A stretch of 35,687 bases of DNA from a virus, in the IMG/VR virus record IMGVR_UViG_3300015263_000124, positions 1-35,687 of that record; one strand, written 5' to 3'. This document shows, piece after piece, positions 1 through 35,687 of the stretch; positions within the stretch are counted from its first letter, which is position 1; each line of letters begins with the position of its first letter. The translations under genes and the position numbers were made by a program. Under the pieces are notes generated by a model. The model saw only the letters and a program-made list of their open reading frames with translations. It was not told the origin of the DNA and did no database searches.

Positions 1-1
1 A

Positions 2-607
2 GAAATGCAACATGAGGATTATGATCCTCATCTATCACTAGCTCTTCTAGCTGGTGAAGTGACACAGAAACAAGTGGATGACTATATCTCTGGTAAGGAT
101 AAATCTATCAAGAAGATTAGGCATACATTCAAACAGGGAAACTACGCATGTCAATATGGTGCTGGACCTCCAAGACTTGCCCTCACTGCTGATATTTCAG
201 TGAAGGAGGCAGAGAAGGTTCATAAGACATATTGGGAAAAGAATTGGGCAATTAAGGAAGTTGCCAAGCATCAGGAAATAGTTACTATCAGCGGACAGAT
301 GTGGTTGAAGAATCCGATTAATGGTTTTTTTTACTCCTTGCGTTCTGAGAAAGATATTTTCTCCACACTTGTTCAGGGTAGTGCTTCCTATGTATTTGAT
401 AGGTGGGTGCAAATATTCCGTCAGAAACGGTCACAGCTCACCGCACAGTTCCATGACGAGGTGGTCCTGTGTCTCCGTAAGGGTAATCGAGAGAAGGCCA
501 TCCAGCTCCTCCGTGGGGCGATTAAGGAACTAAACGAAGAATTGCAACTCAATCGTGAATTGGATATTGATATTCAGTTTGGAGATAGGTACAGTGACAT
601 TCATTAA
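2..607 (+). CDS. DNA polymerase, family A (C-terminal part, cut by window edge)
   Basis: C-terminal palm and fingers of a T7/Pol I-type replicative DNA polymerase. The reading frame is open to the left edge, so the N-terminus lies outside the window. Visible motifs are the O-helix (motif B) around IRHTFKQGNYACQYGAG, where K/R and Y residues bind the incoming dNTP and template, and motif C FHDE, with the catalytic Asp, about 50 residues from the end. Motif A, with the first catalytic Asp, is not inside the window. Whether this protein has its own 3'-5' exonuclease domain cannot be seen, but a separate DnaQ-like exonuclease lies at 3557-4330. Its 3' end overlaps the next small gene. It is the first gene of the replication block seen here. 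Family assignment is firm. Confidence 0.93.
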   Translation, partial: EMQHEDYDPHLSLALLAGEVTQKQVDDYISGKDKSIKKIRHTFKQGNYACQYGAGPPRLALTADISVKEAEKVHKTYWEKNWAIKEVAKHQEIVTISGQMWLKNPINGFFYSLRSEKDIFSTLVQGSASYVFDRWVQIFRQKRSQLTAQFHDEVVLCLRKGNREKAIQLLRGAIKELNEELQLNRELDIDIQFGDRYSDIH

Positions 608-752
608 TTATCAGAATATAAATGAGGTGCCTATTTATAGGTTTCCAGTGGTTAATTTTGACCACCCTCAGATTAAAATGATCGTTGAAGCTTATACCAA
701 ACGTGGTATGGGTATCGGAATTAATTACGGCAAGAATTTGGAGAAAAACTAA
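594..752 (+). CDS. Small hypothetical protein between polymerase and SSB genes
   Basis: A 52-residue protein beginning at GTG 594, inside the last codons of the polymerase gene, preceded by GGAGATAGG as ribosome binding site. It ends in TAA at 750-752, which overlaps the ATG of the SSB gene (TAATG). An in-frame TTG at 555 would give a longer form but has no clear binding site. The protein has a central aromatic and hydrophobic stretch, IYRFPVVNFDHPQ, and a basic C-terminus. I do not recognise a family. Perfect tiling between two essential replication genes and shared stop/start signals support a real gene. Confidence 0.6.
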   Translation: MTFINYQNINEVPIYRFPVVNFDHPQIKMIVEAYTKRGMGIGINYGKNLEKN

Positions 753-1507
753 TGGGTTTGAACGCTAAGAAGAAAGAATTTAATGGTGGTGGTAAGAAGG
801 CTGATCCGATTGATGCAGGTGCTTATCCCGCTCGACTGGTACAGATTATCGACCTCGGTGTACAGGAACAGCAGCCTTTCAAGGGCGAGCCTAAGCCTCC
901 TGCGCAGGAACTGATGACCACATATGAACTCGTAGATGAGTTTATGAAGGATGAAGATGGTGAAGATATTGAAGATAAGCCACGTTGGCAGTCTGAGACA
1001 TTTGTTCTCCACAACCTTGCCTCAGATATGGCAAAATCTACTAAACGTTACACCGCTCTTGATCCTAATCTTGAGCATGACGGTGATTGGACTGAGCTTG
1101 TTGGCTCCCCTGTAATGGTCACTATCACTAAGGATCAGGGTAAGGGTAAGAACGCTGATAAGGTGTATAACAACATCTCTGGCACTTCCTCTATGCGAGC
1201 TAAGGAAGCTGCAAAGCTGCCTGAACTTAAGAACCCTGCTAAGATTTTCGATCAGTCGGATATTTCCACTGTTGACATTTTCTTTACACTTCCTCAGTGG
1301 ATTCAGGACAAGATCAAGTCTGGTCTTGAGTTTGAAGGCTCTGAAATGGAATACGCTATCAACAACTATAAGCAGAAGGACTCTGACGAAGATGCCAAGC
1401 AGAAAGGCAAAGGCCGGGCTAAGAAGCAGGAGAAGGCTGCTGAACCCGATGATAGTGACGAAGGCGATGTCGGAAACGAAAAAGCAGACAACGGAGAAGA
1501 CTGGTAA
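752..1507 (+). CDS. Single-stranded DNA-binding protein, phage type with acidic C-terminal tail
   Basis: A 251-residue protein likely to coat single-stranded DNA at the replication fork, in the role of T7 gp2.5. The body (residues about 20-200) has the beta-rich look of phage SSB/DUF669-like proteins. It starts GLNAKKKEF and contains DAGAYPARLVQIIDLG near residue 22. The last 45 residues are a basic KGKGRAKKQEK patch followed by a strongly acidic tail ending GEDW. An acidic tail closing with an aromatic residue is the feature gp2.5-type SSBs use to contact polymerase and helicase. It lies directly after the polymerase gene. The family call rests on architecture and context rather than a single catalytic motif. 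Confidence 0.75.
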   Translation: MGLNAKKKEFNGGGKKADPIDAGAYPARLVQIIDLGVQEQQPFKGEPKPPAQELMTTYELVDEFMKDEDGEDIEDKPRWQSETFVLHNLASDMAKSTKRYTALDPNLEHDGDWTELVGSPVMVTITKDQGKGKNADKVYNNISGTSSMRAKEAAKLPELKNPAKIFDQSDISTVDIFFTLPQWIQDKIKSGLEFEGSEMEYAINNYKQKDSDEDAKQKGKGRAKKQEKAAEPDDSDEGDVGNEKADNGEDW

Positions 1508-1809
1508 TGAATGAGAAAGACTTAATCAAGGGCCTAGATTTTGTAACATGCGTTAATGGTAACTTTGAAGAATATGGTGTATCGGAGGGTCAGCTTGCTT
1601 TTGTAGCTGGCCACCGTTCCCTTCCTATAAATGAGGATGATCCCTATCTTCAACGTATCCATTTTCTAATTCATCCTCTCAATGAAGATGAAACAATTAA
1701 CTTCACTATTCTCCTAGTAGTTGATGGTCGGTCACTTGCCAAGGTGAGTGAAGAAGAACAGGAACGACTTACGGAGAAGCTTCGTGAAGACACTGACAGC
1801 ATTAATTGA
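1507..1809 (+). CDS. Hypothetical 100-residue protein in replication operon
   Basis: The ATG overlaps the SSB stop codon (TAATG), so translational coupling is likely. The 100-residue protein has a mixed beta-rich middle (RIHFLIHPLNEDETINFTILLVV) and a charged helical C-terminus (SEEEQERLTEKLRED). Its last 26 bases overlap the start of the exonuclease gene. I do not recognise a family, and no metal-binding or catalytic motif stands out. Its position between SSB and exonuclease suggests a replication accessory role, which is inference only. Confidence 0.75.
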   Translation: MNEKDLIKGLDFVTCVNGNFEEYGVSEGQLAFVAGHRSLPINEDDPYLQRIHFLIHPLNEDETINFTILLVVDGRSLAKVSEEEQERLTEKLREDTDSIN

Positions 1810-2692
1810 TGCAGATGTACTTCGCTATGAGATTGGATTTTGTGGCGAGTACAAAGAACTAAATGAGGAAACTGGTGAAGAGGAGTTTAAGGTTAGGGAA
1901 TTTGATTTCGTAGCCGAACTCCTTGACGGCAGAGTGAAAGGAATTATCGCAGATGTTGCAGACTATTTCGACATTGATCAGTCAGATATTAAACCAGTTC
2001 TCTACCTCACAGGCTCAGAAACAAGTACAAAAATCATCAATAGATCAAAAAGATTTCTTGATGAGCCTCTACTTCTTTTGGCTCCGCCAATACGAGAATC
2101 CATTGCAGTCACTAAGCCTTATAAGGGCACACGAGCGGGAACAAAACCTTTCCATTATGAAAACCTCACGGCGTACATTATTGGAACATATGAATTCCGC
2201 GTGTCGAATGGGCTTGAAGCCGACGATCTTATCTGCATGGATCAATTCTCAGCTTTGGGAGATAATGATACTATCATTTGCACTAGAGACAAAGATTTAC
2301 GTATGTGTCCCGGCTGGCATTACGGTTGGGAATGTGGCAAACAGCCTTCGTTCGGACCCACGCTCGTGGACAATAGGGGACAAATCACCCTCACCCCGAA
2401 GGGCATCAAAGGCACAGGACTTAAATTCTTCTTTTCACAAATGCTTACAGGAGATACAGTTGACAACATCCCCGGATGCGCCAAGATTGGACCAGCAAAA
2501 GCCTTCGCCATACTTGAAGGATGCAACACACGACGAGATCATGAACGAGCTGTTATCGAGGCATATAAGCAAGCATACGGTGACAAGTACAAAGACATGC
2601 TTGAGGAGCAATCCAAGCTTTTGTGGATGATTAGAGAACTTAACGAGGACGGAAGTCCTGTACATTATGAATGGAAGTTTGATGCTGACTGA
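1784..2692 (+). CDS. 5'-3' exonuclease (FEN/T7 gp6-like)
   Basis: A 302-residue nuclease of the FEN/PIN superfamily, expected to remove RNA primers, resect DNA ends and degrade host DNA, as T7 gp6 does. Acidic metal-binding motifs are in the expected order: LIDAD (D9, D11), LEADD (E145-D148), CTRDKD (D169, D171) and TGDTVDNIPG (D224, D227), followed by GPAKA of the helix-turn-helix. I chose GTG 1784 because GGAG lies 7 bases upstream and the first beta strand (LTALIDAD) then falls in its usual place. An upstream in-frame GTG at 1748 lacks a good site. The start overlaps the previous gene by 26 bases. Confidence in function is high. Confidence 0.88.
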   Translation: MKTLTALIDADVLRYEIGFCGEYKELNEETGEEEFKVREFDFVAELLDGRVKGIIADVADYFDIDQSDIKPVLYLTGSETSTKIINRSKRFLDEPLLLLAPPIRESIAVTKPYKGTRAGTKPFHYENLTAYIIGTYEFRVSNGLEADDLICMDQFSALGDNDTIICTRDKDLRMCPGWHYGWECGKQPSFGPTLVDNRGQITLTPKGIKGTGLKFFFSQMLTGDTVDNIPGCAKIGPAKAFAILEGCNTRRDHERAVIEAYKQAYGDKYKDMLEEQSKLLWMIRELNEDGSPVHYEWKFDAD

Positions 2693-2873
2693 TACTGAGG
2701 TTAATGAAGTTTGGGAAATTGCCCAAAAAGATGCACAATCAGATTTCTTTTCTGCTAGGCCAACTTTTGATAAAAAGTTTATCGGTTATAACCCATATAA
2801 CTATGGGACTGAAAAATATGAAGAGTATGAATGTGCTTATGAACACTACATCATGGATTATTTGGGGTATTAA
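2682..2873 (+). CDS. Small acidic hypothetical protein
   Basis: A 63-residue acidic, tyrosine-rich protein (NPYNYGTEKYEEYECAYEHYIMDYLGY at the end) whose TAA overlaps the ATG of the HNH gene. ATG 2682 is preceded by GGAAG. An in-frame ATG at 2667 would add five residues and overlaps the exonuclease end more. No known motif is visible. The many Tyr, Glu and Asp residues and small size resemble early phage host-interaction or DNA-mimic proteins, but that is only a compositional remark. Confidence 0.65.
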   Translation: MLTDTEVNEVWEIAQKDAQSDFFSARPTFDKKFIGYNPYNYGTEKYEEYECAYEHYIMDYLGY

Positions 2874-3301
2874 TGGCAGGTAGAATTGGTGGCCCTAAGA
2901 CACGCAACTCTGGTCGTTGGACTGAGGCACAATTCACTTCTTTCATCAAAGGAAATCTTAGGCGTATCACTTCCAAGTGGGGACCTATTCAAGATGTTCT
3001 AAAGGAAGCTCGTGTTAGACGAGGCTTTTATATCTGTAATGATTGTAAGGAAGAAGTGCCAGCCTCCACCAAAGATGAGAATGGTAAGCGTGTTAAGAAT
3101 GCGATAGTGGATCATATTGATCCTATCATCGATCCTGATGTGGGTTGGGTGAGTTGGGACAACACTATCGAACGGATGTTCTGTGAGAAAGAGGGGCTTC
3201 AAGTCCTTTGCTATGAATGTCACAAGAAAAAGACTGACGATGAAAAGGCTCGGGCTAAGGCTCGTCGAGCCGCTGATAAGGAAATTTTGAATGACGAATG
3301 A
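2873..3301 (+). CDS. HNH endonuclease, zinc-finger type
   Basis: A 142-residue nuclease of the HNH/endonuclease VII-like group. Two zinc-binding pairs frame the active site: C55-x2-C58 and C113-x2-C116 with H117. The catalytic core is VDHIDPI (D80, H81), followed by a WDNTIE segment with N97, and the C-terminus is a basic helix. A basic N-terminus (RIGGPKTRNSGRW) could bind DNA. It sits within the replication operon, not inside another gene, so it may be a resolvase-like recombination nuclease or a free-standing homing nuclease. The sequence does not decide. ATG overlaps the previous stop (TAATG). Confidence 0.8.
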   Translation: MAGRIGGPKTRNSGRWTEAQFTSFIKGNLRRITSKWGPIQDVLKEARVRRGFYICNDCKEEVPASTKDENGKRVKNAIVDHIDPIIDPDVGWVSWDNTIERMFCEKEGLQVLCYECHKKKTDDEKARAKARRAADKEILNDE

Positions 3302-3557
3302 TAATTACGCTACAGAAGTTAGTGGTTATTCCACCTTCCAAGATATTGAACATAAGATGCTTCGTGCTTGGAACCAGTATAATGTAATGAGTAATCTGCG
3401 TGAGAATAAGATGGATGGTGTTGCTATGGAATACCTTAGTGCCCTTCCCAAGACTGACATGGTTGGCCTACAGATCATGATTGAATACATCAAGGCTAAG
3501 GGCTACGAAGAGACTAAGCGAGAAATCATCTCAGAAGAAATTGGACTTGCAGCTTAA
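3291..3557 (+). CDS. Hypothetical 88-residue helical protein
   Basis: Starts inside the end of the HNH gene and stops at TAA 3555-3557, sharing an A with the next ATG. The 88 residues are predicted mostly helical by composition (FQDIEHKMLRAWNQYNVM, MEYLSALPKTDMVGLQIMIEYIKAKG). No catalytic or metal motif is visible and I do not recognise the family. Being wedged between two nucleases with overlapping ends suggests co-translation with them. Confidence 0.7.
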   Translation: MTNDNYATEVSGYSTFQDIEHKMLRAWNQYNVMSNLRENKMDGVAMEYLSALPKTDMVGLQIMIEYIKAKGYEETKREIISEEIGLAA

Positions 3558-4330
3558 TGGCTAGAGTTCTTATCCTAGATATTGAAACAGCCCCTAATAT
3601 TGCCTATGTATGGCGATATTTCAAAGAGAATGTAGGGGCAAAGCAGGTGATTGAGAATGGCTATATGCTTTCCTTCGCTGCTAAGTGGCTAGGAGAGGAT
3701 AAAATCTTCTACCACGATATTGAACATCAACATGAAAAGGATATGCTAGAATATCTTCATCCGTTGCTTGATGAAGCCGATATCACTGTAGCTCATAATG
3801 GTGATGGATTTGATATGCCACATATTCAGGGACGTTTCCTAATGCATGGCATGAAGCCCCCTGCCCCATATAAACAGATTGATACAGTGAAGGTAGCTCG
3901 TAAGGAGTTTAATTTTCCATCCAACTCTCTTGAATATCTCAGTAATGTTCTTGACCTTGATGTTAAGAAAGGTGGACATAAGAAGTTTCCGGGCTTTGAG
4001 CTTTGGCTTGGTGTCCTCCGTAACGATCCTGAGGCATGGGCAGAGATGAAGGAATATAATATCGATGATATTCGTGCTCTTGAACAGCTTTACCTTCGCT
4101 TCCGTCCCTTCATGCGTTTCCATCCTAATGTGGGTGTATTCGAAGATGGTGAGGAAGTTGTGTGTACTAAGTGTGGTGGCAAGCATCTGCAGAAGCGAGG
4201 CTTTGCTCACACTAATGTGGGCCGTTTCCAACGCTATCAGTGCAATGACTGCGGTGGTTGGAGCCGTGGTCGATACAACCTTCGTAAGAAGGATGAGATG
4301 AAACATATCGTAGCTAATGTGGTGAACTAA
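3557..4330 (+). CDS. DnaQ-like 3'-5' exonuclease with C-terminal zinc ribbon
   Basis: A 257-residue RNase H-fold exonuclease. Exo I is ILDIET (D8, E10), Exo II is VAHNGDGFD (N81, D86), and Exo III is YNIDDIRALE (Y167, D171). This is the DEDDy arrangement of proofreading and YprB-type exonucleases. After residue 200 comes a four-cysteine zinc ribbon (C203, C206, C229, C232) with basic linkers, probably a nucleic-acid contact. It may supply proofreading in trans to the family A polymerase or process recombination intermediates. The start overlaps the previous stop and the end overlaps the next start (TAATG at both), so it is embedded in the operon. Confidence 0.82.
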   Translation: MARVLILDIETAPNIAYVWRYFKENVGAKQVIENGYMLSFAAKWLGEDKIFYHDIEHQHEKDMLEYLHPLLDEADITVAHNGDGFDMPHIQGRFLMHGMKPPAPYKQIDTVKVARKEFNFPSNSLEYLSNVLDLDVKKGGHKKFPGFELWLGVLRNDPEAWAEMKEYNIDDIRALEQLYLRFRPFMRFHPNVGVFEDGEEVVCTKCGGKHLQKRGFAHTNVGRFQRYQCNDCGGWSRGRYNLRKKDEMKHIVANVVN

Positions 4331-4593
4331 TGAATGAAGATGAAATTTTTGAAGTTGTTCGAAAAGAGTTACGTTATCAAGAAAAACAAACTTTTTATGA
4401 AAATGGATATGTAAGGGGTGGCCTCTCTGAGGGAGAGGTTCTCCTAGCTATTGATAAGCTTGTGAATGATGCCAAGAATGTTTGGTATTTGGATAGTCCA
4501 CCCCATCTCGCTGCACGACACCTCATTCGTAAGATTGCAGCTCTGTCAATAAGGATGTGTATGGATAAAATTGGTATGCCGGAAAGGTTTTAA
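4330..4593 (+). CDS. Hypothetical 87-residue protein upstream of MazG
   Basis: ATG overlaps the exonuclease stop (TAATG). The protein is mixed helical, with LSEGEVLLAIDKLVNDAKNVW in the middle and HLAARHLIRKIAALSIRMCMDKIG at the end. It has no transmembrane segment and no recognisable catalytic residues. It ends two bases before the preferred TTG start of the MazG-like gene. I do not recognise the family. Confidence 0.7.
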   Translation: MNEDEIFEVVRKELRYQEKQTFYENGYVRGGLSEGEVLLAIDKLVNDAKNVWYLDSPPHLAARHLIRKIAALSIRMCMDKIGMPERF

Positions 4594-4594
4594 A

Positions 4595-4924
4595 TTGTCT
4601 GACGAATTTGGATTTGATGAGTATCAAGAACGAGCATGGGAATTCCGTGCTTGGCCTGATACAGAGGTGGGGAATATGTACCCCGTCCTCGGACTGGCTG
4701 AGGAAGCTGGTGAAGTTGTTGGTAAGGTGGCTAAGGCCACACGTAAGGGCGTACCTGTAGATGTAGAAGCTCTCAAGAAAGAGCTTGGAGACGTGCTGTG
4801 GCAGCTTTCCGCTGTTGCCACCACCTATGACCTAGACCTGCTCGATATCGCTCTCAGTAACCTCCAGAAGCTGCAAGACAGGGATAACCGTGGAGTGATT
4901 GTAGGAGAAGGTGATGAACGATAA
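4595..4924 (+). CDS. MazG-like nucleoside triphosphate pyrophosphohydrolase
   Basis: A 109-residue all-alpha NTP pyrophosphohydrolase of the MazG superfamily, which splits (d)NTPs or ppGpp-like nucleotides to the monophosphate plus pyrophosphate. The metal-binding signature EExxE...ExxD is clear: LAEEAGEVVG, then about 20 residues later KKELGDVLWQL. The N-terminal FDEYQERAWEFRAWP is typical of single-domain phage MazG proteins. I prefer TTG 4595, with AAAGG 7 bases upstream and directly after the previous stop. An in-frame TTG at 4571 would overlap the upstream gene. Together with the following diphosphohydrolase, HAD, ThyX and RNR genes it forms a nucleotide-pool module. Confidence 0.85.
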   Translation: MSDEFGFDEYQERAWEFRAWPDTEVGNMYPVLGLAEEAGEVVGKVAKATRKGVPVDVEALKKELGDVLWQLSAVATTYDLDLLDIALSNLQKLQDRDNRGVIVGEGDER

Positions 4925-5261
4925 GGTTGGACGTAAGGATGATGGTGGTAAGGTGAGGCTCGACCTCATCCCGCCAGAACTGATTTTCGCTGTAGGACAG
5001 ATTCTCACATTCGGAGCTGTTAAGTATGCAGACCGTAATTGGGAACAAGGAATGAAGTGGGGACGAGTATTCGGTGCCCTTATGCGCCATATGTGGTGCT
5101 GGTGGGGAGGTAAAGGCCCTACTACCAAAAGCTTCCTATTTGGTTCTACAGATGACGAGACACAATATTCACACTTATGGCACGCTGCATGTTGCATTGC
5201 GTTCCTAATTGCTTATGAAGAACGAAACATTGGGGAGGATGATCGTGCGAATAGCTCTTGA
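4914..5261 (+). CDS. MazZ-like dATP/dGTP diphosphohydrolase (DUF5664 family)
   Basis: A 115-residue protein with the hallmark blocks of the dATP/dGTP diphosphohydrolase family: DDGGKVRLDLIPPELI, LTFGAVKYADRNW, FGALMRHMWCWW and SHLWHAACCIAFLIAYEER. The family includes MazZ of cyanophage S-2L, which clears dGTP/dATP for 2-aminoadenine genomes, but many members occur in phages without that chemistry. ATG 4914 follows AGGAG at a 6-base spacing. GTG 4911 is possible but too close. It overlaps the MazG gene end. No PurZ or DatZ is visible in this window, so base modification cannot be claimed. Confidence 0.82.
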   Translation: MNDKVGRKDDGGKVRLDLIPPELIFAVGQILTFGAVKYADRNWEQGMKWGRVFGALMRHMWCWWGGKGPTTKSFLFGSTDDETQYSHLWHAACCIAFLIAYEERNIGEDDRANSS

Positions 5262-5574
5262 TTATGATGAGACATATACACTTGATCCCACCTTCTGGCG
5301 TGCATTCATTCACACTTCACTAGAGGCTGGACATGATGTACGTATAGTGACAGCTCGATCACCAACACATGACAATATTGACCATATTATGATCGACAGA
5401 TATTATGATATCCCTGTTATCTATTGCGATGGTGTAGCTAAGAGGTTTGTTTGCCATCATTTCGAAGCTTGGGACCCTGATATTTGGATTGATGATAAAC
5501 CACAAGCAGTAGATAATAACTCTAGTGCAACTAGGGAATGGTTGGAAGAGTGGAGGGCAACTCGTGCAAGCTGA
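5245..5574 (+). CDS. HAD-superfamily phosphatase, probably nucleotidase-like
   Basis: A compact 109-residue haloacid-dehalogenase-fold protein. Motif I is LDYDETYT (DxDxT, nucleophile and acid/base Asp), motif II is IVTAR (Thr), a lysine lies in VAKRF, and motif IV is WIDDKP (metal-binding Asp pair). Phage HADs of this size act as nucleotidases or polynucleotide phosphatases. The neighbours (MazG, MazZ-like, ThyX, RNR) point to a deoxynucleotide substrate, but that is inference. GTG 5245 has GGGGAGG ending 6 bases upstream. ATG 5239 directly abuts that site and is less likely. Confidence 0.75.
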   Translation: MRIALDYDETYTLDPTFWRAFIHTSLEAGHDVRIVTARSPTHDNIDHIMIDRYYDIPVIYCDGVAKRFVCHHFEAWDPDIWIDDKPQAVDNNSSATREWLEEWRATRAS

Positions 5575-6265
5575 ATATATTAATCATATGGGTGACGACA
5601 TCACCGTAGTGAATGCAGCTAGGGTGAGTATGGATAAGGAAAGTGAGTGGGGGAAGACTATTAGTGAAGTTAATCTTAATCACAAGAAAAGAGATGAGTG
5701 GGAAAAACTTGATACCAACATCTCCTTTGAAGATTGGAATCTACTATCCTACCTCTCCAAACATAATCATTTCACACCATTCACTCATTGTACAATCACC
5801 CTTCGTGAAACAGTTCCTATCTTCGTAGCTCGTCAACGATTTAAGCATATGGTTGGTTTCACTTACAATGAAGTGAGTAGACGATATGTAGATGATACCC
5901 CTAAGTTCTATACGCCTGATGTTTGGCGTAAGAGGGCTGAGAATGTTAAGCAAGGTAGTAGTGATGATGAGGTTGATTTTCCCGAGACTGTATCTGACTC
6001 ATACAGAAGTTTGATTTATAATGCCTATACAACATATACTGAAATGTTGGCTGATGGTGTAGCTCCTGAGCAAGCTCGTATGGTGTTGCCTCAATCAATG
6101 ATGACCTCCTACTACGTTACAGGAAGCCTATATGCCTTTGCCCGTGCTTATCTACTACGAATTGATCCACATGCTCAGAAAGAAATTCGAGATTTGGCAG
6201 AGCAATGGGATAAGATAATTCGTCCTCTTTATCCTGAGAGTTGGAGTGCTCTTGTAGATGCCTAA
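5564..6265 (+). CDS. thyX: Flavin-dependent thymidylate synthase ThyX
   Basis: Makes dTMP from dUMP using FAD, NADPH and methylene-tetrahydrofolate. The 233-residue protein has the ThyX core: NAARVSM near the start, FVARQRFKHMVGFTYNEVSRRY for the signature, ARMVLPQSMMTSYYVTGSL, and LRIDPHAQKEIRDLA at the C-terminus. In the signature the usual RHRxxSxNExSxRY reads KHMVGFTYNEVSRRY, so the first Arg is Lys, the second is Met and the nucleotide-binding Ser is Thr. GTG 5564, with GGAGG 7 bases upstream, fits the usual N-terminus better than GTG 5525. Together with the downstream RNR it gives the phage its own dTTP supply. Confidence 0.92.
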   Translation: MQAEYINHMGDDITVVNAARVSMDKESEWGKTISEVNLNHKKRDEWEKLDTNISFEDWNLLSYLSKHNHFTPFTHCTITLRETVPIFVARQRFKHMVGFTYNEVSRRYVDDTPKFYTPDVWRKRAENVKQGSSDDEVDFPETVSDSYRSLIYNAYTTYTEMLADGVAPEQARMVLPQSMMTSYYVTGSLYAFARAYLLRIDPHAQKEIRDLAEQWDKIIRPLYPESWSALVDA

Positions 6266-6380
6266 GAAGATGGAAGAAATACGTAAGGCTGTGCAGCGTT
6301 CTGGTAAATCCAAGGATGCTGCATATGCTATCGCTCAAGCTAAATACAACAAAATGAAAAAGCGAAAGAAGAATAAATGA
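6258..6380 (+). CDS. Very small lysine-rich protein between thyX and RNR genes
   Basis: A 40-residue basic peptide beginning at ATG 6258, inside the last codons of thyX, and ending in TGA 6378-6380, which overlaps the RNR start (ATGA). It reads MPKKMEEIRKAVQRSGKSKD and then AAYAIAQAKYNKMKKRKKNK. Tiny phage proteins with the pattern KSK(D/Q)AAYAIAxA are common and of unknown role. The tight overlaps on both sides support translation. The highly basic C-terminus could bind nucleic acid. Confidence 0.65.
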   Translation: MPKKMEEIRKAVQRSGKSKDAAYAIAQAKYNKMKKRKKNK

Positions 6381-8230
6381 ACCTAGAAAATAACGTCCTA
6401 TCAGATATTGTAGTGTATTCCAAGTATGCCCGCTATATGAAGGACTTTAAACGACGAGAGACGTGGGAAGAGATTTGTTGGCGTAATGCAGATATGCATA
6501 TGAGGAAGTATCCAAAGCTCTCAAAGGCCATCTATGACGCCTACAACAACTATGTAATCCCTAAGAAAATCCTTCCTTCTATGAGGTCTCTCCAGTTTGG
6601 AGGAAAAGCTATTGACCGTAATCCAGCTCGTATTTATAATTGCGCTTATTTGCCAATTAGCCATGTCGATGCATTTAGCGAAACAATGTTTCTACTGCTC
6701 GGAGGGACTGGGGTCGGCTATTCTGTACAATATAGGCATGTTAATAGTCTTCCTGACGTTGTGGGGCCTAAACGTCGTACACGCAGGTACGTAATTAGTG
6801 ATTCAATTGAAGGCTGGTCCGATGCTGTTAAGGTGTTGGTCGAAGCCTATTTTTATAACAAACTACAACCGGTATTTGATTATGAAGACATTCGCGAAAA
6901 AGGTGCTGAGCTTGTTACATCTGGAGGAAAAGCCCCCGGCCCTGACCCTCTACGAGTATGCTTGGCTCAGATTGAAGGAATACTTCACGGGGCTGTCGGA
7001 CGTAGACTTAGCAGTTTGGAAGCTCATGACATTCAATGTTATCTTGCTGACGCTGTACTTAGTGGGGGTATTCGTCGGGCTGCTATGATCAGTCTATTCT
7101 CCCCCGAAGATGATGAAATGATGGAGTGTAAAAGTGGAAGTTGGTGGGAACTTAATCCGCAACGGGGACGAGCTAATAATTCCGTTATCCTCCTCCGAGG
7201 CGAAACAACTCAGGAAGAGTTTGACGCCATCTGGAAAAGGGTGCGTAATAGTGGAGCGGGAGAACCCGGCATTTACTGGACTAATAATCTCGATTGGGGG
7301 ACGAACCCCTGCTGTGAGATTGCTCTTAAACCCTTCCAATTCTGTAACCTAGTAGAGATTAACGCCTCTACAGTTGAGGATCAGGAAGACTTTAAACTAC
7401 GTGCAGGTGCAGCAGCATTCATTGCTACGCTACAAGCTTCTTATACAGACTTCCACTATCTACGTCCTGTATGGCGTTCTACAACGGAAGAAGATGCTCT
7501 GATTGGTGTTGGCATTACAGGTATTGCATCAAATAAGATTGACCCTTCATGGCTTCGTTCTACCACTGATGTAGTGATTGGTACTAACGCCATGGTAGCA
7601 GATATGATCGGAATTAAACATGCGGCTCGAACCACTACTATCAAGCCTTCTGGTACTAGTTCTCTTGTCGTGGGCAGCTCTAGTGGCATTCACGCTTATC
7701 ATAATGATTATTACCTGAGACGTATGAGGTTTGGAAAGAATGAACCAATTTGGGAATATCTTTCAGGACAGTTCCCCGAACTTTGTGAAGATTGTAAAGA
7801 GAAACCTAAGACACAGGGCATCCTTACAATTCCTCAGAAGGCTGGAGAGGGAGCTGCTATCCGAACAGAAAGTCCGATGGACCTCCTTGAGCGTGTCAGA
7901 ACATATAATGAGGAATGGGTGGCAAAGGGACATCTCGAAGGAGATAATCACAACAACGTCTCTTGCACAATCTCACTCAAAGATGATGAGTGGGACGATG
8001 TTGGAGAATGGATGTGGGATAACAGAGCCTCTTATAATGGCATCTCCGTCTTGCCCTACGACGGGGGTACTTACGTTCAAGCACCTTTCGAAGACACTAC
8101 AATGGCTGATTACGAACGGCTATCCTCGAACATCAAGGATATTGACCTCTCAAGAGTTGTCGAAGAGGAGGATACCACTAACCTGATGGATCAGGCAGCA
8201 TGTGCTGGTAATAACTGTGAAGTAGTATAA
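6377..8230 (+). CDS. nrdJ: Adenosylcobalamin-dependent (class II) ribonucleotide reductase, monomeric type
   Basis: Reduces ribonucleotides to deoxyribonucleotides with a B12-generated thiyl radical. The 617-residue protein shows N310-P-C312-C-E314 (radical Cys with Asn and Glu), C323 eleven residues later, and the partner C89 in IYNCAYLP. The spacing equals C408/C419/C119 of Lactobacillus RTPR. The end AACAGNNCEVV holds the shuttle pair C609/C614 (CX4C) as in RTPR C731/C736. GGTGVGYSVQ and KPSGTSSLVVGSSSG complete the fold. It is shorter than the usual 700-740 residues. The residue after the radical Cys is Cys rather than the common Gly. The gene is the last of the + strand block and ends just before a terminator. 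Confidence 0.92.
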   Translation: MNLENNVLSDIVVYSKYARYMKDFKRRETWEEICWRNADMHMRKYPKLSKAIYDAYNNYVIPKKILPSMRSLQFGGKAIDRNPARIYNCAYLPISHVDAFSETMFLLLGGTGVGYSVQYRHVNSLPDVVGPKRRTRRYVISDSIEGWSDAVKVLVEAYFYNKLQPVFDYEDIREKGAELVTSGGKAPGPDPLRVCLAQIEGILHGAVGRRLSSLEAHDIQCYLADAVLSGGIRRAAMISLFSPEDDEMMECKSGSWWELNPQRGRANNSVILLRGETTQEEFDAIWKRVRNSGAGEPGIYWTNNLDWGTNPCCEIALKPFQFCNLVEINASTVEDQEDFKLRAGAAAFIATLQASYTDFHYLRPVWRSTTEEDALIGVGITGIASNKIDPSWLRSTTDVVIGTNAMVADMIGIKHAARTTTIKPSGTSSLVVGSSSGIHAYHNDYYLRRMRFGKNEPIWEYLSGQFPELCEDCKEKPKTQGILTIPQKAGEGAAIRTESPMDLLERVRTYNEEWVAKGHLEGDNHNNVSCTISLKDDEWDDVGEWMWDNRASYNGISVLPYDGGTYVQAPFEDTTMADYERLSSNIKDIDLSRVVEEEDTTNLMDQAACAGNNCEVV

Positions 8231-8240
8231 ACAAAAGAAA

Positions 8241-8275
8241 AGCCCCTGCTGGAAAATCAATTCCGGCTAGGGGCT
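8241..8275. terminator. Bidirectional rho-independent terminator between convergent operons
   Basis: Left arm AGCCCCTGCTGGAA (8241-8254) pairs with TTCCGGCTAGGGGCT (8261-8275), giving 14 pairs with one bulged T and one G-U pair around a six-base loop. A T-run follows on the + strand (8277-8281) and an A-run precedes it (8234-8240), so it works in both directions. It separates the RNR gene (+) from the spanin-like gene (-). Confidence 0.88.
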
Positions 8276-8279
8276 ATTT

Positions 8280-8516
8280 TTATTTCAAGTCTATGCCACG
8301 CATTAAAACTTTGACGTCATCGCGTAGTTCTTTTAGTTGTTCTTTTATTTGTTCATCTCGTTGTCTATTAAATTCCTCCCTTGCTTGTATCTCTGCCTTG
8401 AGTAGTTTAAGCTGTCCTTCATTTGTATAAATCTTACGAATGAGGAGGACTACAGCACCAGCCAACGCAGAGACCAATCCATATAACCACGTCTCTAGGT
8501 TAAATTGCCAATTCAT
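8280..8516 (-). CDS. Small membrane protein with coiled coil, spanin/Xhl-like lysis accessory
   Basis: A 78-residue protein with one N-terminal membrane helix (about residues 10-27, LYGLVSALAGAVVLLIRKIY) followed by a charged amphipathic helix (LKLLKAEIQAREEFNRQRDEQIKEQLKELRDDVKVL). This is the layout of inner-membrane spanins and XhlA-like accessory proteins. Its ATG overlaps the holin stop (ATGA), placing it last in the lysis cassette endolysin-holin-this gene. No outer-membrane lipoprotein partner is visible nearby, so the spanin role is inferred. It is the last gene of the late operon before the terminator. Confidence 0.7.
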   Translation of the reverse strand: MNWQFNLETWLYGLVSALAGAVVLLIRKIYTNEGQLKLLKAEIQAREEFNRQRDEQIKEQLKELRDDVKVLMRGIDLK

Positions 8517-8929
8517 TTTCTACCCCTTATAGCGTTGGCGACTAGTCCAGTAGACGCTACAATACTACCTGATACAAACAGGTTGTCCCACACAACATCA
8601 GCAAACTCTTTTAGTTGTGGTGGAAGAGATGCTACGTCTGGCAATAGTGTGCCAGCATAAAGCATACTGTCTAACATCCCCCATCCATACCAAGCTGCTG
8701 TAGGAATAGCAGCCATAGACCATGCAACCCAAAACATTCGGTGCTGCATAGCCTCCTTGACTACATCCCCTTGAACTTGCTTAGCTGCTATTTGAGCTTT
8801 AATATCCTCAATAGCAGTGTCAGCAATAATCCTCTTCTCGTTATTACTAGCATCCAATTTAGCCTTATAGGCTTCAAGGAGTTTATTAACTAGTGGTCCG
8901 CCAAGAAGAGCAAGAATAAACTTAAGCAT
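8513..8929 (-). CDS. Holin, three-transmembrane GTA type
   Basis: A 138-residue protein resembling the 3TM holins found in gene-transfer-agent and alphaproteobacterial phage clusters. An N-terminal hydrophobic helix (MLKFILALLGGPLVNKLL) precedes a charged helical stretch (KAKLDASNNEKRIIADTAIEDIKAQIAAKQ), then two membrane helices (FWVAWSMAAIPTAAWYGW and LFVSGSIVASTGLVANAI). The ATG at 8929 overlaps the endolysin stop (ATGCTTAA). A longer frame upstream lies inside the endolysin gene and has no support. It would permeabilise the inner membrane at lysis time. Confidence 0.8.
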   Translation of the reverse strand: MLKFILALLGGPLVNKLLEAYKAKLDASNNEKRIIADTAIEDIKAQIAAKQVQGDVVKEAMQHRMFWVAWSMAAIPTAAWYGWGMLDSMLYAGTLLPDVASLPPQLKEFADVVWDNLFVSGSIVASTGLVANAIRGRK

Positions 8930-9791
8930 TAGAGGACTGCCAAAACTTAGGACGACCTGCATCATCCCAACGTGCGTAAAGGGCATAGAGAGCGCCACAG
9001 ACAGCGACAAGACCAACAACTATACCAACTACCTGTCCAGTGTTAAATGCCTCCTGATGAGCTTCTGTGGCCGAAACAACATCCTGTACACTCTGTACAA
9101 GCATCATTGCACCACCGCCACCAGATACAGCAGCCCCTTGTACAGTACGAGACTGAGAAATGGGATAAGGGTTAGCCACCTCAGCCTTATCCAAAGCTTT
9201 CTTAAACTGTTCAGCGATTTTAGCAATTGCCTCTGCCTTGTCCTTACCATTGATAATACGACGAGCGTTAACGTAGTCGGTCTTCTCATCATTGATATAG
9301 GTGGAGAGCTTACGGCGAGTAAACCAACCTTCCTTCATACCAGCAAATAGAATTTCTACAGCATACTGAGGCTTCATTACTAGATCGGGCTTCGAGATGA
9401 AATCAACACCAAGCTTGTCAGAAGCTCTCTTATAGTTCGTACGGCCAGTGAGCTGTACATAACCTCTACCGGGAAACTTAGCTCCATCACCCGGCTCAGT
9501 GTTACCAAGTCGAGCTGCTACCTTAGGACGAGACCCCTGAGGATCATACATCTTATGGAAGTAGGAGTCTCCACCATACTCCTTGATAGGCTGCATCGTA
9601 TATGCAGTTTCATGGGCAGTAGTTGCGAGGATATAAGCGAACTGTTCAGCAGTTACATCATTATCCTTCTCCCACTCGTCAACTAGAGTGTCGAGGCCCT
9701 GAATACGAGCCTCACCCCCCTTCCCATTATAACCCCCATTAAATACACCCTTTGCAGCAGCAAAGAAAGTTTTACGATTAATCTTAGTCAT
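8922..9791 (-). CDS. GH19 chitinase-like endolysin with C-terminal membrane anchor
   Basis: A 289-residue peptidoglycan hydrolase. Glycoside hydrolase family 19 signatures are FAYILATTAHETAYT (catalytic Glu61 in HET) and FPGRGYVQLTGRTNY (residues 106-120). The catalytic domain ends near residue 210. A Gly/Ser-rich linker then leads to a single hydrophobic helix at residues 253-272 (QVVGIVVGLVAVCGALYALY) and a short basic tail. A C-terminal anchor is uncommon for GH19 endolysins and suggests the enzyme is held at the membrane until holin action. No N-terminal signal is visible. GGAAAGA precedes the ATG. Confidence 0.88.
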   Translation of the reverse strand: MTKINRKTFFAAAKGVFNGGYNGKGGEARIQGLDTLVDEWEKDNDVTAEQFAYILATTAHETAYTMQPIKEYGGDSYFHKMYDPQGSRPKVAARLGNTEPGDGAKFPGRGYVQLTGRTNYKRASDKLGVDFISKPDLVMKPQYAVEILFAGMKEGWFTRRKLSTYINDEKTDYVNARRIINGKDKAEAIAKIAEQFKKALDKAEVANPYPISQSRTVQGAAVSGGGGAMMLVQSVQDVVSATEAHQEAFNTGQVVGIVVGLVAVCGALYALYARWDDAGRPKFWQSSNA

Positions 9792-9803
9792 TATATCTTT
9801 CCA

Positions 9804-12098
9804 TTATTGAATTGCGCTGGCGATCATATCATTCGAATAGAGCATACCAGACTTACCATGTTCCTGTAGGATTAGAGCCCTCATGAACCTTGCAGCAGAT
9901 GCGGGGTCATTAAAGTTAATATCATCATTAGGGTCAATACCCATAGTACGAGCTACGTTAGCAGCCGCCTGATGATTTCCGGGGGTCCATCCACCACGAC
10001 CAGCAATCATCTGATCAGGAGTGGTTTTACCACCTCGATATTTCTTAGACAACAGGTTGTACATTGCCCTCATACCAGCCTCAGGTGTAGCATACACTGC
10101 CTGTGGATCACCTTGGTCAGTATTCTTAGAAGGGCCAATACTATCACGCTGACCTACATACTTAATATTGCCCGGATTGTTATTCCTCATACCAGCAGGA
10201 AGTTTCCTTACCTGACTTGGATCAGAGAGAATGTAGGACAACGCTGTAGGAGCAGTATTACTGTCAGTTGGCTGAGTGTCGATAAAGTCTTCAATACTTC
10301 CTGTAGCGTCACTAGTGGTCATGTCAACCTGACCAAACACCACTGGAGCAATCTCATCGAAGCTCTTCTGATAATCACTATCCCCACGGATATGAGAATC
10401 ACTAATTATCATCTTATTCATTACCTTGGCCAAGCTGCTATTATTCAGGTTACGAACCAAAATCTTAGCACGGAAGTCATCAGGGATACCGTCCTTAAGC
10501 TTGAAGCCAAACCTACCACTTTCCATAGTTGGTTCAACCAAATCCTTCCAATCGTAACGCTTATCACCAAGCTTCAATGCACTAAACATTGACGTACCAA
10601 GTTCACGCTGCAAGAGAGGAACAACTTCCTTCTGGTAACCATCCTTGAATACCTGCTGAACCTTGCCAATCAGAGCTGGTGGAATACCATTCGTACTCTG
10701 CAGATACTTACCAACCTCAGGGTTAGCGAAGAAGTCAACCAAAGGCTGGAACTGTTCGGCACTTTCCGTAGCGTTACCATAAACATCAACACCCTTAAGA
10801 ATACCCTTCATCTGGTTCTGCAGTTCATTCTCAACTGCCAGTTTCTTATCAGCAGGAAGATTATCAATCTTACCAGACTGAACTTCACCGATAATGTCCT
10901 TAACACCTTCGAGGTAGTCCTTAGTACGGCCCTTCTCATCATCATTCGTAGGAGTGAGATCAGCGGGCTTACCCCCACCAACAGCATCAGGAACGCCTAC
11001 GCTAGAGCCAGACAGAGCATTCTTAGCAAACTCATCAGGAATTTTGCTAAGCTTCTCATTAAGTGTAAGACCCATAGCATCAGACAGATTAGACATTGCA
11101 ATCCACTGCTTAGCCTGATCACTAAGACCAGAGAGAACCATTGCCTTAGCCTTGGCTTCTGCACTCTTAGACATCCTATCAAACATTTCAGTGTCGTATT
11201 CTCCAGACAACTCCTTAACATAGGAATCAATCAGAGCACGCTGAGGCTGTAGGATTTGATCAATCTTAGCCTGATTAGTGGACAGACCGTCACCAGCCAT
11301 AGCTGCTGTACGCTGAGCAAAGTCCTGATTAAGCTGAGTGATGCCCTGCTTAATAATCTCCGCACGTTCCTGTTCAGAGCCAGCCTGACGGGCACGAGCC
11401 TTAATATCTTCATACTGAGCACGCCAATATGGAAGAGCATTAGCTCCAACCTTAGCAAGCCCATCCTCAGCAGCCTTACGAGCCTGTTCTTCAAGAACCT
11501 GTCGCTGCTTACTACCAACTTCCATCTTACTAATCTGGTTGGCGTATTCCTTACTCGTAGTATCAAGCTCACGAATGGAAGCGTTAAACTTCTCAAGGTT
11601 CTTAATAGCTTCATCAACCTTCTGAGGATTTTGCATATCCTGTGCAGAGAGGAAGCCATTCTCAACAGCGGCCTGAACCTGTGCCTGATTAATCTGAGCT
11701 GCCTGAATTTCAGGGGTGAGGATTTTATCAACACCAGACTGGTTGAGGTATGTGGAATATCTCTTAAGGATTTCATCTTCTTGATTAGGATTGTCAGCAA
11801 GTTCCTGCTGCAAAAGATGACGAGCACGAGTCCTCACTTCGGAATAAGAGAGGCCCTGATCGGCTGCGTCTTGAAGATCATTCAGCTTAATACTGAAATT
11901 AGCCATCCTTTTATTGGAGGCAGCGACCTTCTGGTTATCAAAAATAGTTTTAGCTACCTTAATACCAGTGGCTAGGCCACGGCCAATTTGATTGAGGCCA
12001 TCAATCTCCCCTGAACGGGAGACGGGTTGGATAACCCGAGTCTCCGGCTCAATAGGGGAAGTAACCTCCGTAGCTCTAGTGGAAAAATCAACTGCCAT
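9804..12098 (-). CDS. Internal virion protein with C-terminal muramidase-like domain
   Basis: A 764-residue protein in the place of the T7 gp15/gp16 core proteins. The first 600 residues are largely helical and coiled-coil-like (ATGIKVAKTIFDNQKVAASN, SKMEVGSKQRQVLEEQARKA). The last 128 residues (from M637, MRNNNPGNIKY, through TTPDQMIAGRGGWTPGNHQ and MGIDPNDDINFNDPASAARF) match the NNNPGNI lysozyme/transglycosylase-like domain of phage structural proteins. It is expected to be ejected and to open the cell wall locally during DNA entry. It starts immediately after the 1636-residue protein ends. Exact enzymatic activity is not proven by the sequence. Confidence 0.8.
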   Translation of the reverse strand: MAVDFSTRATEVTSPIEPETRVIQPVSRSGEIDGLNQIGRGLATGIKVAKTIFDNQKVAASNKRMANFSIKLNDLQDAADQGLSYSEVRTRARHLLQQELADNPNQEDEILKRYSTYLNQSGVDKILTPEIQAAQINQAQVQAAVENGFLSAQDMQNPQKVDEAIKNLEKFNASIRELDTTSKEYANQISKMEVGSKQRQVLEEQARKAAEDGLAKVGANALPYWRAQYEDIKARARQAGSEQERAEIIKQGITQLNQDFAQRTAAMAGDGLSTNQAKIDQILQPQRALIDSYVKELSGEYDTEMFDRMSKSAEAKAKAMVLSGLSDQAKQWIAMSNLSDAMGLTLNEKLSKIPDEFAKNALSGSSVGVPDAVGGGKPADLTPTNDDEKGRTKDYLEGVKDIIGEVQSGKIDNLPADKKLAVENELQNQMKGILKGVDVYGNATESAEQFQPLVDFFANPEVGKYLQSTNGIPPALIGKVQQVFKDGYQKEVVPLLQRELGTSMFSALKLGDKRYDWKDLVEPTMESGRFGFKLKDGIPDDFRAKILVRNLNNSSLAKVMNKMIISDSHIRGDSDYQKSFDEIAPVVFGQVDMTTSDATGSIEDFIDTQPTDSNTAPTALSYILSDPSQVRKLPAGMRNNNPGNIKYVGQRDSIGPSKNTDQGDPQAVYATPEAGMRAMYNLLSKKYRGGKTTPDQMIAGRGGWTPGNHQAAANVARTMGIDPNDDINFNDPASAARFMRALILQEHGKSGMLYSNDMIASAIQ

Positions 12099-15000
12099 TA
12101 TTCAGGCTCTTTCATAAAGTTGTAGATTTCCCAAAATGACTTCTTCTGTTCAGCAGTCATCTTGGATTTATCAATTGCGGTTCTTACATCACTCTCTGGA
12201 ATAAGACCAGCTTGCTTAAGGAGAGTGTTCATAAATGTTACGTCACCGTCCTTAATACGGCGTCTAATTTCAGACTGGATAACCTGCAATGCCTGAGGAT
12301 TACCTTCCCATTCTCGGTTGGCTTCCTGAAACATTCGAATGACATAGTCTGATTCCTTCTCAGAAATACCCTCACGAGCAAGCCTACGAGAAGTTTCATC
12401 CATCAGATATTTAATATCATCCTTGAACTTCTTACTACTATAATACAACTCCGAATTACCTGCGTAACCGAGCATCTCATCAACAGTCTGGAAACCAGCC
12501 GTACGCATGAAAGCTTCTACAGGATTAACATCATCATCGATCACTTCACCCTTAGTGGTAATCATCTGTCCAGTCTTGTATGCGTAACGAGCCTTGAAGA
12601 TGTTAGAGGCACCTGAGAACATGCTGAGAAAGTTAACCCCCACATCCTTCAAATTACCTTCATCCTCTGGAACAGTAAACATACGAGCCATAGACTTAAT
12701 CAGATTATTCACCTTAGCATTATCACCAACTACCAACGAGAGCGAAGGACTGGAGGTGATGAAGCTTTGAGCATCAGTGGTAGCCAGAGACTCCCACATA
12801 TCCCCAAGGTGAGGAATTTCAAGAAGACGCATAGAAGACGAATAGTCAACATCAACATCTTCACCATAGATGGTGCTAAGAGTTTTATTCATAGCCAAGT
12901 TGAACAAACCGCCACTGACAATACGATGAAGCTCTGTATCATCCTCAGGGAGAAGCTTGGAAGCCATTTCGTACATCAGACCATATCCAGTGCCATAGGT
13001 AGCGACATAAGCCGTACCAAGGCGTAGACGGTCACTACGGCTAAGAGCACGGTTGCCAAGGACAATCTGTGCAAAAGCCTTGTGTGGTGCCTGAGCAAAC
13101 TGCATAACAGCGGAGAACATATTCTCGTTATATGCAAGCTCACCAGCTTTGTTCATGTTCAGCGTCAGGTCTCTCACCCTAGCGTGCATATTAGAGAGTG
13201 CAGAAGCGTCAATTACTTTCCCACTCTTTTTAAGCTTGTCATATTCAGACAGCCATACAGAACGCATGAGCATATTTTCACCAGCCTCAAAACCATACTT
13301 CTGCATAGCATCAAGAGGCTTACCTAGCATAGCCCTAGTCTTAGCCACAGGACCACGAGCAATCAAGCTCTTAAGATCATCACGAATAAGGGAGTGGGCA
13401 GACACAGCAGAGCTAATACCACTCTCCTTGTAAGCCTTATCCAATGCTCGTGCTTCCTCAACGGAGAAACCAGTTAGGTTACTTCCGATAGTCTTCATGA
13501 AGCTTTCAACATCACCACCACGATCAAGATAACGAGTGAACGTCATCTGCCATGGAAGCTTAGTTACAAACGTAGGATTAGTTGCTAGAATAACTGGCAA
13601 TGCCTGAGAAGCCTGAACCACCACCTGACGAACAGGGTTAGCAGCAAGCAGAAGACGGAAAGCCTTCTTCCTACCCCAAGCTGTAGGAGCACCGGACTGT
13701 GCTACACGAGCACCCTTTTCAATCCAAGTGAAACCCTTCTTACCAGTGGTGTCTGCAATCTCCTTAAAGAAGTTCTTGTAGACATCATCAAGCGTATTTA
13801 CAAAGCCATTCTCCATCTGATCAATATATCGGAATGTAGAGAGAGCATCATCAAACTTTCTCTTATCCCCTTCCATTCCCGGACGTCTTAGCTCACTGAC
13901 ATTATCAGGCCAGTAACGTGTATGCGTCTTCTCATCAATAGGTAGGAATTCCTTATACTGTTCAGTGAAGCGTGCCTTAGCTGTATCCAAATACTCCTTC
14001 ATATTAATACGACGAGAGATAGAATTGATAGACCGAACAATACTTTCCTCAGGAGGAGCGATATGCCGGAAGTTAGGGTCGGAAGGCATAGAAGTAGCAT
14101 CTTCCAAAGTTTCCCCACGAGTTCTCTGAGCAGTACGGCCACTGTTTACACGAGTGTTCCACTGCATTTCATCAAACTCTTCTCCCTTAATATCACCACG
14201 CATCGTATACTTATCTGCGTTAGCAGCATCGTTAGTACGAAGACGAGCCAGATGCTTTTCAGCATCCTTAATATTTCCAGCAGTAGCAATAGCCTTAGTA
14301 TATTTAGTGCCATCTGCATTCTCAACCTGCTTCGTAATGAAGATAGGGTCTTTGTAATAGATGGTGAAATGCCCATCACGATAGTGTAGAAGCTGGTCAG
14401 TCTCACGCAATGCACGAGAGTAGTTAGACGAGTTATTCTTCACAATGACATAAGGAATACTAGAACCGCCAGTCTCAACAGGGGTACGAGCAATAGCCAG
14501 AGTACCTCCCTCAGCATAGAGTTCCTTGCGTTCCTTAGACGTGATGTTTCTAATCATACCAAGTTCAGAGTCATAAGCTTTAGTAACCTTAAGATTACCA
14601 GCAGAGGAATTTGTAATTGGCTTAATCAGGAACTTGTCCTGACCATCAGACGACACAAACATCTCAAAACCCTTACGCTTAGACTGTCGCACTAGGTCCA
14701 TATTTTCCAAGACATAAAGTGTATCGTTAGTGGTTTTCCACTTACGTACAGTTTCCATCATTTCAGGAGTGAAACCATCAGCACGGAGCTTAGCAGGATC
14801 AAACTTCAAACTCTTAGCATTCGCTTCAAGAATGTAATTATCAACCAACTTCTGTTGCGTCTTATTCAACTTCTTATAGCTCTGTGCATACTTACCAGCA
14901 AGTGTGAGCAAGCTTTCAGTAGCCTTAGCCGACTGGTCAACTGCAACCGATGCACCACGAGTGAGCAAAGGATCAATATATCCAGAAGGAGGGATAAGAT

Positions 15001-17008
15001 GCTGAGTAATACTACCACCCTTACCCTTCGTATAAACCGGAAGCTTATCGAAGATATTCAGCGGGACGCCAAGGAATGAACCCTGTACGTCAGTGGTAGA
15101 CCAAGCAATCGTATCAGTTGGATCATACTTAGAAGTGTGGTTAATACCTACAGCATAATTACCTTTTGGCATTCCTCCTTCTAATCTTTTGGCTTTTTTG
15201 GCCCACTCTTTAGAAAGTTTCCCACTGATATTGTAATTGTTAATCCCATCTCTAACTTTAAGATCAACAAGTTTATCATTAGGTATATCAACATACCAAA
15301 TTGTATTGTCTTTTCCTACTCTACGATAATCTCTAGCATAGACAGGGTCAGGTGTTACCCATAAATCGTCTTGAGTTGTTACATTATGTTTAGGGTCAGA
15401 AGAACCATAATAATATCGTGTGTAACCTGATTTTACAGATGGTGCAGCCTTTATAGATTTAATATCATCAACAGGGTAATAATTTCCATCTCTACCCCTC
15501 CTTAACAAAACCATCTCTTCATCAGATACACCGTACTTACGCATAGCAAGCTTAACCTGACTAAGGGCATCAGCAGCAGACTTAAAGCCACCCTCCTTAG
15601 GACTAATGACAGTACGAACATTCACACCATCATCCACAGCCTTAACTGTAGTCATCTCCCTATGGGAAATAAGTCCAGTAACATCAGGGTTGGAGAAGTC
15701 ACGCTTTACAATCTCTAGCTTAGAAGTCTTCTCAGCTTCCGAGAAGTTAATGTTGCCACGTCCACCAGCAATATCCTTAATGACGTCCACATCAGGATCA
15801 AACTGATCATCATCAATTAGAGGCTTATACCTAACTGCATCATCTGGCAAGCCGATCTCAGGACCAATGTTATTAACAATAGCATCTTGACGAGAAGTAC
15901 CATACACAGATTGTGCAACCTGACCAGTCTCATCCTTAATAGCTAGCTTCAACATTTCATTGGCGCTCTTAGCATTGGTAGCATTAAGCGTCTCACCAGC
16001 AGTCTTAGGAGAACGACGAAGGAACCTAGCAGCATTAGCCACGCTCTCTGTCACCTTCTTAGGACCACGAATAAGTGAACCAATTCCAAGCATATCAGCA
16101 GCAGATGCAATATCATCAATGATACGATCTGACGTAGTGTACTGACCCTCAACCAAATAGTCACGAAGGTTGTTCATAATAATCAGGGAGTTCTTGGAGC
16201 CAGTGATTGAACCTTCTGATTGCGTCACAATGTCATACAAGGACTGTGCAAGCTTAAGACGCTGATTCATTGGAACCTTAGCTACAAGGTCAACAATCTC
16301 CTGCTTACTTTCCCCCATCAAAGCCATACTCTTAACAATACCAGAAGCAATGCTGTTAGCGTCATCATCACCTAAAGTCTGACGAAGAGCTGTCTGAACC
16401 TTAGCTTGAGCTGCTGGTTCCATGAATGGAACAAGAGTTTCAATAAAATCCTTAGCCTTGATTACAAGACTTGGGTCATTCTTGATTTCCTCTTGATTAA
16501 TCATCTTCTGGATTTCATCGTTGTAGTTATTTACTTCCTGCAACGAACCAGCCAAATCCCAACGGGTATCATTCACTTCATCACTGTTATCAACCAGCCC
16601 ATCCTTTTCAAGCTGATTAACTTGAAGAAGTTCTTCTGGACTACGTTCACGAACAGGGGATATAGTTCCAGTACGCCACATAGAAGCATAGTTAACTTTC
16701 TGGTCAACAGGAATACTATCATCACCAAGAATGTCAGCCATAGAGTTGAGGGAGAGATCATTCTCCCTCTTATTAGCCTCACCAATAATCTGTTCCATAG
16801 TCTGAGAACCGTTATTGTTCGAGAACTCAGTCATCATTTGATCGTAGGCATCAACTGCATTCTCTGGCTCTACAAGCAGGGCTGCATGAGTAGAAAGATT
16901 AGTGGCAGTTGCTTTGTTTGTAATTGGCATATCGGTGGTAGTAGGATCACTAACCAGATCGTCAAGAACGACGCCACTGCCCTGCGTAAGTAGACTATCA
17001 AGAGACAT
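12098..17008 (-). CDS. Giant internal virion / DNA ejection protein (T7 gp16-like position)
   Basis: A 1636-residue protein, the largest in the window, between the gp14-like and muramidase-bearing proteins, so it probably forms part of the ejected channel. The C-terminal third has hydrophobic segments around residues 1110-1150 (LLLAANPVRQVVVQASQALP) and about 1340, suited to membrane insertion. The N-terminal third is helical. Residues about 493-613 (bases 15170-15530) differ: Lys is almost always AAA, and AGA and TTA are used, whereas flanking codons favour AAG and CGT. This segment contains YYYGSS (532-537) and WVTPDPVYARDY (550-561), reminiscent of ADP-ribosyltransferase folds in phage polyvalent proteins, but no clear catalytic Glu is visible. 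AGGAA precedes the ATG. Confidence 0.78.
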   Translation of the reverse strand: MSLDSLLTQGSGVVLDDLVSDPTTTDMPITNKATATNLSTHAALLVEPENAVDAYDQMMTEFSNNNGSQTMEQIIGEANKRENDLSLNSMADILGDDSIPVDQKVNYASMWRTGTISPVRERSPEELLQVNQLEKDGLVDNSDEVNDTRWDLAGSLQEVNNYNDEIQKMINQEEIKNDPSLVIKAKDFIETLVPFMEPAAQAKVQTALRQTLGDDDANSIASGIVKSMALMGESKQEIVDLVAKVPMNQRLKLAQSLYDIVTQSEGSITGSKNSLIIMNNLRDYLVEGQYTTSDRIIDDIASAADMLGIGSLIRGPKKVTESVANAARFLRRSPKTAGETLNATNAKSANEMLKLAIKDETGQVAQSVYGTSRQDAIVNNIGPEIGLPDDAVRYKPLIDDDQFDPDVDVIKDIAGGRGNINFSEAEKTSKLEIVKRDFSNPDVTGLISHREMTTVKAVDDGVNVRTVISPKEGGFKSAADALSQVKLAMRKYGVSDEEMVLLRRGRDGNYYPVDDIKSIKAAPSVKSGYTRYYYGSSDPKHNVTTQDDLWVTPDPVYARDYRRVGKDNTIWYVDIPNDKLVDLKVRDGINNYNISGKLSKEWAKKAKRLEGGMPKGNYAVGINHTSKYDPTDTIAWSTTDVQGSFLGVPLNIFDKLPVYTKGKGGSITQHLIPPSGYIDPLLTRGASVAVDQSAKATESLLTLAGKYAQSYKKLNKTQQKLVDNYILEANAKSLKFDPAKLRADGFTPEMMETVRKWKTTNDTLYVLENMDLVRQSKRKGFEMFVSSDGQDKFLIKPITNSSAGNLKVTKAYDSELGMIRNITSKERKELYAEGGTLAIARTPVETGGSSIPYVIVKNNSSNYSRALRETDQLLHYRDGHFTIYYKDPIFITKQVENADGTKYTKAIATAGNIKDAEKHLARLRTNDAANADKYTMRGDIKGEEFDEMQWNTRVNSGRTAQRTRGETLEDATSMPSDPNFRHIAPPEESIVRSINSISRRINMKEYLDTAKARFTEQYKEFLPIDEKTHTRYWPDNVSELRRPGMEGDKRKFDDALSTFRYIDQMENGFVNTLDDVYKNFFKEIADTTGKKGFTWIEKGARVAQSGAPTAWGRKKAFRLLLAANPVRQVVVQASQALPVILATNPTFVTKLPWQMTFTRYLDRGGDVESFMKTIGSNLTGFSVEEARALDKAYKESGISSAVSAHSLIRDDLKSLIARGPVAKTRAMLGKPLDAMQKYGFEAGENMLMRSVWLSEYDKLKKSGKVIDASALSNMHARVRDLTLNMNKAGELAYNENMFSAVMQFAQAPHKAFAQIVLGNRALSRSDRLRLGTAYVATYGTGYGLMYEMASKLLPEDDTELHRIVSGGLFNLAMNKTLSTIYGEDVDVDYSSSMRLLEIPHLGDMWESLATTDAQSFITSSPSLSLVVGDNAKVNNLIKSMARMFTVPEDEGNLKDVGVNFLSMFSGASNIFKARYAYKTGQMITTKGEVIDDDVNPVEAFMRTAGFQTVDEMLGYAGNSELYYSSKKFKDDIKYLMDETSRRLAREGISEKESDYVIRMFQEANREWEGNPQALQVIQSEIRRRIKDGDVTFMNTLLKQAGLIPESDVRTAIDKSKMTAEQKKSFWEIYNFMKEPE

Positions 17009-17016
17009 ATTTATTC

Positions 17017-17454
17017 CTATTCACTAGTAGATTGGAAAGCTCCAGCTACGCTGCTAAAGATATTTCCGAAAGCACCCCAAGCCTGTGACTGGAAGTCATA
17101 ATTAGCGGCTTTCTGATTGTGCTGATTTATTCCTTGCGCTGCTGCAGACTGTTGGTAGGATAGTGCATTGTTACTGGCTAGGTTTGTCCCAACCACACCA
17201 ACAGCACCGGCGGTTCCTGACCCTCCACTAAGTCCAGCATTCTCACTCTGTTGAAGGATCATAGCCCTTCGTACCCTAGCCTCACGAGCAGCTTTACGTC
17301 TTGATGCAGCAGCCTCATTCTTCTGGTTAGCATTAGCAACAGCATTAGCTTCCTTTCGTTCCTTAGAAGCTTTTCTAGCTGCGGTGTAAGAGGCTATACC
17401 AGTAACAACGGAGGCAGCGGCTGCTACGGCACCAATGATTACTTCAATTCCCAT
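17017..17454 (-). CDS. Internal virion protein, T7 gp14-like
   Basis: A 145-residue protein with an N-terminal membrane-like helix (residues 4-25, EVIIGAVAAAASVVTGIASY), then a long Ala/Lys/Arg/Gln-rich helix, a Gly-rich centre (GLSGGSGTAGAVGVVGTN) and a second hydrophobic region (WGAFGNIFSSVAGAFQ). Composition, size and position, directly before two large core proteins, match internal core protein gp14 of T7-like phages, which forms the outer-membrane part of the ejection channel. It overlaps the preceding small gene by a few codons. Confidence 0.75.
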   Translation of the reverse strand: MGIEVIIGAVAAAASVVTGIASYTAARKASKERKEANAVANANQKNEAAASRRKAAREARVRRAMILQQSENAGLSGGSGTAGAVGVVGTNLASNNALSYQQSAAAQGINQHNQKAANYDFQSQAWGAFGNIFSSVAGAFQSTSE

Positions 17455-17756
17455 TGTAACACCCTATATTCTTCACCTTCAACATCAATTGGTCCAAGGT
17501 CTTTATACCCTTTAAAAAGACAATAAAATTTAGGTGTGGCGGAATAAGAATTGATTGTACTGTACCCCGCCTTCTTCACCTTATCTTTTAGTATTTCAAA
17601 CTCTCTACGAAGTTCTTTGATCATTGCAGTAGTGATTGTGTCTTTAGTCTCTACATGAACGAAAAGAGTTTTACGGTCGTTCTGCTTAAACTCTTCAAGC
17701 CTAACCTTGTACTTATCCGTTTCCATATACACTTTTCGTTTAGTATTATTAGACAT
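17439..17756 (-). CDS. Hypothetical 105-residue protein between nozzle and core proteins
   Basis: A charged protein with Lys/Arg-rich helices (IKELRREFEILKDKVKKAG) and a C-terminal beta-looking segment (FYCLFKGYKDLGPIDVEGEEYRVLQWEL). It begins at the tail-tube gene end. ATG 17756 overlaps the previous stop. ATG 17762 two codons earlier and an internal ATG near 17726 are also possible, because no strong binding site is visible. It overlaps the next gene at its 3' end. Some T7-like phages carry a small acetyltransferase-like gene here, but I see no acetyl-CoA motif. No function assigned. Confidence 0.65.
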   Translation of the reverse strand: MSNNTKRKVYMETDKYKVRLEEFKQNDRKTLFVHVETKDTITTAMIKELRREFEILKDKVKKAGYSTINSYSATPKFYCLFKGYKDLGPIDVEGEEYRVLQWELK

Positions 17757-20070
17757 TATCATTCGCTGAAAGTATCAACGCCCATCCATAGATATACATT
17801 TCTTTCCCCGGATCAGAAGTGAATTTAAGAGACAGTGCCCTTCCTCGACCACGGAGTTTGTTTTTAGTGACTACAGTTTCATAACCTGTATCATATTCAT
17901 CGTTAACATCTATAGGAAAGTAGGCCCTCTTATACCTATAAGCTTGGAAAGCAGTCCCCCATTTACCAGCATTAGATGAATTGGTCCAATCCCACATACT
18001 CTGAACTTTACAAGAAGATTGATTTATTGGAACTAAGTCATCATTATCATCAGTGATAAACCCGTCTTCTGTGCGTTTACAATGTACATATAGATATGGG
18101 ACTTGTTTATAACGAATGGTATCCCCACCATGAGCATACCCCGTCACCAAGGTTGCTGGTGCATCAACACCCACATCATCATAAGACAGCCAATCAACAA
18201 AGTCAGTGTTGGTGTAAGCTGCAAACGTATATTTGATTGTTGGGGAAAGGCTGGTTACAACAATATATCCAATCTCAAACAATGATCCCTCACTACTTCT
18301 GATATTAGTTGTAACATCAACATCTTCACCACTAACAGTTACTTGAACACCATTTACAGTGACTCCATCAGAAACCTCATTGACCTTAAACACATTGGTT
18401 CTAAATCCACTAACGACTATAGGGACAGCACCCTCAGTAACTTCACTTATATGTCTTTCATAAAATGCAGAAAGATTGATATCAAGAATAAGCTCTTTCT
18501 GTTGAGAAATATTATTCATATAGTTGCTATACAACCAACGAATTTTCCTTTGGAAGCCATCATAAACCCCAATACATCCCATTTTATTTTCAATGGAAAT
18601 ATTATTGTAGAATTTTTGAATGCGCGTCTGAGTTTGATTTTCACTAACCCAATCGCCAAACTCATTCTTATGAAGGTAATAAATACCGTCATCAGACCAA
18701 TAGAACAAACTATCTTCAACCTGAACTACGGAGCCTCCATTAATAACACCCTTATCCGTAACCTTACTTACAATGTAACTGGTAGCAGTAAAGCCATTAT
18801 CTGAACCACCAGAGATGGTCCAAATACCATTACTTGCCCCAACAATAAGACTGTCACCAATATTAACGAGGGAGCTAATACCATAGGCGTTATTAAGCCT
18901 AATATATCCACCATCAGTGTCAATAATATCTGGTTCGTTATCAGATGTTGGATCACCGGCCTGATAACACTGAGTGATAACTGTTGGGTCTTGCACCAAT
19001 TGAGAAAAAGCCAAATAAGACGAAAGACGTGGAGACTTACTGTCACCACCTACAACCTCACCTGAAAAACCCCCATACCAAACACGTCCAGCAAACTCAC
19101 CTACTACTGTAGCACCTCCGGGGGTTTTATCAGTGGGCAGAGAGGTTACATCACGGGTTAGCTCACTATAGTTTTCTCTGTTCTCACTATCAGCCGTAAG
19201 TCTACTAGCACCACGATTTAGAAAATCAATAATGAAATAACCTTGAGCTGCTCGGCTTGAACCCAAAGGGTTTTTGTGCAAATCTCTTGAAAAGAATCTT
19301 CTAGTATTTCTATCGTCACTATCATTAGCATCAGCATATAAATATTCAGATACACTATCTGAGTTAGACGGATACTTACTAGCCACAGCATAAAACCCAT
19401 CAATAGGGTCTTGCAATCCATCCCCATCATTATTGTTATTAATTCTAGGGATACCAAAACTTTGATTTCTTAGGTTGTAGAGATGTTTTTGAGACAGTGT
19501 TGTAGGACGTTTTTGTGTGTATTGCCCGACTGTCAAATCGTCTCCACCATTCGTGTCTTCTACACCAAAGAAATCCCTAACCTTAATTGTATCAGTGGAA
19601 CTAGTTATTACCCCATCATCATATTCAACGATAGTGATTGTATTGATACCAGTGGCAATAATAAGCTTGCCATCCACAGCAGTGAATGAAAATCTTTGTG
19701 CCCTATCTGAGGAAGAAAAAGATAGTGTATTAACCACCTCTGATGAGAGGACATCATTATCTGCATCAAAGAATTTAACCTCGTTGCCAAACTGTACACA
19801 AAGTATAACCTTCAATGGATTACCACCAACGTTTTCCCACCGATAACTGTTAAATGCGGTTTCAGTGGAACTTGCGCTAGAAATACTGGTATTAATTATT
19901 TCATAATCATCTTCATAATCAATACCAAGAGCACGTTGTCTGGAGCCATCAACATTAAGCTCCATATTAATATCTGTGATAGAGGAGTTTTCTGGAAAAG
20001 TTAGTGGAGATGCATCAGAAATGAATCCGCCGACAAACTTATTAATCTCCACCTTCGCTACTTGTGGCAT
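17749..20070 (-). CDS. Tail tubular protein B (nozzle, T7 gp12-like)
   Basis: A 773-residue structural protein. The start MPQVAKVEINKFVGGFISDASPL with PENSSITDINMELNVDGSR is characteristic of the nozzle/stabilisation protein of podovirus tails. The body is beta-rich, as expected for the propeller-like nozzle (NAYGISSLVNIGDSLIVGASNGIW, VEDSLFYWSDDGIYYLHK). It closes the tail tube distal to the gp11-like adaptor and carries the fibres. It overlaps the upstream small gene by 29 bases and the downstream one by a few. Confidence 0.85.
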   Translation of the reverse strand: MPQVAKVEINKFVGGFISDASPLTFPENSSITDINMELNVDGSRQRALGIDYEDDYEIINTSISSASSTETAFNSYRWENVGGNPLKVILCVQFGNEVKFFDADNDVLSSEVVNTLSFSSSDRAQRFSFTAVDGKLIIATGINTITIVEYDDGVITSSTDTIKVRDFFGVEDTNGGDDLTVGQYTQKRPTTLSQKHLYNLRNQSFGIPRINNNNDGDGLQDPIDGFYAVASKYPSNSDSVSEYLYADANDSDDRNTRRFFSRDLHKNPLGSSRAAQGYFIIDFLNRGASRLTADSENRENYSELTRDVTSLPTDKTPGGATVVGEFAGRVWYGGFSGEVVGGDSKSPRLSSYLAFSQLVQDPTVITQCYQAGDPTSDNEPDIIDTDGGYIRLNNAYGISSLVNIGDSLIVGASNGIWTISGGSDNGFTATSYIVSKVTDKGVINGGSVVQVEDSLFYWSDDGIYYLHKNEFGDWVSENQTQTRIQKFYNNISIENKMGCIGVYDGFQRKIRWLYSNYMNNISQQKELILDINLSAFYERHISEVTEGAVPIVVSGFRTNVFKVNEVSDGVTVNGVQVTVSGEDVDVTTNIRSSEGSLFEIGYIVVTSLSPTIKYTFAAYTNTDFVDWLSYDDVGVDAPATLVTGYAHGGDTIRYKQVPYLYVHCKRTEDGFITDDNDDLVPINQSSCKVQSMWDWTNSSNAGKWGTAFQAYRYKRAYFPIDVNDEYDTGYETVVTKNKLRGRGRALSLKFTSDPGKEMYIYGWALILSANDNV

Positions 20071-20293
20071 TTTCTACCTCTCTAGGTGTAAGTTTCACCT
20101 TCTTAACTCGGATAGGCTTACTGTCAGCCTCTTCCTTAACCAAGAGGTAGTGATCAATAGCCTGAATAGCTTCTTTAGCTTTTGTGTATGCACCTGAAAG
20201 GTATTCAGGAATAGTCCCACCCCTTCCCGGGTAGATAATCTTTTTCATTCCAAAGGTGCCATCACCAACAATCTCGTAACCTCTATACTTCAT
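20042..20293 (-). CDS. Small hypothetical protein between tail tubular genes A and B
   Basis: An 83-residue protein beginning MKYRGYEIVGDGTFGMKKI, with a conserved-looking GRGGTIPEYLSGAYTKAKEAIQAID segment and a basic-to-acidic C-terminus. Its ATG overlaps the previous stop (TAATG) and its end overlaps the nozzle gene. Small proteins of this kind are seen between the tail genes of podoviruses, but I cannot name a function. The fully overlapping arrangement makes it a firm gene. Confidence 0.72.
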   Translation of the reverse strand: MKYRGYEIVGDGTFGMKKIIYPGRGGTIPEYLSGAYTKAKEAIQAIDHYLLVKEEADSKPIRVKKVKLTPREVENATSSEGGD

Positions 20294-20487
20294 TACTTCT
20301 TCTTCTTCTTTGGTTGTGGAAACTTCATTCGTTTGCCACGGTTGATTGACTGAATATCATTAAGTTGTTGTCTAGCCCTCTTACCCGGAATAACATCCAT
20401 AATACCAATAGCAGGATGATTATAGATTTTAGAACCTTTAGGCTTAACCTCAATATTCTTCGACTGTCGTCTACCCTCTAGTTTCAC
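20293..20487 (-). CDS. Small very basic hypothetical protein
   Basis: A 64-residue Lys/Arg-rich protein ending in PQPKKKKK. The start is GTG 20487, overlapping the TGA of the adaptor gene (GTGA), with AGGA 6 bases upstream. The stop overlaps the next ATG. The charge suggests nucleic-acid or virion DNA contact. No family is recognised. Confidence 0.68.
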   Translation of the reverse strand: MKLEGRRQSKNIEVKPKGSKIYNHPAIGIMDVIPGKRARQQLNDIQSINRGKRMKFPQPKKKKK

Positions 20488-21272
20488 TCTTTATCCTGTC
20501 TAAAAGTTGGATCAAGCTTGCGTCCTGACTTACGGCCAAATCGCTGATATTTAATACCGCCTTCAACGCGCCAAGCCTTACGAGAGAGCCATTGGTTCTG
20601 ACGCCTACTCTCCTGTTCTGACTTAGAATCTTGCTTCTGAGCAATCTTCATAGCCGCCTTGGACTTAGCTTCCTCAATCAAATATGAGAAAGCTTCTTCC
20701 GGCAGATCAGGGATATAACTATCAGAAATAGTGAACTCAGGCATTACATAAGCACGTACCTGCGTTTTACTAGCCTGTAGTGTACTGTCCACCTCGCTAT
20801 CATAACTATCAAAGACAAGCGTATTGTCATCAAAGCTGGTGTAATATGTGGGAGCTGTATCATTCTTTACGGCATATACTTGTGTACCATTTGTAATGAC
20901 ATCAATATTATCAGAGTCAGTATTACGTCCATAGAAGAGACGCAACATATCATCTGGTTCAATGTATTTCACTTCTTCATAACGAAGACGGGTTTCCCCT
21001 AGCTTAGCCTTATTATAATAAAGGGAGATCATCTCTTTGATCTCATCTTCAATCGTCATAATGTTTGGCTTGGTATTATCACCGGAGGGTGTGATACGAA
21101 TTAGTTGAGCTGTATGAGGCCAATTCCTACTAGAGATAATTGCTTCATATGTACTCTTGACGATATTAGCAATCTGTACACCTTCTGTTGTATCACTGAT
21201 GCTATTGATCTCGTCTGTGTCAAGATCATTCGCAATATCTTGAACAATCTCAAGTAGTGTTTTCTTAGCCAT
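20484..21272 (-). CDS. Tail tubular protein A (head-tail adaptor, T7 gp11-like)
   Basis: A 262-residue adaptor that connects the portal to the nozzle. The N-terminal helices (LLEIVQDIANDLDTDEINSI, QIANIVKSTYEAIISSRNWP) and the C-terminal stretch PEEAFSYLIEEAKSKAAMKIAQKQDSKSEQES are characteristic of gp11-type proteins. The middle is beta-rich and exposed (YYTSFDDNTLVFDSYDS). Position directly before the gp12-like gene fits. ATG 21272 overlaps the preceding stop. Confidence 0.85.
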   Translation of the reverse strand: MAKKTLLEIVQDIANDLDTDEINSISDTTEGVQIANIVKSTYEAIISSRNWPHTAQLIRITPSGDNTKPNIMTIEDEIKEMISLYYNKAKLGETRLRYEEVKYIEPDDMLRLFYGRNTDSDNIDVITNGTQVYAVKNDTAPTYYTSFDDNTLVFDSYDSEVDSTLQASKTQVRAYVMPEFTISDSYIPDLPEEAFSYLIEEAKSKAAMKIAQKQDSKSEQESRRQNQWLSRKAWRVEGGIKYQRFGRKSGRKLDPTFRQDKE

Positions 21273-21949
21273 TATCGACCTCTATGAACTCGTACGACAG
21301 AAATTCCAATATCCTCAATCTCAAATGTTCCAGCACCATCCTTAACAACAGAAAATTGCCCACCATTTGGAACAAATGTAGTGCCTGTATAAACAGGGAC
21401 AGTAAATACCATCTCCTGGCCTACTGCTCGTGGAACACGAGTATCTTGGAATACAACCCCAATACTTCCCCCAATATCTAGTGAAAGTTGTACATAATTA
21501 ACTGTACCAGTAAGTGTAGCAATAATGAAACTTACACGAAGAATGTAATAATCGTTTTCGTTAATTGGTGTGAATTTATTTGTGGAGGAGTTCCACAAAG
21601 TGCCTGTCATGTCTCGTGGGGCATTAGTCTCAATTGACGTCCCTTTGTTGCATGGCAGTACTGTACCCGGAGAAGTGGCAATAGTAAGAACTGTACCACC
21701 AGTGTAAAATGTATCTGTATACTGACACCAACCTGTAGGATCTTGAGCCCTAAGTTCTTGAAGGGCAGCCTCCACTTCCGTAGCTGAATAATATCCACCA
21801 CTATCTACAATTCCAATATCATCTGCAGCAACCATAGCCCAAGCACCAGAGCCAGCACCATTAGCTACATAAACCTGTCCTGAACTAGCTCCTGCTGCAC
21901 CCTTAGGTTCATGGAGTTGTGCGTCAGGAATATCAATATGTTCTACCAT
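21272..21949 (-). CDS. Putative head fibre or decoration protein
   Basis: A 225-residue protein starting at ATG 21949, with AGGG 6 bases upstream. An extension upstream runs through the terminator and is not coding. The N-terminus HIDIPDAQLHEPKGAAGASSG, then VYVANGAGSGAWAMV, is the pattern of head-fibre and tail-attachment repeats, followed by a short helix (TEVEAALQELRAQD). From about residue 80 on it looks like a beta-sandwich (YYILRVSFIIATLTGTVNYVQLSLDIG, QEMVFTVPVYTGTTF). It lies just after the capsid terminator, before the adaptor gene. It could decorate the capsid or the tail. The sequence does not settle which. Confidence 0.65.
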   Translation of the reverse strand: MVEHIDIPDAQLHEPKGAAGASSGQVYVANGAGSGAWAMVAADDIGIVDSGGYYSATEVEAALQELRAQDPTGWCQYTDTFYTGGTVLTIATSPGTVLPCNKGTSIETNAPRDMTGTLWNSSTNKFTPINENDYYILRVSFIIATLTGTVNYVQLSLDIGGSIGVVFQDTRVPRAVGQEMVFTVPVYTGTTFVPNGGQFSVVKDGAGTFEIEDIGISVVRVHRGR

Positions 21950-21963
21950 AGAACCCTCATAAT

Positions 21964-21995
21964 AAAAAAAGGGCGGGGGCCAAAATAGACCGCCC
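21964..21995 (-). terminator. Rho-independent terminator after the capsid and decoration genes
   Basis: Read on the - strand, GGGCGG (21995-21990) pairs with CCGCCC (21976-21971), followed directly by seven T residues (21970-21964). The stem is GC-only and the U-tract is perfect, so it should terminate or attenuate late transcripts between the capsid group and the tail group. T7 has its T-phi terminator in the equivalent place, after gene 10. Confidence 0.85.
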
Positions 21996-22012
21996 ACCCT
22001 GTTAGAGAATCA

Positions 22013-22546
22013 TTAAGCCGGAGATACCGTCTTTGCAGTTCGGACGAAGAAGATCGAGAACCGAGCCTTACCTGCATCCGTGATAGCTGGAGTGGTACCT
22101 GAAAGAGCAATACCAATCGTCGTATCAGCAGCAAGAGGAGCTTCTGCATCCCACGTACCCGAAAGGGCAGACGTGAGATTATAAGCACCAGTGGCTTCGA
22201 GCTGAGCTTCTGTGACAGAGAAACCATTCGTGGCTTCACTACCATCCGTACCAATCTCAAGAGCTGGCGTAGTACCAGAAGCAACAAAGGCTTCGTCAAC
22301 ATACGCAAAGACATCCTTGATGATAGCACCTGCTGGAAGAACAAATGGCACAAGGCCATCAGCTACATCATTAAACATAGCACCAGTGAAATCAATCACC
22401 AGCTCTTCCTTCATACCTTCAACTTTATTTACACCAGCTCCACCACCAGTATCCTGCGTGTTAAAGCGAGTGTGTACATTTTCTACGACGTTACCACCCG
22501 AACCAGTGAGAACGCCATTACCAAAAGGACTAGTTTCGTAAGACAT
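22013..22546 (-). CDS. Capsid decoration / minor head protein
   Basis: A 177-residue protein directly downstream of the major capsid gene and before a terminator, so probably highly expressed. It is rich in Gly, Ala, Thr and Val, with beta-type segments (GMKEELVIDFTGAMFNDV, FVLPAGAIIKDVFAYVDEAF, ADTTIGIALSGTTPA). This suits a capsid-decorating beta-sandwich. I do not recognise a specific named family. Function rests on position, composition and the shared transcript with the capsid gene. Confidence 0.7.
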   Translation of the reverse strand: MSYETSPFGNGVLTGSGGNVVENVHTRFNTQDTGGGAGVNKVEGMKEELVIDFTGAMFNDVADGLVPFVLPAGAIIKDVFAYVDEAFVASGTTPALEIGTDGSEATNGFSVTEAQLEATGAYNLTSALSGTWDAEAPLAADTTIGIALSGTTPAITDAGKARFSIFFVRTAKTVSPA

Positions 22547-22561
22547 ATAATACCCTTTCTA

Positions 22562-23515
22562 TTAAGCTGCGACAATATTAGTCTGATGGGTGTAAAGAAC
22601 ACCAAGGGTATCCATACGCTGAACGCCCCAACCGAAACGGCAACGAGTTACGAATTCGTCTCGTGCACGATCCTTGTTACGTTCACCTTCCGTCTTAGGC
22701 ATACGACGCCATGCGAACATTAGAGGCTTAGTCTGATCATCTGCAATGCAGAAGAACAGGTTAGCTCGAGCATTAGCAAGAGTAGTCGTACCATCATTAG
22801 CCGAAGCAACAATTGGCAGTCGGTTAGACAGGACGATATCCCAGCCGTACAGGTAGCCAACAAAGCGCATGCCACGGGCGAGACCGTTAGACAGGATGTT
22901 AGCGGCGAACGGGGTTACGTCAGTCGTAATCGTTACAAGACCATTAAGCGTTGCTTCTACGACCGGATCGGCCACAAACACACGGCCCTCAGCGGGAACA
23001 TTCGCCTTATCGAATGCGAGACGCATAGCAATAAGGTGAGCAAGCTGGAAGGTGCCATTGGATTCAGCGGAAACGATCTTATGGGCAAAACCATTAATTG
23101 CATAAGGACCAGCCGTACCATCATAGACAGCAGCAGCGGTTTCAAGCATACGGGTTTCTACGTGTTCCTGAATTGCACGTGTGGATTCTGCAGCACGTTC
23201 AGCCATGAGCATATCGATATCCGTACCATCTTCACGAAGATCATCGGTCACATACCAAGCATCACCTACATAATCCGTGATCTGGAAAGTGATCTCACCA
23301 GATTCAATTGGGTTGTAGTTGAGCGGAGTATCTTCCGCAGCTTCCTGAATAGTGACAGTACCAATAGTCTTGATATGCAGCGTAGTACCAGAGCCAAAGT
23401 CTGCTACGTTACGATAGAACTGTTCACCAAGCAGACCGTCGTGCAGGTTATTAAGGATGAAGTCAGAATACTGTTCAGCCTCAATAAACGCGCGAGTGTT
23501 AGTAGTAAGTTGCAT
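22562..23515 (-). CDS. Major capsid protein, HK97 fold
   Basis: A 317-residue shell protein. The N-terminal arm AFIEAEQYSDFILNNLHDGLLGEQFYRNVADFG, the E-loop-like GTTLHIKTIGTVTIQEAAEDTPLNY, the spine helix region (DIDMLMAERAAESTRAIQEHVETRMLE) and the A-domain segment (GRVFVADPVVEATLNG) are in the order expected of podovirus HK97-fold capsids. It follows the scaffold gene and precedes the decoration gene and a terminator. Bases are more GC-rich than in the flanking intergenic region, as is common for highly expressed capsid genes. Confidence 0.88.
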   Translation of the reverse strand: MQLTTNTRAFIEAEQYSDFILNNLHDGLLGEQFYRNVADFGSGTTLHIKTIGTVTIQEAAEDTPLNYNPIESGEITFQITDYVGDAWYVTDDLREDGTDIDMLMAERAAESTRAIQEHVETRMLETAAAVYDGTAGPYAINGFAHKIVSAESNGTFQLAHLIAMRLAFDKANVPAEGRVFVADPVVEATLNGLVTITTDVTPFAANILSNGLARGMRFVGYLYGWDIVLSNRLPIVASANDGTTTLANARANLFFCIADDQTKPLMFAWRRMPKTEGERNKDRARDEFVTRCRFGWGVQRMDTLGVLYTHQTNIVAA

Positions 23516-23528
23516 TTATTTTTTCCTA

Positions 23529-24275
23529 TTAAACTTCTACATTATGTTTCTTGTACACATCCTCTTTGATTCTCTGCATGTAGGCTTTCTGGTCACGAGA
23601 TGTTGCACCGAGCAGTAGTGATTTCTCTGGGGCAGCGAGTTCCTGACGTTCAGTCTGACGAGGCAGATTGAAACTAGAAGGACTTGTTGGATTGCTGGCG
23701 GGCTTCGAAGAATTAAATAAGGCAAGCACAAGTTGTGGATTGCTTTTCGAAAGTTCACCAAGCTGTTCGGGAGTAGTACCGAGTTCCTTAGCCTTAGCAG
23801 CTACAGTCTCTCGGGTCTTATCTCCGTATTTCTGTTTCAAAGTGTTCTGAACCGTGCTTACGTTCTCAACGTATTTCTGTTCGCTATTCATAAGAGCGAT
23901 CTGATCACGCACGAGTTTCGCAACTGCTTCTTCACTCAATCCACTCGCTGGAGGGGTCTTTTCCGCTGGTTTCTCTTGTTCATCTTTAGCAGTCAAATTC
24001 TTCAAGACTTCTTCAATACTCTGTTGTCGGGCAGCCTGTTCTCGGAGCTGATTAAGTTCTTGCTCTACAGTAGACTTTTCAGTCTTTAGTGTGCCGATAA
24101 ATTCCTGAGACGCAGTGTATCCTTTCAAAGCATCTTCAATAGTCTTGAACTTCTGTTCACCGTTCTCATTCTTGATAGACGCCAGAAGGTCATTAAGGCG
24201 GTTATCAGAATTAACTGGTGGAGTGACGGGTTGTTCTTCTTGAACGCCGTCAAATACGTTGTCTTGGTCAGACAT
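23529..24275 (-). CDS. Scaffolding protein
   Basis: A 248-residue, highly charged, helical protein that guides procapsid assembly and is then lost. The N-terminus is acidic (SDQDNVFDGVQEEQPVTPP). A coiled coil follows (EFIGTLKTEKSTVEQELNQLREQAARQQSIEEVLKNL), then low-complexity Pro/Ser stretches, and a basic C-terminal helix (DQKAYMQRIKEDVYKKHNVEV) of the kind that contacts the capsid. Its place immediately before the major capsid gene is standard. AAGGA lies upstream of ATG 24275. A structured leader and tRNA precede it. Confidence 0.85.
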   Translation of the reverse strand: MSDQDNVFDGVQEEQPVTPPVNSDNRLNDLLASIKNENGEQKFKTIEDALKGYTASQEFIGTLKTEKSTVEQELNQLREQAARQQSIEEVLKNLTAKDEQEKPAEKTPPASGLSEEAVAKLVRDQIALMNSEQKYVENVSTVQNTLKQKYGDKTRETVAAKAKELGTTPEQLGELSKSNPQLVLALFNSSKPASNPTSPSSFNLPRQTERQELAAPEKSLLLGATSRDQKAYMQRIKEDVYKKHNVEV

Positions 24276-24399
24276 TTTTATTCCTTAGTTTAGCTAAATT
24301 AAGATTGGCCATAACTCGTAAGCTATGACAAGCACCTTGTAAACGCAAGGTGGAAGTAAGGAGGTTCCTGTTATATCATCGTCACCAACAACCGTTGAA
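24276..24399 (-). promoter_or_regulatory. Structured leader upstream of the scaffold gene
   Basis: A gene-free stretch between the tRNA and scaffold gene. Two clear inverted repeats sit side by side: CATA-A-CT/AG-C-TATG (24310-24327, loop CGTA) and CACCTTG/CAAGGTG (24333-24352, perfect 7 bp, six-base loop). A short AGGA/TCCT repeat follows at about 24359-24369. No U-tract follows, so they are not simple terminators. They may stabilise the processed 5' end of the scaffold-capsid message after tRNA excision. I tried to fold a second tRNA here and found no T-loop or acceptor. Confidence 0.5.
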
Positions 24400-24477
24400 T
24401 GGTCAGAAAGGTTGGATTTGAACCAACGACTTCTGGTTTCCAAAACCAGCACTCTTACCTGACTGAGCTACTCTCTG
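24400..24477 (-). tRNA. tRNA-Pro (anticodon UGG) with encoded CCA
   Basis: A full cloverleaf reads on the - strand. The acceptor CAGAGAG pairs with CTTTCTG (one G-U). The D-stem is GCTC/GAGT. The anticodon stem CTGGT/ACCAG carries loop TTTGGAA with anticodon TGG. The variable loop is AAGTC and the T-stem GTTGG/CCAAC has loop TTCAAAT. Discriminator A73 and C1-G72 are the bacterial proline identity elements, and CCA is encoded at 24402-24400. The body is 75 nt plus CCA. It lies inside the late structural operon between the portal-linked small gene and the scaffold gene, so it is likely processed from the late transcript. Confidence 0.93.
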
Positions 24478-24631
24478 ATAGTTTTTATTATATATATATA
24501 TTTATTAATATTATATTATTATCATATATTATTTAATATTATATATATATATATATCTATTCTCTTAAAGGGTCATATCTATATACCTGTTTTTTGACCC
24601 TTTTGTGACAAAAATAAAAATAAAATATTTT
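24478..24631. repeat. AT-rich low-complexity spacer with (TA)n runs and a 9-bp inverted repeat
   Basis: Bases 24481-24558 are almost pure A/T, with alternating TATATATATA tracts at both ends. To the right, AAAGGGTCA (24567-24575) and TGACCCTTT (24595-24603) form a perfect 9-bp inverted repeat around a 19-base loop. The repeat lacks a clear U-tract, so it may stabilise the 3' end of the portal message or mark an RNase site. No coding frame is seen. The AT tract lies directly 5' of the tRNA on the transcribed strand. Confidence 0.6.
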
Positions 24632-24874
24632 TTAATCTTCAAGAATACTAGTCAGTTCGTTAATAGCTCTTTCGTAACCATTAAATTCTGCCTGTTCGTA
24701 TGCCCAAGAGGGACTATCATAATTATTTTTACTGAGGCGTACAGCTTGTGTATCAGCCTTCTTTTCGTTCAGTCGTTCGATGAATAGTTTACGCAGACGA
24801 TGGGCCTCAATAAAGAGACCCTTCATTTCCTTTTTATCCTTTTCATCCAAACCTTTAAGAAGAGATGTCTTCAA
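24632..24874 (-). CDS. Small helical protein overlapping the portal gene end
   Basis: An 80-residue protein with start TTG 24874, five bases after the GGAGG that lies inside the portal gene. A longer frame upstream would overlap the portal more and has no site. It is nearly all helical and charged (LDEKDKKEMKGLFIEAHRLRKLFIERLNEKKADTQ, then YEQAEFNGYERAINELTSILED). Small genes of this kind sit between portal and scaffold in several T7-like phages. The function is unknown. Confidence 0.7.
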   Translation of the reverse strand: MKTSLLKGLDEKDKKEMKGLFIEAHRLRKLFIERLNEKKADTQAVRLSKNNYDSPSWAYEQAEFNGYERAINELTSILED

Positions 24875-26675
24875 AATTACCTCCGCTCGTAGCCGCATCT
24901 TCTGGTGGAAGCATAGGAGCAGACTCCTCACCCGGTCCCATGGACATTGCCATATTATCTTCTTGTGCTTGCCCAGCTAAAGCTGAGGTCTCTTTCTGTT
25001 CCATAACAGCAACATTAGGACGGAAGATTTGATATGCTGTAATAGACAATACATCCTCAACAAACTGTGCCAACCCCTTACCAGAGGTATGAGGAGCGAT
25101 AGTAGCCCATACAGGAGAAGCAGCAATACCAATAAGGCTTTGCAGCTCTTGAGCCTTCTGACCGAAGTGACGGGCTCCTACGGGCCGAATAATGCCCTTT
25201 GCTACAAGATCATCACGAGTGATTTCTTGGAACATCGTAGCACCAAGGTCTGTATCGATATTACGAATAATATCCGTTCCATCAAAATTACGTACAGCCT
25301 GTTCAAGCATTGAGTTAAGCAGAGGCTCAAGAAGTTCAATCTCGAAGTTAGTAACCTTCTCTTGGAAGATACGGCCAGCAGCCGTCATAAGAGACTGGAA
25401 CTCTGTAGCAGTCTTCTCACCGGGAGTACGAATACCCATAGCTTCACGAGGAGCACCTGCATACATTTCCATTTTATCTTCAAGCTCCTTAATCTGCTGA
25501 TCTGCAGCAAGGATTCCAGAAAGGTTCTTAACTACTTCGTCAATATCGCCATTCTCGTCCACATGGATTTCAGCACCCGGACCCCAATCAAAGGCTTCAA
25601 CTTCACCTTTAATCTTAAGAGGAGGCCATACGGCCAAATCCATAGCATCTGCTTTAAGATTCTCAAGATGGTCAATTCGATATTGCATACCAATCAGGTT
25701 ATCTAGTGGGCCCATTGCCCAAAGGTTATCTGGACGAAGACGCCAACCTGCATGGAAGATAGGAGCCCTGCCACTAAACGTACTAATCTGTTCGTTACGT
25801 GCAGTGAAGCAACGATCAACGACGGTGATCATACGATTAGTCTGAACTTCATTCTCACCATCAATATGCAAATCTCCGTAGAACTCTAGGATTTCAACAT
25901 AGTTGGACATGTAGTATTCATATAGGTCTCCAAAGCCATCCACGCTGTACTGAGCGGCCTTATTCCAATCATCCCTACTATACTGCCCATAACGGCTCTT
26001 AATGTCTAGGCGACGTTCTACTACGTCTTTCCAGAAAGCGTGTTCGGGGTGAGTTTCAGACAAGCGAATAAGTTCACCAATAGTCTTAACACTACGAACA
26101 ATCTTGGGAGTGTTGTTGAATGAATCAGCCGTAGGATTGAAAACAATATCTTCTGGGCTAATACGTTCAGCTACAGGGCCAATGAAGGTCGGAACATACG
26201 CACCATCCTGATCAGTAATGTAGCGTGATTCAAACGAAGACATGGCAAATACATTACCATAATCGATATAGTCAAGAAGAAGTCTACTGGCCTTAGTACG
26301 GAAACCCCCCTCACGGGTTTTATTTTCCATGTAGCCAGTAATCACCTTAGCCTTATCACGAGCCGAACTATCCTTTGTATAAGCATTCCACTGCAGCCAC
26401 TTATCGTTAGGGAAAAGGGCACTGATATAGTTGGAATGTAGGTTATCTCGAATTTGACAAATCTTAGGGGTGGTCGTAGTATTAGACCATGGTAGTGTGC
26501 CATTAGAGGTTGAACGAGTATCAGTAGCAAAGATGTATTTCTTAGTTTCATTCCATTGCTCAAGAACAGATGAACGTTGGTTATTCCAACGCTGCCAGAA
26601 CCAAGCAATAGCCTTCGACTCATCATCACTAGTGAGGCTCTGTGTAATCTCCAGCACCTTAGTTGAATTAGCCAT
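24855..26675 (-). CDS. Portal (head-tail connector) protein
   Basis: A 606-residue ring-forming protein at the packaging vertex. Podovirus portal features are visible: WQRWNNQRSSVLEQWNETKKYIFAT near the N-terminus, NLHSNYISALFPNDKWLQW, then RLLLDYIDYGNVFAMSSFE, the helical stem region with GMQYRIDHLENLKADAMDL, and GIRTPGEKTATEFQSLMTAAGRIFQEKV. The C-terminus is disordered and acidic. It follows the large terminase in the same operon. The gene end overlaps the small downstream gene by 20 bases. Confidence 0.9.
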   Translation of the reverse strand: MANSTKVLEITQSLTSDDESKAIAWFWQRWNNQRSSVLEQWNETKKYIFATDTRSTSNGTLPWSNTTTTPKICQIRDNLHSNYISALFPNDKWLQWNAYTKDSSARDKAKVITGYMENKTREGGFRTKASRLLLDYIDYGNVFAMSSFESRYITDQDGAYVPTFIGPVAERISPEDIVFNPTADSFNNTPKIVRSVKTIGELIRLSETHPEHAFWKDVVERRLDIKSRYGQYSRDDWNKAAQYSVDGFGDLYEYYMSNYVEILEFYGDLHIDGENEVQTNRMITVVDRCFTARNEQISTFSGRAPIFHAGWRLRPDNLWAMGPLDNLIGMQYRIDHLENLKADAMDLAVWPPLKIKGEVEAFDWGPGAEIHVDENGDIDEVVKNLSGILAADQQIKELEDKMEMYAGAPREAMGIRTPGEKTATEFQSLMTAAGRIFQEKVTNFEIELLEPLLNSMLEQAVRNFDGTDIIRNIDTDLGATMFQEITRDDLVAKGIIRPVGARHFGQKAQELQSLIGIAASPVWATIAPHTSGKGLAQFVEDVLSITAYQIFRPNVAVMEQKETSALAGQAQEDNMAMSMGPGEESAPMLPPEDAATSGGNFEDISS

Positions 26676-26684
26676 AATTATTCC

Positions 26685-28289
26685 TTATAAAGCCCCACCA
26701 AATCTACTACGAGGCATTTTGTTTGTTAGAAAGTCTTTTATCTTGTGAGCGTTATTGTACGCTGGCTTAACAGCAATAGATACAGCAGATGCTAGAGCAT
26801 CCTTAACGTCGTCATGAGGAGGACGTGCTAGAATAAGCTCTTCTTCAAGAACCTGCGTCCAACCACCTTCGTGATGCCATACACTCAAGTTCTCATATCG
26901 CCATTCCAATGTAGCAGCAATACGCTCTTCCTTGGAGCCTTCAATCTTAGTGGGCCTGTATTCCTCCACAGAGAGTCGTAGACCCTGTTTCTTAGAGAAA
27001 GCCTTAATATCCTCTACGAGAATCTTCTGAGCTGCTACAACCTCCGCTGAGAGCTTTTTAAATCCCCATTTGGAATGTAGGTCTACTACATGATTGAAAT
27101 GGTCAATACTACGTTCAGCCTTAAATCTATCAATATCCAATACGTAGATTTGATCTTCACTATCAATACCAATAACAACGATAGCAGAATAGTCAGCCTT
27201 CTTGCTCAATGAGAATGCGAAGTCCATAGCTGCATAAATGTTTAGTCGGTTATTCTGGTAGAACCAATTACCACCTTCCCTCCGTAGGAAACGCGGATTG
27301 TAGTATTGAAAGCAGTCCCGACTGATCCGGTTACTCCCAGACTCGTTGGGATTGTTGTAATACTGTGCATAGAATTGTACTCTGTCTTCGTATTCGGCTC
27401 GAATACGGGCCAATACTCGTCTGTCGAAGCCAAAAGCTTTTCCATCGTCACGAACAGCCCGAGGCCAAATATAAATGTCATCAGTTTCAACTGCATATTC
27501 CTTAATATCCCATACAGGTAATTCGTCAATCTTGACGCCATCATCGTTATACTCTTCAAACATCTGATTAGCCCAAGTGTAATAAATATCAGTTGGATAA
27601 TACCTAGTTCCACAGGCCATGGTAAATCCACCTGCATTACGGATAGACGTAAACTGACTACTCTTTTTACTAACTTCTTCACGCCCATTTTCTGTGTATG
27701 CATTCTCCGGGACTACAAGGTCGTCAGCAATAATGATGTCAGCATGCCAACCAGTGGTATTAGTGGTGAGACCTGCTGTAGCGATTGTAGCATCTCGAAC
27801 GCCTTGTGTCTTACGTTCTTCATGATCAATAATAATCTTTGTCGAGGACCAAGCTTCACGTAACCCTTTCTGTGGGTGAATGTATTCAGGCCAGAAGCGA
27901 TTAAATACTCCACTCTCCATAATATTCTGAATAGCATACAACTGCGTCTCAGCAAGAGCAGCGGTAGCGGATAGGTAGAGGATAGTTACTTCTGGATGAC
28001 GAAGGATTATCCATGACGCCCAAGTAGCTACCATATGACTCTTAAGATGTGCACGAGGAAGCATAATTAGCTTATTATTCGTAGTGGTATCACCACGTCC
28101 AAATAATGTATAGTCTTCCATCCAACGATAGATTTCTCTATGGACATCACCATAAACATAACCGGGATTAACTAATTGGGCATAGAACCACAAATCATTC
28201 TTGGCACGCTCACGAATTTCCTTAGCCTGTTCTGGCATCATATCAATTCGTGAATATGCCTTCTCAAGCCATTCGGGGCGTTTCCTCAT
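26685..28289 (-). CDS. Terminase large subunit (packaging ATPase and nuclease)
   Basis: A 534-residue packaging motor. The ATPase has a deviant Walker A at LPRAHLKS (77-84), Walker B ADIIIADD (183-190) and a coupling motif in ILYLSAT (103-109). The RNase H-like nuclease domain starts at YAAMDFAFSLSKKADYSA, with its first metal Asp, followed by IYVLDIDRFKAERS and a late DDVKDALA. The pattern matches podovirus large terminases (T7 gp19 type). It overlaps the small-terminase gene by 4 bases (ATGA). Confidence 0.92.
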   Translation of the reverse strand: MRKRPEWLEKAYSRIDMMPEQAKEIRERAKNDLWFYAQLVNPGYVYGDVHREIYRWMEDYTLFGRGDTTTNNKLIMLPRAHLKSHMVATWASWIILRHPEVTILYLSATAALAETQLYAIQNIMESGVFNRFWPEYIHPQKGLREAWSSTKIIIDHEERKTQGVRDATIATAGLTTNTTGWHADIIIADDLVVPENAYTENGREEVSKKSSQFTSIRNAGGFTMACGTRYYPTDIYYTWANQMFEEYNDDGVKIDELPVWDIKEYAVETDDIYIWPRAVRDDGKAFGFDRRVLARIRAEYEDRVQFYAQYYNNPNESGSNRISRDCFQYYNPRFLRREGGNWFYQNNRLNIYAAMDFAFSLSKKADYSAIVVIGIDSEDQIYVLDIDRFKAERSIDHFNHVVDLHSKWGFKKLSAEVVAAQKILVEDIKAFSKKQGLRLSVEEYRPTKIEGSKEERIAATLEWRYENLSVWHHEGGWTQVLEEELILARPPHDDVKDALASAVSIAVKPAYNNAHKIKDFLTNKMPRSRFGGAL

Positions 28290-28786
28290 TTCTTATAATC
28301 CCTCATCCTCATAATATCTGCACCAAACTCATTATCGAGCTGCTCCTGAATATTACGTTCTCGTTCGATTTCTTCCTTCTTAGGACGACCAGCTCCACGT
28401 CTGTCCCAACCCCTCTCAGCAAGCCATTTAGCTGCCTGAGCATTATCTCCTGACATATCTAGCATAGCTTGTACACCAGCACCACGAAGCTTTAGTTCAA
28501 GCTCTTCACGCCAGTCATCTACATGCTTACCAATGATGGCGTTCTTACACAAACGTTTCCAATGAGGCCAGTCAATAAGGAAGGTTGTGGCAAAGTCATA
28601 CTCAAGAGGGTCTTCTGCTGCCAAATACAAACGCTTAAGGGAAGGGTAAACCTTCCCCTTATACGTCTTATCTTCACCATCTAATGTGTAATACGCATAT
28701 TCCACATTGTAGTTAGGCTCAAGAAACAAGCTTTGAGTAAGAGGTCTGCCCATACTATCACGAAACAAACTCTTATCTATTTTCAT
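28286..28786 (-). CDS. Probable terminase small subunit
   Basis: A 166-residue protein immediately upstream of, and overlapping, the large terminase. It is mostly helical, with SLKRLYLAAEDPLEYDFATTFLIDWPHWKRLC followed by DDWREELELKLRGAGVQAMLDMSGDN. The segment AAKWLAERGWDRRGAGRPKKEE has the look of a small-terminase DNA-binding or linker region, and the C-terminus is acidic/coiled. Assignment rests chiefly on position and architecture. AGGTGAAAT precedes the ATG. Confidence 0.75.
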   Translation of the reverse strand: MKIDKSLFRDSMGRPLTQSLFLEPNYNVEYAYYTLDGEDKTYKGKVYPSLKRLYLAAEDPLEYDFATTFLIDWPHWKRLCKNAIIGKHVDDWREELELKLRGAGVQAMLDMSGDNAQAAKWLAERGWDRRGAGRPKKEEIERERNIQEQLDNEFGADIMRMRDYKK

Positions 28787-28803
28787 ATTTCACCTATTGA
28801 AGT

Positions 28804-30459
28804 TCACACAAATTTTGGAACGACGATCAATCCCTGTGTATTGCCAGTTCTATTTTCGAACGTCAGTTTTCCATTGTAGGAACCAATATTAATCTTGCCA
28901 CTCGCCCCTGTTGATCCTGTCATTACAGAGCCAGCATATGTGTTGAATACGGAACTAGGTGTTCCGATTGGATTGAATGTAGGGGAGCTTGCAGACCGAA
29001 CCCACCAATGCCCATAATACGGGCTTCCAGCGCTACCGCCGTAAACTTCAAGACCACCAAGAAATAGCCAATGCTTTAGGTCTATTTCGGCAACACCTCC
29101 CACAGGGATTGACAGGTTATAACAGTTCGTAGAAGTTCTATCCGGGATTACTTCTGCGGCTATTTTCACATTCTCAATTGTTCCACTATAAGTTATGGGA
29201 TTTTCCCGCGACGACACATTTACGGTAGACCCAACCATTGCGAATATATCTCCAGAACCACTCCTGATGAACTGGATACCAGAACCTTCGGAACCGGTAA
29301 TAGATATCTCGTCAAGCAGAACATTGATATCTCCACTTCCAGAGTTTTGAACCATTACCGCTGATCCAGGCCGATTATTTGACAAAACACGACGTATAGA
29401 TGCAGATGAAATGGAATTGTCATTCTCGGCAAGAAGATGGACAAGTGTTCCGGGGATTGCCCCTGCAAAGCCACCAAAGCTGACGCTATCAATTGAAAGT
29501 TGGTTAATACTCCCGCCAGATGCCCTAACCCTGATTGGAGTTGCTGGGTTAATCGTCTTAATATTTTTTATGTCGAGAACCGACATATCAGATTGGGCGG
29601 CGACAGAAACAAGAAATGTTGGACCATATGAGCTGGAAAGAGGGACTAGAACACCATCAATCGTAGTGTAATGACCTCCCGTCACTTCAATAAGGCTAGA
29701 TTCCCCATCCATGTTTGATCCGTATGAGGCACGAATGTTTGAAACGGAATTTCCATTCCCACCTGAGATAACCAGACCCTTCTTAGCCTGTCCCATATTG
29801 ATGTCGTATGCTTCACAGAGATCGTGTGACAGCTCTACAAATGGGCTTGCTCTGTTACCAAGCATAGACGAGTAACATTCGAACTGTACGCCTGTAAGCT
29901 TTGCCCCGACATTAGCCGACTTGAAACCGGAGAAACCATCAGCACCGAACTTGAACACCGTCCTACGTGTTCCGGCACCCACTATCCATGCGCATCGCTG
30001 GACAAGCACCTGACTGTTAATGGTGTAATTGCCAATATCGAAGATCAGCCTACTTTCTCGACCATTCCCCATTGCAACCAAAGCTTTGTTGATGAACGGT
30101 GCTTGATCCAACGTCTCGACACCAAGCGGGAAAGCCCCGAACAACGATGCGTGTATGTCTCTTGAATTTTCACCTTCTCCTGTAACGCCATCGTTGCCGA
30201 GGATATACTCTCCATCACCACGAAAAACCCACTGTGGGTCTGTGTTGATCCTGCCTTGAATGGTTACTGTCGCTCCAGGTTCTACTGTGATATATGCGCC
30301 ATCATCAAAATAAACAGATGTGCTAATTTCTACGTTAGATGTTATGAGAGTATTCCCTTGAGGAAATAAGACATAACCTAAATCTGCCTCCATCAATAGA
30401 ATTGCAGATGCACTATCTGATGATGCGGAACCCCCGTAATCATAAACTGATACGTCCAT
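28804..30459 (-). CDS. Tailspike with right-handed beta-helix fold
   Basis: A 551-residue receptor-binding protein. Short repeating beta rungs run from about residue 30 to 450 (VEISTSVYFDDGAYITVEPGATVTI, SLIEVTGGHYTTIDGVLVPL, MSVLDIKNIKTINPATPIRVRASGG, ISITGSEGSGIQFIRSGSGDIF), typical of pectate-lyase-like tailspikes that bind or cut capsule or O-antigen. The final 90 residues look like a separate beta-domain for trimerisation. There is no tail-anchoring N-domain of its own, so it probably docks on the preceding fibre proteins. Sampled lines of the gene run about 43-50% G+C against about 35% in the neighbouring fibre gene, hinting at exchange. Confidence 0.8.
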   Translation of the reverse strand: MDVSVYDYGGSASSDSASAILLMEADLGYVLFPQGNTLITSNVEISTSVYFDDGAYITVEPGATVTIQGRINTDPQWVFRGDGEYILGNDGVTGEGENSRDIHASLFGAFPLGVETLDQAPFINKALVAMGNGRESRLIFDIGNYTINSQVLVQRCAWIVGAGTRRTVFKFGADGFSGFKSANVGAKLTGVQFECYSSMLGNRASPFVELSHDLCEAYDINMGQAKKGLVISGGNGNSVSNIRASYGSNMDGESSLIEVTGGHYTTIDGVLVPLSSSYGPTFLVSVAAQSDMSVLDIKNIKTINPATPIRVRASGGSINQLSIDSVSFGGFAGAIPGTLVHLLAENDNSISSASIRRVLSNNRPGSAVMVQNSGSGDINVLLDEISITGSEGSGIQFIRSGSGDIFAMVGSTVNVSSRENPITYSGTIENVKIAAEVIPDRTSTNCYNLSIPVGGVAEIDLKHWLFLGGLEVYGGSAGSPYYGHWWVRSASSPTFNPIGTPSSVFNTYAGSVMTGSTGASGKINIGSYNGKLTFENRTGNTQGLIVVPKFV

Positions 30460-31446
30460 TTATTTCCACCTTCCAATTGCTGTGAGAGATACGGATACAT
30501 TAGATGTAGAACCAGCACTTGCCGTAAACACAGATACTGCTGTGTACCCTGTCGTAGACACGGAGAAAGGTCCACCCCAACCATTTGTGTTAGAGATCAA
30601 TGAGCTGCCGTTGGGTGTTGCTGAAAATGAAATTGCAAAAGAACCTGCCGGGAATGTCGTTGCATCACGGAAAACTGAGCCAAATGCCGTTGTAGTGATA
30701 TTTCCTGTTAATAGTTTAGTGACTGTCTGCGTACCATCTGCCCGCCTGATAAATCTGCCATTTGAGTTTTCGCCCATCACTTCACTAGGTAATGATCGAA
30801 GCTCATGCCTTCCACTACCAACAGGAGTAAAATCAAAAACTTCATATAGAGCCGCAGCCTGTCCGGCTTGGTCGCATGCATCTGGGTAAGCTTCATATGT
30901 AAAGGTAGCAACACCACTTAAAACACGTTTGTTAATAGTTAGGTCAAGACCAGTACCACTCACTGCATGGGAGAATGTAATCTTATTTCCAAGTGAATTA
31001 GCCGTACCACCTGTGTTTGCAATACTACGTTCAAAACGTATTTTAAACGACCATCCAGCACGACGTGTCGTACCAAAACCTGTTATCGTATAATCAGACG
31101 AGCCAATTCCTGTGATATTAAAATGTGTTCCACTATCTGGGATTTCAAGAATGCCAGAAGATAGTGTAGAGATATTGATATCTACCCATTCGTCATCAAT
31201 AGCATCTTCAAAATCTGTCTGATCTGTTTTAAGAGCAAGTTCACTATCTACATAAGTTGTATCAGCCTTAGGGCTAACTGCTGCATTAAGGCCTGTTGAC
31301 GTAATAGTTGGAAAACCTCCTACCGTACTACCATCATGTACTACAAGGGTATTAGTATCGGTGTCTACCGTAACCTCAGCCTGTGCTCCAGTGAATGTGC
31401 TATGTTGTGCGGACGTACCGCGTCTTAGTCTTACTTGTGTTGACAT
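30460..31446 (-). CDS. Tail fibre protein with N-terminal RRGT repeat
   Basis: A 328-residue fibre. It opens MSTQVRLRRGTSAQHSTF, then EVTVDTDTNTLVVHDGST, the widespread tail-fibre N-terminal module. The middle is beta-rich and the C-terminal 100 residues (NITTTAFGSVFRDATTFPAG, SLISNTNGWGGPFSVSTTGY, SNVSVSLTAIGRWK) resemble a receptor-binding beta-sandwich tip. Its ATG overlaps the stop of the adaptor gene, and the tailspike gene follows it by one base. The three genes together make a modular adsorption apparatus. Confidence 0.82.
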   Translation of the reverse strand: MSTQVRLRRGTSAQHSTFTGAQAEVTVDTDTNTLVVHDGSTVGGFPTITSTGLNAAVSPKADTTYVDSELALKTDQTDFEDAIDDEWVDINISTLSSGILEIPDSGTHFNITGIGSSDYTITGFGTTRRAGWSFKIRFERSIANTGGTANSLGNKITFSHAVSGTGLDLTINKRVLSGVATFTYEAYPDACDQAGQAAALYEVFDFTPVGSGRHELRSLPSEVMGENSNGRFIRRADGTQTVTKLLTGNITTTAFGSVFRDATTFPAGSFAISFSATPNGSSLISNTNGWGGPFSVSTTGYTAVSVFTASAGSTSNVSVSLTAIGRWK

Positions 31447-31937
31447 TAGGCTATACTACCCCAATCCTGATCAAAATAAGTTGTTTCATTAATAATAAAT
31501 CCAAAGTCGTAAGCTTGATTATCATCAAACCCTACAAACCCTGAAACTGCTTGGGATACCAAGTCTTCTGCTTCTGCTACTAGTGTTGATGCTGTATCAG
31601 CATAACCGTAGACATTAGCTTCAGAAGTTGCCGCAGCTGCGGCTGAACTTGCAGCATCATCTGCATATCCCTGAGCTTCATCAATAATATCTGCTACTGA
31701 CTCGTCAAGATATTCCTGAACAGTTTGATCATCAATAATAATACTATCAGCATTGATGCCATTAATATTAAGGATGTTATTACCATTCATATCCAAATCA
31801 CTAGTCATGTGATTTGGGGAATTACCTGATCGTGACAGAGAATCTTGAAGAGCTAGTTCTATGTTTTCGAAGTTTTCATTAATCTTCGTCAAACTATAAC
31901 CAGAGCTAATCACATTTCTTACATAATCAATGGCCAT
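31446..31937 (-). CDS. Tail fibre adaptor / connector protein (first gene of the late operon)
   Basis: A 163-residue protein. The N-terminus DYVRNVISSGYSLTKINENFENIELALQDSL with NHMTSDLDMNGNNILNI is the conserved module by which T7-type fibres attach to the tail. It then continues as a short Ala-rich coiled coil (AQGYADDAASSAAAAATSEANVYGYADTA). It is a stand-alone connector instead of the head of a long fibre. It is the promoter-proximal gene of the late operon. The 1.35 kb gene-free region lies immediately upstream. Confidence 0.82.
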   Translation of the reverse strand: MAIDYVRNVISSGYSLTKINENFENIELALQDSLSRSGNSPNHMTSDLDMNGNNILNINGINADSIIIDDQTVQEYLDESVADIIDEAQGYADDAASSAAAAATSEANVYGYADTASTLVAEAEDLVSQAVSGFVGFDDNQAYDFGFIINETTYFDQDWGSIA

Positions 31938-32580
31938 TAATTACTCTTTCTGGTTTGTTATTACGCTGTGCGTCTCGAATAAACTGATTTGTTAAACGCA
32001 AGGAAAGACTTTAGGCGGACTAATACCGGATTTATAAAATCCCCTACCGAAACCTTGTTTCCCTATTTTCCAAATGTCCGTTGTTGAAACTACGTTTCAA
32101 TATTGATTTGAAAAATCAACAATTTTCTAAGAAAAATTTTTTGAAAACACGTAATTTCTCCTAGAGATTAAGCTGTTGTGGTGCATTAAGGAGCACACCC
32201 CCCACAACCCCCGGTGCCCGGGTTAGTTGTATTGCAACCTATCGGTTGTTTTCGTGTGGGTTGAATGCATTTTATTCAATGAAATCAATGCCTTACGTCA
32301 GTTTTATTATTAAACGCTTTGCGTCTCGTATTAACAACACATAACAATATGTATGTGTCTATATGTATATACCTATATCCATACATGTTTGTGACAACGA
32401 GTGTGAAATAAATGTTGACATTGATTATATGTTGATGTATGCGCGCATATGTGTTCATTATATTGGCAAGGGGTTGATGTTCATAGTTATGGATAGTGAC
32501 ACACTTATTCATCAATGATATCAACAGCTTATAACTTTTATTCATTCAATGTGCATTTTTCTGTTGCAATCTTTATTTGG
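31938..32580. other. AT-rich gene-free region with clustered short palindromes (candidate origin / divergent control region)
   Basis: No credible gene on either strand. Perfect inverted repeats: GGATTT/AAATCC (32028-32042), TTGAAAC/GTTTCAA (32084-32100) and TTGATTT/AAATCAA (32103-32119), all with three-base loops. AATTTTC with a one-base-bulged partner (32121-32138) also has a three-base loop. GTTGTGG/CCACAAC lies at about 32174-32207, CCCGG/CCGGG follows, then TTGAAT/ATTCAA (32261-32279), ATGTATG/CATACAT (32349-32386) and the self-complementary TATGCGCGCATA (32438-32449). Density, AT bias and position between divergent operons suit a replication origin, a genome-end region or a control region. 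Confidence 0.55.
31964..32333 (-). repeat. Two copies of a GAGACGC-containing repeat, with a weaker third at 34722
   Basis: On the - strand, GTTTATTCGAGACGCACAGCG (31984-31964) and GTTAATACGAGACGCAAAGCG (32333-32313) agree at 18 of 21 bases and lie about 350 bases apart in the same orientation. A degenerate copy, TTTGAGACGCAATG, sits near 34733-34720, in the leader of an early gene. The first copy is about 27 bases upstream of the late operon's first gene. They could be promoters for a phage polymerase, operators or replication sites. Confidence 0.55.
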
Positions 32581-33284
32581 TTATGTCATCTTCTAATCAT
32601 CGAAACGGACAAGGCAATCGCCTCCCCGATTTGGTCTTAGGGCTGAGGCCTTTCGTACTGACAGGCTCGCCCCTTTGGTGAGAAAAATAGTATTAGTCTG
32701 GATATACCCTATTGACTAGGGGCGTGCCTTGTGACTATATGCAGGAATACATAGGCAAGCGTTCATTTATGAGCGTAAGCTGTTGGTAATGGATTAGTCA
32801 GGCTCACCCGACTTTATGCTAGGCATAGGTCGGCGGATGGAAGAACTATTTACCTTTAGCTTGCGTGTTGTGGATGATAGACAGCTAGAAGTCCGTTAGC
32901 TATAATGCCTCATAAGCTGGAGATGACGACCAGCATAAACGGAGACGTGCGCCCTGTGTTCTGGATTGGGGCTTAATCCATCCAGCTAGACTAGACTAGG
33001 AGACTAGCAATCTCAATCTAGCGTCACGTGAGAGACGTATTGTGTCCGGGAGACTGAACCTCAAACGGATAGCACAATTATTAGGCGTCAATGCGGTGGA
33101 ATTCCGATTGCCTAATGGGAACTGACATGGTGACATATAGTCATGTCGGGCCGTAGATGGTTTGATCACTCGCATAGTGAAAGGGTGTGTAGTCGGTGTC
33201 CTAGCCGCTATATGTCTATTCATCTATTAGCTGTGATGATATCAAACTTGCTGGCTTAGCTTAGCGATAGCATCAAGGCAATAA
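32581..33284 (+). ncRNA. Candidate large structured RNA or long structured early leader
   Basis: About 700 bases without a gene that pair extensively. Helices seen by eye: 32616-20/27-31, 32640-50/64-72, 32694-98/714-18, 32725-32/49-57, 32759-65/70-76, 32808-19/23-33, 32893-97/938-42 enclosing 32916-20/30-34, 32961-69/78-85, 32996-33003/11-21, 33022-27/32-37 with a GTGA tetraloop, 33039-48/66-78 (10 bp, three-base bulge), 33080-93/101-116, 33122-34/40-49, 33166-70/76-80 and 33190-96/205-210. GTTTGAT 33160-66 with ATCAAAC 33241-47 closes the 3' part. Helices from 33022 to 33116 abut with one-base gaps. The GNRA loop favours the + strand. There is no tRNA, tmRNA or group I core. No covariation data. 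Confidence 0.5.
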
Positions 33285-33563
33285 ATGAAAACTCCTCCAT
33301 TGCTCATAGATTGTAACGATGCTATCACTTGGCTAAACCAAATAAAGGCTAATACAATGATGAGCGTAAGCGAAGCAATGCAACGTGCCAATCACAATGG
33401 ATTGATGATTAAGCGTATCAATCCAGCATCAACACAATGGATTGTGACACTTGTCGAATGGACAAGGGAACAATGCCATAAATTCCGTTACATCACGGAT
33501 GATCTTGAAGATGCAGTAATTGAAGGTGCAAAAATGCGCCGCGATGCTGCAAAATATGTTTGA
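33285..33563 (+). CDS. Early hypothetical protein (first gene of + strand early block)
   Basis: A 92-residue protein starting at ATG 33285, with AAGG about 8 bases upstream. It is mixed alpha/beta (LIDCNDAITWLNQIKANTMMSVSEAMQRA, then STQWIVTLVEWTREQCHKFRYITDDLEDAVIEGAKMRRDAA). No motif is recognised. It is the first gene after the structured gene-free region. A strong hairpin covers its stop codon. As the leading early gene it may act against the host, but nothing in the sequence shows how. Confidence 0.75.
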   Translation: MKTPPLLIDCNDAITWLNQIKANTMMSVSEAMQRANHNGLMIKRINPASTQWIVTLVEWTREQCHKFRYITDDLEDAVIEGAKMRRDAAKYV

Positions 33564-33609
33564 CATATCATTCTAATGACTGTTAAGGCAGTCATTATTG
33601 AGGTATGTC
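33562..33609 (+). promoter_or_regulatory. Two-tier intergenic hairpin between early genes
   Basis: GACATA (33562-33567) pairs with TATGTC (33604-33609), and inside it TAATGACTG (33574-33582) pairs perfectly with CAGTCATTA (33589-33597) around loop TTAAGG. The outer stem begins inside the stop codon of the upstream gene. The hairpin ends 11 bases before the AGGAG site of the next gene. There is no U-tract, so a processing site or translation control element is more likely than a terminator. Confidence 0.65.
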
Positions 33610-33633
33610 CCTCACTAAATAGGAGAATTGAAA

Positions 33634-34194
33634 ATGAAAACTCTCAAGGAAATCAACTCCTCTATCTCTAGCATTGCTAAGAGTGAGGGAACCCTGAAAG
33701 CTACGCTTGGCACGCTGAGCCGTGACATGCTGGAATATGTCAAGGAAAGCGGTGACATTGATGCTGTCAACCGCCTTATGAAGGTTCTCACCCCTAAGAA
33801 CTATGAAGGGGCAAAGAAGTTCTTCAATCATCATCTTGCGTACACTTGGGAAACCAAGGGCGGTCGCTTTGGCAGCAAGAGTAAGAACAAGGACGTTGTT
33901 GCTAAGAAGCTTAAGGAACTGAATGCGTTCCTTGCTGATGGTGAAGCAACTATCTGGACTTGGCTTGCTGAACAGGACAATCGTGATCCGGTTGCCAAGC
34001 CGAAGGAATACGAAAAGAAGATTGAGGCACTGGTCAAGAAGGCTATCGATGACAAGGAAGAAAACATTCCTGTGTCGGCTGTGATCCGTGCTTGCATCAA
34101 GGCCGGTTGCTCACTAGGCGAAATCATGGAAGCTCTCATGCCTGATGAAAAGAAGGATGAGCAGGCTAACGTGAAGAAACTGGCTGCTGCTTAA
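33634..34194 (+). CDS. Early hypothetical protein, 186 residues
   Basis: Starts at ATG 33634, 8 bases after AGGAG; a TTG at 33628 is less well placed. The protein is charged and helical: MKTLKEINSSISSIAKSEG, ATLGTLSRDMLEYVKESGDIDAVNRLMKVL, a central YEGAKKFFNHHLAYTWE, KKLKELNAFLADGEATIWTWLAEQ, and an acidic/basic C-terminus. Codon use is clean (many AAG, GCT, CTT), consistent with strong early expression. I do not recognise a domain. It is the longest of the early genes in the window. Confidence 0.82.
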   Translation: MKTLKEINSSISSIAKSEGTLKATLGTLSRDMLEYVKESGDIDAVNRLMKVLTPKNYEGAKKFFNHHLAYTWETKGGRFGSKSKNKDVVAKKLKELNAFLADGEATIWTWLAEQDNRDPVAKPKEYEKKIEALVKKAIDDKEENIPVSAVIRACIKAGCSLGEIMEALMPDEKKDEQANVKKLAAA

Positions 34195-34285
34195 TTCAAT
34201 CGTGGTGTCAACGTATAGATATGGTTGCCTTAATCACTGTACTTAAGAAAGTTACAGGGCCACAATCAATTCAAAGGGACAAGTT
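34195..34285 (+). promoter_or_regulatory. Early intergenic leader with small hairpin and repeated binding-site block
   Basis: Contains CTGTA/TACAG (34237-34257) with an inner CTT/AAG. It ends in the block CAATTCAAAGG before ATG 34286. The same CAATTCAAAGG block precedes ATG 34500 at a similar distance, so the two early genes share a duplicated translation-initiation leader. No clear promoter hexamers are visible. Confidence 0.4.
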
Positions 34286-34480
34286 ATGGACCTGAATGTT
34301 AACAAAGCAGAATGTCTAATCAGAAAGACTGAGCTTGGTTATGATAGGGTTGTTAACATTTGCACCAATACAGAAATGTATATTTCTTGGGGTGTGGGTG
34401 ATTGGGCTAAGGCCCTTCTAATCCTGTTAATTGTTCTCGGTCTGTCCGGTTTTATCACAATTCTAGTAAAATACGGATAA
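34286..34480 (+). CDS. Small single-pass membrane protein
   Basis: A 64-residue protein. The first 38 residues are soluble (MDLNVNKAECLIRKTELGYD, then ICTNTEMYISWGVGDW). The C-terminal half is one hydrophobic helix (ALLILLIVLGLSGFITILV) followed by KYG. The binding site AAAGGG is in the repeated CAATTCAAAGG leader. Early phage membrane peptides often block superinfection or disturb the host envelope, but no family is recognised. Confidence 0.72.
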   Translation: MDLNVNKAECLIRKTELGYDRVVNICTNTEMYISWGVGDWAKALLILLIVLGLSGFITILVKYG

Positions 34481-34499
34481 CCAATTCAAAGGTACTGAA

Positions 34500-34709
34500 A
34501 TGCGTAATATCTTGCGTAATATTTGGGAATGGGTCTTTGATGGCCTATTTGTCGATGAGTTTGAGCCTTTGAATGAAGGCTCTAACGCCTACTGGAATGG
34601 ATGGAGCTATGATCGTTGTCCCTATCCTGATCGCACTGTTTCTAGTATTCGTTGGAAACGTGGTTGGATGATTAGCCACAACACGCACATGGAACAGTTC
34701 AAGTCGTAA
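34500..34709 (+). CDS. RMF-like protein (ribosome modulation factor-type motif)
   Basis: A 69-residue protein. After an N-terminal helix (residues 1-15) and an acidic linker comes a block resembling bacterial ribosome modulation factor: GSNAYWNGWSYDRCPYPD, then R51-W52-K-R-G-W56. The shared points with E. coli RMF are the small residue and aromatic before G34, the CPY triplet (40-42), and W...GW eight to ten residues later. RMF joins 70S ribosomes into inactive 100S dimers. If real, the phage protein may act on host ribosomes early in infection. The match is by eye and the protein is slightly longer than RMF. AAAGG lies 7 bases upstream of the ATG. Confidence 0.6.
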   Translation: MRNILRNIWEWVFDGLFVDEFEPLNEGSNAYWNGWSYDRCPYPDRTVSSIRWKRGWMISHNTHMEQFKS

Positions 34710-34762
34710 TTCACCGAGACATTGCGTCTCAAATATCAACCATGCATCAATGGAGATTAAGC

Positions 34763-34945
34763 ATGGAAAACCTACATCGTATTGCCCTTGTGTCTGCAAA
34801 CAACAGCAAGGATGTAATTGGCACTGTGGAAGTGTGGGCTAAGGATATGAAGGCCGCCCTAAAACGTATTCGTCAAGACCCTGATATGGAAGGTGTTCGC
34901 TGCTTTCCTGCAGAGTCACTACCTGTTCAGGAGATGGTAGCATGA
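34763..34945 (+). CDS. Small early hypothetical protein
   Basis: A 60-residue protein starting at ATG 34763, with GGAG 7 bases upstream. A longer version from ATG 34742 would include the binding site. It has an alpha/beta pattern, with beta strands HRIALVSANNSKDVIGTVEVWAKD, helix MKAALKRIRQDPD and strand GVRCFPAES. The pattern resembles small phage domains that bind nucleic acid or proteins, but no family is named. It overlaps the next gene by ATGA. Confidence 0.7.
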   Translation: MENLHRIALVSANNSKDVIGTVEVWAKDMKAALKRIRQDPDMEGVRCFPAESLPVQEMVA

Positions 34946-35115
34946 AGCCATCTCTCCCCCTTTTCAAGCTGGTATTCACTCGTGCTGGCAAGACAGTCAA
35001 TGAGCATATCGTTCGTGACACTGATGGCAAATCTGCCTTCGAATATGGTAAGAAGCTTTGCCGAAAGACCGGATTGCGTGTCCGGGCTGAACCGTTTGCT
35101 CGTATTCCCGAATAG
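34942..35115 (+). CDS. Small basic early hypothetical protein
   Basis: A 57-residue protein beginning at ATG 34942, which overlaps the TGA of the upstream gene (ATGA), and ending in TAG 35113-35115. It reads MKPSLPLFKLVFTRAGKTVN, then IVRDTDGKSAFEYGKKLCRK, and ends FARIPE. It is basic and has a beta-beta-alpha-beta look. Codon usage is like its neighbours and the coupling is tight, so it is probably real despite its length. No function recognised. Confidence 0.65.
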   Translation: MKPSLPLFKLVFTRAGKTVNEHIVRDTDGKSAFEYGKKLCRKTGLRVRAEPFARIPE

Positions 35116-35174
35116 CTGTGATTTAGGTTGGGGCTGTGGAATACCAGCCCTTTCCTTAATTACAGGAGGTTGAA

Positions 35175-35549
35175 ATGACAAGCACAGAAGATAAAATCAA
35201 AGTGATGCAAGCTTTTGCCGATGGTAAAAAGATTGAGGTGAGGCCGGTAAAGATAGATCGTTGGGAAGATACATGTAAACCTTTGTGGAATTGGTCTATT
35301 TTTGACTACAGAATCAAGCCCCTCCTGAAAGATTTCATCAATTGGGATCATGTACATCCTGATTACAAGTGGATGGCAAGGGATGAAGATGGAAGGGTAT
35401 ATTTATATCCCTCTAAACCAGTTATATCAAAAAATGGTTTTGATGGGTGGGAGCCAAGAATTGGTGGTGAAATGAGAGATGCCAGAGCATTCTCCTCCTA
35501 TCGTCAAGGTGAAGTGGATTGGACAGAGAGCCTCGTAGAGCGTCCTTAG
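35175..35549 (+). CDS. Early hypothetical protein with phage W...YRI motif
   Basis: A 124-residue protein with a strong AGGAGG site ending 7 bases before ATG 35175. The N-terminal part, EDKIKVMQAFADGKKIEVRPV...W...KPLWNWSIFDYRIKP, is a recurring small phage domain of unknown function in which a helix and K/E-rich strand precede W-x-W-x-x-x-x-YRI. The rest (DYKWMARDEDGRVYLYPSKP, RAFSSYRQGEVDWTESL) is tryptophan- and tyrosine-rich. It is the last complete gene. The final 138 bases of the window show no gene. Confidence 0.75.
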   Translation: MTSTEDKIKVMQAFADGKKIEVRPVKIDRWEDTCKPLWNWSIFDYRIKPLLKDFINWDHVHPDYKWMARDEDGRVYLYPSKPVISKNGFDGWEPRIGGEMRDARAFSSYRQGEVDWTESLVERP

Positions 35550-35687
35550 CCCTTATCTGGTACATCCATACCAACCACACACTAAATCACTCTCAGTGGG
35601 CTTCTCTGTGGGAATTAGAGTATGTTTAATCTAATAGAAGATACTAAATCCAGTATTTTCTTGTAAAATCTTTTTGGTGGTGTGAAT

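Follow-up and report, generated by a model that had tools for sequence, protein, structure and literature searches.

A likely large structured RNA heading the early genes of a Zobellviridae-type podovirus

Here, I report that a gene-free region ahead of the early genes in the viral contig IMGVR_UViG_3300015263_000124 (35,687 bases, the whole of which is called the window below) likely encodes a large structured early-region RNA. A sequence-only reading had proposed a large structured RNA in this place, and that proposal finds support, while its boundaries, unit length and tertiary details need revision. The window RNA may be regarded as the positional counterpart of the large early RNAs of alphaproteobacterial Autographiviridae and other Zobellviridae. 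On a judgement that is evenly balanced, it is a structured leader of great length heading the early operon, and processing may set part of it free as a stable RNA. Rightward transcription by the host RNA polymerase would place it among the first phage RNAs, a strong internal promoter (32878-32906) giving about 430 nt and an upstream start perhaps about 780 nt. The product would be a succession of stable arms that stops at the first early gene's ribosome-binding site; as a leader it would control elongation, translation or both in the early operon, and in the long form its closing helix, P1, would cover the AAAGG Shine-Dalgarno. In this scheme I infer transcription, the start site, the folding of the window RNA as modelled, and function.

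Judging from its terminase, which is 71-72% identical to that of Pseudomonas phage PA11 and its relatives, the window phage is a Zobellviridae-type podovirus. Early and DNA-metabolism genes lie at either end of the window (1-8230 and from 33357) and run rightward, with leftward late genes between them. A second contig, G001 (IMGVR_UViG_3300015263_000027; 43,010 bases), comes from the same phage, being 100% identical over window positions 1-32231 and continuing 10.8 kb past window position 1; as it stops at 32231, it does not cover the RNA region.

The span originally put forward, 32581-33284, is indeed gene-free and foldable, the longest open reading frames of the region being of 41 aa (plus strand) and 75 aa (minus strand) and neither matching a PHROG. 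Its boundaries were wrong, the best supported domain being 32570-33348, and the downstream gene starts at 33357 rather than at 33285: alignments with homologues of its product begin at the ATG at 33357, which is preceded by AAAGG. The domain and the early genes that follow it are these:

32570-33348, plus strand: proposed complete structured RNA domain, 779 nt (z -4.91, 0/60 dinucleotide shuffles).
33357-33563, plus strand: first gene after the RNA, for a 68-aa early protein of the TDDLEDA family (tblastn to Paso, SI01 and RHEph phages).
33562-33609, plus strand: bipartite hairpin separating the first early gene from the second, a candidate RNase III site (from the sequence; local z about -4 to -5).
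33634-34194, plus strand: gene for a 186-aa early protein homologous to CW02 gp58 and, more distantly, to PHROG 1448 (pairwise and profile-profile comparison).

Homologues of the 68-aa protein occur in Rhizobium and Stappia phages (tblastn) and at 12 loci in viral contigs. The 186-aa family is related to PHROG 1448 of Autographiviridae (pairwise E 8e-6; profile-profile probability 89%, E 2e-6) and, besides CW02 gp58, to other Zobellviridae proteins; the AlphaFold model of the 186-aa protein is all-helical, with a mean pLDDT of 57, too poor for a fold search.

Extension of the domain to the first early gene exposes at its ends a 12-bp inverted repeat plus one G-U (CTTTATTTGGTT, 32571-32582, with AACCAAATAAAG, 33336-33347). 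When compared with dinucleotide shuffles, folding energy is only mildly low over 32570-33290, which is about the span first proposed (z -1.93, 0/20), and reaches the value listed above over the full domain. The signal is concentrated at the 3' side (last ~430 nt, z -3.2; core 32910-33348, z -2.5; upstream half, z -1.25), and z is negative in all same-length segments of relatives. The minus strand of the domain scores about equally (z -4.82), so that folding energy alone gives no strand; the plus-strand assignment comes from context, namely the direction of the early genes, the promoters and the relatives. G+C content is 0.45-0.48 in the region versus 0.32-0.38 immediately upstream.

These figures bear on a plainer reading, according to which the region is nothing more than regulatory DNA, with promoters, repeats that bind proteins, or sites of replication or packaging, and its fold is incidental. 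A repeated element, CAATGATATCAACnnCTTATA, several promoter-like sites, an upstream half that folds little above chance and a minus strand that folds as well all speak in its favour; it is set against the z of the full domain, the raised G+C and the strong covariation in syntenic relatives described below, and I consider it unlikely.

Within the domain, the following helices are predicted:

32570-32582, plus strand: 5' strand of closing helix P1, UCUUUAUUUGGUU, pairing with 33336-33348 (P 0.96).
33336-33348, plus strand: 3' strand of P1, AACCAAAUAAAGG, with AAAGG inside, the likely Shine-Dalgarno of the next gene.
32763-32877, plus strand: long arm whose 25 bp form three stacks (P 0.62-0.88).
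33022-33117, plus strand: three adjacent hairpins already noticed in the sequence-only reading, 33022-33037 (P 0.2-0.4), 33039-33078 (P 0.7-0.8) and 33079-33117 (P 0.35-0.9).
33122-33149, plus strand: 10-bp hairpin (P 0.75).
33174-33227, plus strand: long hairpin of stacked pieces (P 0.83-0.98).
33256-33336, plus strand: 3'-terminal hairpin arm, GAUAGCAUC/GAUGCUAUC with flanking stacks (P 0.96-1.00).

The most reliable arms are 33256-33336, 33174-33227, 33122-33149 and 32763-32877, and it is through the very stable hairpin 33256-33336 that the RNA runs to about 33348. P1 is moderately significant: since 2/120 shuffles give an end-to-end helix as strong, it is suggestive and not proof. The helix letters quoted earlier are all in place (CGTC..GACG at 33022-33037, TTGTG../..CACAA at 33039-33078, ATTAGGC../..GCCTAAT at 33080-33116), as are GTTTGAT at 33160-66 and ATCAAAC at 33241-47, which had been offered as a closing pair of the 3' part. 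Three finer details are likewise present as letters and are indistinguishable from chance, namely the GTGA (GNRA) loop at 33022-33037, whose stem has P about 0.2-0.4, the pseudoknot of TAGATG (33154-59) with CATCTA (33221-26), which do stand in crossing order, and the competing pair of CGCCCC (32668-73) with GGGGCG (32719-24).

The length of the transcript depends on where it starts, for which two predicted sites come into consideration:

32415-32443, plus strand: weak sigma-70-like promoter, TTGACA-17-TATGCG, a possible start of a longer transcript (9/12 match).
32878-32906, plus strand: predicted internal sigma-70-like promoter, TAGACA-17-TATAAT (11/12 match, promoter scan).
32913-33348, plus strand: 3' core RNA of about 436 nt, if the internal promoter is the start (folding z -2.5 to -3.2).

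A score of 11/12 is reached in 3/500 shuffles of the RNA region and in 15/500 over the whole intergenic region; the site at 32415-32443 fails the stricter promoter scan. In several relatives, TTGACA-type promoters lie 430-650 nt before the first gene. The internal promoter, the promoters of relatives and the folding signal in the last ~430 nt suggest that the main transcript may be the shorter 3' core, about 32913-33348, as in relatives, a longer form arising from the upstream start. An RNA transcribed from the internal promoter would lack P1, which would therefore belong to the longer form only. Hence, of the single structured unit of ~700 nt envisaged at first, the large RNA holds and the single unit is uncertain, for the strong internal promoter and the distribution of the folding signal point to a 3' core of ~430 nt.

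Much of the evidence for an RNA comes from relatives at the same locus. The contigs L068, L069 and L070 match the window in the order of large non-coding RNA, 68-aa gene and PHROG 1448 gene, and related gene orders are found in Autographiviridae of Rhizobium, Agrobacterium and Stappia. In most inspected loci of both families, 0.8-2.5 kb of non-coding sequence precedes the 68-aa or PHROG 1448-like genes; in other Zobellviridae (CW02, T5S1, T4S1, VPMCC5), 1-1.7 kb immediately precedes the 186-aa gene's homologue, with no sequence similarity to the window RNA. The window likewise has a large non-coding stretch directly before its early gene(s), together with the shared upstream block.

Covariation was found in two groups. 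Among six Y1_20-type phages (the Rhizobium phages named being Y1_20, TM34, RHEph27, Y48 and X3_9), the consensus fold has 166 pairs, with 92.3% of cells paired and 49 doubly changed pairs (0/500 shuffles), and among five phages of Cuernavacavirus (TM33, RHEph02, RHEph09, I38 and N37) it has 174 pairs, with 94.6% paired and 40 doubly changed (0/500 shuffles); the folds being derived from the tested alignments, these percentages are inflated, and related sequences can exceed such shuffles. In the Y1_20 group, pairing falls to 30-39% when partners are slid by 1-3 columns as a control. The number of compensated changes lies far above both controls, and in Cuernavacavirus whole arms are rewritten with pairing kept, e.g. 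the last arm before the gene. This covariation, which belongs to the two groups of relatives and not to the window, supports the conclusion that the RNA at the relatives' syntenic locus is structured. A closing helix of 8 bp, with one compensated pair, reaches the start of the first gene in Y1_20 and L076 as well. Column shuffles were beaten by the consensus fold of the Zobellviridae pair T4S1/VPMCC5 (z -8.1 and -5.1) and not by that of the pair L069/L086 (z -0.3), all of these z-values being rough because column shuffling does not keep dinucleotides.

The RNAs of the Y1_20 type and of Cuernavacavirus resemble that of the window in their locus before the PHROG 1448 gene, their length, their internal promoter-like sites and their many helices, whereas their bodies cannot be aligned with it. 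Covariance models of the 3' domains of the two groups (R1 and R2) match only within their own group and find nothing in the window, which points to a conserved locus with fast-changing RNAs rather than to one alignable family. A prophage search in bacterial genomes gave one weak locus only. Two further matches, Vibrio phage 1.214.O and the contigs L088-L090, were rejected, for they have another gene neighbourhood and a number of matches about as expected by chance.

Direct sequence similarity between the window and a relative is found at the 5' side:

32274-32296, plus strand: weak first copy of the upstream element, CAATGAAATCAATGCCTTACGT (fourth-ranked HMM match, E 1.8).
32513-32533, plus strand: upstream element, CAATGATATCAACAGCTTATA, common to Paso and Stappia phage SI01 (sequence comparison).
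32551-32615, plus strand: continuation of the shared block, GTGCATTTTTCTGTTGCAATC ... CATCGAAACGGACAAGGC, with the start of the RNA (BLASTN to Paso).

A block of ~100 nt (32513-32609) is common to the window and Rhizobium phage Paso (BLASTN E 3e-8, against the whole window), and runs from the upstream element (CAATGATATCAACAGCTTATA ... GTGCATTTTTCTGTTGCAATC) into the RNA start (TCTAATCATCGAAACGG). An HMM of this 5' element, built from seven relatives with the window left out, has its top match in the 35.7-kb window at 32515-32621 (E 0.08; next 1.4). Stappia phage SI01 carries two copies of the upstream element. Paso is thus like the window in the upstream block and in the first ~40 nt of the RNA, and unlike it in the body downstream, which is not detectably similar; for the RNA body beyond the 5' block, no sequence relative was detected in the viral contigs, phages and plasmids searched. 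Agrobacterium phage Alfirin has two blocks in common with Paso.

In the 5' non-coding part of Autographiviridae relatives (L068, L069, L070, L072, L081, L086, L057/L065, L058/L066, L062 and L064), there are conserved DNA motifs, namely TTTCGTGCGGGTATCTAA, CCTCCCTATTAGGAATA, TAGATA-type repeats and CTAACCGCTMCGGCRAC; the window shows no clear instance of any of them. A motif search across the regions returned mostly left-end DNA repeats of Autographiviridae, likewise absent from the window.

Among large RNAs, ROOL RNA assembles into a homo-oligomeric nanocage. GOLLD and ROOL are large many-armed RNAs of phages and prophages, of unknown function, frequently located close to tRNA islands, and the level of GOLLD goes up at lysis (PMC12286853). 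The window RNA is similarly large, many-armed and phage-encoded; it differs in heading early genes away from any tRNA island and in matching no covariance model. The initial impression that it is neither GOLLD nor ROOL is borne out by the Rfam covariance models of both, without a match up to E 10. Rfam 15 as a whole gives nothing at the gathering threshold in the region and only irrelevant chance matches up to E <= 10; tmRNA, group I intron, OLE and HEARO models do not match, nor does ARAGORN find a tmRNA, and at 18 relatives' loci Rfam detects nothing apart from a tRNA. At this sensitivity the RNA is a new class relative to Rfam. A divergent GOLLD, ROOL, OLE or other catalogued large RNA, suggested by the phage origin, the size of about 440-780 nt and the many arms, is therefore highly improbable given these searches and the lack of an adjoining tRNA island, the sole tRNA being 8 kb away. 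That tRNA gene, a tRNA-Pro (TGG), lies on the minus strand at 24400-24477, among structural genes. A literature search, with most subscription journals outside its reach, found no paper on such RNAs in these phages.

As to what the RNA would do, the main rival to a leader is a free-standing, abundant early non-coding RNA cut out by processing and acting in trans, e.g. as a scaffold or decoy that helps to take over the host or to counter its defences. Its size and number of helices are far above those of known leader regulators, the sequence turns over fast in relatives with structure retained, and the always adjoining PHROG 1448-like protein is a possible partner. Cleavage could occur at the hairpin 33562-33609 (GACATA/TATGTC outside, AATGACTG/CAGTCATT inside), which from its letters is a candidate RNase III processing site. 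Against release, the promoter/terminator scan finds nothing resembling a terminator between the RNA and the gene behind it, and the 3' end falls on the first gene's Shine-Dalgarno, which is what a leader would show; release with action in trans seems to me possible, though the less favoured account.

A long early leader could also act in cis on RNA polymerase. The put antitermination RNA of phage HK022 is a structured early leader located after an early promoter, of about 65-70 nt with two hairpins. The window RNA is comparable as a structured early leader and differs in being ~440-780 nt long. Antitermination of this kind in a much larger format would fit the place of the RNA in relatives, where it follows early promoter-like sites and precedes the early operon; Rfam, however, finds no likeness to a known antitermination motif, and known cis-antiterminator RNAs are far shorter, making this quite unlikely.

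Returning to the leader heading the early operon, a wider proposal can be made, albeit tentatively and with rather less than even confidence: there may be an undescribed class, or several convergent classes, of early RNAs, large and structured (400-800 nt), that head the early operons of alphaproteobacterial Autographiviridae and Zobellviridae, change fast in sequence with structure and position kept, and act with the PHROG 1448 protein in host take-over, the window being a divergent member. Known phage RNAs that are both large and structured are very few, and what they do is poorly understood; the syntenic large RNAs of relatives, for which there is covariation, are also missing from Rfam. 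They are present in many cultured Rhizobium and Agrobacterium phages, in a constant position next to a conserved protein whose function is unknown, and probably belong to the first transcripts of infection, so that expression, deletion and pull-down experiments should be straightforward in ordinary laboratory hosts.

Two observations concern single relatives. In Alfirin, several tiny hypothetical genes are annotated inside the presumed RNA region (L056:4668-5413), and these are probably not real. In T4S1-k141_776450 (L048:2478-4000) and Vibrio virus VPMCC5 (L052:2503-3982), there is a common conserved non-coding region of 1.5 kb that folds and lies before the homologue of the 186-aa gene, which makes it a candidate giant RNA on its own.
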